DNA from: Gemmatimonadaceae bacterium
GTDB taxonomy: Bacteria; Gemmatimonadota; Gemmatimonadetes; Gemmatimonadales; Gemmatimonadaceae
Direction: 5' to 3'
Assembly (NCBI GenBank): GCA_036496605.1
Contig: DASXKV010000014.1
Span: 1 to 64,000 of the forward strand
DNA: 64,000 bases
Shown: one piece after another, positions 1 through 64,000 of the stretch
Layout of the letters: the number at the start of each line of letters is the position of its first letter
Position numbering within the stretch: the stretch's first letter is position 1
Notes under the pieces: generated by a model
The model's input: only the letters and a program-made list of their open reading frames with translations
The model's database searches: none
What the model was told of the DNA's origin: nothing
Translations under genes and position numbers: made by a program

Positions 1-321
1 CAGCCGGTGTTCGTGGAGAATGGCCGTCCGGAGGACTTCGCCGACGCGCTGGTGGCGGCGGCGGGGGCGGTGCGTGCGTCGGTCGACTCGCGTGCGAACA
101 GCATCACGAGTAAGGCAGGGGCACGCGAGGGAATCAAGACCACCGCGACGCGGGCGCACCTGGTATTGCGGTTGCTCGACGCGCAGGTGAAGAACGCGCT
201 CGTGGATGATCCGAAAGCGCTGGCCGCGTGGAAGTCGGCCAAGCGGATCGGCAAGGGGAAGGTGGTGCCGATCGAGGCGACGCTTCCGGCTCCGACGACG
301 ACTGAAGTGAAGGCCGCGTAG
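1..321 (+). CDS. C-terminal part of an unidentified protein (5' end outside window)
   Basis: The reading frame is open from the first base of the window and ends at a TAG stop, so this is the last ~106 codons of a longer gene. A GTG at base 7 could serve as a start, but nothing marks it as the true one. The visible protein is alanine- and lysine-rich, mostly predicted helical, and ends in a Pro/Thr tail (APTTTEVKAA). I recognise no catalytic motif or family. GC-rich third positions support real coding. A GC-rich hairpin follows ten bases after the stop. Function unknown. Confidence 0.6.
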   Translation, partial: QPVFVENGRPEDFADALVAAAGAVRASVDSRANSITSKAGAREGIKTTATRAHLVLRLLDAQVKNALVDDPKALAAWKSAKRIGKGKVVPIEATLPAPTTTEVKAA

Positions 322-330
322 GGGCGGGAC

Positions 331-358
331 GAGGGTCGGGGCGGCGGCCCCGGCCCTC
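331..358 (+). terminator. Hairpin downstream of the partial first gene
   Basis: A 12-bp stem (GAGGGTCGGGGC / GCCCCGGCCCTC, one G-U pair) closes a 4-base GGCG loop directly after the TAG stop of the upstream gene. No T-run follows, so it is either a weak or factor-assisted terminator, or simply a 3'-end stabilising structure. Confidence 0.45.
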
Positions 359-404
359 GCGCGGATGTGTCGGCTCCACTGCATGAGTGCCGCGCCGTCG
401 TGCG

Positions 405-460
405 CGTTCGGTTGGCATTGAATGTTCGTTAGGCTACTCGCGCGACGAACAAACCGAACG
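405..460. other. Nested inverted repeat between convergent genes
   Basis: The outer arms CGTTCGGTT (405-413) and AACCGAACG (452-460) are perfect complements. The inner arms TGTTCGT (423-429) and ACGAACA (445-451) are perfect complements too. The left side carries a nine-base bulge. A copy of the recurring octamer CGTTAGGC (427-434) overlaps the inner left arm and loop. The structure lies between two converging genes, so a bidirectional terminator or an operator-like element are both possible. Confidence 0.4.
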
Positions 461-475
461 CCAATTAGAAAGCGC

Positions 476-799
476 TCACCTAGACCCGGGTCCCGGGTCC
501 GTCGGTTGCGATAAGCTCTGCCGCCGGCGCGCGGCGGCCTCGTCGATCAATCGACGATAGCGCTCGACCTCGGCTTCCGCCTGCTCGATCGCGCGTGCAA
601 GTGCGGTGTACTCGTCGCTCGCGAGCTCGCGCGATTCGCGTTTCGCGCGATAGATGGCGTAGCCGAGGCCCTGCGCGGCGGTGTCGGCGTGGCGACGTGC
701 GCGGAGCATCTCCAGGCGCAGCCGGCCTTCATCGAATGCCTGCTGCGCGACGCGTCCTGCGCGGTCGAGTTCAGTTCGTACGCGATCCCAGAGAGCCAT
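476..799 (-). CDS. Small coiled-coil protein of unknown function
   Basis: A 107-residue, highly charged protein made almost entirely of Arg, Ala, Glu and Leu in a heptad-like pattern (for example RAIEQAEAEVERYRRLIDEAA), so a long helix or coiled coil is expected. There is no signal peptide, membrane segment or cysteine. The start ATG gives MALWDRVRTELDRAGR, an amphipathic opening. It lies downstream of rpmA on the same strand but beyond that operon's terminator, so it is probably transcribed alone. I recognise no family; the length and composition resemble small cytoplasmic structural proteins, but that is only an impression. Confidence 0.6.
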   Translation of the reverse strand: MALWDRVRTELDRAGRVAQQAFDEGRLRLEMLRARRHADTAAQGLGYAIYRAKRESRELASDEYTALARAIEQAEAEVERYRRLIDEAAARRRQSLSQPTDPGPGSR

Positions 800-847
800 T
801 GTGCGCTCGCGGCGAGCAACCTCACGAAGTGAATACGCGCTGCCGGG

Positions 848-875
848 AAAACGAAAGCCCCCGCATTGCGGGGGC
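848..875 (-). terminator. Intrinsic terminator of the rng-rplU-rpmA transcript
   Basis: Read on the minus strand, a perfect 8-bp stem (GCCCCCGC / GCGGGGGC, 3-base loop) is followed at once by CTTTCGTTTT. That GC stem plus T-rich tail is the classical rho-independent form. It lies 30 bases past the rpmA stop. Confidence 0.8.
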
Positions 876-904
876 CAGGAATGCTGCTCGATAGGCTAGC
901 GAAC

Positions 905-1180
905 TTACTCGCCGGCGGCGACGGCGCGCTCAGGATACACGCTGACCTTGTACCGCTTGCGGTTCTTGTGCTCGAACTTCACGACGCCGTCGACGAGCGC
1001 GAAGATCGTGTAGTCCGTACCAAGGCCGACGTTGGTGCCCGGATGATATCGCGTGCCGTCCTGGCGAACGATGATGTTCCCGGCGCGCACGCGCTCGCCG
1101 CCAAAGCACTTGATGCCCTGGTATTTCGGATTGCTGTCGCGGCCGTTGCGCGAAGAGCCGACGCCTTTCTTATGTGCCAT
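905..1180 (-). CDS. rpmA: 50S ribosomal protein L27
   Basis: A 91-residue basic protein with the L27 signature: N-terminal [16 protein letters not shown], then the [22 protein letters not shown] core. The N-terminal tail of L27 reaches the peptidyl-transferase centre of the large subunit. Here the protein starts directly with MAHKKG, so there is no cleavable extension of the Firmicutes type. Length is normal for the family. It lies 14 bases downstream of rplU on the same strand, the near-universal rplU-rpmA order, and is followed by a strong terminator. Confidence 0.97.
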
Positions 1181-1194
1181 CTGCCTATCCTCGC

Positions 1195-1512
1195 TCAGCC
1201 GAGGCTGATGTCGTTGATGCGGACTTCGGTGAAGCCCTGACGATGCCCGCGCTTGCGCGCGTAGTTCTTCCGGCGCTTGTGCTTGAAGACGATGATCTTC
1301 TCGCCGCGACCGTGCTTGACGATTTCGCCTGTGACCTTGGCACCCTTGAGCAGGGGCACGCCGGTGCGAGCGTTCTCGCCGTCGGAACCGAACAGGACTT
1401 CGTTGAACTCGATGTCGCTTCCGGCGTCGCCGACGAGCGACGGAATGCGATAAGTCTTACCCGGCTCGACACGGTACTGCTTGCCGCCGGTTTTGATGAT
1501 TGCGTAGGGCAT
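1195..1512 (-). CDS. rplU: 50S ribosomal protein L21
   Basis: A 105-residue protein beginning [18 protein letters not shown], the standard L21 N-terminus. The frame stays open upstream, but that ATG matches the family start and leaves a sensible leader. The C-terminal part ([18 protein letters not shown]) is the basic rRNA-binding tail. L21 binds 23S rRNA and is normally paired with L27, as here. The ~110 bases between rng and rplU hold a long inverted repeat that could affect expression of this gene relative to rng. Confidence 0.96.
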
Positions 1513-1568
1513 GGAAGTAGAGTCTGTAGAGCCCAGAAACCTAAGTGGAAGAGGAGCTTGCTGGTAGA

Positions 1569-1620
1569 GGGTAGAGGGTAGAGCGTTCACCCTCTGCTCT
1601 CTGCTCTCAACCCTCTACCC
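1569..1620. repeat. Inverted repeat between rng and rplU
   Basis: A perfect 10-bp inverted repeat, GGGTAGAGGG (1569-1578) with CCCTCTACCC (1611-1620), encloses a 32-base pyrimidine-rich loop. The left arm belongs to a short tandem array of GGTAGAG units and the loop contains two CTCTGCT-like units. It begins four bases past the rng stop on the minus strand. There is no T-run, so it could be an RNA processing or stability element, or an mRNA leader structure for rplU. Confidence 0.5.
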
Positions 1621-1623
1621 GAC

Positions 1624-3189
1624 TCACGCCACCGCGTACTGCTGCGTCACGTCCCTACCTGCCGCCTTCACGACCAGCTTGAACTCGTCGGGCCGAAGTA
1701 ACGGGTCATCTCGCAGTTCGAGGTTGAACCCAGCCAGCTTTTCGAGCTTCTTGAGCAAGTCTTTCTCGTGCTCGAGCACGTACATCGCGACGTCCGGGTG
1801 AAGCTTGACTATGAGATGGTCCCGCTTCCCCTCCACTCCCATCCGCCGAACCGAGCGCTCTACGCGCCTTACGACGGTCTCGGCGGTAAAGACGCGTCCT
1901 GTTCCGTGGCAGGTCGGACAGGACTCGGTCATGTTCTGCAAGTGGCTCTGGCGGACACGCTGCCGAGTCATCTCGACGAGTCCCAGGTCGCTGACGGCAA
2001 AGGCCTTCGTCCGCGCGCGATCGCGGCCAAGGTGGGTTCGCAGCTCTTGGAGTACGCGGTCGCGGTTCGCCTTTGTCTCCATGTCGATGAAGTCGCAGAC
2101 GATAATACCTCCGATATCTCGCAACCGAAGCTGACGCGCGACTTCGCGCGCGGCCTCGACGTTGGTCTTCAGAATTGTTTTTTCCGGATCGCGCTTGCCG
2201 GTGTAGCGTCCCGAATTGACGTCGACCGAAACGAGTGCCTCGGTGGGCTCGATGATGAGGTAACCGCCCGATGGTAAGTCACATCGACGCTTGAACAGGT
2301 CACGGATCTCGTGCTCGATGTTGGCCTTATCGAAGACTGGAACGACGTCTTCGTACAGCTTCACGCGATCGATGAGCTCGGGAGCAATGCCCTTCAAGTA
2401 CTCGACGATCTCGTTGAAGACCTGACGCGAGTCGACGGTGACTTGTTCGACCTTCGTGCTGAAGACGTCACGCATCAAACCGCGCGTCAAACTCGTTTCG
2501 CGGTGCACGAGCGAGGGCGCGCGCACGAAGTGCGTTTTTCGCTTGATGCGCTTCCACGTGTTCATGAGCGTGTTCATTTCACGCTCGAACGTGTCCTCGG
2601 TGACATCCTCGCCGACCGTGCGGACGATGATTCCGCCGGAATCGTCGGGCAGCAGCTTCTGCATCTGTTCGCGCAGCCGTTGCCGCTCGGCGCGATCGCC
2701 AATCTTGCGGCTCACGCCGACGCGGGACGCGAATGGCATGTAGACGAGGAACCGGCCGGCGAGCGAGATCTGCGCCGTGACGCGCGGCCCCTTCGTCGAG
2801 ATCGGTTCCTTGGAGACCTGGACGGCGATGTCCTGGCCCCGCTTTAGTAAATCCTGAATCGGCGGCGTCTTGCCGCGGCGGCCGCGAGGCTCACCGTTGG
2901 TCTCCTCGCGCGCGTCGTCCTCGGACTCCTCATCGTCGTCGTCGCGATCGTCGTCGTCATCGGGGAATACGAGATCCGAGGCGTGCAAAAACGCGCTCTT
3001 CTCAGTTCCGATGTCGACGAATGCGGCCTGGATGCCGGGTAAAACGGCTTCCACGCGTCCGAGGTAAATGTCGCCGACCATGCGACGAGCGTCGGGTCGG
3101 TCGACTAGTAATTCAACTAGCTCGTCGTCCTCCAGAATCGCGACGCGGGTCTCCTTTGGCGTCGCATTGATCAATAGTTCTCGTTTCAT
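1624..3189 (-). CDS. rng: Ribonuclease G/E family endoribonuclease
   Basis: A single-strand-specific endoribonuclease that processes rRNA and degrades mRNA. The ~521-residue protein starts MKRELLINA (an ATG four codons earlier is also possible). An S1-type RNA-binding domain opens the protein and is interrupted at about residues 77-110 by an extremely acidic insert (Asp/Glu run). The catalytic-core aspartates lie in VSVDVNSGR and IVCDFIDM. The zinc-link motif CPTCHGTG follows, then the small C-terminal domain. There is no long RNase E-type scaffold tail, so it is RNase G-sized. It precedes rplU-rpmA, a common arrangement (rng/cafA upstream of L21). Confidence 0.93.
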   Translation of the reverse strand: MKRELLINATPKETRVAILEDDELVELLVDRPDARRMVGDIYLGRVEAVLPGIQAAFVDIGTEKSAFLHASDLVFPDDDDDRDDDDEESEDDAREETNGEPRGRRGKTPPIQDLLKRGQDIAVQVSKEPISTKGPRVTAQISLAGRFLVYMPFASRVGVSRKIGDRAERQRLREQMQKLLPDDSGGIIVRTVGEDVTEDTFEREMNTLMNTWKRIKRKTHFVRAPSLVHRETSLTRGLMRDVFSTKVEQVTVDSRQVFNEIVEYLKGIAPELIDRVKLYEDVVPVFDKANIEHEIRDLFKRRCDLPSGGYLIIEPTEALVSVDVNSGRYTGKRDPEKTILKTNVEAAREVARQLRLRDIGGIIVCDFIDMETKANRDRVLQELRTHLGRDRARTKAFAVSDLGLVEMTRQRVRQSHLQNMTESCPTCHGTGRVFTAETVVRRVERSVRRMGVEGKRDHLIVKLHPDVAMYVLEHEKDLLKKLEKLAGFNLELRDDPLLRPDEFKLVVKAAGRDVTQQYAVA

Positions 3190-3553
3190 CGTGAACCGCA
3201 CGGATCCTCGACATCGGCGACTCAGCGATGTCGGGGGCGCGGCATAGAGGTTTGTCGTTGCTGGCGACGAGAGCGCGTCGATGCGCGCTCACAAAGTCGA
3301 TGGCGAACGGTGTCGGGTCCCAGGTTGTCCGGTTGATCGTCCACGCCGATTCCGGCTGAGGCGCCAGGGCAGCGCGCTTCAGCAGTGATCGGATCGGCGT
3401 GCGATCGACTCTCATCACGAGGTCTCGCACCGGATCGAGGACAAGCGCACGAAGCAGCGATTCGAGGATCGCTAGCCACGTGCGCCATGGACTCGCACGA
3501 CGCGCCGAGTCGCGGGCCGTCATGCGAGTGGTGAGAACTGCGGTAGTCGTCAC
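3113..3553 (-). CDS. Possible hypothetical protein overlapping the rng start
   Basis: A 146-codon frame with Trp-containing, fairly ordinary composition (for example SAWTINRTTWDPTPF) and reasonable codon use through its first 100 codons. Its last ~25 codons overlap the beginning of rng in another frame. There is no recognised domain, signal peptide or clear ribosome-binding site. If it is not real, the 530 bases upstream of rng are non-coding apart from the palindromic region at 3609-3718. I consider it about as likely false as true. Confidence 0.3.
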   Translation of the reverse strand: MTTTAVLTTRMTARDSARRASPWRTWLAILESLLRALVLDPVRDLVMRVDRTPIRSLLKRAALAPQPESAWTINRTTWDPTPFAIDFVSAHRRALVASNDKPLCRAPDIAESPMSRIRAVHDETRTIDQCDAKGDPRRDSGGRRAS

Positions 3554-3608
3554 GATCGAAAGGATAACCGACTCGCGGGGCTTTATGCAACGATGGCAAG
3601 GAGTTATC

Positions 3609-3718
3609 GGTGGTGGTGGTTTGGTTGTTGGTGGTTGGTGGTTCGGATGAGCCGGCGAGCAAAGCTCGCCGGCCCTCCCTTTCTACCAGCTACCAACGAC
3701 CAGCCACGAACGACCAAC
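3609..3718. repeat. Large imperfect palindrome with GC-rich central hairpin
   Basis: The centre is a perfect 10-bp stem with an AAA loop (GCCGGCGAGC at 3651-3660 with GCTCGCCGGC at 3664-3673). On the left lies a G/T-rich stretch of repeated GGT and GGTT units (3609-3646). On the right lies its approximate complement, a C/A-rich stretch of CCA and ACCAAC units (3684-3718). It abuts the stop of the acyl-CoA dehydrogenase gene and probably ends that transcript. The left arm has enough GG runs for a two-tier G-quadruplex. Confidence 0.5.
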
Positions 3719-3719
3719 G

Positions 3720-4937
3720 TCAGTCCGCCAACTCCTTCAGCAGCTGTCTCGCGATGACAATCCGTTGAATCTCGGAAGTCCCCTCCCCGATCTCGCAGAT
3801 CTTCGCATCCCGCATGAAGCGCTCGACCGGATAGTCCTTCGTGTAGCCGTAGCCGCCGTGGATCTGGACGGCCTTGATCGTCGCACGCATCGCGAGCTCG
3901 GAGCAGAAGAGCTTGGCCATCGCGGCTTCCTTGCCGTACGGCCTGCCAGTCTGAGCGAGCCAGGCAGCGTGATACATCAGATGCTTTCCAGCCTCGATCT
4001 CGGTCGCCATGTCGGAGAGTTGGAACTGGATCCCTTGGAAGTTGGCGATCGCCTGGCCGAATTGACGCCGCATCGATGCGTACCGCAGCGCGTGCTCGAG
4101 CGCTCCCTCGGCGATTCCGAGCGATAGCGCCGCGATGCCGATGCGTCCGGAGTCCAGCGTCTTCATGAAGTTGACGAAGCCGTTGCCCTCCTCGCCGAGG
4201 AGATTCTCGGCCGGCACTTCCACGTCTTCCAGGATCAGCTCGGCCGTATCGGACGCGCGCCATCCGAGCTTGTCCTCCTTTTTCCCTGCCCGAAAGCCTT
4301 TCATGCGCGGCAGGCTCGGCTCATCGCCGACTCCGACGCGTCGCGCGGACGCGATGTCGCTCGTTTCTTTAGTGAGTATGAAAGAGCTGATACCCTTGGT
4401 GCCTTGCGAGCGATCGGTGACCGCGGTGACGACGAAGATCTCGCCGACGCTGCCGTGCGTGATGAATCGCTTCACGCCATTGAGCACGTAGTAGCCGTTC
4501 TTACGCACCGCTGTCGTGCGCGTGCCACCCGCGTCACTGCCGGCATCGGGCTCGGTGAGGCCAAAGCCGCCCATCACGCGTCCCGACGCGAGCCAGGGCA
4601 CGAATCGCCGCTTCTGGTCCTCGTTGCCGAATCGCACGATCGGCGATGTGCCGAGCGTCGTGTGCGCGGATACGGTGAGGCCGTGCGACGCATCGACCTT
4701 CGCCAGCTCCTCGATGACAATCATGAAGCTGATCGTGTCGAGGCCGGCGCCGCCGAGCTCCTCGGGCCACGGCACACCGAGTAGCCCGAGCTCGGCCATC
4801 TTCTTGATGTTCTCCCACGGGAACTTTCCTTCCGCGTCCCAGTGCGCCGCGGTCGGCGCCACTTCGTTGCGCGCGAACTGGCGAACCATCTCGCGCGTCG
4901 CCAGGTGCTGCTCGGAAAAGTAGAGTGCGTCGTCCAT
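3720..4937 (-). CDS. Acyl-CoA dehydrogenase
   Basis: An FAD-dependent enzyme for the first, alpha-beta dehydrogenation step of acyl-CoA degradation, passing electrons to ETF. The 405 residues follow the family plan: helical N-terminal domain; middle beta domain with [11 protein letters not shown], a flavin and substrate contact; C-terminal helical domain with the R-QFG signature (SMRRQFGQ). The catalytic glutamate is E385 in EGTSEIQR, the short/branched-chain position. About 20 extra residues (near [17 protein letters not shown]) lengthen the middle domain slightly. It lies apart from the acyl-CoA carboxylase and mutase genes at 17-24 kb, so a shared pathway is possible but not shown. Substrate unknown. 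Confidence 0.92.
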
Positions 4938-4945
4938 GATAGTCG

Positions 4946-7000
4946 TTAGGCAGCTTCGGTTCCATCGGCGGAACGCAAGACGCTCAGGAAGCGCTCGCCA
5001 TATCGTTCGAGCTTGGTTGGTCCTACCCCATGAATCCCCGCGAGAGCCGTCAGCGTTCGCGGACGCTGAACCGCCATCTCGGCGAGGGTGCGATCTGGAA
5101 ACACGACGTAGGCCGGCACCTGCTGCTCCTTTGCAATGGTTCGGCGAAGCACGCGCAGTCGCTCGAGGAGCGCGCCGTCAACGGCATCGATGACGATGTC
5201 ATCGGATGCCTTCGGCCGCTCGCGCTCGAAGGACCGACGGCCCCTCGCATTCTTTCGCGACGGACGTCGCAACTGCGAGGTATCGACGTGCGTTCCGAGA
5301 CAATTGTCACAACCACCACACTGGGATCGGGCGGCAGGATCGCCGAAATAGCGCAACACAAAACCACGTCGGCAGCTCTTCAGATACGCGTACTGCTGCA
5401 TCGCGTCGAGCTTCGCCAGGTCGGCACGTCGCCGGCGATCGAGTGTCTCCCAGTCGACGTTGAACTGCGCGAGCTCTCGCCGCGAATTGTCGACGACGTT
5501 GCCACCACCGCCACGTTTCCACTCGAGGAATTGACGACCCTCGAGTGCGTCGAGCAAAGGCGCCACGCCGCTCGCCCCGCCGAACCCCGGAGGCAAGCCG
5601 TCGAGATCGATCGACGCGCCTTCGTGGAGCGCAGTACCGGCGACGCGCCACATGGCGCGCAGCAGGCCGAGCTCGAGCGAATCCGGTTCGCTGCCCAACT
5701 CGCGCTTGATCCGCTGCGGCGTCGCGAGGAGACGCACCTCCGCGCGCGTGCCGCTTTCGGGCTGGCGGCAATAGGCGCCGGCGTTCGCGAGGATGCGGAG
5801 CGCGCCTTCGACTTCGCGCACGTTCACCTTTCCCCGCACACTCGACGCGATGTCCTCGGCACTCAGCTGCGTCTTCCCGGTCGCCGCGCCGCGCCGGAGC
5901 ACGCGATAGACATCCTCGACGAGCGTCCGCTCCGGATACGAACCCTTGATGAAGAACTCGTGGGTGAAACGGTCCTGGAACGAATGCAGCAAGAAGCAGT
6001 CGGCGTGTTCGCCGTCGCGCCCAGCGCGTCCCGCTTCCTGATAGTAGGCCTCGAGGGTGCCCGGCATCGCATAGTGCGCGACGAGCCTCACGTTCGGCTT
6101 GTCGATGCCCATGCCGAACGCGTTCGTCGCGACGATGACCCGGACGCGCTCCTTCATGAAGGCATCCTGCACTTCGCGCCGGTTTGCGTCGTCCAGGCCG
6201 GCGTGATACGCGACGGCGGCAATTCGCGCGTCGTTGAGCACATTCGTAATTCGCTCGACGGTGCGCCGCGTGGACGCGTATACGACCGCGAGACCTGGCG
6301 ACTGCCGAAGGATGCCGACGAGGGCTTCATCCTTCTCCTGCTCGGTGCGCGTCGCGACGACGTGGTATCGCAGGTTGCGGCGATCGAAGCCCGTGATGAT
6401 CGTCCTGGCGCTCTCGAGCTTCAACTGACGCACGATATCCGTGCGGACGTGGGGTGTCGCCGTCGCCGTCAAGGCGACGACCGGAGGCCAGCCGAGCCGC
6501 TCGCGCACCTTCGCGATGCGAAGATAGCTGGGCCGAAAGTCGTGTCCCCACTCGCTGATACAATGCGCCTCGTCGACGGCGAGCAGCGAGACGCCAGTGC
6601 TCTTCAGTCGCTCGGCCGTGCTTCCGACGTCGAAGCGCTCGGGGGCGACATACAGCAGTTTGAACTCGCCGCGCTGCGCGCGCGCGAGCCGATCGGCAAC
6701 CTGCGTCGCGGTCAGCGAGCTGTTGACAAAGGTCGCCGGTAATCCGCGCCGCGTCAGCGCATCGACCTGATCCTTCATGAGGGAAATCAGTGGCGAGATC
6801 ACCACTGTCAGGTGCGGCAACATCAGCGCAGGCACCTGATAGCAGATCGATTTCCCGCCGCCCGTCGGCAATACGACGAGCGTATCCTGCCCCAGGAGGA
6901 CCGATTCGACCGCCTGCATTTGTCCGGGCCGGAAATCGGGATAACCAAAGTGCTGACGCAGCGCGCCGCGCGCGTCGTCGATCGATGTGGAGGCTGTCAT
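4946..7000 (-). CDS. recQ: ATP-dependent DNA helicase RecQ
   Basis: A 3'-5' DNA helicase of recombination and fork repair. From the ATG giving [20 protein letters not shown] the protein has 684 residues. Walker A TGGGKS lies near residue 46-51 and Walker B DEAH at 143-146. The helicase C domain has [11 protein letters not shown] and [10 protein letters not shown]. The RQC zinc site includes CGGCDNC, and an HRDC domain closes the protein ([16 protein letters not shown]). The frame stays open upstream but that stretch has no family resemblance. Its TAA stop comes from a copy of the octamer CGTTAGGC. A 570-codon open frame on the other strand is a GC artefact. Confidence 0.96.
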
Positions 7001-7073
7001 GCGCTCAGATTCGCGACGACACGCAGCATTCCGGTAACCGTTAGGCGGCGCCGCACATCGAAAGCCCGCATCA

Positions 7074-9569
7074 TCATACCGCGCGAACGAAATGACCGCG
7101 TGTGAAGGCTCCCAGGAGCACGTCCCGGATCCCATCCGTCTGCGTGTGCTCGAATCGGTCACCCACCGCAAGACGCTCGAGCATGCGACGGTACGAACCG
7201 ACGACCTTGGCGATCGGCTCTCCGGGAACATTGAACACGAGCTGGTAGCCACGAATGCCCGCGGTCCAGATACGCGCGAGATACTCCGAACCTTCCACGG
7301 GGCGCGAATGGAGCAGCCGATTGCGGCACGCCGAGTCGGTGGCGACGGCAAAGTCGTAGCCGGCGGGATCGGTGAGCGTGACGTTCGAATGCTTCTGCAC
7401 GCACAGATCACGGCAGGTCGTCGGCTCACGATCGAATGCGGCGGAAAGGATGCAGTGCTCGATGGTCATCCCTTCGGGGCGTCCATACAGGAAGACGTCG
7501 AAGCCGCTGCCCTGCCATGGTGCGACGACCGCGCTCATTTCGTCCGCCGTGAGCTCGACCGAGAGCACGATGCGGCCCGCACCGAGCTTGAACAGCCGCG
7601 CGGCGCTGTGCTGATTCATCACGTTGACCGCGTAATCGGCGACGACGTCGCGTCCAGCGCGCGACAGCTCGGCCACGAGCCCGAGGTGTCCGCTGAGCAA
7701 GGGAAGTCCGCTGTCGAGCCACTTGCCAATGCCGCGGCGTTCTTCCGGACGTACGATGGTGGGCGTGCGGAGCCGAAACGTGATGCCGCGTGCGCCTAAC
7801 GACTCGGCGAAGGTGCGAACGCGCGTAAGCGGCGGCGCCGGGTGACGCAGGAACGGATCGAAGACGATCTCCGTCGCGCCGGCATTCGCGGCCGCTTCGG
7901 CGTCCTCGAGTCGGAAGACCTGCGCGGAGAGCGTGAAGGCGACGTTTGACGGCGCGCAAAATGGCGTCGCGACGGTGGAGATGGCGCGCTCGATCCGCTC
8001 GGTGCGCTCGGCACGCGTGGCTTCGAGCGACCAGTCGCGTTGCGACGTGAGCTGCACGATGGCGCTCTGCCGCATGTGATTGATCTCGCGCACGGGCAGG
8101 AAGAGATCGACGTCGAGCCCGCGGTCGTCGAGCTCGGCGAGCGCGAAAGGCGTTTCGCCCAGTCGGCCGAACTGCTCGCGGAGGACCGTTCGTTCGAGGG
8201 CTCGGTTGCTCGCCGGGACGAGCTGCGATTCGCTGCGCACTTCGACGGTGGCCCCCCCACTACAAAATAGCGCTTTGAGGTGCGAGCCCACCGAACCAAA
8301 AACGCGCACGTCCAACCGAATCTTCTTCAGCATCGACGCCTGGCTCAGCGCTTCGTAGCTCGCCTTCGAACGCGCGAGGAGACTCGCCTGCGACGTCCGC
8401 ACGACACGCCAGCCGGCCGCGACGCGAGTCCGCGTGCGCACTGCCTGACGATGACGAGGAGAGCCTCCCAGCTGCCTAACCGCAGTCGCGGCGAAGCCAA
8501 CCGTTGGACCACCGATCGCATCCGGCGCCTCGAACGCCAGTCCGTCGCCGACCTCCACGGGGCGATCGGTATCGATGAGCAATTCTCCCTTCTCGTAGCC
8601 GATCACTTCGCCGATGACGATGCCGCGGTTGTCGGGCTGCGTTCTCGTCACATACTCGCGCCCCTCGCGACCACCATACATACCACTCGTGAATCCGCGA
8701 CTGAAGATCTGCACGAGTGGCTCGACCTCCGTCGCGGCGGGCGGCGTCTCGTCGCCCCGGCGCAGCCGATCGAGAAGTTCGCGGTACGTGTGCGTGACCG
8801 TCGCAACGTACTCGGGACGCTTCTTTCGCCCCTCGACCTTGAGGCAAACAATCCCGAGGTCGGCGATTGCCGGCAGATGTTCGTATGCCGCCAGATCCTT
8901 GCTTGATATCAAGTAGCCCCGATCGAGCTCCTCGTCCGTCACCGCATCCTTGAGGACGTAGTCCTTGCGGCACGACTGCGCGCACGAGCCACGATTCGCG
9001 CTGCGCTCGGAGATCATTCCGGACATGAAACACTGGCCGGAGTACGAGATGCACAGCGCGCCATGGATAAACGTCTCGAGGCCGAGATTCGGGACACGAG
9101 CGCGGATGGCGGCGAGATCCGCGAGCGTATTTTCGCGCGCCAGGACGACGCGTTTGACACCGAGCTCCTCGAGCACGGCGGCGCCCGCTTCGTCGTGCAC
9201 CGTCATCTGAGTCGAGCCGTGAATCTCGAGATCAGGATAGATCTGGCGAATCAGATCGATGAGACCGAGATCCTGAACGATTGCGGCATCGATGCCGCAA
9301 TCGATGGCTTCCCCAAGAAACGCGAGCGCCTCGACCAGTTCGGCCGGCTTGACGAGTACGTTCAACGTGAGATAGATGCGGCGGCCGCGGCCGTGCGCGA
9401 TGCGGCAGGCTTCGGTCAGCTCCTCGAGCGTGAGCTGAGCGCCTTCGTCGCGCGCGTTGAAGCGTTGCGCACCGAGATAGACGGCATCGGCGCCGTTGGC
9501 GACGGCCGCGCGAACGGCGTCGAGCGAACCGGCGGGTGACAGGAGCTCGGGAATCGACCGCGTACTCAT
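7074..9569 (-). CDS. U32 family protein, RlhA-like 23S rRNA hydroxylation factor
   Basis: An 831-residue member of the peptidase U32 family. The N-terminal TIM-barrel-like region begins PELLSPAGSLDAVRAAVANGADAVYLG, the family hallmark. The conserved cysteine cluster follows (SYSGQCFMSGMISERSANRG, then CAQSCRKDY), and C-terminal cysteines lie in CILSAAF, CRDLC and ACRNRLLH. Length and layout match the long members that include E. coli RlhA (YdcP), needed for hydroxylation of 23S rRNA C2501, and possibly an iron-sulfur cluster on those cysteines. The peptidase label is historical; protease activity is doubtful. Exact role here inferred from family only. Confidence 0.85.
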   Translation of the reverse strand: MSTRSIPELLSPAGSLDAVRAAVANGADAVYLGAQRFNARDEGAQLTLEELTEACRIAHGRGRRIYLTLNVLVKPAELVEALAFLGEAIDCGIDAAIVQDLGLIDLIRQIYPDLEIHGSTQMTVHDEAGAAVLEELGVKRVVLARENTLADLAAIRARVPNLGLETFIHGALCISYSGQCFMSGMISERSANRGSCAQSCRKDYVLKDAVTDEELDRGYLISSKDLAAYEHLPAIADLGIVCLKVEGRKKRPEYVATVTHTYRELLDRLRRGDETPPAATEVEPLVQIFSRGFTSGMYGGREGREYVTRTQPDNRGIVIGEVIGYEKGELLIDTDRPVEVGDGLAFEAPDAIGGPTVGFAATAVRQLGGSPRHRQAVRTRTRVAAGWRVVRTSQASLLARSKASYEALSQASMLKKIRLDVRVFGSVGSHLKALFCSGGATVEVRSESQLVPASNRALERTVLREQFGRLGETPFALAELDDRGLDVDLFLPVREINHMRQSAIVQLTSQRDWSLEATRAERTERIERAISTVATPFCAPSNVAFTLSAQVFRLEDAEAAANAGATEIVFDPFLRHPAPPLTRVRTFAESLGARGITFRLRTPTIVRPEERRGIGKWLDSGLPLLSGHLGLVAELSRAGRDVVADYAVNVMNQHSAARLFKLGAGRIVLSVELTADEMSAVVAPWQGSGFDVFLYGRPEGMTIEHCILSAAFDREPTTCRDLCVQKHSNVTLTDPAGYDFAVATDSACRNRLLHSRPVEGSEYLARIWTAGIRGYQLVFNVPGEPIAKVVGSYRRMLERLAVGDRFEHTQTDGIRDVLLGAFTRGHFVRAV

Positions 9570-10017
9570 AAGTCCTGAAAATTAACGCCGCGTTCGCATT
9601 TCGCGGCATTCTCTTGCGCTTCGCGAATGCACCGGACGCCGCGATCTCGTCGCCGTGCCCGAAACGCTCGTCGGAATGACCGACAGGCTATGTCGCGCCG
9701 CTCGGCGTCGGTGAGGTTGTCCGATTTGGCCGTCGGATGTCGGTCGGCTCGCCTCGTTTCCGTGGCGTTAAGCGCACGGAACAGCGTTTGCCCTAGGTAG
9801 CGCCTAACGCGCGGAGCGCAGCCGATTGTGTAGTTGTTAGACAGTTCTAAACCGCGCAAGTGACAAGAATGCGAACAGTTTAGAGCATTCTAAGCTCAGC
9901 GTGTGAGGGGCGTCACTGGTTCCGACAAGTGTTTGGTGCAGTTTTGACCGTGTTCATTGGCGGTTCTTTCGAGCTGTCCCTTGCCGCCGACCGCAGTACT
10001 CACGGCAGCTCACTCTC
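9570..10017. other. 448-bp divergent intergenic region
   Basis: This gap separates the minus-strand U32 gene from the plus-strand lipoprotein gene and must hold both promoters. I see one octamer copy (GCCTAACG, 9802-9809), two matching dyads (annotated separately) and a weak TTGACC hexamer at 9944-9949 without a convincing -10 element. A 97-codon minus-strand frame fills part of it but looks non-coding. Base composition drops in GC around 9830-9960, as expected for a control region. Confidence 0.5.
9837..9893. promoter_or_regulatory. Two copies of the dyad TTAGA-N4-TCTAA (candidate operators)
   Basis: TTAGACAGTTCTAA (9837-9850) and TTAGAGCATTCTAA (9880-9893) have identical 5-base half-sites and a 4-base spacer. 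Their centres are 43 bp apart, close to four helical turns, so a dimeric regulator could sit on the same DNA face at both. Such AT-rich dyads stand out in this GC-rich DNA. They lie between the divergent U32 and lipoprotein genes. The regulator is unknown. Confidence 0.5.
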
Positions 10018-10761
10018 ATGAGGGCAAAGGCAATTATGCGCGTATCGACGCTGGTACGTTGGTGTACGGCGCTCACCGTGGTGGTTCTTGCCGCGGCGTG
10101 CTCCGACACCGCGACCGCGCCACCCACTCCTGCTGCGCGGCCCCGACTGTCCGTCGGGAGCTATGAGCAGTGGCTGCTGGACAACGGTGGCGCGAGCCGC
10201 GATGGACGCGGCCGCAAGAACAAGACGGATTCGGGCTGGACGCAGGATTTCACTGTCGATCCGACCCAGCCGTACACGCTCAAGGCTGGCGATCACGTCG
10301 TCACCTTCCCGGCGAACTCGATCTGCGACCCGGCGACGTCGGGTTACGGCGAGGCGCTCTGGGACGCGCCCTGCACCCCGCTGCAGGCGCCGATCACGAT
10401 TCACGCGAGCTGGAGCAACAAGCTGGGTCACGCGTTCATCGACTTCCAGCCGGCGCTTCGCTTCGCGCCCACGAATGATCCGTCGAAGTATGTGACGATC
10501 AACATGAAGGATTCGTGGGACCTCGACACGACGTATCACTATCCAATCTTCTGGCGGCGCCCATCCGATAGCGTCTGGGTGGACGAAAGCCTGGCCGATC
10601 CCTCGATGACTTCTGTCGAGGATCTGAAAGGAAACCGCGTCTCACGACGCCTCAAGCACTTCAGCGGTTATCTCGTCGGCGTCTCCGAGGTATGTGATGC
10701 CTGGGGCGGCTCCGACTGTAGCTCCGTGTTGTCGTTCTCCGGCTATCTGATGGGATTCTGA
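10018..10761 (+). CDS. Putative lipoprotein with two FSGY motifs
   Basis: A 247-residue secreted protein of unknown function. The N-terminus is a lipoprotein signal: basic start, hydrophobic run, then LAAAC, so lipidation is expected at that Cys. The ATG at 10036 (MRVSTLVRW) is an equally good start, with AAAGG five bases ahead. The mature part begins with a Pro/Ala linker and continues with a probable beta-rich domain holding two Cys pairs (ICDPAT..APCTP; VCDAW..SDCSS). The sequence FSGY occurs at about residues 215-218 and again at 240-243, as FSGYLMGF at the very C-terminus. The next small gene ends the same way. Two candidate operator dyads lie upstream. No family recognised. Confidence 0.75.
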   Translation: MRAKAIMRVSTLVRWCTALTVVVLAAACSDTATAPPTPAARPRLSVGSYEQWLLDNGGASRDGRGRKNKTDSGWTQDFTVDPTQPYTLKAGDHVVTFPANSICDPATSGYGEALWDAPCTPLQAPITIHASWSNKLGHAFIDFQPALRFAPTNDPSKYVTINMKDSWDLDTTYHYPIFWRRPSDSVWVDESLADPSMTSVEDLKGNRVSRRLKHFSGYLVGVSEVCDAWGGSDCSSVLSFSGYLMGF

Positions 10762-10826
10762 GCCTCCGCATACGACAACTCTTCCACTTCAACCCTTATT
10801 CGAACCCGACGGAGGCTCGATCCAAC

Positions 10827-11003
10827 ATGTCTCGAGTAACCATGCCGGTGCTGGTCCGGCTGCTGTTGTGCGCGGCGTTGTTCGGCGTGTTTAGCGCCAG
10901 CACGACTCCCTCGAATCAATGGTCATACGAGGGCGATAGTTCGGCAGCCACGCACCTGCCAACGACCAACTCTTTCTCAGGCTATATCATCGCGGTCGGA
11001 TGA
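10827..11003 (+). CDS. Small secreted protein with C-terminal FSGY motif
   Basis: A 58-codon gene. The start ATG is preceded by GGAGG about ten bases upstream, a better ribosome site than most here. The protein opens with a basic stretch and a hydrophobic run (MPVLVRLLLCAALFGVFSAS) that looks like a signal peptide, leaving a mature chain of only ~33 residues, Ser/Thr-rich. It ends FSGYIIAVG, closely matching FSGYLMGF at the end of the upstream lipoprotein. Shared ending, shared secretion signal and adjacency suggest a common role or partner. A hairpin 23 bases after the stop probably terminates both genes. Function unknown. Confidence 0.6.
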   Translation: MSRVTMPVLVRLLLCAALFGVFSASTTPSNQWSYEGDSSAATHLPTTNSFSGYIIAVG

Positions 11004-11025
11004 ACTGACCGCTATCAAGAAAGAA

Positions 11026-11062
11026 CATCGGGCCAGACCGGGATACCTCGGCTGGCCCGATG
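11026..11062 (+). terminator. Hairpin after the FSGY gene pair
   Basis: Perfect 10-bp inverted repeat CATCGGGCCA / TGGCCCGATG with a 17-base loop, followed by ACCTTTCCC. Placed between the small secreted gene and the large signalling gene, it is a likely though U-poor terminator. Confidence 0.55.
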
Positions 11063-11211
11063 ACCTTTCCCGCCTTCGGGGCGTCATAAGTCGAATGCGC
11101 TGCTGCACCTTCGTTGCGCCGGGGGCCGCGGATGGCGCGGCCAAAACTTCACTCGATTCATAGCCGCCGTTTGCCTCGACATCACTGTCCGTCGTCGCCG
11201 CCCGAGGACGC

Positions 11212-14200
11212 ATGAGCGACTCGCCGAAGCCCCTGTCGGACACGCACGAGCAGCCGCTCCAATCGCGGTTGCTGGCGGCGGCAACGTCGACAGCGGCGCT
11301 CATCGATCGGGCGCAACTCGCCGAACGTCAGGGTCGCACGCAGGAAGCACGGCAGCTGTACGAGCAGGCGCTGGGCCAGTTGCGTTCACCAGAAGAGGCG
11401 CCGATTGCGGCCTCGCTCCTGCGCTGGATCGGCATCACGCACGGTGTCGAGCTGAACCTCGACGCGGCGTTCGACTGTCTCGAGGCCGCGCTGGCCGTCG
11501 CCGAAGCGCTCGGCGACGAGGCCGCCGTCGGCCACGCGGTGAACGTTCAGGGTTTGCTCAATTACAAGATGGGGCGGCTCGACGAAGCAGAGCGCCTCTA
11601 TCTCAAGGCGCGCGAGAGTGCACGTCGTGCCGGCGAGGCAAAGCTGGCGGCGATGACCTCGCAGAACCTTGGCGTCATCGCGAACATTCGTGGTGAGCTC
11701 GAGCAGGCGCTCTGGCACTATGAGGCGAGCCTCGCCGACTATCGCGCGCTGGGGCTCGCCAAGTACATCTGCATCACGCTCAACAACCTCGGCATGCTCT
11801 ACACCCGCATGGAACGGTGGGAGACCGCCGAGCGTGCATACGAGGAGGCGATTCCGCTCAGCCAACAGATCGGTGACGTCGGCGTTCGCGTCATTCTCGA
11901 GGTCAACTTCGCCATTCTCTGGATCTCGCGAAAGGAATTCGCCAAGGCTCGTCAGGCGTGTGATCGCGCGCTCGCGATCGCCGAAGAGACGCAGCACACC
12001 GAGGCCATCGGCGAGGTGCAGAAGTGCTACGGCGTGATCTTCCGCGAGACCGGCGACTTCGGTGCCGCCGAGGAGGCCTTCCGGAATGCCGTCGATCTCG
12101 CCGATTCACGACAGGATCTCCTGCTCTCGGCGGAAATCGCGCGCGAGCTCGCCGAGCTCTATCGCTTGCAGGGCCGCAATCGCGACACGCTGCAGAGCCT
12201 GAATCGTGCGCACCGGCTCTTTACGCAACTCCACGCCCGCCCCGATCTCGCCGACATCGATCGTCAAACGACTCGGCTCGAGAGCGACTTCCTCGACGTC
12301 GTCCGGCGCTGGGGTGAGTCGATCGAATCCAAAGATCACTACACGCAGGGTCACTGCGAGCGCGTTGCCGATCTTGCGTGTGCACTCGCGGCGGAAGCCG
12401 GGCTCGATCAGAAGTCACTCTTCTGGTTCCGCATCGGTGCATTGTTGCACGACGTCGGCAAGCTGATGATTCCCCCGGAAATTCTCAACAAGCCGGGCCG
12501 CCTAACGGCAGAAGAGTGGGTGATGATCAAGAAGCACCCCGTGTGGGGAGTCGAGATGCTCGCGGACATCGACTTCCCCTGGGACGTACGCCCGATCGTC
12601 GAATCCCACCACGAGCGCTGGGACGGTGCCGGCTATCCGCACGGACTCAAGGGGGAGGAGATTCCGCGAACGGCGCGCATCCTCTGCATCGCCGACGTGT
12701 ACGATGCGCTGACGTCCGAGCGCAGCTACAAGAAGCCGGTATCGCACGATCAGGCGCTCGACATGATGCGCAGCGATGTCGGGCACCAGTTCGATCCCGA
12801 GCTCTTCCCGCAATTCGAGACGATCATGGAGCGTCTCGGCCCGCCACGGCGCGGCCTTGCTGATCCGACGACGCCAGCCGAGCACGTTCACGCCGCGTCA
12901 CCGAGCGAGGTGCCAGGTGAAGTCGATGACCTCACCGGCGTGCTGGTTCGTCGCGCCTTTCTCGACGCCGCGAACACTACCCTGCTCCGCCGTCGCACGA
13001 ACGACCCTGCCTCAGCGCTCCTCGTGATCGACGTCGACCACTTCAAGCTGGTCAACGACACGTACGGCCACCTCCAGGGCGACGACGTGCTCAAAGCCGT
13101 CGTCGCGCTGCTCAAGCGCGGTGTACGCGGTGGCGACGTCATCGGTCGTTATGCAGGCGACGAGTTCGTCGTGCTGCTCCCGCGCACGACGATGGATACG
13201 GCACGCGAGGTGGCGGACCGGCTTCGTACGGCCGTCGAGCGCGAGCGGATCTCATTGCGGGGCACGCCGAGCGAGACCGTTGGCGTCACACTCTCGATTG
13301 GTGTCGCGACGGCGGAGCACGCAGACCACGTCGAAGCGGTGTTCGCCGCCGCCGACCGCGCGCTCTACGAGGCCAAGCGCGCAGGGCGAAACGCGGTTGC
13401 GCTCGCAGGCACCGCGACCGAATCGTCGCAGCCGCAGCTCAACCTCAATCGGTTCGTCGGTCGCGTCGAAGAGCTCAAACGCCTCGTGCGCATGCTCGAT
13501 ACGTCGTTCCGAGGCGAACCCCGTGTCGTCGCCGTCGTCGGTGAGGCCGGTGTCGGCAAATCGACGCTGCTTCGCCAGCTCCTGCCCGAAGTCCGTCTCC
13601 GCGGTGGCTCACTCGTCATGGGTCGCGCGCTCGAGGCGGACGTGAAGCCGCCCTATGGTCCGTGGGCAGAGATTCTATCGTCGATCAAGCAGCGCGTGAA
13701 CGCGCCCGGTCGCGTCTGGCGTGAATTGCCGCGACTCGTTCCCGCCCTGTCCGATGGCAGCGAGCCACGCCCGGAGAGCACAGGCAGCAAGTACGCGTTG
13801 TACGAGGAAATCGTCGAATACGTTCGGCTCGCGGCGGCCACCTGCCCGCTCGTGCTGGTGCTGGACGACATGCAGTGGGCCGACTCGGCCACCTGGGACA
13901 CACTCGAACACCTCGTGCCGCAGCTCGATCAGGATCACATCTTCATCTGCCTCACGATCCGCGCCGAGGACAAGAGCAAGGACGTCATGGATCGGCGGCG
14001 GCGCCTCTCGCGCGACGAGCGATTCAGCGAGATCTCGCTCCAACGCCTAACGCGAGCGGAGCTCGAGCAGTGGCTCACCGCCGCGTCGCGCGGACAGGAG
14101 CTCGGACGCGAGCTCCTGCCGGTGCTCTATCGTCACACGGAAGGCAATCCGTTCCTCGTCGTCCAGGTGCTGCGCGCCCTCGTCGAGGAAGGCGAAATTC

Positions 14201-16008
14201 GCTACGAGGGCGAACGGTGGATCTGGAAACAGACGTCCGAGCTACGGCTCCCCGTCGCGGTGAGCGACTTGATGGCGCGCCGTCTCGACCGACTCAGTGA
14301 GCGCACCCGCAACATTCTGACGACGGCGGCGGTCATTGGCCGCGTTTTTGACATCGACCTCGCGCTCGCCGCGGGCGCCGGCACCGAAGACGAATTGCTC
14401 GACGTGATCGACGAAGCGGTCGCCGCCGCGGTGCTCGAGCCGTCGCGCGGCGACGCCGACTCCTACGCATTCACGCACACGCTGCTCCTCGACGCAATCA
14501 AGGAGACGGCGAACCCGCGTCGCTTGAAACGCATTCACCACGCGGTGGGTGAAGCGCTCGAGAAGCGTAGCTCCAACGCCATCGCCGAGTTGGCCGATCA
14601 CTTCGACCAGGCCGGCGTGAGCGACAAAGCATATCGTTATGCTATGCAGGCGGGCGAGAGCGCGACGACGGTATACGCGCACGACGAGGCCGCGGCCTTC
14701 TTCACGATGGCGCAGCGCCACCCCGCGACGCCGTCGGAGCGTCTCAATGCCTTCATGGGCGCGGTCAAGGTGGCCGAGGTCTCCGGCCGATATGCAGAAG
14801 CGGTCGAGTTGTGCAAGACGGCGCTCAGCAGCGTCCAGGATGACGTCACGCCGGCCGAGAAGCTGCCACTTCTCATCTTGTATGAACGGGTCCAGGCATT
14901 CCTCGGCAAACCGCTGACGCAGACGCTCGAGGTCTACCAGTCACTCCTCAAGCAAGCCGAGGAGATGGGTATGCAGAAGGAGCGCGTCTCGCTTCTCACA
15001 ATGCTCTCGACGACCTACGGCAGCCTGGGCGACCCCGCCACCGCACAGCGGTTGGCGCGCGAGAGCGCCGACATGGCCGAGCGGATCGGCGAGCGGCTGT
15101 TGCATGCGCACGCGCTCATGCGTGTCGGCTGGACGCTATTCGAGGCAGGCTCAGAGGAAGCGATCGTCCATTATCGGCGCGCGCAGGAAATCTGCAGCGA
15201 GATGGACGACCGGCATGGTTACGTGCGCTGCCAGATCACAATCGGCGTCAGCTACTCGAAGGTTGGAAACATGGCGGCGGCAATCGAAGCGTTTCGAAGC
15301 GCGGTCGAACTCGGCTTGCAGGCGGGTGCCCCGGACTGGGCGGGTGTCGCCGCGCTCAACCTCGGCGTGCTCTTCATGTGGAGTGGTCGCTTCGACGAGG
15401 CGCGGCAGCGTTTCGACGAAGCGCGAAAGCTGTTCATCAAGCTCAAGAACGAGCTGCACCGCGTCGCAACGATCTACAACATGGGTCACCTCGCGAGGGA
15501 GAGCGGCGATCCGACCCGCGCGCTGGAGCTTTACGAGGAGGCAGCAACGAGCGCGCGACGCCTCGGTCAGCTGGACATGGAAATCGGCGCGCTTGCCGGC
15601 GCCGGCTTGGCCGGTCTCGATCTCAACCGTCGCGACTACGCATATACCGCTGCGCGTAACGCCGAGACGATGGTGGGTGAGCGCTTTGACTGGTGGTTCC
15701 AGAACCGCGAGCTCGTCGAGGCGCTGAGCGTACGCGTCACGCTGGAGCTTGGCCGTCGCGACGAAGCCGAACAGCGCTTCCGCACCGCCCTCGCGGATAC
15801 GGAGCCGCGCGATGCGCGTTGTGCCGCCTGGTTGGCTGCAGAGTGTGCGCCCGCGCTCATTGCCGCCGGCGCCGATGTGTGGGATTTCGTGAGGAGGTTC
15901 TCGCAGCGCGCCGATGACCTGGGGTATACGGCACTCGCGACGCGATTCCGATCGTTGCTCGCGCGCCACGGCCGATCCTCGGGCGGGCGCCACGCGATGG
16001 GCGCCTAA
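11212..16008 (+). CDS. TPR / HD-GYP / GGDEF / STAND-ATPase fusion protein
   Basis: A 1598-residue cytoplasmic signalling protein with no membrane segment. Order: N-terminal TPR array (~30-340); HD-GYP domain (~370-545) with LLHDVGK and an intact HHERWDGAGYP, so c-di-GMP hydrolysis is expected; GGDEF domain (~570-735) with AGDEF at the active loop and RGGD five residues before it, the product-inhibition site; a MalT/AAA_16-like NTPase (~745-1010) opening FVGRVEELKRL with Walker A GEAGVGKST and LDDMQWAD as Walker B; then a winged-helix-like region and a C-terminal TPR solenoid to the end. Domain assignments are firm; the combination is unusual. Possibly it makes and degrades c-di-GMP in response to a ligand or partner sensed by the TPR/STAND part. 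Its stop codon lies in an octamer copy. Confidence 0.92.
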   Translation: MSDSPKPLSDTHEQPLQSRLLAAATSTAALIDRAQLAERQGRTQEARQLYEQALGQLRSPEEAPIAASLLRWIGITHGVELNLDAAFDCLEAALAVAEALGDEAAVGHAVNVQGLLNYKMGRLDEAERLYLKARESARRAGEAKLAAMTSQNLGVIANIRGELEQALWHYEASLADYRALGLAKYICITLNNLGMLYTRMERWETAERAYEEAIPLSQQIGDVGVRVILEVNFAILWISRKEFAKARQACDRALAIAEETQHTEAIGEVQKCYGVIFRETGDFGAAEEAFRNAVDLADSRQDLLLSAEIARELAELYRLQGRNRDTLQSLNRAHRLFTQLHARPDLADIDRQTTRLESDFLDVVRRWGESIESKDHYTQGHCERVADLACALAAEAGLDQKSLFWFRIGALLHDVGKLMIPPEILNKPGRLTAEEWVMIKKHPVWGVEMLADIDFPWDVRPIVESHHERWDGAGYPHGLKGEEIPRTARILCIADVYDALTSERSYKKPVSHDQALDMMRSDVGHQFDPELFPQFETIMERLGPPRRGLADPTTPAEHVHAASPSEVPGEVDDLTGVLVRRAFLDAANTTLLRRRTNDPASALLVIDVDHFKLVNDTYGHLQGDDVLKAVVALLKRGVRGGDVIGRYAGDEFVVLLPRTTMDTAREVADRLRTAVERERISLRGTPSETVGVTLSIGVATAEHADHVEAVFAAADRALYEAKRAGRNAVALAGTATESSQPQLNLNRFVGRVEELKRLVRMLDTSFRGEPRVVAVVGEAGVGKSTLLRQLLPEVRLRGGSLVMGRALEADVKPPYGPWAEILSSIKQRVNAPGRVWRELPRLVPALSDGSEPRPESTGSKYALYEEIVEYVRLAAATCPLVLVLDDMQWADSATWDTLEHLVPQLDQDHIFICLTIRAEDKSKDVMDRRRRLSRDERFSEISLQRLTRAELEQWLTAASRGQELGRELLPVLYRHTEGNPFLVVQVLRALVEEGEIRYEGERWIWKQTSELRLPVAVSDLMARRLDRLSERTRNILTTAAVIGRVFDIDLALAAGAGTEDELLDVIDEAVAAAVLEPSRGDADSYAFTHTLLLDAIKETANPRRLKRIHHAVGEALEKRSSNAIAELADHFDQAGVSDKAYRYAMQAGESATTVYAHDEAAAFFTMAQRHPATPSERLNAFMGAVKVAEVSGRYAEAVELCKTALSSVQDDVTPAEKLPLLILYERVQAFLGKPLTQTLEVYQSLLKQAEEMGMQKERVSLLTMLSTTYGSLGDPATAQRLARESADMAERIGERLLHAHALMRVGWTLFEAGSEEAIVHYRRAQEICSEMDDRHGYVRCQITIGVSYSKVGNMAAAIEAFRSAVELGLQAGAPDWAGVAALNLGVLFMWSGRFDEARQRFDEARKLFIKLKNELHRVATIYNMGHLARESGDPTRALELYEEAATSARRLGQLDMEIGALAGAGLAGLDLNRRDYAYTAARNAETMVGERFDWWFQNRELVEALSVRVTLELGRRDEAEQRFRTALADTEPRDARCAAWLAAECAPALIAAGADVWDFVRRFSQRADDLGYTALATRFRSLLARHGRSSGGRHAMGA

Positions 16009-16205
16009 CGGTTCTCATCCCCCGCGTCGTCCGCGGAACGGCGGCGACGTGACGACCGCGGTCCGATGAATCGGAGTGCGGCCGCGGCGGCGAGAAAAGC
16101 GATACCGATCCAGCGCAGGCGTCCCGTGTCGGTGCGAACACCGTAACCAAAGAGCACGAGCCCGATCAAAGTGAGCCCCAACTTCAGCTGCGTGAGAGCG
16201 CTCAT
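16005..16205 (-). CDS. Small membrane protein
   Basis: A 66-residue protein with two hydrophobic segments (LGLTLIGLVLFGYGV and IGIAFLAAAAALRFI) separated by a short loop containing RTDTGRLRW, and a strongly basic tail (SSRRRRS) ending DDAGDENR. It is the last gene of the long minus-strand group. Its TAG stop overlaps the TAA stop of the convergent giant gene within a single octamer GCCTAACG. The double-hairpin membrane topology is inferred from hydrophobicity by eye. Function unknown. Confidence 0.6.
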   Translation of the reverse strand: MSALTQLKLGLTLIGLVLFGYGVRTDTGRLRWIGIAFLAAAAALRFIGPRSSRRRRSADDAGDENR

Positions 16206-16223
16206 GGCTTCTGCACGCGCGGG

Positions 16224-16586
16224 CTACCTGACGCCGCCTTCCGGCAGGCCGTACCGCTTCGCGTCCGTATCGGGAACCTCGATCACCATGCGGAGTAGCG
16301 CCGTCGAGAACACCTTCCCTTGCGCGTCGGTCTTGAGCGAGAGCGTGCCTCCACCGTCCAGCGCGCCGTGCAGCAGAAAATTGAGCGCCTTGAGATTGGG
16401 CAACTCGTAACGCTCGACGTCACCGGTGATGACGGCATGAAAGTGATCGCGCACGCGTTCGCGCGTCACGTACTTCTCGAGCAGCGGATACCACTCCGGT
16501 TTCAGCGCAATGAGACCGACGTTGGCAGTGTCGCCCTTGTCACCCGAGCGCGCGTGCGCGACCGCAACGAGCTGAACTCGCATCAT
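16224..16586 (-). CDS. AtuA-like small protein (ferredoxin-like fold domain)
   Basis: A 120-residue protein corresponding to the small domain that follows the AtuA/DUF1446 domain in single-chain homologues. Hallmarks are [19 protein letters not shown] near the N-terminus and [19 protein letters not shown] in the middle. The start ATG forms an ATGA overlap with the stop of the AtuA gene upstream, implying the two products are made together and form a complex. Family members occur in acyclic terpene and branched-chain acyl-CoA degradation clusters; biochemical role is unproven. Confidence 0.88.
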
Positions 16587-17950
16587 GCCACCTCGACCTT
16601 CGTCTGGACGACACGCTTGTCGATCAGCGCTGGCCAATAGGCGACAATCTCCTCGACTTTGGGGCGTCCGCCGGCAAAGCCCGTGACGGTGGGCGGACCG
16701 TTCAGCACGAGCGGGGCCAGCTCGCGGGTGAATCGCTCGACGACGGCGCGATCCGGCGAGCGGACACCGACGCGCAGTTGGACTTCGGCGGCGTCGTGAC
16801 TCTCGCCCGAGAGCGGGCCATGGGCTGCCGACACGCCAACGAACTCGGTGAGTATCTGGTCGAACTCGAGACCGAGATGGTCCAGCCTGGCCCGGAGAAC
16901 TTCATCTGCCTTACGAGCCTTGTCGAGGGCATCGGGCCAGGCATACACAAGCGTGCCGACCGCCTTGAAGCCGGCGCGATAGGCAATCGAGACCTTCAGC
17001 TTGTCCGTTGGCGGTCGGCCCTTGATGCCAAAGACGCGCACCCGATCCGGACCGTCCGGCGCGAGCTCGATCGTTGTGAAATCGGCGATCACGTCCGGTG
17101 TGATGTACGAGTGCGGATCACCCATCTCGTACACGAGCTGCTCGGTGACCGACTGCACGGAGATGCGGCCACCCGTGTGGGGATGTTTAGCAATCACGAA
17201 CGTGCCGTCAGGATTCGCTTCGACGATCGGATAGCCGACGTTCGCGAGGTCCGGAATGTTTCGCCAATCGAACAGACAATTTCCCCCAGAGCACTGCGCG
17301 CCGCATTCGATGGTGTGGCCGGCGATGATGCCCGCCGCCAACTTGTTCCAGTCGTCCGCCGCCCAATTGAACTCATAACGAATCGGCGCCATCGTGAGCG
17401 CCGTATCGGTTGACCGGCCCGTGATGACGACATTCGCGCCCCGCTCGAGCGCCTCGACGATCGGCACCGAGCCGATGTACGCATTGGCGGATAGCACTCG
17501 ATCGCGGACCGTCGCCAGCGCTTCGCCGGTATCCATGTTACGCAATTCGTGTCCAGCTGCGATCAACTCGTCGAGTCGCGGCAAGAGATCGTCACCCGTG
17601 ACGACGCCGACGCGCACAGTCCCGCGCGCGCCACCTCGCTCGGCGACGCCACGTATTGCCTCGGCGCATGCCGGCGGATTCACGCCGCCCGCGTTCGCGA
17701 TAACGCGCACCCCACGCTTCGCGATCGCGGGCAGAATGCTCTCCACCGCGCCGACAAAGTCGCGCGCGTAGCCGAGCTTCGGATCGCGTTCCTTCTGCTT
17801 TTGCAGAATGGACATCGTCACCTCGGCCAGGTAATCGAGCATGAGGTAATCGATGTCGCCGCCCTCGACCTGACGCCGTGGTGCCTCGAGCCAATCTCCC
17901 CAGAACCCCTGGCCCGAGGCGACGCGTACCAATTGCTTTCTCCTCGTCAT
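16583..17950 (-). CDS. AtuA family protein (DUF1446)
   Basis: A 455-residue protein of the acyclic-terpene-utilisation AtuA family. Characteristic segments are GQGFWGDW at the start, [24 protein letters not shown], and [15 protein letters not shown] with its cysteines. No mechanism is established for the family; genetic data elsewhere link it to citronellol/geraniol degradation and to branched acyl-CoA breakdown. Here it follows an acyl-CoA carboxylase beta subunit by an ATGA overlap and precedes its small partner by another. Splitting AtuA and its C-terminal domain into two genes is a known variant. Confidence 0.9.
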
Positions 17951-19617
17951 GCCTGGTCCAGCTGCGCGGGCAGAACGAATGCGCCAAGGTGTGGTCCCGG
18001 ATTCTGTAAGGCGGCGTCCAGCGCCATCGCGACGAGCTCACGCGTCTCTTCGGGCGCCACGATCGCATCGACAAATCCGCGCGCGGCTGCATAACGAGCA
18101 TCCAATTGATGCTCGTAGTCTTCGCGCATCTCTTCGACCGCCTCGACGACGCCCGGAGCGAGCGCCTTGCCTTTCTTCTTCGCCTCTTCGATCGCCGGAC
18201 CGTGTACTGCCTGGATCGCCGACTCTCCCTCCATGACGCCCATCCTCCCTGTCGGCCAACTGAAGATGAAATCGGGATCGAAGCCTTGCCCGGCCATCGC
18301 ATAGTAGCCGGCGCCGGACGCGTGATTCACGGTGAGCACGAGCTTGGGGACGCGCGCGGTCGCCATGGCTTCGACGAAGCGCGCTCCGGCGCGAATGATC
18401 CCTTCGTGCTCCGCCTCGGGCCCGACCATGAATCCTGAAACGTCCTGGACGAAGAGGATTGGAATCCGCTGCCGATCGCAGCGCTCAATGAAGAACGCGA
18501 CCTTTTCCGCGCTCTCGGCGTAGAGAATTCCACCGAATCGCGGCTTCTCGCCGGGTCGACCCTTGATCAAGCCGCGTTGATTGGCGATCAACCCGACGCC
18601 GATCCCGCGAATGTGAACGTCGCCGCAGATGATCTCCTTCGCGAGCCGCGGCTGGAATTCGTCGATCGCTCCATCGTCGACGAGCGCACGAATCACCTCG
18701 TGCATGTCGTAGGACATCCGGTGATCGGTGGGCAGCACGTCGTATAGCTGCGTACCGTCCGGCTCGGCTCCGCTCGATGCCGAATGACGCGTCTGCTGCG
18801 GCAACATCGCGACGAGCTCGCGGAGTTTTGTCAGGCACGCCGCATCGTCGTCCACCGCGTAATGGGCGACGCCGCTCGTCTCCGTGTGCGTCGCCGCGCC
18901 GCCTAACGTCTCGGCGTCAATCGTCTGACCCGTCGCGCCCTTGACGAGATTCGGCCCGCCGAGTCCCATGAACGACGTGCCCTTCACCATCACGATGAGG
19001 TCGGACAGCGCCGGCAGGTACGCTCCACCAGCGATGCACGGCCCCATGACGGCGGCGATCTGCGGAATGCGCAGATATCGTCGCATGATCGAGTTGTAGT
19101 AGAAGAGGCGCGCCGCGCCGTACTGACCGGGGAATACGCCGCCCTGATACGGCAAGTTCACGCCGGCGGAGTCGACGAGATAGATGATCGGAATGCGGCA
19201 TCGCATGGCCAGTTCCTGCGCGCGCAGCATCTTCTTGATCGTCTCGGGCCACCAGGAACCGGCCTTCACGGTCGCATCGTTCGCCACGACGACGACGCTG
19301 CGCCCCTCCACGATGCCGATGCCGGTGACGACGCCGGCGGCGGGCGCCTGTCCATCGTACTCGTCATAGGCCACGAGCAACCCAATCTCGACGAAGCGCG
19401 AACCTGGGTCGCAGAGGCCGGCAATTCGTTCGCGAGCGGTGAGCTTGCCCTGCTTGTGCTGCTTCGCGATGCGATCGGGGCCGCCACCGTGCCGAAGCTG
19501 GTCCTCGAGCGCCCGAACGGCAGCCACGAGGTCGCGCAGCCGTGAGTGTCCACCCTCGGTCTTCCGTGCGGTTCCGCCCGCGGTGCCGCCGGCTCCTCTG
19601 CCCGCCGTGCCTGTCAC
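17947..19617 (-). CDS. Acyl-CoA carboxylase carboxyltransferase (beta) subunit
   Basis: A 556-residue biotin-dependent carboxyltransferase. The two crotonase-fold halves are visible: N-half with the acyl-CoA loop [16 protein letters not shown] and [15 protein letters not shown]-half with [24 protein letters not shown] and [16 protein letters not shown], where biotin and the second oxyanion hole sit. Layout is closest to methylcrotonyl-, geranyl- or propionyl-CoA carboxylase beta chains; the substrate cannot be fixed from sequence alone. No biotin carboxylase (alpha) gene is in the window, so it must lie elsewhere. GTG start overlapping the upstream stop (GTGA); an Ala/Gly-rich, probably disordered N-terminus of ~25 residues. 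Confidence 0.92.
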
Positions 19618-20024
19618 GCTTCCTGGCGTTGTCGCTCCGCGAACCAGCCGCGAATGTAGTCGATCAACTCACTCGTCGGCGTCCCTGGCCCGAAGAGCTT
19701 CCCGATGCCGCCCTGCCGAAGCTGCTCCATGTCCTCGCGCGGGATGATGCCGCCGCCGGTGATGAGTATATCATCACGTCCTTGCTCGGCGAGCAGATCC
19801 CGGACCCGCGGAAAGAGCGTCATGTGGGCACCGCTCAACACCGAGAGGCCGACGACGTCGACGTCCTCCTGAATTGCCGCGCTGGCGATCATCTCCGGTG
19901 TCTGGTGCAGCCCGGTATAGATGACTTCCATGCCCGCGTCACGCAGAGCAGCGGCGACGACCTTCGCACCACGGTCGTGACCGTCGAGACCTGGTTTTGC
20001 GACGAGAACACGTATCGGACGCAT
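19614..20024 (-). CDS. icmB: Cobalamin-binding small subunit of acyl-CoA mutase (IcmB type)
   Basis: A 136-residue Rossmann-like B12-binding domain. The DxHxxG motif is intact as LDGHDRG (His16 ligates cobalt in base-off/His-on cobalamin), followed by GLSVLSGAH and ITGGGIIP, which bind the nucleotide tail. The length equals that of IcmB, the free small subunit of isobutyryl-CoA mutase; in most methylmalonyl-CoA mutases this domain is fused to the large chain. Its partner is the large subunit encoded just upstream, with one methyltransferase gene between. The subunit name follows the residues seen in that partner. Confidence 0.88.
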
Positions 20025-20065
20025 GTGATGGCGTTGAGTGGTTCGCGTAGAGCGCAGAAAAGAAG

Positions 20066-20944
20066 CTAGCGGCGCGGCTTGCGACCGGGCAACATGCGCA
20101 CGGCACGCGGCTTCCTCGCAACGAGGAGCATCTCCGTCGAGTGACGGGTGAGTGGTCGATCTCGCCAGCCATCATACGCTTCCTCGACGATGAGACCCGC
20201 CACCGCGCAGAGTTCGGCGAGCCGCGTCGCGGTGTAGAGACGAATGTGATGCTCGCGCGTGCCCGAGCCACCGGGACCGCTCCACCGAGAGTCGACGGTG
20301 AGAATGCCGGACAGCGGATCGAAGCGTCGGTCCTGGGCGTGCAGCGTTCCGTCTGACGTCTGCCACCAATCGCGCTCGAGGAAGCGCGCCATCACGCCGT
20401 CGCGGCTTCCACCGTGCCACACGAGTGTCCCACCCGGCACCAGCACTCGGGCGAACTCCACGAGGACCAGACGATCGTCGGCCGGGACGGCGAAGAAGCC
20501 AAATGAGGTAAAGAGATTCAGAACCGCATCGAAGCGACCTGTCCACTCGGAAGGGAGCTCACGCATGTCACCGCGATGATACTCGAGCGTCGGCCCCGTG
20601 CCCCGTTTCTTCGCGCGTTCGAGCAGCGTCGTCGAAAAATCGAGCCCATCGACGCGGAATCCTGCCTCTGCGAGCAAGTGACTGTGCCGTCCCTGGCCGC
20701 ACGGCACGTCGAGTACTCGCGATCCGGTGGGCAGGCCGAGCACCTCGATAACACGCGCGACTTCGCGCCGGTCGCGCTCGAGCGTGAACAGCGGTTCGTA
20801 TTCGCGCAGGTACTCGAGGTCGAAATACCGCGCCCACCACTCGCCTTGCGGAGGCGTCAGAAGAACACGGGCTCCCGATACGCGCCAAACACACTCTCGA
20901 GCGCGGCGCGGATCTCGTACAGCGTGCAGTAGCGTCGCGCGCAC
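20066..20944 (-). CDS. SAM-dependent methyltransferase (class I)
   Basis: Rossmann-fold methyltransferase with motif [13 protein letters not shown], motif II GLDFS, and a post-core [11 protein letters not shown]. The conserved lead-in [18 protein letters not shown] is typical of small-molecule methyltransferases. The start is uncertain. From the ATG used here the gene overlaps the mutase by 88 bases with an unconvincing N-terminus; a CTG at 20860-20858 would give a CTGA overlap with the mutase stop, mirroring the ATGA/GTGA junctions elsewhere, and a protein starting just before the conserved region. It lies between the two mutase subunit genes, so a role tied to acyl-CoA or cobalamin metabolism is possible but unproven. 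Confidence 0.8.
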
Positions 20945-22569
20945 TCGAGAATGTAGGGCATCGTGTTTTCGGCCGCCCCGGCTGCATTCCGCAGCGCGTC
21001 GAGTGCCTGACGACAGCCGGCGTCGTCTCGTTCGTTGCGTATCTTCGCGAGCCCGTCGCGTTGCAGTCTGTCGGCGTCCTCACCGACTTTGAGCAGCGGA
21101 ATGGTGAGCTCCGGTTCGTCAGTGACGAATTCGTTTACGCCGACGATGACGCGACGATGCTGTTCGATCTCCCACTGCTGCCGTGACGCCGACTCTGCGA
21201 TCTTCCGCTGGAACCAGCCCTGCTCCAACCCTCGCACCACGCCGCCAATTCGCTCGATCTCGCTGAAAAGTGCCTCGGCTTCCTGTTCGAGCTGATTGGT
21301 CAGTGACTCGAGATAGTAGGAGCCGCCAAGCGGATCGATGACGTTAGGCACACCGGTCTCGAACGCGAGGAGTTGTTGCGTTCGCAGCGCAACCTGAACT
21401 GCCTCCTCGCTCGGCAGCGCGAGCGTTTCGTCCATCGAGTTGGTGTGCAGAGACTGCGTGCCGCCGAGTACCGCCGCGAGCGCCTGGTAAGCGACGCGCA
21501 CGACGTTGTTCATTGGCTGCTGCGCGGTGAGCGTGACGCCCGCGGTCTGCGAATGGAAGCGCATCATCCACGAGCGCGGACTGCGTGCGCCATAGCGCGA
21601 TTTCATGTGCCGAGCCCAGATGCGGCGCGCGGCGCGGAGCTTCGCGATCTCCTCGAAGAAGTCGTTGTGAATGTCCCAGAAGAACGAGAGCCTCGGCGCG
21701 AATTGATCGACGTCGAGGCCCCTGGCGATACCACGCTCCACATAGGTGAAGCCATCCGCAAGGGTAAACGCGAGCTCTTGGGCCGCGGTCGCACCCGCCT
21801 CACGAATGTGGTAGCCGGAGATCGAGATCGTATTCCACTGCGGCGCGTTCTTCGCGCCCCACTCGAAGCAGTCGACGATCAGGCGCAGCGCGGGCTCGAT
21901 CGGGAAACACCAGGCGTGCTGCGCCATGTATTCTTTCAAAATGTCGTTCTGAATAGTGCCACGCAGGTTCTCCGCGGAGACTCCCTGTTTCTCTGCCGCG
22001 GCGATGTAAAACGCCCACAGAATGATCGCCGGCCCATTGATCGTCATCGACGTCGACACCTGATCCATGGGAATGCCGTCGAACAGCGTTTCCATGTCGG
22101 CGAGGCTCGAGATCGCGACGCCCGTCTTGCCCACTTCCCCTTCCGAGCGCGAATGATCGGAGTCGTAGCCCATCAACGTCGGAAAGTCGAAGGCAGTCGA
22201 GAGACCGGTTTGACCGTGTGCGAGCAAGAACTTGAAGCGCTCGTTCGTGTCTTTGGCGCTGCCGAATCCCGCGAACTGACGCATCGTCCAGAGCCGACCT
22301 CGATAGCCAGTCGGGTGGATGCCGCGCGTGTAGGGGTATTGACCCGGGACACTGATGTCTGTCGCCGTTTCTGGGGGCACGTCGAACGCGGTATAGAGCG
22401 GATCGACCTCGCGTTCGGAGTTCACGAAGCCGATGTCACGCAGCTCGCCTTCGGTGTAGCGACGTCGCCATTCGGCGACTTCAGCGCGCAGCCGTTCGAG
22501 CTCGCGGCGGCCGTCTCCATCGCCATCGCCGCCCAGCTTTCCTCCCCGCAGATCTCGCGTGGACGTCAT
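20857..22569 (-). CDS. icmA: Acyl-CoA mutase large subunit, isobutyryl-CoA mutase type
   Basis: A 570-residue TIM-barrel chain of an adenosylcobalamin-dependent mutase without its own B12 domain. Family motifs are clear ([46 protein letters not shown]). Two substrate-defining positions differ from methylmalonyl-CoA mutase: the Tyr89 equivalent is Phe99 (RQFAGF) and the Arg207 equivalent is Gln217 (YMAQHAW). Phe/Gln is the known pair of isobutyryl-CoA mutase, which interconverts isobutyryl- and n-butyryl-CoA. Subunit sizes match IcmA/IcmB. ATGA overlap with meaB upstream. Automated pipelines will probably call it methylmalonyl-CoA mutase. Confidence 0.88.
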
Positions 22570-23681
22570 CGTGCTTTGCTCTCCGAGTTCGTCAGTAGGT
22601 TCGCGCTGCGGTCGAGCAGCTCGTCGGCGACGGCGAAGGGATTGGTTCGCCCGCTTTCCAGCTCCTCGAGACGCGCGTCGAGCCAATGGTTGGTAGCGTC
22701 GTCACTCCAGAGGCGACTTCGCACTTTGCTCTCCACCACTTCGACGACTCGAGCGCGAAGCCGGGCTCGGCGGCGCTCGCGAAGGAGGCCGCTGCGCTCA
22801 AGATAACCGAAGTGACGGTCGACCGCCTCGACGAGCTCCGCAACGCCTTCGCCCGTTGACGCTACGGTACGCAGTACCGGCGGTGTCCAGGACGCGCCGT
22901 CGTTCTGGGTCGCCTCTCGGGCGGCGCGAGCGGGATTCATCGCGAGCTTCTCGTCGCGCGTGAGCGGTCGGCGCAGATCAACCCCGTGATGCGCGGGGAC
23001 GTTCTTGAGTGTGTTGCCGCCACGCAGACCGAGCATCAGCTCGAGCTCGTGCCGGAGCCGGTCGGCGCCAGGACGATCTCCCTTATTGACCACGAAAATA
23101 TCGGCGATCTCCATCAGCCCGGCCTTGAGCGTCTGAATCGAGTCGCCGGATTCCGGCACGAGGACGACGACGCTGGAATCGGCTGTGCGTGCAATGTCCA
23201 GTTCACTCTGTCCGACACCGACCGTCTCGATGATAATTTGCTCAATACCGAACGCGTCGAGGACATCGGCAACTTCGCGCGTCGACGCGGCGAGCCCACC
23301 AAGCGAACCGCGCGTTGCCATCGATCGGATGAAGACACCGGGATCGAGCGCCACCGACTCCATCCGAATGCGATCGCCGAGGAGGGCGCCGCCCGTGAAT
23401 GGTGAAGTTGGGTCGACGGCGACGACGCCGACCGACTGCCCTGCGACGCGATATGCCGCGACGACTGCGGTCGTGAGCGTGCTCTTGCCTGCGCCCGGCG
23501 GTCCCGTGATCCCGATCCGGCGCGCCCGCCCGAGCCGCGAATGGAAGCTTGCGAGCAACCTCTCGAAGCCACGTCGATGGTTCTCGACGATACTCACGGC
23601 GCGCGCCAACGCGGCTTTCTTGCCGGCATCAAAATCGGCGAGAAGATCGTTGTGCATCGGGGCCGACGCGGACGCAGTCAC
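22566..23681 (-). CDS. meaB: MeaB/ArgK family GTPase, mutase chaperone
   Basis: A G-protein chaperone that guards loading and repair of adenosylcobalamin in acyl-CoA mutases. The 371 residues contain Walker [10 protein letters not shown] (about 60-68), [20 protein letters not shown] (switch region), ETVGVGQSE and NKGDRPGAD (base recognition). The C-terminal helical dimerisation arm is present. GTG start overlapping the upstream corC-like stop (GTGA), and an ATGA overlap with the mutase large subunit, the expected partner. An in-frame ATG at codon 9 is an alternative start. Confidence 0.95.
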
Positions 23682-24679
23682 GGCTTGGCCCGCGACGCGC
23701 TCTGGGCGCGACTGGCGTCGGGCTCGTCGTGTTCGTCGCGAATGTCGCCGACCAGTTCCTCGAGCAGATCCTCCAGCGAGACGAGACCCACCGTCGCGCC
23801 ATTCGGATCACGCACGACCGCGAGGTGCCGTCGCTCGCGCAGCATTCGGAAAAGGAGTTCGTTGCAGTGCGCCTCGGGGGTTGCCATCGCGACCGGCCGC
23901 AACGGGGGGAATTTCTCGGCGCCCGCTTTCAACACGTCGAACGCGTGTACCATTCCCCGCACGTCGTCGAGCGAGCCGTGATAGATCGGAACGCGACTGT
24001 AGTTCGATTGGGCGATGCGCAACGCGAGTGTGCGAGCTTCGAGCGCGTCGTCCAGTGCGAAGATGTCGGCGCGAGACGTCATCACGTTGCGAACGAGCTT
24101 CGCGCCAAACTCCACCACGCCACTGATGATCGCAATCTCCTCGCGCTCTCCTACACCTTCGAGCTCGCCTTCGCGCAACAGATCGTGCAGCACCTCGCGT
24201 TCGACATCGACCGAAGCCCGGCCCCGCTGACGCTCGAACGGCGCGGCAGCGCGCCGCCCGAGTCCGACGATTGGCGTTACGAGCAGCTCGACGACGCGGA
24301 GAACGGGCACGACAACCGGCACGAGATAGGTTGGCCATTGGCGCGCCACGGCGCGCGCGAACACCTGGCCCGCCAGTACGACCAGGACGACGAACAGCGC
24401 GACGTCGGCGATGAGCTGGGGTCCGGTGTGCTTGAGCCCGAGCATGATACCCGAGATCACGAGCGTGAGCGCCACTCCCGTGCTGGACCCAATCAGCAAA
24501 CGATGCGGGCGCTCGAGGTATGTCACCGCCGCCGCCGATCCGCGCAGCCGCTGTTCCGTCCAGTGGCGAAGCCAGATGCGACTCACGGAGCGCACGGCCA
24601 TCGCGCCTGCAGTGAGCCAGCCGACGACGAGCAGGGCCACCACGAATACATATGGCCGGTCGAGGAGATCCAGGTTCAT
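23678..24679 (-). CDS. CBS-pair membrane protein, CorC/CNNM-like, truncated type
   Basis: A 333-residue membrane protein: an N-terminal membrane segment, two more hydrophobic segments (about 60-80 and 90-130), then a CBS-domain pair (VRNVMTSRADIFALDD to LVSLEDLLEELVGDI). The protein ends soon after, lacking the C-terminal CorC_HlyC domain found in its upstream neighbour. Family members are linked to divalent cation (Mg/Co) export or its regulation. Two related genes in tandem suggest a heteromeric pair. Transport itself is not shown by sequence. Confidence 0.8.
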   Translation of the reverse strand: MNLDLLDRPYVFVVALLVVGWLTAGAMAVRSVSRIWLRHWTEQRLRGSAAAVTYLERPHRLLIGSSTGVALTLVISGIMLGLKHTGPQLIADVALFVVLVVLAGQVFARAVARQWPTYLVPVVVPVLRVVELLVTPIVGLGRRAAAPFERQRGRASVDVEREVLHDLLREGELEGVGEREEIAIISGVVEFGAKLVRNVMTSRADIFALDDALEARTLALRIAQSNYSRVPIYHGSLDDVRGMVHAFDVLKAGAEKFPPLRPVAMATPEAHCNELLFRMLRERRHLAVVRDPNGATVGLVSLEDLLEELVGDIRDEHDEPDASRAQSASRAKP

Positions 24680-25917
24680 CGAGGACCTCCCGCCGTCAAC
24701 GCGGGCTGCAGACGCTCGAGGTACACCCGCTCGACACGTCGCCGCCTAACGCGTTCGACGACGAGCCGGACGCCGGCGCGTGTCAGCGTCTCGCCCGCGT
24801 GAGGAACGCGGCCGAAGAGCGCGTACACGAGGCCACCGACGGTCGTTACATCGTCGACACCGAAATCGACGCCCATCAACTCGCGCAGCTCATCGACCGG
24901 CAGGCGTCCCGCCACCCAGAAGCGTGTTGCGCCCTCACGTTCGACGTCCGGCTCCTCGACGTCGTATTCGTCACGGATCTCACCGACGATCTCCTCGAGA
25001 ACGTCCTCGATCGTCACGAGTCCTGCCGTTCCTCCATATTCGTCGCTTACGATTGCGATGTGCGTTCGGCTGTCCTTGAAATCACGCAGCTGCGCGTCGA
25101 TCGTCTTCGTGGTCGGAATGAACACGGCGCCGCGCACCAGCCGTAGCCATCCTCCCTTTGGCTCGTCGGCCGCGACGATAGCGCCCAGCAGGTCCTTGGC
25201 GTACAGAATGCCGATGACGTTGTCGAGCGTGTCGTCGTACACCGGAAATCGCGCGTGCTCGGAGCTGCGCACGCGGTCCAGTACTTCGGACCACGGCGTC
25301 GTCGCGGCAACGCCGACGATGTCGACGCGCGGCACCATGATTTCGCGCACTTCCGTATCGCCCAACGAGAAAACGCCATGCAGGAGCTCCTCTTCGGCGC
25401 TGGAGACGTCGGCTTCCGCCGCCACGACCTCACGGAAGCGCTCTGCGCTGTGCTCTTCCTCCGTCGAGCCCTCGGTCGCGGGAAGAACGCGCTGCAGCGA
25501 CCGCTCGAGCACCGCACCGAGGGCAACGATCGGCCGCAACAGCACGGTGGTGACGCGCACGAAATCACGCAGCGCATCGAATGCGCGGCTGCCGAGGCCA
25601 TAGCCGATGGAGCGCGCCATCCCCTCCGTGAGGGCGACGAGGACAAGGCCGAGTGCGACGGCCACCATCGCACGCGTCCCGAAAGACCAACCCGCGAACA
25701 CAAGCCCCTGGGCGATTGCCGCACCAGCGGCGACGTGCGCCAGTACTCGAAGAGCGGACAGCGCGCGATGTGCACGTTCGCGCTCGTGAATCGCTCCGCC
25801 AGGATGCTCCGACGGAGACGCCGCGGGATCGAACGCGAGCAGTGCTCCGTCGGCGACAGAGCACGCCGCAGCAACGAGCGCGGCGATGGCGCAGAGTAGC
25901 CAGGCCGTGAGCGTCAC
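24676..25917 (-). CDS. CorC/HlyC family protein (DUF21-like, CBS pair, CorC_HlyC domain)
   Basis: A 413-residue protein starting from a GTG that forms a GTGA overlap with ybeY (VTLTAWLLCAIAALVAAAC). Hydrophobic segments occupy the first ~130 residues. The CBS pair follows (VREIMVPRVDIVGVAATT, then YGGTAGLVTIEDVLEEIVGEI), and the C-terminal CorC_HlyC domain (RFWVAGRLPVDELRELMGV to the end). These proteins take part in Mg/Co efflux or membrane stress tolerance. The placement after phoH-pgpH-ybeY is a conserved order in many bacteria. The AAAC near the N-terminus could mimic a lipobox but probably belongs to a membrane segment. Confidence 0.88.
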   Translation of the reverse strand: MTLTAWLLCAIAALVAAACSVADGALLAFDPAASPSEHPGGAIHERERAHRALSALRVLAHVAAGAAIAQGLVFAGWSFGTRAMVAVALGLVLVALTEGMARSIGYGLGSRAFDALRDFVRVTTVLLRPIVALGAVLERSLQRVLPATEGSTEEEHSAERFREVVAAEADVSSAEEELLHGVFSLGDTEVREIMVPRVDIVGVAATTPWSEVLDRVRSSEHARFPVYDDTLDNVIGILYAKDLLGAIVAADEPKGGWLRLVRGAVFIPTTKTIDAQLRDFKDSRTHIAIVSDEYGGTAGLVTIEDVLEEIVGEIRDEYDVEEPDVEREGATRFWVAGRLPVDELRELMGVDFGVDDVTTVGGLVYALFGRVPHAGETLTRAGVRLVVERVRRRRVERVYLERLQPALTAGGPR

Positions 25918-26405
25918 GCGGCGGACCTCGCGCGTCGAGTCCCGCGCGATCGGCGTCGCGGAGTTCGGATCACCGATGCCACCAGTTGCTCCTGCCGCCG
26001 CCACATGGGCGAAGCGGCACGATCCCGTCCTTCCGGATGATCGTGGCCTAACACGTGGAGCACGCCGTGGACGACGAGTCGCGTCAGCTCTTCGCGAAGC
26101 GTTACGCCGTTTGTCTCGGCGTTTCGCCGCGCGACGCTCGGCGCGATATAGATGTCACCAACGAGCCGAGCGCCTGGGACCTCGGGAGCGAGAGTGAAGG
26201 AGATCACGTCCGTGCTACCGCGGTGGCCGAGATGGCGCCGATTCAATGCCGCAATCCGGCGACTGGTGACGAAGCTGATCGACACGTGCGACGGGGGCCG
26301 CCGTCCCCCTTCGGCCCGCAGCACGGCGCGCGCAATCGAGGCGACTTGCCGGCGCGCGAGCGGCACGCGAACGCCGTCGTCGTCGATGACTACGACGTGG
26401 CTCAT
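25914..26405 (-). CDS. ybeY: Endoribonuclease YbeY (16S rRNA maturation)
   Basis: A 163-residue zinc-dependent endoribonuclease acting in 16S rRNA 3'-end maturation and 70S quality control. The metal motif HGVLHVLGHDH supplies three histidines; upstream are the family segments LNRRHLGHRGSTDVISF and LVGDIYIA. A basic Arg-rich C-terminal tail of ~25 residues (PRRRSRGTRRAR) is longer than usual and could bind RNA. It is coupled by four-base overlaps to pgpH before and to the corC gene after, the typical genomic position. Confidence 0.95.
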   Translation of the reverse strand: MSHVVVIDDDGVRVPLARRQVASIARAVLRAEGGRRPPSHVSISFVTSRRIAALNRRHLGHRGSTDVISFTLAPEVPGARLVGDIYIAPSVARRNAETNGVTLREELTRLVVHGVLHVLGHDHPEGRDRAASPMWRRQEQLVASVIRTPRRRSRGTRRARSAA

Positions 26406-28609
26406 ACCGAGGCGAACTCGGACGTCACACCGCCGCTCGACGCAGGGTAGTCGATGCGGTTGTGGTACATGCCGGTCAGCACGCGAGTGAACTCGTCCTT
26501 GATGATGTCGAGCTGCTTGAGCGTGAGCGGCGCGTCCCGTAACTGTCCCTGTTCGATGCGTTGCCGAACGATGTGATCGACGACATCGCGAATCTTCTCC
26601 TGCGTCGGCTCGCCGAGTACGCGCGTCGATGCTTCGACGCCATCGGCGAGCATAACGACGGCGGTCTCCGCCGTCTGCGGGAGCGGTCCCGGATAGGAAT
26701 ACTCGACGAGATCGGGCACCGTGCCGTCCTTCTCTTTCGCTTTTTCAAGGAAGAAGGAGATCGCCCCCGTGCCATGGTGCTCTTTGATGAAGGCGCGGAG
26801 AGCGCGTGGGAGCTTGTGTTCCTCGGCGAGCTCGAGTCCCTCGCGGACGTGATTGCGAATGATCTGCGCGCTCGTACCGGGCTTGAGTGCGTCGTGCGGG
26901 TTACGACCCTTGGCCTGGTTCTCCACGAAGTACTGCGGCTTGGCGATCTTACCGATGTCGTGGTAGTACGCACCCACGCGCGCGAGGAGCGCGTTGGCGC
27001 CGATCGCTCGACAGGCAGCCTCGGCCAGATTGGCAATCGCGATCGTATGCGCGTACGTCCCCGGCGCCTCGAGGCTGAGGCGCTGCATCAGTGGCCGATT
27101 GAGGTCGGACCACTCGAGCAGCGTGAGGTCGGTCTCGATGCCGGTGAACGACTCCGCCATCGGGAGCAGGAGCAGCGCCAGCAACACCGACACGATGGCG
27201 TTCAACGCCCCATAGCCCGCGGAGATGAAGATATCGTGACCCGGGAGATCGAGCGTCAAGCCGATCGCAATCGCTGTCGTTAGGTACGCCGCGGCAATGG
27301 CGAGAATCCACCGATAAGTCTGGTTGCGTCGATTCACGACGCGTACCGTAAATGCGGCGACCGCGCCACCGACGAGGTTGATGAACAGGGCGTTGGTACC
27401 GCGAAACACGCTCTGTCCGCCGACAAGCATTGTGATCACCATCACCGCGATCATGCTGATGCGCTGATCGAAGAGCGCACTGAGCACCACGGCCGCGATC
27501 GTAACGGGTATCAGTTCCGGATGTACCGGTCGCGCATGTCCGATGATCGCCCCGCCGACGAGCACGATCACGATTGCCGCCGCGAACATCAGCAGCGATC
27601 GCAGGTCGTCGTACACCGCGGGCCTGAAGATCAGGATCGTTAGGCCGAGTAGTGAGATGATGAGCGCATTGAACATGATCGCGCCGATCGTCCGGCGCGC
27701 GCCGCGCTCGGTGGCCCGGCGGTGATCGACCGCGTCGTGGAGTGCGCGCAGTTTGTCGTGCTCCTCGCGCCCGACCACCTCGTTTGCGCCGATGATCTTC
27801 TCGCCAACGCGTACTTCGTACTTCGACGTAGGCACCGAGCGACGCATGTCGTCGCGCCGGAGCTCCGTCGCGGCCGCATCGGGGACGATGGTCGGGTGGA
27901 AGAACGCGCCGAGCAGCCGGAAGTAGATCCCGTCTCCCACCACCGAACCCGGGTCGGGATGGATGAGACGAGCGCGGCTGATGAGCATCGAGAACGTCTG
28001 GACGCTATCCGACGAAATACGCTTTTCGTCTTTGCCATTTCGCACGATCACGTCGCCACGCACGTTGTCGAGCGCGCCGCGCGAGGCGATCCCCGACCCA
28101 AGCCAGCGATCGAACACACGCTCCGCGGCGCTGAGCATCGCCGCGCGGCGCCGATCCTGGGCCAGGTATGCCGCCTCGGTCGGCGTCAGCGTGATCCCCT
28201 GCGACGCAGCTGCCTGCTGAATCCCGAGCACCGCGTTGCGTGGATCTACCGCCACGGCCGCCGCGTTCACCGCTTGCGCGAAGGCGGCAACCTGGTGCCG
28301 CGTCGAGTCGACGGCCGCGGGCACGTAATCAAACACCGGCTCGACCGTCGCCGCGGCGGCGTCCCGCTCCTTCAGCAGGTCGGCGTCGGTTTTGGGAACA
28401 CTAAACGCGAAGGGTGCGATGACATTGTCCGATGCCACCGAGCCGACCTCGTACACCGGGAAGTCGACGGCTGGCGACGCCGGAAAGAGCAGATACGTGA
28501 ACACGGCGAGCGCCAGCGCCAAGCCGACGCGCACGCCGTGGTCGCGCAGCCGGTTGCGACGAGGCGGAGCCTTCGCCGCGCTCGCTTCGCCCAGCTCTCC
28601 GGAGTTCAT
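26402..28609 (-). CDS. 7TM-HD cyclic-di-AMP phosphodiesterase, PgpH type
   Basis: A 735-residue membrane protein: one N-terminal membrane helix ([15 protein letters not shown]), a ~260-residue extracytoplasmic 7TMR-HDED domain ([17 protein letters not shown]), a seven-helix membrane block, and a cytoplasmic HD domain with [14 protein letters not shown] and the later histidines in [16 protein letters not shown] and KEHHGTGAI. In Listeria this family hydrolyses c-di-AMP to pApA. The phoH-pgpH-ybeY order supports the assignment. No c-di-AMP synthase is in the window. ATGA overlaps on both sides. Confidence 0.92.
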
Positions 28610-29637
28610 CCGATGGCCTGCTCGGCCTCGTGTCGGTCGTACGCATGCACGATGTCGCGCACGAGTCGATGGCGGACGACGTCGCTTTCGTCGAAGTAGT
28701 GGAAGCCGATGCCGTCGATGCCAGGCAAGATTCGCTCGACGGACAAAATGCCTGACTCCTCGCGCTTCGGCAGGTCGACCTGCGTCTTGTCGCCGGTGAT
28801 GACCATCTTTGAATTCACGCCCAGTCGCGTGAGCAGCATCTTCATCTGCATCGACGTGGCGTTCTGCGCCTCGTCGACGATCACGAACGCGTCGCCTAAC
28901 GTACGGCCGCGCATGAACGCGAGTGGAGCGACCTCGATCGTTCGCGTCTCGAGGGCGCGCTGAATCCGCTCGAACGGCATCATCTCATCGAGTGCATCGT
29001 AAAGCGGGCGCAGATACGGGTCCACTTTCGCCTGCATGTCGCCAGGCAGAAAGCCGAGACTCTCCCCCGCTTCGACGGCGGGACGCGCGAGCACGATACG
29101 CCGAACGCGTTTCCGAGTCAGCGCGTCGACTGCCGCGGCGACGGCGAGGTAGGTCTTTCCCGTTCCTGCCGGCCCGATGCCAACGACGATGTCGTTCTCT
29201 TGGATCTTTCGCAGATACTCAGCCTGCCCAGGCGTCTTCGCCTGGATAACGCGGCGGATGCCCGGCAGTGCGATGCGCTGGCTGTCGACGCCGACGCCAC
29301 CACCGCCGTTGGTGTACGGACTCTCGTCGCCATAATCGCCATTCTCGCGAGCGTCGCCGCCGGAGCGTCGCCGATCGACTTCGTCGCTGATGCGGAGCAC
29401 GTCGTCTGACGAGAGCTCGACGCGCTGCCGCGCCGACTCGATCATCCGCCGAGCGATGTCCGCAGCGCGGTCCACAAACTCGATGGGACCGGTGATGCTG
29501 AGTGTTTCGCCGCGCAGAGCGACCTTCACCCCACCGATGCGCGACAGTTCGATGAGATTGCCGTCGTTGACTCCCGCGAGCGTGAGCAGGTCGGCGCCTT
29601 CGGTGTTGAGCTTTTGCGTAACGCTGCCATCGCTCAC
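28606..29637 (-). CDS. phoH: PhoH family ATPase
   Basis: A 343-residue PhoH/YbeZ-type protein, with a small nucleic-acid-binding-like N-terminal domain (~1-100) followed by the ATPase. Walker A is GPAGTGKT and the Walker B region [30 protein letters not shown] is the family signature. Members are thought to be RNA helicase-like partners of YbeY in RNA metabolism. GTG start overlapping the aspS stop (GTGA) and ATGA overlap with pgpH. The linker around residue 115 is Gly-rich (GGGGVGVDS). Confidence 0.94.
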
Positions 29638-31424
29638 GGGCTCGACTCCTCCACGCGAATGTGAAGCTCATGCAAATCGTCCGATGGAACTGGCGAGGGT
29701 GCGCCCTCGAAAAGGGCGCGTGCCGCCGTCGTCTTCGGGAAGGCGATCACATCCCGCAGCGACGACGCGCCCGAGAGCTGCATGGCGATGCGATCAAAGC
29801 CAAAGGCAATGCCGCCGTGCGGTGGCGCTCCCGAGCGCAACCCCTCGAGCAAGAAGCCGAAGCGTGCGTTCGCCGTCGCTTCGTCGATGCCGAGCAGGGA
29901 AAAAACTCGCGATTGAAGGGTTGGATCGCTGATTCGAATACTACCTCCACCGAGCTCCGTTCCGTTGAGTACCACGTCGTACGCCTGCGCGCGCACCTGT
30001 TCCGGCGCGCTTTCCAGCTTGTCGATGTCGGCGGCATGCGGCGCCGTGAAAGGATGATGCACCGCCTGCAGACGACCGCTGGCTGGATCTTTCTCGAAGA
30101 GAGGAAAATCCGTCACCCACAGAAAAACTCTCGTGTCTTCCTTCACGAGCGAGAGCCGGCGCGCTACGTCCTGCCGAACGCGATCGAGCGCCGGGCTCGA
30201 GATGTGATTCGGCCCAGCGACGAGCAACGCCAGATCGCCCTCGACGAGGGCGAGTTTGTTCGCTGCACCGTCATGCAGGAACTTCGCCGCGGGTCCCTCG
30301 AGTTGACCATTAGTCCGCTTCAACCTGACGAGACCGCCTGCGCCAGCGCTCTTCGCTCCAGCTTCAATCTCGTCCAGTTGCTTTCTGGACAGGAGGCTTC
30401 CGCCCGGAATCCGGATTCCACGCACGCGCCCGCCCTGCGCGATGGCGGATCGCGCGATCGAGAACTCCGAATCGCCGAAAGCGTCGCTCGCGTCGAAGAT
30501 CTCGAGCTCAAACCGGAGATCGGGTCTATCCGAGCCGAAACGCTCCATCGCGTCTGCGTAGGTCATCCGCTGAAAGGATGGCGGGATGCCGACACCCACT
30601 TCGTTCCATAACGCGCCGATGAGACCTTCAGTGAGCAGGAGGACATCGTCCTGCCGGATGAACGAAGCCTCGATGTCGATCTGAGTAAACTCGGGTTGGC
30701 GGTCAACGCGAAGATCCTCGTCGCGAAAGCACCGCGCGATCTGGAAATAGCGATCAAAACCAGCGACCATGAGTAATTGCTTATACAGCTGCGGCGACTG
30801 CGGCAGCGCATAGAACTCACCCGCGTGCACGCGGCTCGGCACGAGGTAGTCGCGAGCGCCTTCCGGCGTCGGCTTCGTGAGAATCGGTGTCTCGACCTCG
30901 AGAAAGCCTCGCTCACTCAGGAAGCGCCGCGTCGCCTGCATGAGCCGATGGCGGAGAATGATGTTCTCCTGCAATTCCGGTCGTCGCAGATCGAGATAAC
31001 GATGACGGAGACGCAGCTCCTCGGCGGGCAGCGGCTCGCCGCGCACACGCGCAACCGGAATTGCGGGCGGGGCCGCAGGTCCGACAACCGTTAGGCCCTT
31101 CGCGCGAACCTCGACGTCGCCGGTTGGCAGGTCCGCATTCCGCATCTCCGTCGGGCGCGCGACGACCTCGCCCTCGATGAGGACGACGCATTCCGGTCCA
31201 ACGGTCGCAGCCAACTTCACAGTATCCAGGGGCGTGAAGCGAGGGTCAAAAGAGATTTGAACGAGGCCTGTTCGGTCCCTTAAATCGACGAATACCAGCT
31301 CTCCAAGGTCGCGCTTGCGGTGAACCCAGCCGCCGAGTCGCACTTCGGCACCGGCGTCCGCGGCGCGGAGAGCGCCGCAGGTGTGGCTGCGAATTGTGGT
31401 TGCAAGGTTAGGCGATGACGGCAT
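29634..31424 (-). CDS. aspS: Aspartyl-tRNA synthetase (bacterial type)
   Basis: Class II synthetase of 596 residues, the bacterial size. The N-terminal OB-fold anticodon domain begins [23 protein letters not shown]. The catalytic core has class II motif 2 ([16 protein letters not shown]) and motif 3 ([11 protein letters not shown]), with the bacterial GAD insertion between ([10 protein letters not shown] to the VRLKRTNGQ region). Whether it is discriminating or also charges tRNA-Asn cannot be told by eye. It is the first gene of the long coupled minus-strand group; its stop overlaps the phoH start. The promoter must lie in the gap shared with rlmN. Confidence 0.96.
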
Positions 31425-31844
31425 CAGAGGGGATCGGTCCTGGTCCTATTTGCCGCGTCCGGCAGTGGATCGGATTTGACCGGCCCGCGAGGGCTCAACG
31501 CCAAACACGAAGATGAGGCTCGCGGTCGGGCTGCGGCCATGCGGCCGCGGGTCTGGCGGGGATTTCGCGCGTTGGGCGCGCCAGCGGGTCGGATGCGGTG
31601 AGCGCCCACGTTACGTAGTTCCGGGCGCAATCAGAATGAGCCCGAAGGGTATAGCGGCGCATCCGCCAAGCGAGCGCATGCTGCTTCGCTGAAGGGGTCA
31701 TTCGAGATTTGAAGTCTAATTGTGGAGCGAAGTTCATGGTAGAGCGTCGCTTGACCACCGTACCCTCGTCGCCTAGCGTGCACGCGTCGCGCCGAGCACC
31801 CAAGACAGTATGTTTTCAGATGAACGCGTGATCCCAGTCGCCTG
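31425..31844. other. 420-bp divergent gap between aspS and rlmN
   Basis: It holds the promoters of two divergent transcripts. I see a small GC hairpin (GCGGCC-ATGC-GGCCGC, around 31533-31548) and one plausible sigma-70-type promoter for rlmN (annotated separately). Minus-strand open frames of ~70 and ~100 codons are present, but their composition looks non-coding. No tRNA or conserved riboswitch was recognised, and no exact octamer copy occurs here. Confidence 0.45.
31751..31779 (+). promoter_or_regulatory. Candidate sigma-70 promoter for rlmN
   Basis: TTGACC (31751-31756), a 17-base spacer, then TAGCGT (31774-31779), each one or two changes from consensus. A start near 31786 would give a ~58-base leader before the rlmN ATG. 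Confidence 0.35.
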
Positions 31845-32948
31845 ATGACGACCACCAATTTCCCGGCAGCCGAACGCGAAAATCTGCTCGACCTCGTCCC
31901 GACCGAGGCTGAGAAGCGGCTGCTCGCTTTTTGTTCCGAGCGTGGCTTGCCCCCGTATCGGGCGAAGCAGGTGGTCCGCCGACTGTGGCTGAACCCGGCG
32001 GGCGATTTCGACGGGATGACCGAGCTCCCCAAGGTTGCGCGAGAACAGCTGGCGGCCGCGTTCGACCTGCCGCGGCTGAAGATCGCTGCGCGGCAGCGCT
32101 CCACGGACGGCACCGAGAAGTTCCTGTTCCTGCTTCGTGACGGCCAGGCGATCGAGTCGGTCGCCATCCCCGAGAACGATCGACTAACGCTGTGTATCTC
32201 GTCGCAGGCTGGGTGCGCACTGCAGTGCGCCTTCTGCGCAACGGGAGCGATGGGGTTTCAGCGCAACCTGGACGTTTCCGAAATTGCCGGACAGGTGCGC
32301 GAGATGCGCCTGCTCGATCCTCCGCTCGCGGTCACGAACGTCGTATTCATGGGCATGGGTGAGCCGCTCATGAACTGGCGCGCCGTCGATCCAGCGCTGA
32401 CGATCCTGAACGACCCGTTAGGCCTGGGTCTCGGGGCCCGGCACATAACCGTGTCCACGGTCGGCGTGCTCCCAGGCATCGTCGCGTTAGGCGAGCGTCC
32501 CGAGCAATTCCGCCTTGCGATCTCGATTCACGCGCCCAGCGATGCGTTGCGACGCGAGTTGATGCCGGTGAACGTCAAGTACCCGCTGAAGGACGTGATC
32601 CAAGCGGCGAAGCGATTCGACCGGCGCGTAACCTTCGAGTATGTGATGCTCGGCGGTGTCAACGACGCCGTCGAGCATGCCATCGGCCTCGCCGAGCTGG
32701 CCAAGGAGTGCCGGGCGTTCGTCAATCTCATTCCGCTGCACCCCGGTGGGGGTGGTGGTTTCGTCCCGACGCCCGCGCAACGAATCGCGGAATTCGCCCG
32801 GGAGCTGCGACGCCGCGGCGTCGAGGTCGCGGTACGAAAAAGCCGCGGCGTGGATATCGCCGCGGCGTGCGGGCAATTACGGGTAGAACGGTTGGGCCGG
32901 CGGCCGCCACGAAGCCCCGACGAGCACGGTGACGTCCAGGTAGCGTGA
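31845..32948 (+). CDS. rlmN: Dual-specificity RNA methyltransferase RlmN
   Basis: Radical SAM enzyme that methylates C2 of A2503 in 23S rRNA and of A37 in some tRNAs. The 367 residues include the N-terminal RlmN domain (YRAKQVVRRLW), the cluster motif CALQCAFCATG (CX3CX2C), the SAM-binding MGMGEPLMN, and the C-terminal catalytic cysteine in VDIAAACGQL. Two copies of the octamer CGTTAGGC lie in the gene, both read as Leu-Gly through the rare codon TTA. The last ~24 codons overlap the end of the convergent LytR_C gene. Confidence 0.95.
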   Translation: MTTTNFPAAERENLLDLVPTEAEKRLLAFCSERGLPPYRAKQVVRRLWLNPAGDFDGMTELPKVAREQLAAAFDLPRLKIAARQRSTDGTEKFLFLLRDGQAIESVAIPENDRLTLCISSQAGCALQCAFCATGAMGFQRNLDVSEIAGQVREMRLLDPPLAVTNVVFMGMGEPLMNWRAVDPALTILNDPLGLGLGARHITVSTVGVLPGIVALGERPEQFRLAISIHAPSDALRRELMPVNVKYPLKDVIQAAKRFDRRVTFEYVMLGGVNDAVEHAIGLAELAKECRAFVNLIPLHPGGGGGFVPTPAQRIAEFARELRRRGVEVAVRKSRGVDIAAACGQLRVERLGRRPPRSPDEHGDVQVA

Positions 32949-33290
32949 CGAGTCGGGCCGCGATTCGACGCGCACCGTACCTAACGACGTCGCGACGTTG
33001 CGTGCCCAGTCCGGGTGCTGCGAGCGATCGAGCACCAGCGTTGTATCCTGCGTGGCCGACGTCGTGCCCACTTCCACGACATCGAATCCTTGATCGCGCA
33101 GATACAACATCGCGCGCCGCCCCAAGCCGCGTGTCCGTGTCGCGTTGAGTACCTGAACCCTCACGCGAGGCGTACCAGGTCCCGAGCGAGTAACCGAGCG
33201 CGACAAGCTCTTTCGCGCGGGCAGCGCTGCGGCCGTCGCGGCCACGGCAACGAACCCGATTACAGCGACAAAGGTGGTCCTGCGAGTCAT
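32877..33290 (-). CDS. Secreted or anchored LytR_C-domain protein
   Basis: A 137-residue protein with an N-terminal signal or anchor (TTFVAVIGFVAVAATAAAL) followed by a LytR_C domain: VRVQVLNATRTRGLGRRAMLYLRDQGFDV matches the VEVLNGT-x-GLA pattern of that family. The domain occurs at the C-terminus of LCP cell-wall ligases and alone in small secreted proteins; no LCP catalytic domain is present, so cell-envelope binding is the most that can be suggested. ATGA overlap with the upstream HD gene. Its 3' end overlaps rlmN by 72 bases on the opposite strand. Confidence 0.8.
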   Translation of the reverse strand: MTRRTTFVAVIGFVAVAATAAALPARKSLSRSVTRSGPGTPRVRVQVLNATRTRGLGRRAMLYLRDQGFDVVEVGTTSATQDTTLVLDRSQHPDWARNVATSLGTVRVESRPDSSRYLDVTVLVGASWRPPAQPFYP

Positions 33291-33832
33291 CGAATCGAAT
33301 TCCAGAGCTGAACAGTCTCGGGAAAGAGCGTGTGCCCCTCGTTGAGGGCGTACACCAGACGCATTCGCACCACCTGACGAAACACACGGTCAAAATCGTG
33401 GGGGACCTGGGCGGCAAGGAAGGCCCGGTCCTCGCGCGAGAACCTCCTACCAGGTTCGAGAAAATCGCCCATGTAGAGAGCCCGGCCGGTGCGATCCCAC
33501 GCTGGCGAGCCAACCGTGTGATATCGAATGGCGTTGAGGACGTTGAGCCGCCGCTCACCCTCGAGAGCGAGCATTTCCGCTGCGGCCGGCCCGTGCAGCA
33601 TCTCGGATTCGTAGGGAGCGTCGCCAGCCATTCGCCTCAATTCCTCCCGTGGGGCGTCTCGGAGCGCGTCGTGCCATTTGGCCGCGTCGAGCCAGTCCCG
33701 ACGCTCGTTGGCCGAGATACACATGGCCTCCGCCCAGCGCTCGAGGAGCGTTGCGACACGCTGGATGTGAGCGCGACGCTTGTCGCTCACCTGCGCCCAG
33801 GAAGGAAGTTCGACGGCCGACACGAAAGCCAA
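33287..33832 (-). CDS. HD-domain hydrolase, YqeK-like
   Basis: A 181-residue soluble HD-domain protein. Key residues are the early His in RRAHIQRVATLLERWAE, the HD pair in DAAKWHDALRD, the His in EMLHGPAAAEML and the H in IRYHTVGSP. This arrangement, with GDFLEPGR near the C-terminus, resembles YqeK, a symmetrical Ap4A hydrolase. It lies nine bases after folK and overlaps the LytR_C gene by ATGA; in many bacteria yqeK also sits beside a LytR_C/LCP gene, supporting the assignment. Confidence 0.8.
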   Translation of the reverse strand: MAFVSAVELPSWAQVSDKRRAHIQRVATLLERWAEAMCISANERRDWLDAAKWHDALRDAPREELRRMAGDAPYESEMLHGPAAAEMLALEGERRLNVLNAIRYHTVGSPAWDRTGRALYMGDFLEPGRRFSREDRAFLAAQVPHDFDRVFRQVVRMRLVYALNEGHTLFPETVQLWNSIR

Positions 33833-33841
33833 TGTAGGCGA

Positions 33842-34264
33842 TCAGCCGCGGCCAAGCAGGGCACGCAATTCCGCGAGCTCGCGGCGCCAGAAATCCCGCG
33901 AGCCCTCGGCTGGATGTGGCACGATGAGATCGGTCTCGTTCGCCGTTTGCTGGTCGAAGCGAACGATGTCCAGATCGAGCGTACGCGGGCCCCAGTGCAC
34001 CTCGCGCGTCCGCCCCGCTGCATGCTCGATACGTTGCAGCTCGAGAAGCAGCTCCCTCGGCGAGAGGTCAGTTTCCAGCGCGACCATCTGATTGAGATAG
34101 GGTCCCTGCGCCACAGGGCCGAGCGGCGCCGTTTCCTCGACCGCGGAGCTGGCGATGACGCGGGTTCCTGGAATGGCGGCGAGTGCGCGGCGTGCGCTGG
34201 CGAGCCGTTCGTCGCGGTCGCCGAGGTTCGAGCCGAGCGCGACGTATGCGATATCGCGCGACAC
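33842..34264 (-). CDS. folK: 6-hydroxymethyl-dihydropterin pyrophosphokinase
   Basis: Transfers pyrophosphate from ATP to 6-hydroxymethyl-7,8-dihydropterin in folate synthesis. The 140-residue protein has ALGSNLGDR at the N-terminus, ETAPLGPVAQGPYLNQ in the substrate loop, and the signature WGPRTLDLDIVRF. It is ~20 residues shorter than E. coli HPPK at the C-terminus but keeps IVPHPA. GTG start overlapping the folB TAG stop by one base, so folB-folK are coupled. Confidence 0.94.
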   Translation of the reverse strand: MSRDIAYVALGSNLGDRDERLASARRALAAIPGTRVIASSAVEETAPLGPVAQGPYLNQMVALETDLSPRELLLELQRIEHAAGRTREVHWGPRTLDLDIVRFDQQTANETDLIVPHPAEGSRDFWRRELAELRALLGRG

Positions 34265-34701
34265 TATTTTGCTTCTCTCCCAGTGTCCCGGTAACGCCTA
34301 ACGACGACCTCGGCGTAGGCGAGCGGTCCGGGAAGCGCGACATGCGGCTTTCGAATGGCGACTCGTGCCTGACAAATTCGTGAATCTTCGAACGACGCAC
34401 GAATGATCCGGTCAGCCGCGGTCTCGAGATAATCGATCGGCCCAGCGGTGATGATGCGCTCGACCATCTCGTAGAGCCGTCGATAATCGAGAATCCCGCC
34501 GCTCGCGGCGCTCCGGACGGTGAGGTCTATCTCAACTGGCTGCCGGATGGTGTGTTCGTGCTCGAGGATCCCGATGAGCGCATGAAAGCGCATCGCGCGC
34601 AGCGTGATTTCCCGCTCCTCACTGGCGGGCGTGTCACGCGCGGACGCCGCCGCGCGGCGGCGCGCCGGGTCGGTGCGCCGCGGCGTGCTCTCCCCGCTCA
34701 T
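34264..34701 (-). CDS. folB: Dihydroneopterin aldolase
   Basis: Converts dihydroneopterin to 6-hydroxymethyl-dihydropterin and glycolaldehyde. After an unusual ~30-residue Arg/Ser-rich N-terminus, the core begins [20 protein letters not shown], with the catalytic Glu in the GILEHE region and Lys in [25 protein letters not shown] is typical. If translation begins later, the basic extension disappears, but the ATG used makes an ATGA overlap with the upstream chemoreceptor gene, so I keep it. It directly precedes folK. Confidence 0.93.
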
Positions 34702-36779
34702 GCGACGCTTGTGATGCGGTGCGTCAGATCGCTGAGATAGACAGCGACGCTGCGCAACTCGTGCGCCGCGCCTTCCAGCTCGCGCAGCGCCGCCGCCTGA
34801 TCTTTCGCCGACGATGTCACGTCCTCGGCGCCCGCGCGATTGCGGCGCGAGATTTCGGCGACGCGCATGACGCGGTCGCGAAGCCGCGAAAACTCGAGCT
34901 CCTGGTCGCGCGAGGTCACGGCGATCCGCTGGGCACCCTGCGCGGCCGCCGCTGTTGCCTCGACGATCTGGTCGAGCGCTTGTCGCGCTTCCTCGGAGAG
35001 CGTTTCGACGTCGCTGACGATCGACTGTCCTCGCTGCATCTGCGACGCGACGCGGCGCATCTGCTCCTCGAAACCGAGGACGATGTCACCCGCTTCGTCG
35101 GAGGCGCGCGCGCTCTGCTCTGCAAGCTTGCGAACCTCGTCCGCGACGACGGCGAATCCCTGCCCGTGCTCGCCCGCGCGGGCGGCTTCGATTGCGGCGT
35201 TGAGGGCGAGGAGGTTCGTTTGATCCGCGAGCTCACGGATGACCGTGATGAACTCGGTGATCCGTTTCGTCGTCCGCACGAGCTGGTCGATCTGCGAAGT
35301 ACTCTCGGCGACGAACCCTTTCGCGCTCACGAGACGCTCGATGGCCGTGCCAATCGTCAGGCGATGCTCGGACGCAATCTCGGTTGCCTTCTGGCTCGCG
35401 TTCGCCGCTGTGCTGCCATGCTGGACGACCTGCGCCGTCGCCTCGTGTAATGAGTGCGTGGCCTCCAGACTGCGTCCCAGCTGATCGCTCTCCTCAGTGA
35501 TGCCGCGCGAGATGTCGCCAATGGTCTTCGCGACCGATTCGCCGCCACCGCGCAGCGCCTGTGCCGATTCATTGAGCGTCTCGAGCTGGGAGCTCACGCG
35601 CCGCATCGCCTCGAGCAGCGGCGTTTTCAGCTCGTCGATGTGCAACGTCGTCGCGAGCTGGTTCGCGAATCGCCGGATCATCGCCACATCTTTGACGGTG
35701 TACGCCGCGCGTTTGTGATGCTCGAGCTCGAGCAGCCCGACGTTGCGATCGCCGAACCGCATCGGTAGTACGACAATGCTCATCACCTCACGGGGACGCG
35801 ATTCGAGCCGTTGGTCCTGAGTCGCGTCGGTTACGATCACCGCTTGCCCCGTCTCGAGCGCCAGCCGGCGAAGACGCGTGCCGAGCACGGGCTGCGGCTG
35901 CGTCGTCCCAAGAAAGCCGAGCCCCGAGCTCCACGCGAGCTGCGGGCCACCGGCGTTCAGGCGAAACACACGGAACTCGCGCCAATCAACGAGGCGATGG
36001 GCGAGCGCCTCGATGCGCAAGAAGGCATCGGCCAGGCTCATGTCGGACGATACGACCTGTTCCATCGCCAGGATCTTATTGAGCTCTTCCGCCGAAACCG
36101 CTTCCTCGAAGATGCGCTTTACGAGCACACCGACGACGACGAGCGTCGCGCCGACGAACACCCAACCGACAGGTCCGATCGAGCTGATCGTCGCCAAGAC
36201 CACGGCGACTGCGATCAGCCCCGCGCCGAAGCCGATGACTTCGTAGCGGAGAATGAGCGACTTCTCTTCCTCCAGCAGTTTATCGCGCCAGAGAAGGCTG
36301 AAGTAGAGCAGCGCGCGGCTGAGGATGAAGTACGAGAGCGCGAACAGCGTCAACGCCGGCAGCCCGTCCGTTGTCATTCCCGCACTGCGCACTGCGCCGG
36401 TCACGATCGATGCCCAAGCGAAGAATCCGTAGGCGCTGATAAGTGCAAGCACCTCGCGTCCGGCGTTGATCCAGCTTGGTTCGGTGCTCTTTCGCAGGAT
36501 GAGCAGATCCGTAACGAGCACTCCAGCGTACATCCCCAGGGCCGTGCTGGCCGCGCCGTTGATGATGGCACCGGCGATCGCGGGGAACGCCAGGAAATTC
36601 AGCGCGCCGTACTTCGTCAACGGAACCTGATAGGTGCGCAGCAGGATCGTCGCCGAGAAGACGAGAATCGTTCCGATCCAGGCGTCCGTCCACCGGTGAT
36701 CATACATCATCGCGGCGGCCAGGAGCGCCATCCCGATGACGCCTAACCCGCGCGAGAAGCTCGAGAGAAAGAGTTTCAT
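34698..36779 (-). CDS. Methyl-accepting chemotaxis-type protein with multi-pass membrane and GAF domains
   Basis: A 693-residue receptor. The N-terminal ~215 residues form six to eight membrane helices with no large periplasmic domain. A GAF domain follows (~240-390; [19 protein letters not shown] to [15 protein letters not shown]), then a chemoreceptor signalling domain with the hairpin tip [41 protein letters not shown]. No HAMP domain is visible. It therefore probably senses inside the membrane or cytoplasm. No che genes lie in the window; it sits between trpA and folB with ATGA overlaps on both sides. Confidence 0.9.
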
Positions 36780-37573
36780 GGCGACACCGCGTCAATGGCC
36801 GCGCGCAACGACGACGCCAGGCTCACCGCACTCGAGATACTCTCGTCGGCGGCACGCACGATCGCGCTCCCAACGACGACACCGTCGGCGAGCGTCGCCA
36901 CCGCGCGCGCCTGCTCCGGCCGAGACACGCCGAACCCGACACAAATCGGCAGCTCAATCGCTTGGCGCACGCGCCTAACGGTTTCCGGCAGCTCGGTCGG
37001 CAACTGATCCCGAACACCGGTTACACCGAGGCGGCTGATCAGATATACGAAACCGCTGCCGTGCTGTGCGATCTCGATCATCCGTTGCGGCGGCGTCGTC
37101 GGTGCGACGAGCCGAATGAACGCCAGCGGGCCCTCGCCGAGCCACTGCTCGCGCTCGGGATCGGCGCCGACTGGCAGATCGACGACGAGCACACCGTGCA
37201 GGCCCGCTCCCGCAGCGCGGGTCAACGCGTCGCGACCCGCCGCAAGCAGTGGGTTCAAATAGGTGAACAGGATCACGGGGATGCCGAGCCGTGCGCGCGA
37301 GACGATCTCGAGCACGCCGTCGAAGTGCATGCCGTTCGCGAGCGCCTTCTGCGAGCTGGCCTGAATGATCGGCCCATCAGCCATTGGATCGGAGAACGGA
37401 ACTCCGATCTCGATGACGTCCGCGCCGGCACCTTCGAGGCCTCTGAGCAGCTCCATCGTCGCCGCCGGCGATGGGTGCCCCGCCGTGATATACGGTACGA
37501 GCGCGCGTCGGCCGGACGCGCGCAGCTGCGCGAAGCGCTCAGCGACGCGCTCAGATGAAGTAGTCGCCGACAC
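36776..37573 (-). CDS. trpA: Tryptophan synthase alpha chain
   Basis: Cleaves indole-3-glycerol phosphate to indole. TIM-barrel motifs are PYITAGHPS, catalytic Glu in [16 protein letters not shown], catalytic Asp in VLVVDLPV, and [12 protein letters not shown]. The start is a GTG ([14 protein letters not shown]) giving 265 residues, the family length; the frame is open upstream but that extension is not homologous. This start lies 23 bases inside the preceding HD-GYP gene. Its stop overlaps the chemoreceptor start (ATGA). It is separated from trpB by two unrelated genes. Confidence 0.95.
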
Positions 37574-39050
37574 GAATGCCGTACCGATCGGGTTGGTCCG
37601 TCTTGATGATGGTTCGTTTGAACGCGCCGTCCTGCCCGCGATCGGCGAGATCGACGAGATAGCCCGGGAACAAGATATTCCCCCTCGCGTCGCTGACGAT
37701 TCGCACGATCGGTCGCGACAGCATCTCCGCGATGGGGTTCCCCGCATGCACCAACCCCAGCTCGAACGTATCGAGCACCACCGTGGTGCCGACTGGGAAG
37801 ATACCCGTGAGATTCACGAAGGCTTTCACGAGCACCGGGTCCATGCCGCGCCGCGGATTGTCGCGCATTTCCTTCATGACGTCGGCCGGATTGAGCGGCG
37901 TCGTCTGATACGAGCGTCGCGACGTCGCCGCGTCGAATCCGTCGGCCACCGCCACGATCTTGCTGAACACGCTCATCTGTCGCGGCCGCACCGCTCGCGG
38001 ATAGCCGGTGAGGTCGATCTTCATGTGATGCTCGTGAGCGACAACCATCGCGCGATAGTGCAGATCCTGTGTTCCGCGCAGTTGAAAGAGAGAAAGGACA
38101 CCCATCCACGGATGCGCCGCGATCATCTTCCATTCTTCGTCCGTGAGGCCATCGGCCTTGTTGAGCACGTCGGATGGCACGCGCGACTTGCCGATATCGT
38201 GGAAGAGCGCGGCCATGCCGAGATCATAAAGCTGTAATTTCGTTAGGCCGAGTCGCTTGCCGATGGCGACGGAGAAGATGCAGACGTTGACGCTGTGCGT
38301 GAACGTGTATTCGTCGTAATCGCGAATCGCGGTGAGGCCGACGAGCGACGTCTCCTCGTTGAGGATCTGATCGACGATGCCCTGCACAACGCGTTTGATC
38401 TTCTTGATGTTCGGACTCTTCCCGAACCGCACTGCCGTCATGAGATCTTTCGTCACTGCGACCGACTGCGCGTACGTCCGCTTGGCGCGCTCCTTCGACT
38501 TCTCCTTATCGTCGTTGTCCGACTCGGCAGGTCGCGCGAGCGTGAATGTCCGCACACCGGCGTCCTCGAGCTTCGCGAGGAGCACATCGAAGCGCTGCTC
38601 GGGCTCTTCGTTGCCGGGAGCGGATTGCAGTAGCGAAAGGAACACCAGCCAGTCGCGCGCCGTCACCGACGGATCGATATGCTGCGCGCCGAGTCCTGCT
38701 CGCCGGTAGAGGGACAGGAGGTGACTGAAGCTGGCGTAGTTGTCGAGGTCGAGCCGAAGCCGCGTCGCGTTGACGAAGATGAATTCGCCCGACGTTCTGA
38801 TCTCGAGCTCCGACTCAGCGGCGATCATCTCGCGGCTCAGCGTCGTTAGCTCGTCGAGTGCGCGCTGCACGGCCGCGTTCTCCACCGGATAGAGCTTGAT
38901 CGCGCGCAACGCCGCGTGATACGCGTAGACGAGGCTCCGGCCGGCGCGTCGAGTGTACGAATCCCCCGAGTTGGGATCGGGGCTCGAGCCGCCAGCGGCC
39001 GCCGTCAGGGGAGACGCGGGCGCCGCGGCGAAGGACCGCGACGCGGTCAC
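37551..39050 (-). CDS. HD-GYP domain protein with degenerate motif
   Basis: A 499-residue soluble protein from a GTG start that overlaps the HEAT gene stop (GTGA). The first ~230 residues hold a long helical region also seen in the HEAT neighbour (KLYPVENAAVQRALDELTTL). The HD-GYP domain follows: HD in ALFHDIGKSRVP and, at the diagnostic loop, AHEHHMKIDLTGYP in place of HHExxDGxGYP. The metal His and Asp residues and GYP remain, but the HHE glutamate is replaced by Met. Activity on c-di-GMP is therefore uncertain. It sits between trpB and trpA. Confidence 0.85.
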   Translation of the reverse strand: MTASRSFAAAPASPLTAAAGGSSPDPNSGDSYTRRAGRSLVYAYHAALRAIKLYPVENAAVQRALDELTTLSREMIAAESELEIRTSGEFIFVNATRLRLDLDNYASFSHLLSLYRRAGLGAQHIDPSVTARDWLVFLSLLQSAPGNEEPEQRFDVLLAKLEDAGVRTFTLARPAESDNDDKEKSKERAKRTYAQSVAVTKDLMTAVRFGKSPNIKKIKRVVQGIVDQILNEETSLVGLTAIRDYDEYTFTHSVNVCIFSVAIGKRLGLTKLQLYDLGMAALFHDIGKSRVPSDVLNKADGLTDEEWKMIAAHPWMGVLSLFQLRGTQDLHYRAMVVAHEHHMKIDLTGYPRAVRPRQMSVFSKIVAVADGFDAATSRRSYQTTPLNPADVMKEMRDNPRRGMDPVLVKAFVNLTGIFPVGTTVVLDTFELGLVHAGNPIAEMLSRPIVRIVSDARGNILFPGYLVDLADRGQDGAFKRTIIKTDQPDRYGIRVGDYFI

Positions 39051-40741
39051 GTGATCGCTCCGCGGAGCGCGCGGTTCACTGCATTCCGAACGACGACGTC
39101 CTTCTCCGATGACGCCTTGCGAAGTACTTCCGTCGCTTTCGGTCCGGCGATTCGTCCGAGCGCGATCGCGGCGCACGCGCGCAGTTCCGAATCCTCGCGC
39201 CGCCCGAGAAAGCCTTTGCCGTTCAGCACCGAGTCCAGGTACTGCACGCCGCCATCACCAGCGAGCGTCCCGAACGCCTCGAAGAACGCCATTTTCTCCG
39301 TGAGATCGGCCTCTCGCACCGCTTTGCCTTTCACGGCCGCATCGATACGCGGCAGCACGAGCCTGTAGGTGCGCGCTGTGAACGCGCGCACGGTCGAGAT
39401 TCGAACCTCGCGGTCCGAATCCTCAACGCCGCGCTCGAGCGCCTGAAGCGCACTGGGCGAACCGATCTCGGTCAACGCTTGCACCGCCGTTTGTCGGAGC
39501 TCGACATCAGGCCCGCTGAGGACCTTCGATAATGACTGCACTGCCGCAGGCGTCTTCAATGCGCCGGCGCGCCGAATCGCCTCCAGAGCAACCTCGCGCT
39601 CGGGAGCCACGATCAGACGCACCAACTCGGTCGTGTTCAGCGAAGCTAGACGCTCCGCCGCCGCCTCGAGCAACGGTCGCACCTTCGGGTTGTGCATTCG
39701 ACGGAGCCAGCTGAACACCGTTCCCAGCGCGATGGGCCGGAGCTGATCGAACATCTCCATCAGCTCCGACTGCGGGGGCAGCTCGGCCGTGTCGTCGAGC
39801 GACTGTAGCAGCTGCGCCAACGACTCGGGCGCGCTGAGCCGGATGGGCAGCTCGTTCAGTGCGTGCTTATGCTCCGGCGACAGATCCGACGCGCGCTGCA
39901 TCGTTGCCTGCACCTCACGCAACAGGTGAGCGACGCCGCGGAAGTGTCCCGTTGCGAGCAGGTTGACGAGCGTCGAATCGAGAATCTCGAGAATCTCCTT
40001 GCGGACCTCGGCGTTGCTCTGCTGCTCGAAGATGTCGAGCAACGTCGATGTGACGCGCGAGCGCAAATCCCCCTCGTACTCACGAGAGATCTCGCTGTGG
40101 AGATACTCGATCTCGTTTTCGTCGAGGAAGTACAGGGTCGTGTCGAAGTCGGACATGTTCACGATGCCGGCCGCTTGCTCCGTGACCGACGTGTGCGCCG
40201 CCTGGGCGACCTGGTCGGGTGCCACGTCCGTCTTCGGCGTGTTGTCACTGATCGGCGCTGCCGCATCCATCGCCAGATCCTGGTAGCGATATCGCGCGTA
40301 CGCGAAATCGGCTTCCCAGAGCATCGTTAGGAGATCGTCCTCATCGGGCGATGCCTTACGAGCTCGCTGCAAAATGCCGAGCAATGCGACGACTTCCTTG
40401 TCCTCGAATCCCTTGAGCAATTCCAGCTCGCGAACGCCATCCTTGAAGAACAGCCACGACAGGCTGTCGCCTCCCTTGCTCGGCTCGGACAGTACGACGT
40501 GGTCGTACCAGAATATCTCGGTCTCGGTGAGGGTGAGCGTGAGCTCGTCGATCTGCGCCCAGATCGTCGTAAAGCCGGCGCGAAGCGCATCGAGCGCCTG
40601 CTTGTAAATCGGGTTATTCGGGAGGTATAGCTGATGAGCGCGCCCCGCCTTGACGACGAGTCGGAGCAACTCTTCGACGGGAGCTGGTGGAAACGGAGCT
40701 TCCTCCGTTGCCCCTGCGGTGGGCGCGGAGGTGGCTGTCAC
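39047..40741 (-). CDS. HEAT-repeat protein
   Basis: A 564-residue protein beginning at a GTG that overlaps the trpB stop (GTGA). The N-terminal part opens with [29 protein letters not shown], a segment similar in style to the start of the following HD-GYP protein. The C-terminal ~250 residues are HEAT-type helical repeats ([58 protein letters not shown]). No catalytic motif is visible. A scaffold or adaptor acting with the HD-GYP protein is plausible from adjacency and the shared N-terminal style. Confidence 0.85.
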
Positions 40742-41943
40742 GGCGCAAGAATACCCATTTCGCTGACCTGTGCGACGTCCTTGTCTCCACGGCCGCTGAT
40801 GCATACGAGTACGGAATCGTCGGCTCGCCATCGCCCGCGTTGTGACGCGAGCCAGCTCACCGCGTGCGCGCTCTCGAGCGCGGGTATGATTCCTTCGAGA
40901 CGGCTCAGCAGCTTGAATCCTTCCAATGCTTCTCGATCCGTTACCGCCACGTAGGTAGCGCGGCCGATGTCCTTCAGATATGCGTGCTCCGGCCCGACAC
41001 CGGGGTAATCCAGCCCTGCGGAGATCGAGTGCGCCGGATGCACCTGTCCCGCAGCGTCTTGCAGCAAATAACTCAGCGTGCCGTGCAGAACTCCCGGCTT
41101 GCCTTTCGAGAGCGACGCGGCATGGTGCTCCGTGTCGAGTCCCTCCCCGGCGGCCTCTACTCCGACGAGTTGAACGCCCGGATCGTCAATAAAAGCGTGG
41201 AACACTCCCATGGCGTTCGAACCACCGCCGACGCATGCAATCACCGTCGTCGGGAGCGCTCCGGCCTGAGCCAGTATCTGCTGTCGTGCCTCGCGACCGA
41301 TCACCGATTGGAAATCGCGCACCATGCGCGGGTACGGCGCGGGTCCGACGACCGAGCCGATGACGTAGTGCGAGTCGACGACGGTTGCGACCCAGTCACG
41401 AATCGCTTCGCTCGTCGCGTCCTTCAGCGTGCGCGTTCCGCTGGTGACCGGCACAACCGTCGCGCCCAGGAGCCGCATGCGCCAGACATTCAGCGCCTGG
41501 CGACGCATGTCCTCTTCGCCCATGTAGACGACGCAGTCGAGCCCGAAGCGCGCGCAGACCGTCGCCGTCGCGACGCCATGCTGGCCGGCGCCTGTCTCCG
41601 CGATGATGCGACGCTTTCCCATACGCCGCGCGAGCAGCACCTGTCCCACGGTGTTGTTGATCTTGTGGGCGCCGGTGTGGTTGAGATCCTCACGCTTGAG
41701 CCACACGCGAGCGCCGACCTGCCCCGACAGCCGCGGCGCGTCGCTCAACGGCGAAGGGCGACCGACATACGTGGTCAGCATGTGTTCGACCTCCGCCTCG
41801 AAGGCAGGGTCGGCACGCGCTTCCTCGTACTGCCGCTCGAGCTCATCGAGCGCCGGGATTAGCGTTTCTGGAACGTACCGGCCGCCGAACACGCCAAAGC
41901 GGTCGGTGGTCTCGGGCGAAGTCGCTAGCTCATTTGCTGGCAT
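40738..41943 (-). CDS. trpB: Tryptophan synthase beta chain
   Basis: PLP enzyme that condenses indole with serine. The 401 residues show [18 protein letters not shown] at the start, the PLP lysine in [22 protein letters not shown], and the phosphate-binding GGGSNAMG. It is the standard TrpB1 type that pairs with TrpA. The start overlaps the end of trpF by 14 bases. The downstream neighbours are the HEAT and HD-GYP genes instead of trpA. Confidence 0.97.
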
Positions 41944-42586
41944 CTACGGCGTCCCTGAATGCGCGCATGCGCGCGTGGTCCTTGATCCCGGGTGCCGTCT
42001 CCACACCTGAGGAGACGTCCACAATCTCGGGTCGCAACAGGCGAATTGCTTCCATCACGTTCTCGGGGCGAAGTCCGCCCGCGAGCGCGAGCTTGGCATT
42101 GCCGAGAGTACGAAGTCGGCTCAACTGCTCCGGCAAATCACTCCACGGGAGCGTGACGCCGGTCCCTCCGAGTTTTCCAGGCACCTTCGCATCGAGCAGC
42201 ACGGCGTCCGCCGTGTCGAACAGCTCCGCGGCGCGCGCGGGCACTCGTCCGTCTGCAATTCGCAGAACGGCCCACACCGCGCCTCTGAAGCGCCGCCGTA
42301 GGGTTTCGACGTCGTGCGCGTCGCAGTCGCCGTGAAGCTGGACCACGTGCAAACCGAGCTGCCGAGCGCTATCACCGATAATCTCCCCATGCTCGCTCGA
42401 GAACACTCCCACGCGGCGCACCGAGCGCGGAAGCTCGCCCAACACCACCGCAGCTCGATCGATCGTCACTTGCCGTGGCCCCCCGGCGAATATTACGCCG
42501 ACAAACGCCGCGCCCAGCCGCGCCGCCTCGCGCGCGTCCTCGGCCCGCGTCATACCACAAAACTTGATCTCAGTGGCCACGTGCAA
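41930..42586 (-). CDS. trpF: Phosphoribosylanthranilate isomerase
   Basis: Amadori rearrangement of phosphoribosylanthranilate in tryptophan synthesis. The ~218-residue TIM barrel has the catalytic Cys in [15 protein letters not shown], the catalytic Asp in [16 protein letters not shown] and [11 protein letters not shown]. The outermost start is TTG; a GTG two codons later (VATEIKFCG) fits the family length equally well. It overlaps trpC upstream and trpB downstream by 11-17 bases, consistent with tight coupling. Confidence 0.94.
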
Positions 42587-43391
42587 TCCGCGGCACTCCC
42601 GTTAGGCATCGCACCGCCTCCGCCGGGTCCGGGGCGGCGGACACGCTCGAGCCGACAAGGACGGCGTCGGCTCCAACACGGGCAAAGCGTTCGACATCCA
42701 GCCGCAGTGATACCCCGCTCTCGGCGATGGCGATGACGTTTGCCGGAACGCGCCCGATCAGCCGCTCGCTCGTAGCGGGATCGATGACCAGCGTTTCAAG
42801 ATTCCGGTTGTTAATTCCGACAATCCTGGCACCACACTCCAGCGCGAGGTCCAACTCTCGCTCGTCGCGGACTTCCACGAGAACCTCGAGCGCGAGCTCG
42901 CGAGCGGAGGTCATCATCTCGGGAAGGCCGAGCGGCCCCAGCGCACGTACGATTAGCAGCGCCGCCGACGCGCCAATCGCCTTCGCTTCGAGCAGTTGAA
43001 TTGGCGCGACATGAAAATCCTTCTTGAGGAGCGGCGCCGCCACACTGCGTCGTGCCTGAATCAGATCGTCCGTGGATCCGGCGAAGTGCTCGGGCTCTGT
43101 CAGCACCGAGATCGCGCTGGCACCCGCGTTCGCGTACGCACGCGCTTGCGTCGCAGCGTCCATTCCCCGCTGTATCCACCCCTTGGATGGCGACCGCCGC
43201 TTCACCTCGGCAACGACGGCGACGCTGCCGGCGCGAAGTGCTGCGCCGAATGCGAGGACACCACTGACGGACGTCGCTTCTCTCCCGAGAGCAGCGGCGC
43301 GAGGTTCCAGCGCTCGAGCACGCGCACGAGCCTCGTCGACGATGCGCCCGAGCGTTCCGGAGGGAGGGGTCCAGGCAGACGATGCTTGCAC
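42570..43391 (-). CDS. trpC: Indole-3-glycerol phosphate synthase
   Basis: Closes the indole ring of the tryptophan pathway. The 273-residue barrel has VAVVAEVKRRSPSKG (catalytic Glu and Lys), LKKDFHVAPIQLLEAKAIGA, GINNRNLETL and IAESGVS. The GTG start is supported by AAGGA five bases upstream on the minus strand. Further upstream the frame is open but not homologous. It is the first gene of the trpC-trpF-trpB run and is divergent from lexA, 104 bp away. A copy of the octamer near its end is read as Leu-Thr via CTA. Confidence 0.95.
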   Translation of the reverse strand: MQASSAWTPPSGTLGRIVDEARARARALEPRAAALGREATSVSGVLAFGAALRAGSVAVVAEVKRRSPSKGWIQRGMDAATQARAYANAGASAISVLTEPEHFAGSTDDLIQARRSVAAPLLKKDFHVAPIQLLEAKAIGASAALLIVRALGPLGLPEMMTSARELALEVLVEVRDERELDLALECGARIVGINNRNLETLVIDPATSERLIGRVPANVIAIAESGVSLRLDVERFARVGADAVLVGSSVSAAPDPAEAVRCLTGVPRIARGH

Positions 43392-43439
43392 TTCGGTCCT
43401 TCTTCGGATATCGTAAGGTAAGATTCGGTGCTTGTTCGG
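43392..43439. promoter_or_regulatory. Two near-identical 16-bp direct repeats between trpC and lexA (candidate LexA operators)
   Basis: TTCGGTCCTTCTTCGG (43392-43407) and TTCGGTGCTTGTTCGG (43424-43439) agree at 14 of 16 positions and start 32 bp apart. Within each, TTC recurs with an 11-base period, the same geometry as the alphaproteobacterial LexA box GTTC-N7-GTTC; the second copy reads ATTC-N7-GTTC. The first copy also contains, on the minus strand, the trpC ribosome-binding sequence, so part of the similarity may be coincidental. LexA binding is an inference. Confidence 0.35.
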
Positions 43440-43495
43440 GATCCGTGAGACTCCGAGCGCAAACTCAGCCCGCAACTCAGACAGGGTCGTCAGCC

Positions 43496-44104
43496 ATGCC
43501 GCTCACGAAGCGCCAGCGCGAAATACTAAACTACCTCGCGAACTACACCGAGCAAAACGGCTACGCGCCTAGCTTCGAGGAGATCGCGGAGCAATTTCGC
43601 TACTCTTCGCTCGCCACGGTGCACGAGCATCTCTCGAATCTCGAGCGAAAGGGATATATCAAGCGCTCGTACAACGAGAGCCGCGCAATCGAGATTCTTC
43701 CCACCGAGGCAACGCCCCGCGCAATCGAGCTACCGGTGTTCGGAAGTGTCGCGGCTGGCGTGCCGATCGAGTCGATCGAGCATGGCGAAACGATGGTCGT
43801 GCCCGATTCATTTGTGCGACGCGGCGGCAATCACTACGTGCTGCGAGTTCGCGGGAATTCCATGATCGACGAGCAGATTCGCGACGGCGACTTCGTCGTG
43901 ATCAATGAGCGCCGCAGCGCGGACAACGGCGAGATGGTGATTGCGCTCATGAACGGCTCATCCGCGACGGTCAAGAAGTTCTACCGCGAGCGAGACGGAC
44001 GTATTCGGCTGCAGCCGGCGAACGAAACGATGCCGGCGATCTATGTCAACGAGAATGACGTCATGATCCAGGGGATCGTCGTTGGCGTCATGCGGCGTTA
44101 CTGA
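43496..44104 (+). CDS. lexA: SOS repressor LexA
   Basis: A 202-residue repressor-protease. The N-terminal winged helix (MPLTKRQREILNYLANY to YSSLATVHEHLSNLERKGYI) is the LexA DNA-binding domain. The autocleavage bond is Ala87-Gly88 in SVAAGVP, with the catalytic Ser122 in RGNSMID and Lys160 in SATVKKF. The ATG chosen matches the family N-terminus; the frame is open upstream. Direct repeats resembling LexA boxes lie 57-104 bp upstream, consistent with autoregulation. It is inserted, in opposite orientation, between trpD and trpC. Confidence 0.96.
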   Translation: MPLTKRQREILNYLANYTEQNGYAPSFEEIAEQFRYSSLATVHEHLSNLERKGYIKRSYNESRAIEILPTEATPRAIELPVFGSVAAGVPIESIEHGETMVVPDSFVRRGGNHYVLRVRGNSMIDEQIRDGDFVVINERRSADNGEMVIALMNGSSATVKKFYRERDGRIRLQPANETMPAIYVNENDVMIQGIVVGVMRRY

Positions 44105-44137
44105 CCGACGCGACGTCCAGCTCGCGACGGTCTCTCG

Positions 44138-45178
44138 TTAGGCCGATGCGCTGAACGCCCCTCGCAAGCGTTCCAGGGCTCGCAGGCCGGTGCCGTCTCG
44201 AACCGCGTGCTGCGCAATCGCAACGGCGTCATCGAAAGTCGCCACCGAGCCGGACACGTAAATCGCCGCCGCAGCGTTGAGCACGACAGCCGCCGTCGCG
44301 CCGCTACTCCCCGCTCCGCCTAGTACCGCCAGCACCGTCTCGGCGTTTTCCTTGGGCGAACCACCCGCGAGATGCTCCTGCCGGGAATCGCTGAAGCCGT
44401 AGCGCTCGGGTTCGATCGTCCATTCGCGCATCACGCCGCTCCGGATCTCGATCACACGCGTCGCTCCGATTGGCGACACCTCGTCCAATCCGGGGGCACC
44501 GTGCACGACCAGAGCGTGCATCGTCCCGAGCTCGCGCAGCGCGCCGGCAATGAGCGGAAGGCGCTGCTCGTCCGCGACACCGACTACCTGACGGCCCGCG
44601 AAGGCCGGGTTCGCGAGGGGGCCGACGATGTTCATCACCGTGGGAATCGCCAGTTCGCGCCTAACGGGGCCGACGTGTCGCATGGCCGGATGCATCAAGG
44701 GCGCGAACATGAAGACGATTCCAGCGTCGTGCAGCGTTCGCTCCATCACCGGAAGCGGAACCTCGATCGATACGCCGAGCGCCTCGAGCACGTCGGCGCT
44801 GCCACAGAGCGAGGTGAAGGAGCGGTTACCATGCTTCGCGATGCGCACCCCGGACCCCGCGGCGAGCAACGCCGCGGCAGTGGAGATATTGAACGTGACA
44901 ATGGTTCCACCGCCGGTGCCGCATGTATCCACCAACTCCTCGGGTCGATCGGCGTGCAGCACGACCATCACGTTGCGCATGGCACGCGCGACGGCGGCAA
45001 CCTCTTCGGGTCGTTCGCCCCGGACGCGCAATCCGATCAGGAGCGCGCCGATCTGCGCGGGTGTCGCCTCCCCCGCCATGACGCGATCGAACGCCCGCGT
45101 CAGCTCGTCACCGGGGATGGGTTCGCCGTGCGCGAGCCGCTTGATCGCGGTGGTGAGGGCCGTGCCGTCAGCCGACAC
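44138..45178 (-). CDS. trpD: Anthranilate phosphoribosyltransferase
   Basis: Transfers phosphoribose from PRPP to anthranilate. The 346 residues have the PRPP-binding VDTCGTGGGTIVTFNIST, KHGNRSFTSLCGSADVLEALG, and VMNIVGPLANPA. The start is GTG and lies 11 bases inside the upstream GAF gene. The TAA stop is supplied by the octamer CGTTAGGC. Convergent with lexA, 33 bp away. trpE and trpG are not in the window. Confidence 0.96.
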   Translation of the reverse strand: MSADGTALTTAIKRLAHGEPIPGDELTRAFDRVMAGEATPAQIGALLIGLRVRGERPEEVAAVARAMRNVMVVLHADRPEELVDTCGTGGGTIVTFNISTAAALLAAGSGVRIAKHGNRSFTSLCGSADVLEALGVSIEVPLPVMERTLHDAGIVFMFAPLMHPAMRHVGPVRRELAIPTVMNIVGPLANPAFAGRQVVGVADEQRLPLIAGALRELGTMHALVVHGAPGLDEVSPIGATRVIEIRSGVMREWTIEPERYGFSDSRQEHLAGGSPKENAETVLAVLGGAGSSGATAAVVLNAAAAIYVSGSVATFDDAVAIAQHAVRDGTGLRALERLRGAFSASA

Positions 45179-46475
45179 TGAGCATCTCGCCGAGGCGCTC
45201 CGGCAGGCGCGCTCGTGAGGCCACCAGGGCGATCACCAGACCGAGGAGCCGAACGCGCTCGACATCCTCTTCACCGAAGATCCCGTACATCGCTCGATTC
45301 GTGAGATTCACGACGCCAACCAGGGTGTCGTGATACACGAGCGGGAAGCTGATAAAAGAGCCGGTGGTGAAATACTGATCCCTGAGCAACGGGTGCTGCT
45401 TCGCTTCGCTCACGTCCCTAACGAGGAGGGGCTCGCGCGAGGCGGCGACCCGGCCCGCGACGCCGTCGCCGATGCGGATGCGGGCGCCCTCCGTCACGCC
45501 AGGTGCGATGCCTCGCGCTGCCGCGAGGTACATCCACCCCGGTTCGCGTGCCCGCAACATCAACGAGCAGCGCTGCGATTGCATGTCGTCGCCGACCAGG
45601 GAAAGCAATCCGTCGACAAGCTGTCGCGGATCGTCGGTGCTCGCGTCGAGGTTGAGTACGCGATCCATCAGATACAGCGTGCGCGTCTTCTGACGCAGCA
45701 ATTCGTTGCGGCGCGCAAGCTCGATGTGCGCCTTCTCGAGCTGTTCCACTGCCGAGACCACCGTCGCCTCGACTGCCTCCGCGCGCCGTGTTGCCTGACG
45801 AGTCGATTCCTGTGATCGTGCGAGGTCCCGCTCGAGCGCGACGACTCGCTCCGACGCGGCCGCGCTGTTACCGCTCGAGCTGTGTGCCTCCGCGAGTCCC
45901 GCCTGGAGTTCGGCCAATCGCCGATCGTATTCGCCGTGTACCCGCTGTGTCACTCCCTCGAGCGTTTCCACCGCCTCCCGGCGCGCATCGTGCTCGAGAA
46001 ATCGTACCAGCGCGATGTCGAAGAGCGCCGCCGATGGTCCAAATCGCTCCGATGTGCGCGTCCCGAAAATTTTTCGGGTCTCGTACAGCACGAGAATCGC
46101 GCTGAGCTGCCCTTCGAAACGAATTCCGCGGGCCGAGAGCCAGCCCACTTCGTCGAGCTCGCGCAGACCGAACAACCGCGCGAATTCTTCGACGCTGTCG
46201 GTGAAGTCGATGAATTGACCGCCAGCTGTTACGCCGACGCGCTCGCGATTCGGAATGTGATCGATCGTCGTCTCGAGCGCCGCTACGTCAACCGTGCCAT
46301 CGCGGGGGACAAGACGCTCGCGCAACATGCTTCGCCGATGATCGTATCGGATCAGCGCGATCTGCGCCGACCGGTCGATTTCGACAAGCGACTCTCCGAG
46401 CGCACCGAGCGCTTCCTGGATATCGGCGGCGACGGTGAGCGCATGGGCGAGGGACGCGAGCGTGCGCGGCGGCAT
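45168..46475 (-). CDS. GAF-domain protein with coiled coil
   Basis: A 435-residue soluble protein from the ATG giving MPPRTLASLAHALTVAADIQEAL. The first ~190 residues look like a degenerate GAF or roadblock-type sensory module. A coiled coil follows (~190-270; rich in Arg/Glu/Ala), then a clear GAF domain (~275-425) with SLVGDDMQSQRCSLMLRA, IRIGDGVAGRVAASREPLLV and SFISFPLVYHDTLVGVVNL. It has no kinase, cyclase or output domain of its own, so it may act as a ligand-binding partner. It overlaps trpD by 11 bases, so the two are probably co-transcribed. Confidence 0.85.
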   Translation of the reverse strand: MPPRTLASLAHALTVAADIQEALGALGESLVEIDRSAQIALIRYDHRRSMLRERLVPRDGTVDVAALETTIDHIPNRERVGVTAGGQFIDFTDSVEEFARLFGLRELDEVGWLSARGIRFEGQLSAILVLYETRKIFGTRTSERFGPSAALFDIALVRFLEHDARREAVETLEGVTQRVHGEYDRRLAELQAGLAEAHSSSGNSAAASERVVALERDLARSQESTRQATRRAEAVEATVVSAVEQLEKAHIELARRNELLRQKTRTLYLMDRVLNLDASTDDPRQLVDGLLSLVGDDMQSQRCSLMLRAREPGWMYLAAARGIAPGVTEGARIRIGDGVAGRVAASREPLLVRDVSEAKQHPLLRDQYFTTGSFISFPLVYHDTLVGVVNLTNRAMYGIFGEEDVERVRLLGLVIALVASRARLPERLGEMLSVG

Positions 46476-46522
46476 CGAATGGCGATCTGGTGCGGCTGGA
46501 GAATTGAAGGGAGATGCTGTTT

Positions 46523-46619
46523 GACGAGCGGAGGGGGAGCGCGCGCAACGTCTGGCAGTTTCAAATAAACTGCTTCGGCGAGCGGAGCGGGAGCGCAGAG
46601 CGTATGTCTGGCTCCAAAT
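46523..46619. repeat. Imperfect tandem direct repeat upstream of truA
   Basis: Two ~44-bp units, 46523-46566 and 46577-46619, share GACGAGCGGAGGGGGAGCGC-like starts (GGCGAGCGGAGCGGGAGCGC in the second), a central GTCTGGC, and a CAAAT end. Between them is a perfect hairpin GCAGTTT-CAAAT-AAACTGC (46555-46573). A related copy occurs at 55389-55425. It fills much of the 269-bp gap between the GAF gene and truA. Confidence 0.5.
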
Positions 46620-46709
46620 TGGTGCGACGCGATCGAGCACAGCGGGCGAGCGGTTCGTAGGTCAAACAGAGTCAATCAGTTCCGCACGCTCGCCACACAT
46701 TCGGGTTGC

Positions 46710-46737
46710 TTGACACACCCCCTCGTACTAGTAGTTT
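46710..46737 (+). promoter_or_regulatory. Candidate promoter for the truA-pur transcript
   Basis: A perfect TTGACA (46710-46715), a 16-base spacer, then TAGTTT (46732-46737). Transcription would begin only a base or two before the truA ATG, implying a leaderless or nearly leaderless mRNA. Confidence 0.4.
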
Positions 46738-46744
46738 TCGTGCA

Positions 46745-47521
46745 ATGGCCGAGCGTACCGTGCAGCTCGTTTTGCACTACGACGGTGCACGATTCAGCGG
46801 ATGGCAGCGGCAGCCCGACCAGCGCACCGTTCAGGGGGTCGTGGAGCAGGCACTCGAGCGTTTGTGTGCAGGGCCTATTCCGGCACTCGGCTCAGGAAGA
46901 ACTGACGCCGGTGTGCACGCGAGAGGTCAAGCGGTCGGTGTTCGCCTCCCCGAGCGGTGGGATGCGGTCCGAGTCCGACGTGCGCTGAACGCGATCCTGC
47001 CGCAAGACGTGTGGGTCGTCGCATCGTACGAGATGCGCCCCGAATTCCATGCCCGCTATAGCGCCATCTCGCGGCGCTATAGTTATTACGTCGGCACCGA
47101 CGACGAAGCGCGGTCACCGTTCCGGCGTCCGCGTGAGTTTCCGGTCGCTCAGCCGTTGGATCGCGCGAAGCTCGACCACTGCGCCTCGAAGTTGGAAGGC
47201 GAGCATTGCTTTCGTGCCTTCGCCGTTCAGGGAACGGCGCCGGCCCACGACGACCATCGCTGCCTCGTGCAATCGGCTCGTTGGTGCGACCGGCCCGGCG
47301 GTCTGTACTTCGAGATCGAAGCAAATCGATTTCTTCATCATATGGTGCGATTTCTCGTCGGCACGATGATCGATGTCGCCAGCGGGCAGAGGCCACTCGA
47401 GGACATTTCGACGCTCCTCGAGGCGTCGGATAATCGTGGTGTTTCACCGCCCGCGCCGCCGAGCGCGCTGTTTCTCGATCATGTTGCCTACCCACGTTCA
47501 CTGTATCTCGAGGAGTCATGA
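46745..47521 (+). CDS. truA: tRNA pseudouridine synthase A
   Basis: Forms pseudouridine at positions 38-40 of tRNA anticodon stems. The 258-residue protein (from MAERTVQLVLHYDG) has the RNA-binding GWQRQPDQRTVQGVVEQAL, the catalytic Asp54 in GSGRTDAGVHA, FHARYSAISRRYSYYV, and the C-terminal NRFLHHMVRFLVGTMIDVASG. The ATG lies immediately downstream of a good -35/-10 pair. It begins the long plus-strand chain; its stop overlaps the next start by ATGA. Confidence 0.95.
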   Translation: MAERTVQLVLHYDGARFSGWQRQPDQRTVQGVVEQALERLCAGPIPALGSGRTDAGVHARGQAVGVRLPERWDAVRVRRALNAILPQDVWVVASYEMRPEFHARYSAISRRYSYYVGTDDEARSPFRRPREFPVAQPLDRAKLDHCASKLEGEHCFRAFAVQGTAPAHDDHRCLVQSARWCDRPGGLYFEIEANRFLHHMVRFLVGTMIDVASGQRPLEDISTLLEASDNRGVSPPAPPSALFLDHVAYPRSLYLEES

Positions 47522-48177
47522 GAATTCTTCTCGCGAGCACTGATCTGGACGACATTGCCTGGGCCGCGGCGAACGGATTCCTCGACGGCGTGATGACGAC
47601 GCCGGCGCTCTTTCGCGAGCAGGATCGCGAGGAGCGCGATCAGCTCGTCGACATCTGCCGTGCGGTGGATGTGCCGGTCTACGCCACCGTGCGCGCCGTC
47701 GACGCCGAAGATGCGTTTCGCGACGGCAAGGAGCTCGCGCGCATTTCGGACCAAATCATTGTTCAGATTCCTCTCATCGAAGACGCCGTGAGCGCGGTTC
47801 GGCGTCTCGCGAATGACGGCGTGCGCGTTGCCAGCCTGCTGGTGTTCAATGCCGCTCAGGGCTTGCTGGCGGCGAAGGCGGGCGCGTCTTCCGTCGTCAC
47901 GCCAATCGACCATCTCGATCAGGTCGGCCACAGTGGCATCGACGTCGTTCGCGAATTGCGGGCAGCATTCGACGCGTCCGGTACGGAGTGTGACATCATT
48001 GCGTTGCGGCCGACGACGGCGATGCAGTTCGCGGCGTGCACGCTCGCCGGCGCCGATGCGATTGCGGTTGGACCGAGCGAGTTGCGACACCTGCTCGTGC
48101 ATCCACTCACCGACCGCGGAATCGATCACTATCTCAGCGAGATCGCACGCCAGCATCAGGCGTGGGCCCCCGCATGA
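47518..48177 (+). CDS. Transaldolase/fructose-6-phosphate aldolase-like protein lacking the Schiff-base lysine
   Basis: A 219-residue TIM barrel aligning along its length with the small FSA/TalC group: LLASTDLDDIAWA at the start, AQGLLAAKAGASSVVTP and the SGIDVVREL region. The two key active-site elements are altered. The catalytic lysine of VKVP is Gln83 (IIVQIPLI), and the Asn of TTNP is Thr28 (VMTTPAL). Without that lysine no Schiff-base aldol chemistry is expected, so it may bind a sugar phosphate for sensing or have another activity. ATGA overlaps tie it to truA and to the DegP-like protease gene. Confidence 0.85.
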   Translation: MRILLASTDLDDIAWAAANGFLDGVMTTPALFREQDREERDQLVDICRAVDVPVYATVRAVDAEDAFRDGKELARISDQIIVQIPLIEDAVSAVRRLANDGVRVASLLVFNAAQGLLAAKAGASSVVTPIDHLDQVGHSGIDVVRELRAAFDASGTECDIIALRPTTAMQFAACTLAGADAIAVGPSELRHLLVHPLTDRGIDHYLSEIARQHQAWAPA

Positions 48178-49580
48178 ATCGCTCAATACGCGCGATCGCG
48201 CTGACTCCTTTCGTATTGCTCGGCGCCTGCGGACGCACCCAGGAGTCCGAAGCGGCACCGGCAGCGGCTCAAGCGTCGACGAGGCAGGCGTCGGTCAGCA
48301 CGACGCGACGTACCGCCATCACCGAGGCGGTCGCTCGCGTTGCGCCGGCCGTCGTCACGGTGCAGACGGAGATTCTCCAACGCGTTGCCCCCGATCCCTT
48401 CGACTGGTTCTTCGGTGGCGGCGGCGACTCGCAACAGCGCTCGGCCGGTCTCGGCACGGGTTTCATCGTGCGGCCCGAAGGCGTCATCGTCACCAACGCG
48501 CACGTCGTTCAAGGCGCGACGCAGATCTCGGTCATGATGCGCGACGGCAAGACTTTCCCCGCGAAGATTCTCGGTTCCGACGAGACGAACGATCTCGCGG
48601 TGATAAAGATCGACGCCACGGGCCTCCCGGTTGCGAAGCTCGGCAACTCCGACAACCTGCTCATCGGCGAATGGGCGATCGCGATCGGCAATCCGTACGG
48701 TTTTCTTCTTGGGAATGCGGAGCCGAGCGTCACGGCGGGCGTCATCAGCGGCACGGGACGCAATCTCGTCGCGCGCGGCGAAGGTTCGGCGGCCTACTTC
48801 GACATGATCCAGACGGATGCGTCGATCAATCCCGGGAATTCGGGTGGCCCACTCGTCGACGCCGATGGTGAAGTGATCGGCGTGAACAGCTCGATCTACT
48901 CGACGAGTGGAGGGTCGATCGGCATTGGATTCGCCATTCCGATCAATCGCGCCTCTCGCGTCGTTGAGGATCTGCTCGAGCACGGATCCGTCAGGCGTCC
49001 GTGGATCGGCGTCAAGCTGCGCGTCGCAGGCTCGGATAACGTGCGCGCAGCGATCGCGAACGGCGCGGTCATCGCGACGGTCGTCCCCGGCTCGCCAGCG
49101 GCGAAAGCCGGATTACAGGCCGGCGACATCATCCTCCAGGAAGGCAATCGTCAGGTTCGCAATCAATTCGATTGGGAAGCTGCGTTGCTCGATCTGCGCG
49201 TTGGTCAACCAGCGATCCTTCACATTCGGCGCGGTAGTCGCGACCTCAACGTGCAGGTGCCGGTCGCCGATGAGCCAGAGGTCACCGCCCCGAAAGTTCA
49301 GGTCCTCAAAGAGCTCGAGTTGGTCACGGTGACGCCGGCCATTCGAGCGGAGCGAAGTGTTCGCTCGACGCAGGGTGCACTCGTGTTCAATGTCAGCGAT
49401 CGCGTCGCCAACGATCTGGACATCAAACGCGGCGACGTCATCGTGCAGATCAATCGTACACGGATTAAGTCGGCGGAGGACGCCGCACAGGCGCTGAACT
49501 ATTACGGAGGACGAGGACCTATCCGCATGTTCCTCGAGCGGGACGGACAGATCTTGTTTACCGATTTCTACATTCGATGA
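48174..49580 (+). CDS. DegP/HtrA-type serine protease, predicted lipoprotein
   Basis: A 468-residue periplasmic quality-control protease. The signal ends in LLGACG, so Cys19 is a likely lipidation site, unusual for the family. Catalytic triad His110 (VTNAHVV), Asp140 (NDLAVIKI) and Ser223 (NPGNSGGP). A PDZ domain follows at ~320-400 (VVPGSPAAKAGLQAGDIILQ), and a second, more divergent PDZ-like region closes the protein (VANDLDIKRGDVIVQINRTRI). ATG overlaps the upstream stop by ATGA and its own stop overlaps purB the same way. Confidence 0.93.
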   Translation: MNRSIRAIALTPFVLLGACGRTQESEAAPAAAQASTRQASVSTTRRTAITEAVARVAPAVVTVQTEILQRVAPDPFDWFFGGGGDSQQRSAGLGTGFIVRPEGVIVTNAHVVQGATQISVMMRDGKTFPAKILGSDETNDLAVIKIDATGLPVAKLGNSDNLLIGEWAIAIGNPYGFLLGNAEPSVTAGVISGTGRNLVARGEGSAAYFDMIQTDASINPGNSGGPLVDADGEVIGVNSSIYSTSGGSIGIGFAIPINRASRVVEDLLEHGSVRRPWIGVKLRVAGSDNVRAAIANGAVIATVVPGSPAAKAGLQAGDIILQEGNRQVRNQFDWEAALLDLRVGQPAILHIRRGSRDLNVQVPVADEPEVTAPKVQVLKELELVTVTPAIRAERSVRSTQGALVFNVSDRVANDLDIKRGDVIVQINRTRIKSAEDAAQALNYYGGRGPIRMFLERDGQILFTDFYIR

Positions 49581-51022
49581 CGCGTTCCCCCGCTTCCGCG
49601 GAGACCTATACGTCGCCTCTCGCGGAGCGTTATGCGTCCCGAGGGATGCTCGAGCTCTGGTCGCCGCGTACGCGCTATGGACAGTGGCGGCGCCTATGGC
49701 TGGCGCTCGCCGAGGGTGAAAAGGCGCTTGGCCTTCCTATCCCTAACGACGCTATCGAGCAGATGCGCGCGCACCTCGACGACATCGATTTCGAGGTGGT
49801 CGCCACTTACGAACGCAAGCTGCGCCATGATGTGATGGCGCACATTCATGCTTTTGCAGATGTCGCGCCCGCGGCGCGACCGTTCATTCATCTCGGTGCC
49901 ACGAGCGCATTCGTAACGGACAACACTGATCTGATTCTGATGCGGCGTGGCCTGCACCTGCTTCGTGCGAAAGCCGTCCGCGTGTTGAGCGCGCTCGCGG
50001 CGTTCGCCCGCGAATGGCGCGACGAGCCGACGCTCGGCTCGACCCATCTGCAACCCGCGCAACCGACGACCGTCGGCAAGCGCGCCACGCTTTGGATGCA
50101 GGACCTCGTGCTCGATCTCGGCGACATCGATTTTCGGATCGACACGCTGCCCTGCCGAGGCGTCAAGGGCACCACGGGTACGCAGGCGAGCTTCCTGGCC
50201 ATCTTCGACGGCGATCGCGAGAAAGTCCGCCGGCTCGATCAACGCGTCGCGGCGGAGATTGGTTTCAAGACTTCTATACCCGTATCGGGGCAGACGTATA
50301 CGCGCAAGCTGGACGCGCAGGTCATGAGCGCGGTCGCCGGCGTCGCCGCGAGTGCGGCCAAGTTTGCCAACGATCTCCGCGTATTGCAATCCGTTGGTGA
50401 AATCGAGGAACCGTTCGAGGAGGAGCAGGTCGGCTCCTCGGCGATGGCGTACAAGCGCAATCCAATGCGCTGCGAGCGCGTCAACTCACTCGCCCGCTTC
50501 GTGCTCAACCTCGAGCCGAACGCGAACCAGACGCACAGCGTGCAGTTTTTCGAGCGTACGCTCGACGACAGCGCGAATCGTCGCTTATTCATTCCCGAAG
50601 CGTTCCTCGCGACCGACGCCATCCTCGTCCTCATGGAGAACGTCGTTTGCGGTCTCGAGGTGCACCCGGCGCGCATTCGCAAGCGACTCAACGACGAGCT
50701 TCCATTCATGGCGACCGAGGAGCTCATCGTGCGCGCGGTGCGGGCGGGCGGTGACCGGCAGGGCGCGCACGAGCGGATCCGCCAAGCGAGCATTGCTGCG
50801 GCGCGCGCGCTGAAGGATGGCGCATCGCGCAACGACATGCTCGAGCGCCTCGCCGCCGATCCCGAGTTCGGTGTCTCCATCGATGAGATGCTCTCGACGC
50901 TCGATCCACATCGGTTTGTCGGTCGCGCGCCGGAGCAGGTTGATGAATTTCTAAACGAGGTCGTCGCGCCACTGCTTGTTCGACACGACGACGACGGAGA
51001 GGGTGACGAGGTGCGAGTATGA
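49577..51022 (+). CDS. purB: Adenylosuccinate lyase
   Basis: Cleaves SAICAR and adenylosuccinate in purine synthesis. The 481 residues are of the fumarase/aspartase fold: [14 protein letters not shown], the catalytic His in [16 protein letters not shown], and the signature [16 protein letters not shown] with its catalytic Ser loop. The length and motifs resemble the eukaryote-like PurB subgroup. Coupled by ATGA to degP-like before and purC after. Confidence 0.96.
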
Positions 51023-51951
51023 CGAGCGTTTCTCCTGCTTCGGTGGAGCAACTGCCGTTGCGCCATCTGCGACGCGGTAAGGTGCGCGAAGTCTACGAGG
51101 TCGACGCGGAACGCCTTCTGCTCGTCGCCAGCGACCGCGTGAGCGCCTTCGACGTCGTGATGCGCGAGCGCATCCCGCACAAGGGCGCCGTTCTCACGCA
51201 GCTGACCGCATGGTGGTTGCGCCAATTTTCCGCAACGGTTAGGCACCACATGCTGAGCGCCGACGCCGACGAGATCGTCTCGTTGATTCCGACGCTCGCA
51301 CCATACCGCACGTCGATTGCGGGACGTGCGATGCTGTGTCGCCGAACCGAGGTATTTCCCGTCGAGTGCGTCGTGCGCGGGTACATTTCGGGATCCGCTT
51401 GGAAAGAGTACCGCGCTCAAGGCACGCTCGCTGGGGAAGCGCTTCCATCGGGCCTCGAGGAGAGCTCGCGCTTTCCGGCCCCGATCTTCAGCCCGGCGAC
51501 CAAGGCTGAAATCGGACACGATGAGAACATCACCTTCGAGCGCATGGCAACAATGATCGGCGCGGATGAAGCCGCCGACCTGCGACGTCTCAGCCTGCTC
51601 GTCTACGACCGTGGACGCGCAATCGCCGCCGAGCGGGGAATCATCATTGCCGACACGAAGTTTGAATTCGGCAATGACGCCGAGGGCCGGGTGACGCTGA
51701 TCGATGAAGTGCTGACACCCGACAGCTCGCGCTTCTGGCCCGCCGATCGTTATGCGCCGGGACACACGCAGCCGAGCTTCGACAAACAGCCATTGCGCGA
51801 TTATCTGGACGGCGAGCGGCGCGCCGGTCGCTGGAACGGTGAAGCGCCGCCACCGACCTTGCCTGACGAGGTAGTGCACGCGACCAGCGTTCGGTATCTC
51901 GATGCCTTTCGGCGGATCACTGGCCACACTCTGACGACGGAATCGACGTGA
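51019..51951 (+). CDS. purC: SAICAR synthetase
   Basis: ATP-dependent ligation of aspartate to CAIR. The 310-residue protein carries [12 protein letters not shown] (ATP loop), [31 protein letters not shown], and the later [27 protein letters not shown]. Length is that of the larger, yeast-like type rather than the ~240-residue enteric form. It is followed by psd with a GTGA overlap. Confidence 0.96.
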
Positions 51952-52601
51952 GCTTCGCGCGTGAAGGACTGCTGTTCATCGTGATTGCGGCCCTCATCGC
52001 CGCCGGAACGTTTGCGTTCGCGCTCAATCGCCGCTCATGGCCCCTCTGGCTTGCGGCGGTTGTCCTGGTCGTCGTCGCGATCTGGGTCGCGTACTTCTTT
52101 CGCGATCCCGAGCGCACGGGCGAACGCGGCGAGCGCCTCGTCATCGCCCCGGCCGACGGCAGGATCGTCCAGATTACTCCTGTCGACGAGCCGTCGTTTC
52201 TACACGAGAAGGCGATACGGATTTCCATCTTCATGAACGTTTTCAACGTCCACGTGAACCGGTATCCGGTGAGCGGCACGGTTCGCTACGTCCATTACAA
52301 CCCGGGCAAGTTCTTCAACGCTGCGCACGACAAAGCGAGTCTCGAGAACGAGCAATCATCGGTCGGTATCGAAACCGGCTCCAATCGCGTGCTCGTTAGG
52401 CAGATAGCGGGATTGATCGCGCGCCGCATCGTCACCTACGGCAAGGATGGTCAACGCGTCACGCAGGGTGACCGTATGGGCATCATCCGATTCGGGTCGC
52501 GCGTCGACGTCTTCCTGCCAGTGAGCGCGCGACCCCGCGTGAAGGTGGGCGAGCCGACCTTTGCCGGCGTCACGGTGGTTGCGGAGCTCTCCGGTCAATG
52601 A
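51948..52601 (+). CDS. psd: Phosphatidylserine decarboxylase, short membrane form
   Basis: Makes phosphatidylethanolamine from phosphatidylserine. The 217-residue proenzyme has two N-terminal membrane helices ([35 protein letters not shown]), then the catalytic region with [24 protein letters not shown] and [10 protein letters not shown]. Self-cleavage at the Gly-Ser of IIRFGSRVD would generate the pyruvoyl group. This is the short (archaetidylserine decarboxylase-like) class. GTG start. Paired with pssA, which supplies its substrate. Confidence 0.95.
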
Positions 52602-53725
52602 CGGCGCGCGTACGGCGTCCGACGATCCGCCGGGCAATCATCTATCTGCCTAACGGCTTCACACTCTTCAACCTCTTTTGCGGCATCTTTGCGGTCGTCC
52701 TCGCGTCACGTCAGGACTTCGCCAAAGCCGCGCTCTTCGTCTTCCTCGGGGGGATTGCCGACGCGCTCGACGGTCGCGTCGCTCGCGCGACGGGCTCCGG
52801 TAGTCGCATGGGTGAAGAGCTCGATTCCCTCGTCGACGCCATCTCATTCGGCTTTGCACCGGCGATGATCATGTACTTCGCTGTGTTCAACACCGAAAAC
52901 TGGGAGTGGCTGTTCGTCTTCATGTACACGGCGGGGGCCGTGCTGCGCCTCGCGCGCTTCAACGTCGAGCAGGCTGGCCGCGCAAAGACGTATTTCCACG
53001 GACTGCCAAGCCCCGCCGCCGGCCTAACGCTGGCCACGTACTACTGGTTCAGCCAGACGCCGCTCTACAACCAGGCGATCATCCTCTTCACGGACAACAA
53101 GACCCTCTCCGAGCTGCCCTGGCATGCGATGCTGCCCGGCCTCATGGGCCTCCTCGCCGTCTTGATGGTGAGCAACGTACCGTACCCGGCCGTCCCCATC
53201 ATCGGCTGGAAATCGCTGAAGCAATTGACCGCGAGCGTAGTTCTCATTGTCGCGATGGTCTTGAGCTTTTTCCGGCCGCGTCAATTCTTCTTCCCGGCGC
53301 TCCTCGCCTACGTGTTGTACGGAGCGCTCAAGTGGATGATTCTCGGCCTGATCGGCAGTCGATCCCAGCCGGAGGAGCTGTACTTTCAGCTCGAGCCGGA
53401 GGAGGAGCTCGCCGCGGCCGCATCGGCACCATCACACCGACGCACTCCACCAGTCGGCGTTCAACCGGCCGCCAGCACGGAGAGCGATGGCGTGTCGACC
53501 GGAAGACGACGACGACGGCGCCGTCGACGCAGCGACGGACAACGTGGCGAGCGCCCAAGCAGTGGAGAGTCACAAGAGCGAAGCGGCCGGAGCGACCGTC
53601 CGAATCGTCTCACCCCGAATCGCCCGTCGCGTCTGCCGTCGCCGCCTAACGATTCCCTGTCCGCGCCGAAGCCGCCAACGCTGATCCCACCTCCTTCAAC
53701 TGCGCCCAAGGACGACACCGAATGA
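52598..53725 (+). CDS. pssA: CDP-diacylglycerol-serine O-phosphatidyltransferase with long basic tail
   Basis: Makes phosphatidylserine from CDP-diacylglycerol and serine. The CDP-alcohol phosphotransferase motif is complete ([31 protein letters not shown]), embedded in about eight membrane helices over residues 15-255. Beyond this the protein has a ~110-residue hydrophilic, low-complexity tail with an Arg run ([14 protein letters not shown]) and a Pro/Ser-rich end, absent from typical homologues. Third-position GC stays high in the tail, so it looks coding. ATGA overlaps link it to psd and purS. Confidence 0.93.
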
Positions 53726-53979
53726 GTCGTTTTCGCGTCGCTGTTCACATCGTTCCTCGCCGCGGCTTGCTCGATCCGCAGGGCAAAGCGGTTACCGATG
53801 CCTTGCATACTCTCGGCTTCGCGTCCGTTCAGGACGTCCACGTCGGCCGCCATCTCGTCGTCGAAATGGACGCCGCCGACAAAGCGGCGGCCGAGCGTTC
53901 CACGCGCGACATGTGCACCAAGCTCCTGGCCAACCCCGTCATCGAAGACTTCGAGATCGCGAGTGTGAGCACAGTATGA
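53722..53979 (+). CDS. purS: Phosphoribosylformylglycinamidine synthase subunit PurS
   Basis: An 85-residue bridging subunit that joins the PurQ glutaminase to the small-type PurL synthetase and helps ammonia transfer. Recognisable from [34 protein letters not shown] and the C-terminal [12 protein letters not shown]. Its ATG overlaps the pssA stop and its stop overlaps the purQ ATG (both ATGA). Presence of PurS agrees with the 768-residue PurL further downstream. Confidence 0.94.
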
Positions 53980-54668
53980 AGTTCGGCATCGTGACGTTTC
54001 CGGCCTCCAACTGCGACTACGATGCGTATCACGCTGTGGTCGATGCGTTGGGTGAAGAAGCGGTCTATCTCTGGCACAAAGACCACGATCTCCGCAGCAG
54101 CGATGTCATCGTGCTTCCGGGCGGTTTCAGCTACGGCGACTATCTGCGGGCTGGAGCAATCGCTCGATTCAGCCCCATAATGCGAGAGGTCGTCGCCCAT
54201 GCGGAACGAGGGGCGCCAGTCCTCGCGATCTGCAACGGCTTTCAGATCGCTTGCGAGGCGGGTCTCCTTCCGGGCGCGCTCCTGCGCAACGCCAGCCTGA
54301 AATTCGTTTGCGAAGCGATCCGGATGCGTGTCGAGAATGCAGACACCCTGTTTACGAATCGGTACGATCGGGGTCAGCTCATAACGATCCCCATCGCCCA
54401 TGGTGATGGACGCTACACGGCGGACGCCGAGACCCTGGCGCGAATCGAAGGAGAGGGTCGAGTCGTCTTTCGTTACGTGGGCGGACCCGGCGATGCGGAC
54501 GAGTGGTGGAGTCCCAATGGATCGATGAACGCGATAGCGGGCATCGTGAGCGCCGCCGGCAACGTCCTCGGAATGATGCCCCATCCCGAGCGCGCCGTAG
54601 ACGATCTCCTCGGCTCCAGCGACGGACTGGGCGTCTTCGCGTCCATACTTTCGCGCGTTGCCGCGTAA
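53976..54668 (+). CDS. purQ: Phosphoribosylformylglycinamidine synthase glutaminase subunit PurQ
   Basis: Class I glutamine amidotransferase that supplies ammonia to PurL. The 230 residues start [14 protein letters not shown]. The nucleophile is Cys86 in LAICNGFQ, and the His-Glu pair lies in [29 protein letters not shown] is typical. The start is fixed by the ATGA overlap with purS; the frame is open a little further upstream. Confidence 0.96.
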
Positions 54669-54684
54669 ATCATGAGGAGGGGTC

Positions 54685-55335
54685 ATGCTGCGTGCTGCTC
54701 TCGCCTTCGTTCTGCTCAGCGTCATCGGTACGCCGAGCTGGGCGCAAGCGCCGAAGTCCATCGATCCGGGGATGTCGGAGGCGAAGGTCGTCGAGCGGCT
54801 GGGTCAGCCCGACGTGTCGCGCACCTCAGGCGACCTGAAGTACCTGTTCTACCACAACGACTGCATCAAGCAGTGTGGCATGGACGACGTCGTGATCCTT
54901 CAGAAGGACTCCGTTGTCGACGCCATGTTCCGGGCTGCCGACCGCAGCTACACCGGCAAGAGCAGCTCGCCGAGATCGATTCCCGCCGAGGTTGCGTCAC
55001 GCCAACGGCGCGGCGCTCACGACGACGCTAGCGTGGTTCAGGCGGGCGCGCCGAAGACCGATTCGGCACTGGCGCCCGCTCCTTCCGCGCCAGACTCGGC
55101 CAAAAAACCCGCGTCCACGCCAGACACGACGGCGAAGACAGCAGCGCCGGCGACGCATTCCACCAAGAAACGCTCACCCAAGCCACGAACGGTGAGCGCC
55201 GATACCGTCCGGCATGATAGTATCAGTGGAACAATTCGAATCCCGGTGAAGCCACCGAACTTTTCACCTAAACGGGCGGACTCGTCTTCGGCACGTCATG
55301 ACTCTACCACGAAGCAGCCGCCTCATCAGGAGTGA
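54685..55335 (+). CDS. Secreted protein with SmpA/BamE-like N-terminal motif and disordered tail
   Basis: A 216-residue protein with a strong ribosome site (GAGGAGGGG) and a cleavable signal (LAFVLLSVIGTPSWAQA). The first mature ~75 residues (IDPGMSEAKVVERLGQPDVSR, then LKYLFYHNDCIKQCGMDD) have the GMSEAxVxxxLGxP pattern of small SmpA/OmlA-like envelope domains, plus a close Cys pair. The rest is Ser/Thr/Pro/Lys-rich and probably disordered. It lies between purQ and purL; an envelope role is likely, a purine role is not indicated. Confidence 0.7.
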   Translation: MLRAALAFVLLSVIGTPSWAQAPKSIDPGMSEAKVVERLGQPDVSRTSGDLKYLFYHNDCIKQCGMDDVVILQKDSVVDAMFRAADRSYTGKSSSPRSIPAEVASRQRRGAHDDASVVQAGAPKTDSALAPAPSAPDSAKKPASTPDTTAKTAAPATHSTKKRSPKPRTVSADTVRHDSISGTIRIPVKPPNFSPKRADSSSARHDSTTKQPPHQE

Positions 55336-55388
55336 ACGGGAAGGCGGCCACAGTGTACGACCGGGAGCGCGCGCGAACGCGCGCGCGA

Positions 55389-55425
55389 CTCCAAATAAGC
55401 TCGCTACGAGCGGAAGCGAGTAGCG
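55389..55425. repeat. Dispersed copy of the repeat found upstream of truA
   Basis: TCCAAATAAGCTCGCTACGA followed by GCGGAAGCGAGTAGCGCC resembles TTCAAATAAACTGCTTCGGC followed by GAGCGGAGCGGGAGCGC at 46560-46596. Both contain CAAATAA-CT and a GAGCGGA-GCG core. It lies just upstream of the zinc-ribbon gene, which supports a downstream start for that gene. Confidence 0.4.
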
Positions 55426-55448
55426 CCTCAGAAGCCAGTGGAACGAAA

Positions 55449-55814
55449 ATGCATCGCCATACCGAGGACCACCCAACCCGAAACGAAGACGAATACTTTG
55501 CACGCGAGAGTGCACAGCTGATCAAGGAAATGCGGTCGCTGCTCGACGAGCAGCGCCGTGAGGTCGACCGCCGCGAGCACCTCATGAAGTGTCCCAAGTG
55601 CGGCGGCGATCTAAAAGAGCGAGATTTCGAGGACGTGAAGGTCGACGTCTGCCCCGAGTGCCATGGCATCTGGCTGGATCAGGGCGAGATCGGTTTGATT
55701 CGACACATTCATGAATCGCGCGGCCCGTTCAGCCGCATCATGAGCGACATTCTCGAGATTTTTCATCATCCCAAGACAGGTGAACCCAGCTCCCCCACTT
55801 CCTCGTCCGGGTGA
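55449..55814 (+). CDS. TFIIB-type zinc-ribbon protein
   Basis: A 121-residue protein from the ATG giving [17 protein letters not shown]. The zinc ribbon is [36 protein letters not shown], matching the zf-TFIIB family of small bacterial proteins (CPxC...CPxCxGxWLDxGE). A charged helical segment precedes it. A GTG at 55332 would give a GTGA overlap with the upstream gene and 39 extra residues, but that stretch consists of repeat-like DNA and reads poorly as protein. Its end overlaps purL by 35 bases. Function unknown; nucleic-acid or protein binding is plausible. Confidence 0.8.
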
Positions 55815-58086
55815 TCCAACGATCACGCCGGCGCTCGTCGCCGAACATGGGCTGACAAACGAGGAGTATCAGCGCATCGAGCAGATGCTCGGGCGAGCAC
55901 CAACATTCACCGAGTTAGGCATCGTCAGTGCGCTCTGGAGCGAGCACTGCTCCTACAAGCACTCGCGTCCGTTGCTCCGGCGTCTTCCAACGAAGGCGCC
56001 GTACGTGTTACAGGGACCTGGCGAGAACGCCGGAGTCATCGCGATTGGTGATGGACTCGCGGTCGCGTTCAAGATCGAGTCGCACAATCATCCCTCGGCC
56101 GTCGAGCCATATCAGGGTGCGGCCACCGGTGTCGGCGGCATTCTGCGCGACGTGTTCACGATGGGAGCGCGTCCGATCGCGCTGCTGAATTCGTTGCGAT
56201 TCGGATCGCTCGACTCGCCCCGCGTTAGGTATCTCTTCGCGGGTGTGGTGAAAGGAATCGGCGATTACGGTAACTGCGTCGGCATTCCGACCGTCGCCGG
56301 CGAGGTTGTTTTCGACGAAGCGTACGAGGGAAATCCACTGGTCAACGCGATGTGCGTTGGCCTGCTGCACGAAGAAGATCTGATTCGCGCCGTTGCACAG
56401 GGTGTCGGCAATCCGATCATCGCTGTCGGTGCACGCACGGGTCGTGACGGCATCCACGGCGCGTCATTCGCATCTGCGGATCTTTCCGAGGAGAGCGAGG
56501 CAAAGCGCCCGCAAGTTCAGGTTGGCGACCCGTTCACCGAGAAGCTTCTCCTCGAGGCGAGCCTCGAGCTGATAAAGTCCGGCGCGATCGTCGCGATTCA
56601 GGACATGGGTGCGGCAGGACTCACGTCGTCGTCGGCCGAGATGGCGGCGCGCGGCGACGTTGGGGTGACAATCGACGTCACCAAAGTGCCTGTCCGAGAG
56701 GGTGGCATGACGCCGTACGAGATCCTGCTCAGCGAATCGCAAGAGCGCATGCTCGTGGTCGCGCACAAAGGGCGTGAGCGCGAGGTCGCCAACATCCTCG
56801 AGAAGTGGGACCTTACCGCGTCGGTTATCGGCGAGGTGATCGCCGAGCCTGTGTACCGCGTAACGGAGGGCGACCGCGTCGTGGCGGAGTTTCCTGGGAC
56901 TCGACTGGTCACCGACTGCCCGACGTACACGCCCGAGGCGCGCGAGGATCCGAAGATCGCGGCGCTTCGCACGCGCGATGTCGGCTCGATTCCGGAGCGC
57001 GCGGAGGAGGCTGATCCGCGTTGGACCCTCGAGCAGCTGCTCACGTCGCCGACGATCGCGAGCAAGATGTGGGTGTATCGCCAATATGACCACACCGTAC
57101 GCACGAACACCGTGATCGGTCCGGGGGGCGACGCCGCCGTCGTGCGCGTGCGCAATACCCGTCGCGCACTTGCGCTCAAGACCGATTGCAACGGCCGGTA
57201 CTGCTATCTCGATCCGCGCGTCGGGACGCGCATCGCCGTCGCCGAGGCGGCCCGCAATGTCGCCTGCACTGGCGGTCGGCCAATGGCAATTACAAACAAT
57301 CTAAACTTCGGCAATCCGCGGCGGGCGGAAGTGTACTACCAGCTTCGCGAGGCGACGGCGGGAATGGCCGAAGCGTGCGAGACGCTCGGCACGCCGGTGA
57401 CCGGCGGAAACGTATCGCTGTACAACGAGAACCCGGGCGGCGCGGTCTATCCGACACCAGTCATCGGTATGGTCGGACTCATCGACGATATCGATCGCAT
57501 CACGCGCTCACACTTCTCAACCGAAGGCGATTCAGTCGTGCTGCTCGGCACACCGACCGCGGAGCTTGGCGGATCCGAATATCTCGCCCGCGTGCACAAT
57601 GTCGTCGCCGGCACGCCGCCGCGATGCGATCTCGACGCCGAGCGCGATCTGATCGAGGCCGTGCTGGCCGCTATCGATGCGGGTATCGTGCGCTCCGCGC
57701 ATGATTGCAGCGACGGCGGTCTCGCGGTCGCGATCGCGGAGTGCTGCATCATCGATCGAGCACGACCGCTCGGTGCCAAAATCGATCTTTCGAGCTTCGC
57801 CGATTTGCCGAGGCGCGCGCTCCTGTTTGGCGAAGCACAAGGACGGGTGATCCTCTCCACTCCAGATCCCACGGCACTGCTCGAGATCGCCGTTCGCCAC
57901 GGTGTCGCCTGCAGGACTATTGGCGACGTTGCATCCGCCGACGATCCGCTCGACATCCGTTTCGGTGAAGAGCGGCTCGTCGCATCACTGCCGTGGCTCG
58001 ATCGGCTATACTACGAAACGATTCCTGACATCATGACCAGATCGGCCGCGGCGGTGGTCAGCGCGGTCACGGAGAGTCCCGTCTAG
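55780..58086 (+). CDS. purL: Phosphoribosylformylglycinamidine synthase subunit PurL (small type)
   Basis: ATP-dependent conversion of FGAR to FGAM with ammonia from PurQ. The 768 residues are of the small form that works with PurS and PurQ. Motifs: [70 protein letters not shown] and [14 protein letters not shown] near the C-terminus. GTG start, 35 bases inside the zinc-ribbon gene. purF follows after four bases. Confidence 0.96.
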
Positions 58087-58090
58087 TCTC

Positions 58091-59470
58091 ATGTGCGGCA
58101 TCTTTGGCGTTCGCGGTCACCCCGAAGCCGTTCGGCTCACCGAGCTCGGACTGTATTCGCTCCAGCATCGCGGCCAGGAGTCCGCCGGTGTTGTGTCAAT
58201 CAACGAAGCGGGCGAAGCTCGCGCCATTCGATCGATGGGCACGATGTCGGCCGCGATGTCGGAGCGGCTCGATCAGGTGCAGGGCATCATGGCCATCGGC
58301 CACACGCGCTACAGCACTGCCGGTTCGTCGTCGATCGAGAACGCCCAGCCCGTGCTCGCGCGCACGAGAAATGGCTTCGTCGCGCTCGCGCACAATGGGA
58401 ACCTTACAAACGCTGCCGAGCTGCGCATGGAGTTGGAGGATCGCGGCTCGATTTTCTCCTCGACGATGGACTCGGAGGTCATTGTCCATCGACTGGCGCG
58501 CTCGAATGCCGATCGCCCGGACGAGCGCCTGGCCGAGGCCCTCTGCGAAGTCGAGGGTGCGTATTCACTCGTCGTCACCATCGGCGACACGCTGCTTGCG
58601 GCGCGCGATCCGCGTGGCTGGCGTCCACTCGTACTCGGACGCCTCGGCGACGCTCCAGTCTTCGCGTCCGAGACGTGCGCTCTCGACATCGTCGGTGCGA
58701 CGTACGAGCGCGAGGTGGAACCTGGTGAGATCATCGCGGTCGACGACGAGGGAATGCACTCGAGCTTTCCCCTGCCCCGCCGCGAGCGCAAGCAGTGCGT
58801 CTTCGAGTACGTCTACTTCGCGCGGCCAGACAGCCGCGTGTTCGGCGGCTCCGTCGATCGTGCTCGGCGCGCGCTCGGACGCCGGCTCGCCAGGGAATGG
58901 CCGGCGCCTAACGCGGATCTTGTTTTCAGCGTGCCCGATTCGTCGAACTCTGCGGCGCTCGGCTTTGCGGAGGAGAGCGGTCTGCCTTACGAATTGGCGC
59001 TGATTCGCAATCACTACATCGGCCGCACGTTCATCCAGCCGAGTCAGGCCGATCGAGACGCGAAGGTGAAGGTCAAGTACAATCCGGTGAGAGAAGTCCT
59101 GCAGGGCAAGAGGGTGGTGATGGTGGACGATTCCATCGTCCGGGGTACAACCACACGCGGTCTCGTGGCGCTCGTACGCTTGGCCGGTGCGCGCGAAGTG
59201 CACATGCGAGTCAGTTCGCCGCCCGTCACCGGACCCTGTTACTATGGCATCGACACGCCAAGTCGCGAGGAGCTCATTGCCGCGCGGCTCACGCCTGACG
59301 AAATCGAGAAGGACCTCGGTGTCGATTCGCTCGGCTATCTCTCCCTCGAGGGGATGCTACAATCAGTGCCCGGTGGTCCGCACGGCTTCTGCCACGCCTG
59401 CTTCTCCGGAGATTATCCGACGGCCCCACCGACGGATCCGGACAAATTGCGATTTGGGTGCGGTTGCTGA
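58091..59470 (+). CDS. purF: Amidophosphoribosyltransferase (Fe-S type)
   Basis: First committed enzyme of purine synthesis. The 459-residue protein begins MCGIFGV with the nucleophile Cys2 directly after the initiator Met, so no propeptide is needed. The PRPP loop is RVVMVDDSIVRGTTTRG. Cysteines at the positions of the Bacillus-type 4Fe-4S cluster are present (KQCVFEYVYFA, GPCYYGID, FCHACFSGDYP), so an oxygen-sensitive cluster is predicted. Four bases after the purL stop. Confidence 0.96.
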   Translation: MCGIFGVRGHPEAVRLTELGLYSLQHRGQESAGVVSINEAGEARAIRSMGTMSAAMSERLDQVQGIMAIGHTRYSTAGSSSIENAQPVLARTRNGFVALAHNGNLTNAAELRMELEDRGSIFSSTMDSEVIVHRLARSNADRPDERLAEALCEVEGAYSLVVTIGDTLLAARDPRGWRPLVLGRLGDAPVFASETCALDIVGATYEREVEPGEIIAVDDEGMHSSFPLPRRERKQCVFEYVYFARPDSRVFGGSVDRARRALGRRLAREWPAPNADLVFSVPDSSNSAALGFAEESGLPYELALIRNHYIGRTFIQPSQADRDAKVKVKYNPVREVLQGKRVVMVDDSIVRGTTTRGLVALVRLAGAREVHMRVSSPPVTGPCYYGIDTPSREELIAARLTPDEIEKDLGVDSLGYLSLEGMLQSVPGGPHGFCHACFSGDYPTAPPTDPDKLRFGCGC

Positions 59471-59506
59471 ATACGGGCTTCACATCCACGCACTAACCGC
59501 GTGCAC

Positions 59507-62257
<2,751 letters not shown>

Positions 62258-63421
62258 ACACCCTTCTCTTCCCGAGCTGCCGCATTTGCCCGTGGTTCGG
62301 GACGATCGGTCGCTCCGCATTGCATTGGTGACGGAGTACTACTATCCGCACCTGGGCGGCGTCTGCGAGCACGTGCATTTCTTTGCGCGCGAAGCCCGTC
62401 GCCGTGGGCATCATGTCGATGTCATCACGTCGCACATTCCGGGCGCGCAAGAGCAGCCGCACGTCATTCGGCTTGGCCGCAGTCAGCCGGTATACTGCAA
62501 TGGATCGCAGGCGCGAATCACGATTGGCCTCGGGTTACGGCGACAAATGCGTAACGTGTTGCGACGAGGCCGCTACGACGTCGTGCACGTCCACTCGCCG
62601 CTCACGCCCGTTCTTCCGCTGCTCGCGATCGAAGAAGCGGAGTGCCCGGTGGTCGGCACGTTCCATACGTACTTCGACAAGTCGATCGGATATACGCTCG
62701 GCCGCCGTTACTTCCAGAAGCGGCTCGACATGCTCAGCAGCGCAATCGCGGTTTCGAATAGCACGACGGTTGCCCTCGAGCGGTACTTCGACGCCGATTG
62801 GAAGATCATTCCCAACGGCATCGACACCGACGTCTTTAATCCGGCGGCGCCTGCACCGAGAGGGTTCCCGCGCGATGTACCGACGATTCTCTTTCTCGGC
62901 CGATTCGACCCGCGCAACGGATTGTCGACCTTGATCGATTCCTTCCGCCACATCAAAGGCGGGTCGCGCGAAGCCAAGCTCGTCGTTGTCGGCGATGGAC
63001 CACTGCGCGATCACTACTATCGCCTCGCCGGCGGCGATCCGGACATCCTCTTCGTTGGCGCCGTGCTCGAGGGGCGGCCCAGCTACTACGCGCACAGCAC
63101 CGTCTACGCGTGTCCAACGACGAAGGCGTCGTTCGGCATCACACTCCTCGAATCGATGGCCTGCGAAACGCCGGTCGTCTGCTCCGACATTCTTGGATTC
63201 CGCGACGTCGTCGTGCATGAGCGCGAGGCGTTGATGGTGCCCTGCGGCGATCACCGCGCGCTGGCGGATTCGCTCGTCCGCATCCTCGACGATCCGGGGC
63301 TGGGCATGCAGCTCGGAACAACGGGACGCGAGAACTCGCTCTCGTACTCCTGGGCGCGCGTCACGTCACAGGTGCTCGGCGTATATCGCTCTGTCCTCGG
63401 ACACGTGGCTGAAGAAGTCGC

Positions 63422-64000
63422 ATGATCGTTGCGCCGGCGCTCGGCGTTGTCGTCGCCGGAGCGCTCGCACACGGTGCGTACTATCCCAATAGTCCGATCT
63501 TCGGTCCTGTCATTGCGCATCTGCGCACCGACGATCCGCTCGTTGCGCTCACGTTCGACGACGGGCCGAATCCGGAGGCGACGCCAGCGATTCTCGACGC
63601 GCTCGCGTCGCGTGGAGCGAAAGCCTCGTTCTTTATCCTTGGTCGTCATGCGGAGCGATGGCCCGAGCTCGTGCGACGCATCGCCGCCGAGGGACACTGC
63701 GTCTGCAATCACGGGTTCTATCACCAGAAACTGCACTTCAAATCGCCGCGCTACGTGCGAGATGATTTGCAACTTGGAACAAGCGCGATCGTAAGTGCCT
63801 GCGGCGTGCGGCCTGCGTACTTCCGCGCGCCGCACGGCTTTCGCAGCCCCTGGGTCACCTACATCGCACGCTCGCTCGGCCAGCGCACGGTTGGTTGGGG
63901 TCACGGTGTCTGGGATTCGGCACGTCCTGGCGTCGAGGTCATTGCCGAGCGCACCCAGCGAGTCGCGAGACGTGGTGCGATTCTGCTCTTGCATGACGGA
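63422..64000 (+). CDS. Polysaccharide deacetylase (NodB family), 3' end outside window
   Basis: 193 codons are visible and the gene continues past the window. After a hydrophobic N-terminus (MIVAPALGVVVAGALAHGAYY, a possible signal or anchor), the NodB domain shows motif 1 LTFDDGPNPEATP (catalytic and metal Asp), motif 2 HGFYH (metal His pair), motif 3 RAPHGFRSP, motif 4 near VWDSARPG, and motif 5 LLLHDG. A metal-dependent deacetylase for N-acetylated glycans is predicted. ATGA overlap with the glycosyltransferase suggests a two-gene envelope glycan step. Confidence 0.92.
   Translation, partial: MIVAPALGVVVAGALAHGAYYPNSPIFGPVIAHLRTDDPLVALTFDDGPNPEATPAILDALASRGAKASFFILGRHAERWPELVRRIAAEGHCVCNHGFYHQKLHFKSPRYVRDDLQLGTSAIVSACGVRPAYFRAPHGFRSPWVTYIARSLGQRTVGWGHGVWDSARPGVEVIAERTQRVARRGAILLLHDG

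Follow-up and report, generated by a model that had tools for sequence, protein, structure and literature searches.

What could a protein that carries a c-di-GMP phosphodiesterase, a c-di-GMP cyclase and a STAND ATPase on one chain be listening to? The question is raised by a gene in a 64,000-nucleotide stretch of Gemmatimonadaceae DNA (the window). The original prediction had a single protein joining TPR, HD-GYP, GGDEF and STAND ATPase domains, and this is borne out by one uninterrupted forward-strand frame, from an ATG at 11212 to a stop at 16008, that encodes 1598 amino acids and shows the same order of Pfam domains. Precursor-like neighbour genes, which that prediction had missed, supply a concrete ligand candidate. 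The features discussed here are as follows.

10018-10761, forward strand: ZU5/GAIN-like predicted lipoprotein, 247 amino acids, a candidate peptide precursor or surface partner (from linkage, invariant residues and fold matches)
10827-11003, forward strand: unannotated 58-amino-acid ORF, a candidate propeptide, ending NSFSGYIIAVG (SGYIIAVG codons at 10977-11000)
11019-11069, no strand assigned: inverted repeat with 18-nucleotide arms, 89% complementary; core conserved in three congeners
11212-16008, forward strand: CDS of the TPR/HD-GYP/GGDEF/STAND/TPR protein, 1598 amino acids (from the ORF, Pfam and homologues)
11287-12231, forward strand: N-terminal TPR array, residues 26-340 (Pfam TPR families; limits set by hand from homologues)
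12322-12804, forward strand: HD-GYP phosphodiesterase domain, residues 371-531 (HD_5, 1.1e-40; HD at 12448-12453, HHERWDGAGYP at 12607-12639)
12922-13392, forward strand: GGDEF cyclase domain, residues 571-727 (GGDEF, 1.3e-40; RGGD at 13126-13137, AGDEF at 13153-13167)
13450-14721, forward strand: STAND nucleotide-binding oligomerisation region, residues 747-1170 (AAA_16, 6.3e-28; Walker A at 13540-13566, Walker B at 13849-13869)
14722-15951, forward strand: C-terminal TPR solenoid, residues 1171-1580, a candidate sensor (Pfam TPR; MalT domain III 1hz4, Z 23.5)

Predicted opposing c-di-GMP enzymes and a STAND module on one chain

Pfam places TPR arrays at each end of the fusion (TPR_12, 1.9e-49, 8 stretches) and, between them, HD_5 at residues 371-531, GGDEF at 571-727 and AAA_16 at 747-912. 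All of these matches are well over the curated cut-offs, so the profile search that had been proposed as a check on the domains came out in favour of each. The motifs lie where they were predicted: an HD pair at 413-414, the intact-looking phosphodiesterase motif HHERWDGAGYP at 466-476, AGDEF at 648-652 with an RxxD site (RGGD, 639-642) five residues ahead of it, and the Walker A (GEAGVGKST, 777-785) and Walker B (LVLVLDD, 880-886) motifs of a MalT-like NTPase with TPRs on both flanks. No convincing transmembrane segment was found in the protein (top 19-residue Kyte-Doolittle mean, 1.59), which therefore looks cytosolic.

Comparison with 42 full-length homologues, 35-93% identical and all within one family, shows that the catalytic residues are kept. 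The HD-GYP residues H413, D414, H442, H466, H467, E468, G472, G474, Y475 and D495 are present in 42/42, giving the HD pair, the second-shell histidines and the HHExxDGxGYP motif of the signature. Equally invariant (42/42) are the metal- and guanine-binding GGDEF residues D607, N615, D624, D650 and E651, with the A-G-D-E-F signature kept, and the STAND Walker A K783 and Walker B D886. The RxxD inhibition site is present in this protein but is not a family-wide feature, its R being found in 34 and its D in 25 of the 42; cyclase activity does not require the site. Degenerate enzyme domains are not supported by this alignment. Across three congeners dN/dS is ~0.05 in each domain and rises only in the stretch that links HD-GYP to GGDEF (541-568); by this measure all domains of the fusion are under strong purifying selection. 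A frameshift or pseudogene was also considered and is ruled out by the single intact frame and the purifying selection. The position of PmGH E185 is occupied by Tyr, and the acidic ligand of the trinuclear subgroup is absent; because Y or F at this position marks a likely binuclear subgroup in the published list of metal ligands (PMC4159591), the HD-GYP domain of the fusion likely belongs to the binuclear group. The domain matches V-cGAP3 and PmGH, the nearest solved structure being that of the cGAMP phosphodiesterase V-cGAP3.

The C-terminal half was modelled with a pLDDT of 89.5, and Foldseek ranks 6mfv, a STAND-TPR protein of known structure, first (E 1.9e-13). The nucleotide-binding oligomerisation (NOD) part of the model is matched by 2qen (Z 20.1 over 11-366) and the TPR part by MalT domain III (1hz4, Z 23.5). 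Taken over the full length, the TM-score against 6mfv is only 0.27, a low value that is expected where domain orientations differ. By the STAND NTPase definition used here (PMC4381067), the predicted protein has Walker A and B motifs, an NBD-helical-winged-helix order and a C-terminal repeat sensor. TPR matches to Rap and NprR were rejected as specific evidence, since comparable scores are reached by LGN and by APC subunits.

Given that three catalytic centres are conserved together and that the model of the C-terminal half shows a STAND NOD with a TPR sensor behind it, the fusion is most naturally read as a STAND module that a ligand would trigger and that would control opposing c-di-GMP enzymes. 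This one giant protein is probably able both to make c-di-GMP and to break it down under a STAND ATPase switch. The switch that had been proposed gains from both lines of evidence, with reciprocal switching and an ATP state acting as the clock as putative features of it. The pairing of STAND with a cyclase is not unique to this protein. In PknK and soluble adenylyl cyclase, as in the TOMM kinase/cyclase fusions, an output enzyme precedes an AAA_16 STAND module and TPRs, whereas the output here is GGDEF plus HD-GYP; the NCBIfam model TOMM_kin_cyc matches residues 859-1166, the STAND part only, at a score far below its curated cut-off. MalT and other STAND NTPases (6mfv, Apaf-1, Avs3) share the Walker A/B NOD with a superhelical TPR sensor behind it and effectors at one end, but here a cyclase and a phosphodiesterase serve as effectors and a second TPR array stands ahead of them. 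Bifunctional GGDEF-EAL and GGDEF-HD-GYP proteins also join synthesis and breakdown domains on one chain, without the STAND switch or the double TPR frame of the fusion. An open-access library yielded no paper that describes a GGDEF-STAND-TPR enzyme or this pair of genes, which is weak as evidence of absence.

Distribution and modularity of the architecture

Recurrence in related genomes, which the original prediction had named as a source of support, is found at 42 homologous loci with the same domain order at full length; chance recurrence of the architecture is ruled out by the survey across relatives. In a sample of 395 genomes from across the phylum, the fusion occurs at full length in the window's family only, in ~32 genomes and often as two copies in a genome, whereas other families of the phylum have TPR-HD-GYP by itself. 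The parts can also be found separately: the genome of the window holds GGDEF-STAND-TPR as a separate protein (G000:C32:103422-106442) and TPR-HD-GYP as separate genes (C32:14451 and C32:16916), and GGDEF-STAND-TPR occurs in a further phylum, that of an Acidobacteriaceae record (L116), where some copies begin with a protein kinase and have a changed GGDEF signature. Judged from these unfused halves in one genome and the occurrence in another phylum, the STAND/c-di-GMP proteins form a modular family. Fused and unfused forms separate in the STAND tree, and there is room for a single origin of the fusion. In the phylum of L115 (284 genomes) STAND was found and no contiguous GGDEF-STAND at E 1e-60, and in a scan of genome contigs other phyla gave, among the matches listed, only STAND relatives. 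Two loci from the phylum of L116 (L171 and L172) encode protein kinase-GGDEF-STAND-TPR proteins; the signature in L171 is EGDNF, and that GGDEF domain is probably not an active cyclase.

Precursor-like neighbours and the S-G-Y terminus

Many family members, though not all, have secreted-looking proteins next to them with S-G-Y-x-x-x at or close to the C-terminus. In the window there are two such genes, both ahead of the fusion, and they bear on the candidate ligand. The predicted lipoprotein has KHFSGY at residues 213-218 and the C-terminal sequence SFSGYLMGF; its N-terminal C28 and H214-F215-S216 are invariant in 28 relatives, with G-Y after the H-F-S. Its likeness to ZU5/GAIN came from VIA re-alignment only (ankyrin ZU5, Z 11.9, rmsd 4.8, 136 aligned; also the CD97 and BAI3 GAIN domains, Z 8.2-8.5), with no match under E 0.001 in plain Foldseek. 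Pfam ZU5 gave no match to the window's lipoprotein and a match above cut-off to a relative, L019. Bacterial surface proteins commonly contain ZU5 domains, and ZU5 and GAIN have been grouped together, with self-cleavage known in some families (PMC3482391). From the sequence, HFSGY proteins may cleave themselves between F and S. Three HFSGY lipoproteins (L174, L176 and L178) have a second motif downstream (RKSGYMGAS, KKSGYMGAS and GGYISSSG), resembling the internal [KR]SGY motifs of the small lipoproteins in L033, L041 and L061.

In a comparison of flanks, homologues of the lipoprotein lie upstream of many fusions on the same strand, and downstream instead for the GGDEF-STAND-TPR halves. Every genome with the lipoprotein family among 60 relatives (12/12) also holds a member of the STAND-type family, and about nine lipoprotein copies do not adjoin one. 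More generally, ORFs with HFSxY within 1 kb upstream of fusions number 31 on the same strand and 0 on the opposite strand. Such an ORF is found upstream of 27/44 fusions and 10/14 TPR-HD-GYP genes, and downstream of 6/8 GGDEF-STAND-TPR or STAND-TPR genes. At one locus of the window's genome (L047, G000:C32:9500-24000), tandem TPR-HD-GYP genes each have an HFSGY-type ORF ahead of them and are followed by a GGDEF gene. The whole fusion is tandemly duplicated in L051, L064 and L068, and every copy has a separate HFSG(Y/F) neighbour.

The 58-residue ORF has a hydrophobic N-terminus, looks secreted (signal peptides being assessed from hydrophobicity alone) and is found in all three congeners. Its last 15 codons hold 17 synonymous and 2 nonsynonymous pairwise differences, as against 27 and 35 in the remainder, which indicates that the C-terminus is constrained and the rest is not. 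The inverted repeat between this ORF and the fusion gene is a possible terminator or attenuator. An Rfam riboswitch search of 9400-16700 (E up to 1) gave no match, and a sigma-70 promoter scan gave no site on the strand of the fusion gene, with a consensus that may not apply here.

Other fusion loci have ORFs of 50-107 amino acids with comparable ends (SGYIVASS, SGYTVASS, SGYIIASS, SGYNVTAF, SGYNVTAY and SGYNVPAN). SGYNVTAF ends both a 232-residue ZU5-like protein (L057) and a 79-residue lipoprotein (L061), the ends SGYNVTAY and SGYNVPAN occur in L033 and L041, and the STAND tree places the receptors of these four loci in a single clade. Twelve distinct proteins stop exactly seven residues past HF (e.g., SGYVVAW, SRYAVAW, SDYVIAW and SGYFVEW). 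The C-terminal place of HFSxY in ZU5 proteins is partly structural, as this is the expected last ZU5/GAIN strand. Small ORFs that are not ZU5 and still carry SGY, the occurrence of SGYNVTAF on different scaffolds and the constrained end of the 58-residue ORF nevertheless argue that the S-G-Y end itself matters.

ORFs that end in SGY plus 3-9 residues are concentrated near the fusions, with 27 lying no more than 1.2 kb from a fusion end (273 per Mb) and 3 elsewhere (9 per Mb, ~30 times sparser). Eight control tripeptides showed at most a ~3-fold excess on appreciable counts (ten patterns tested), and the p of 1e-14 for SGY is too optimistic, as the loci are related and some overlap. Of 20 loci fetched after the idea was formed, ~8 have a candidate precursor, a looser scan adding few; near several fusions no candidate was found even by the looser scan. 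The linkage of SGY proteins to receptors is common, not general.

Importer genes are a further neighbour, with peptide/nickel-type genes within reach in 17/51 loci. A binding protein and two permeases lie directly upstream in L041, L042, L057 and L060 and downstream in L053, L054, L055 and L070; L057 has the binding protein, two permeases, an HFSGYNVTAF gene and the fusion on one strand, and in L057 and L060 SBP_bac_5 and the two permeases are contiguous with the SGY gene. Some importer loci have a lone binding protein only, no importer ATPase gene was seen at the examined loci and no importer gene was found at the window's own fusion locus. Nickel and opines are also among the cargoes of the SBP_bac_5 family, which counts against reading these genes as peptide importers.

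A possible peptide signal and its alternatives

We tentatively favour, at somewhat short of an even chance, a peptide-gated c-di-GMP switch, that is, a cytosolic receptor-enzyme that would couple a secreted peptide signal to the c-di-GMP level. We infer five steps. The product of the small ORF and the ZU5-like lipoprotein would be exported, and a C-terminal peptide of ~7-8 residues starting S-G-Y would be freed by extracellular proteolysis or, in HFSGY proteins, by F/S self-cleavage. An oligopeptide-type ABC importer would then take up the SGY peptide, and a TPR solenoid would bind it. Binding would open the STAND module, with nucleotide exchange and oligomerisation; GGDEF cyclases work as dimers, and the GGDEF domains would meet and the cyclase/phosphodiesterase balance shift. 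Since precursors pair with TPR-HD-GYP alone and with GGDEF-STAND-TPR alone, the gene neighbourhoods suggest each TPR array as a possible sensor. Orphan receptors must exist if the peptide model is right, because the linkage is not universal.

A wider claim, possible and held with greater reserve, is that of a hitherto undescribed peptide-signalling system outside Bacillota, in which TPR proteins would read SGY-type peptides that come from ZU5 lipoproteins or from tiny propeptides, with c-di-GMP synthesis and breakdown as output and the largest form working via STAND. RRNPP-type signalling has been described in Bacillota, with TPR receptors of ~250-500 amino acids (PMC10075063). As with Rap, NprR, PlcR and PrgX, a TPR protein here stands beside a short ORF with a conserved C-terminus, a candidate precursor that looks secreted from its hydrophobic N-terminus, and in some loci beside genes for an oligopeptide-type importer. 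However, RRNPP receptors act through DNA binding or as phosphatases, whereas the 1598-residue fusion carries c-di-GMP enzymes and a STAND NTPase, its precursors are often ZU5-like lipoproteins, its host is not of the Bacillota and its peptide binding is putative.

It is also quite possible, if on balance doubtful, that the STAND-controlled switch responds to a cytosolic protein or metabolite, in which case the HFSGY/SGY neighbours would be outputs or co-regulated surface proteins (e.g., lipoproteins for the matrix or for adhesion whose production follows changes in c-di-GMP) and the SGY end would serve structure or sorting. This would suit the ZU5/GAIN model of the lipoprotein, given how common ZU5 is in bacterial surface proteins, as well as the window locus without an importer and the many family members without a candidate precursor. 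There is also a precedent in RcbAB of Vibrio vulnificus, where the TPR-GGDEF protein RcbB is controlled by a cytosolic TPR protein partner, in a system without HD-GYP or STAND (PMC12282931). Alone, however, it leaves unexplained SGYNVTAF on different scaffolds, the C-terminally conserved ORFs of 50-60 amino acids and the clustered importer genes. An unlikely alternative is that one c-di-GMP domain is regulatory, with GGDEF sensing GTP or acting as a scaffold beside a working HD-GYP, or with HD-GYP targeting another dinucleotide (3'3'-cGAMP); the match to V-cGAP3 and the drifting inhibition site lean this way, but the invariant GGDEF residues, the kept AGDEF and an evolution of the GGDEF domain as slow as that of the other domains do not. 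Self-cleaving ZU5/GAIN surface receptors whose strand stays bound, with no exported peptide and an unspecified relay to c-di-GMP, would account for the invariant H-F-S and the CD97 and BAI3 matches, but are very improbable given that ORFs too short for ZU5 share the SGY end and that no membrane-spanning relay gene was recognised.

If the peptide-gated switch is correct, it would join peptide signalling, known mainly in Bacillota, to STAND ligand switches and c-di-GMP, three fields that usually stand apart. It would also say what a STAND-controlled cyclase listens to, offer a signal open to testing in a little-studied group of bacteria and provide a single protein in which one ligand might set c-di-GMP synthesis against breakdown. 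Should the peptide idea fail, conserved STAND-linked c-di-GMP enzymes with their active sites kept would still be useful for studies of STAND control.

Another HD-GYP protein is encoded in the window at 37554-39254 on the reverse strand; it gave no match to TPR, and the scan showed no HFSxY ORF next to it. The genes at 16224-20271, also on the reverse strand, resemble by eye acyl-CoA carboxylase, AtuA-like and B12-dependent mutase proteins and are unrelated to the fusion.
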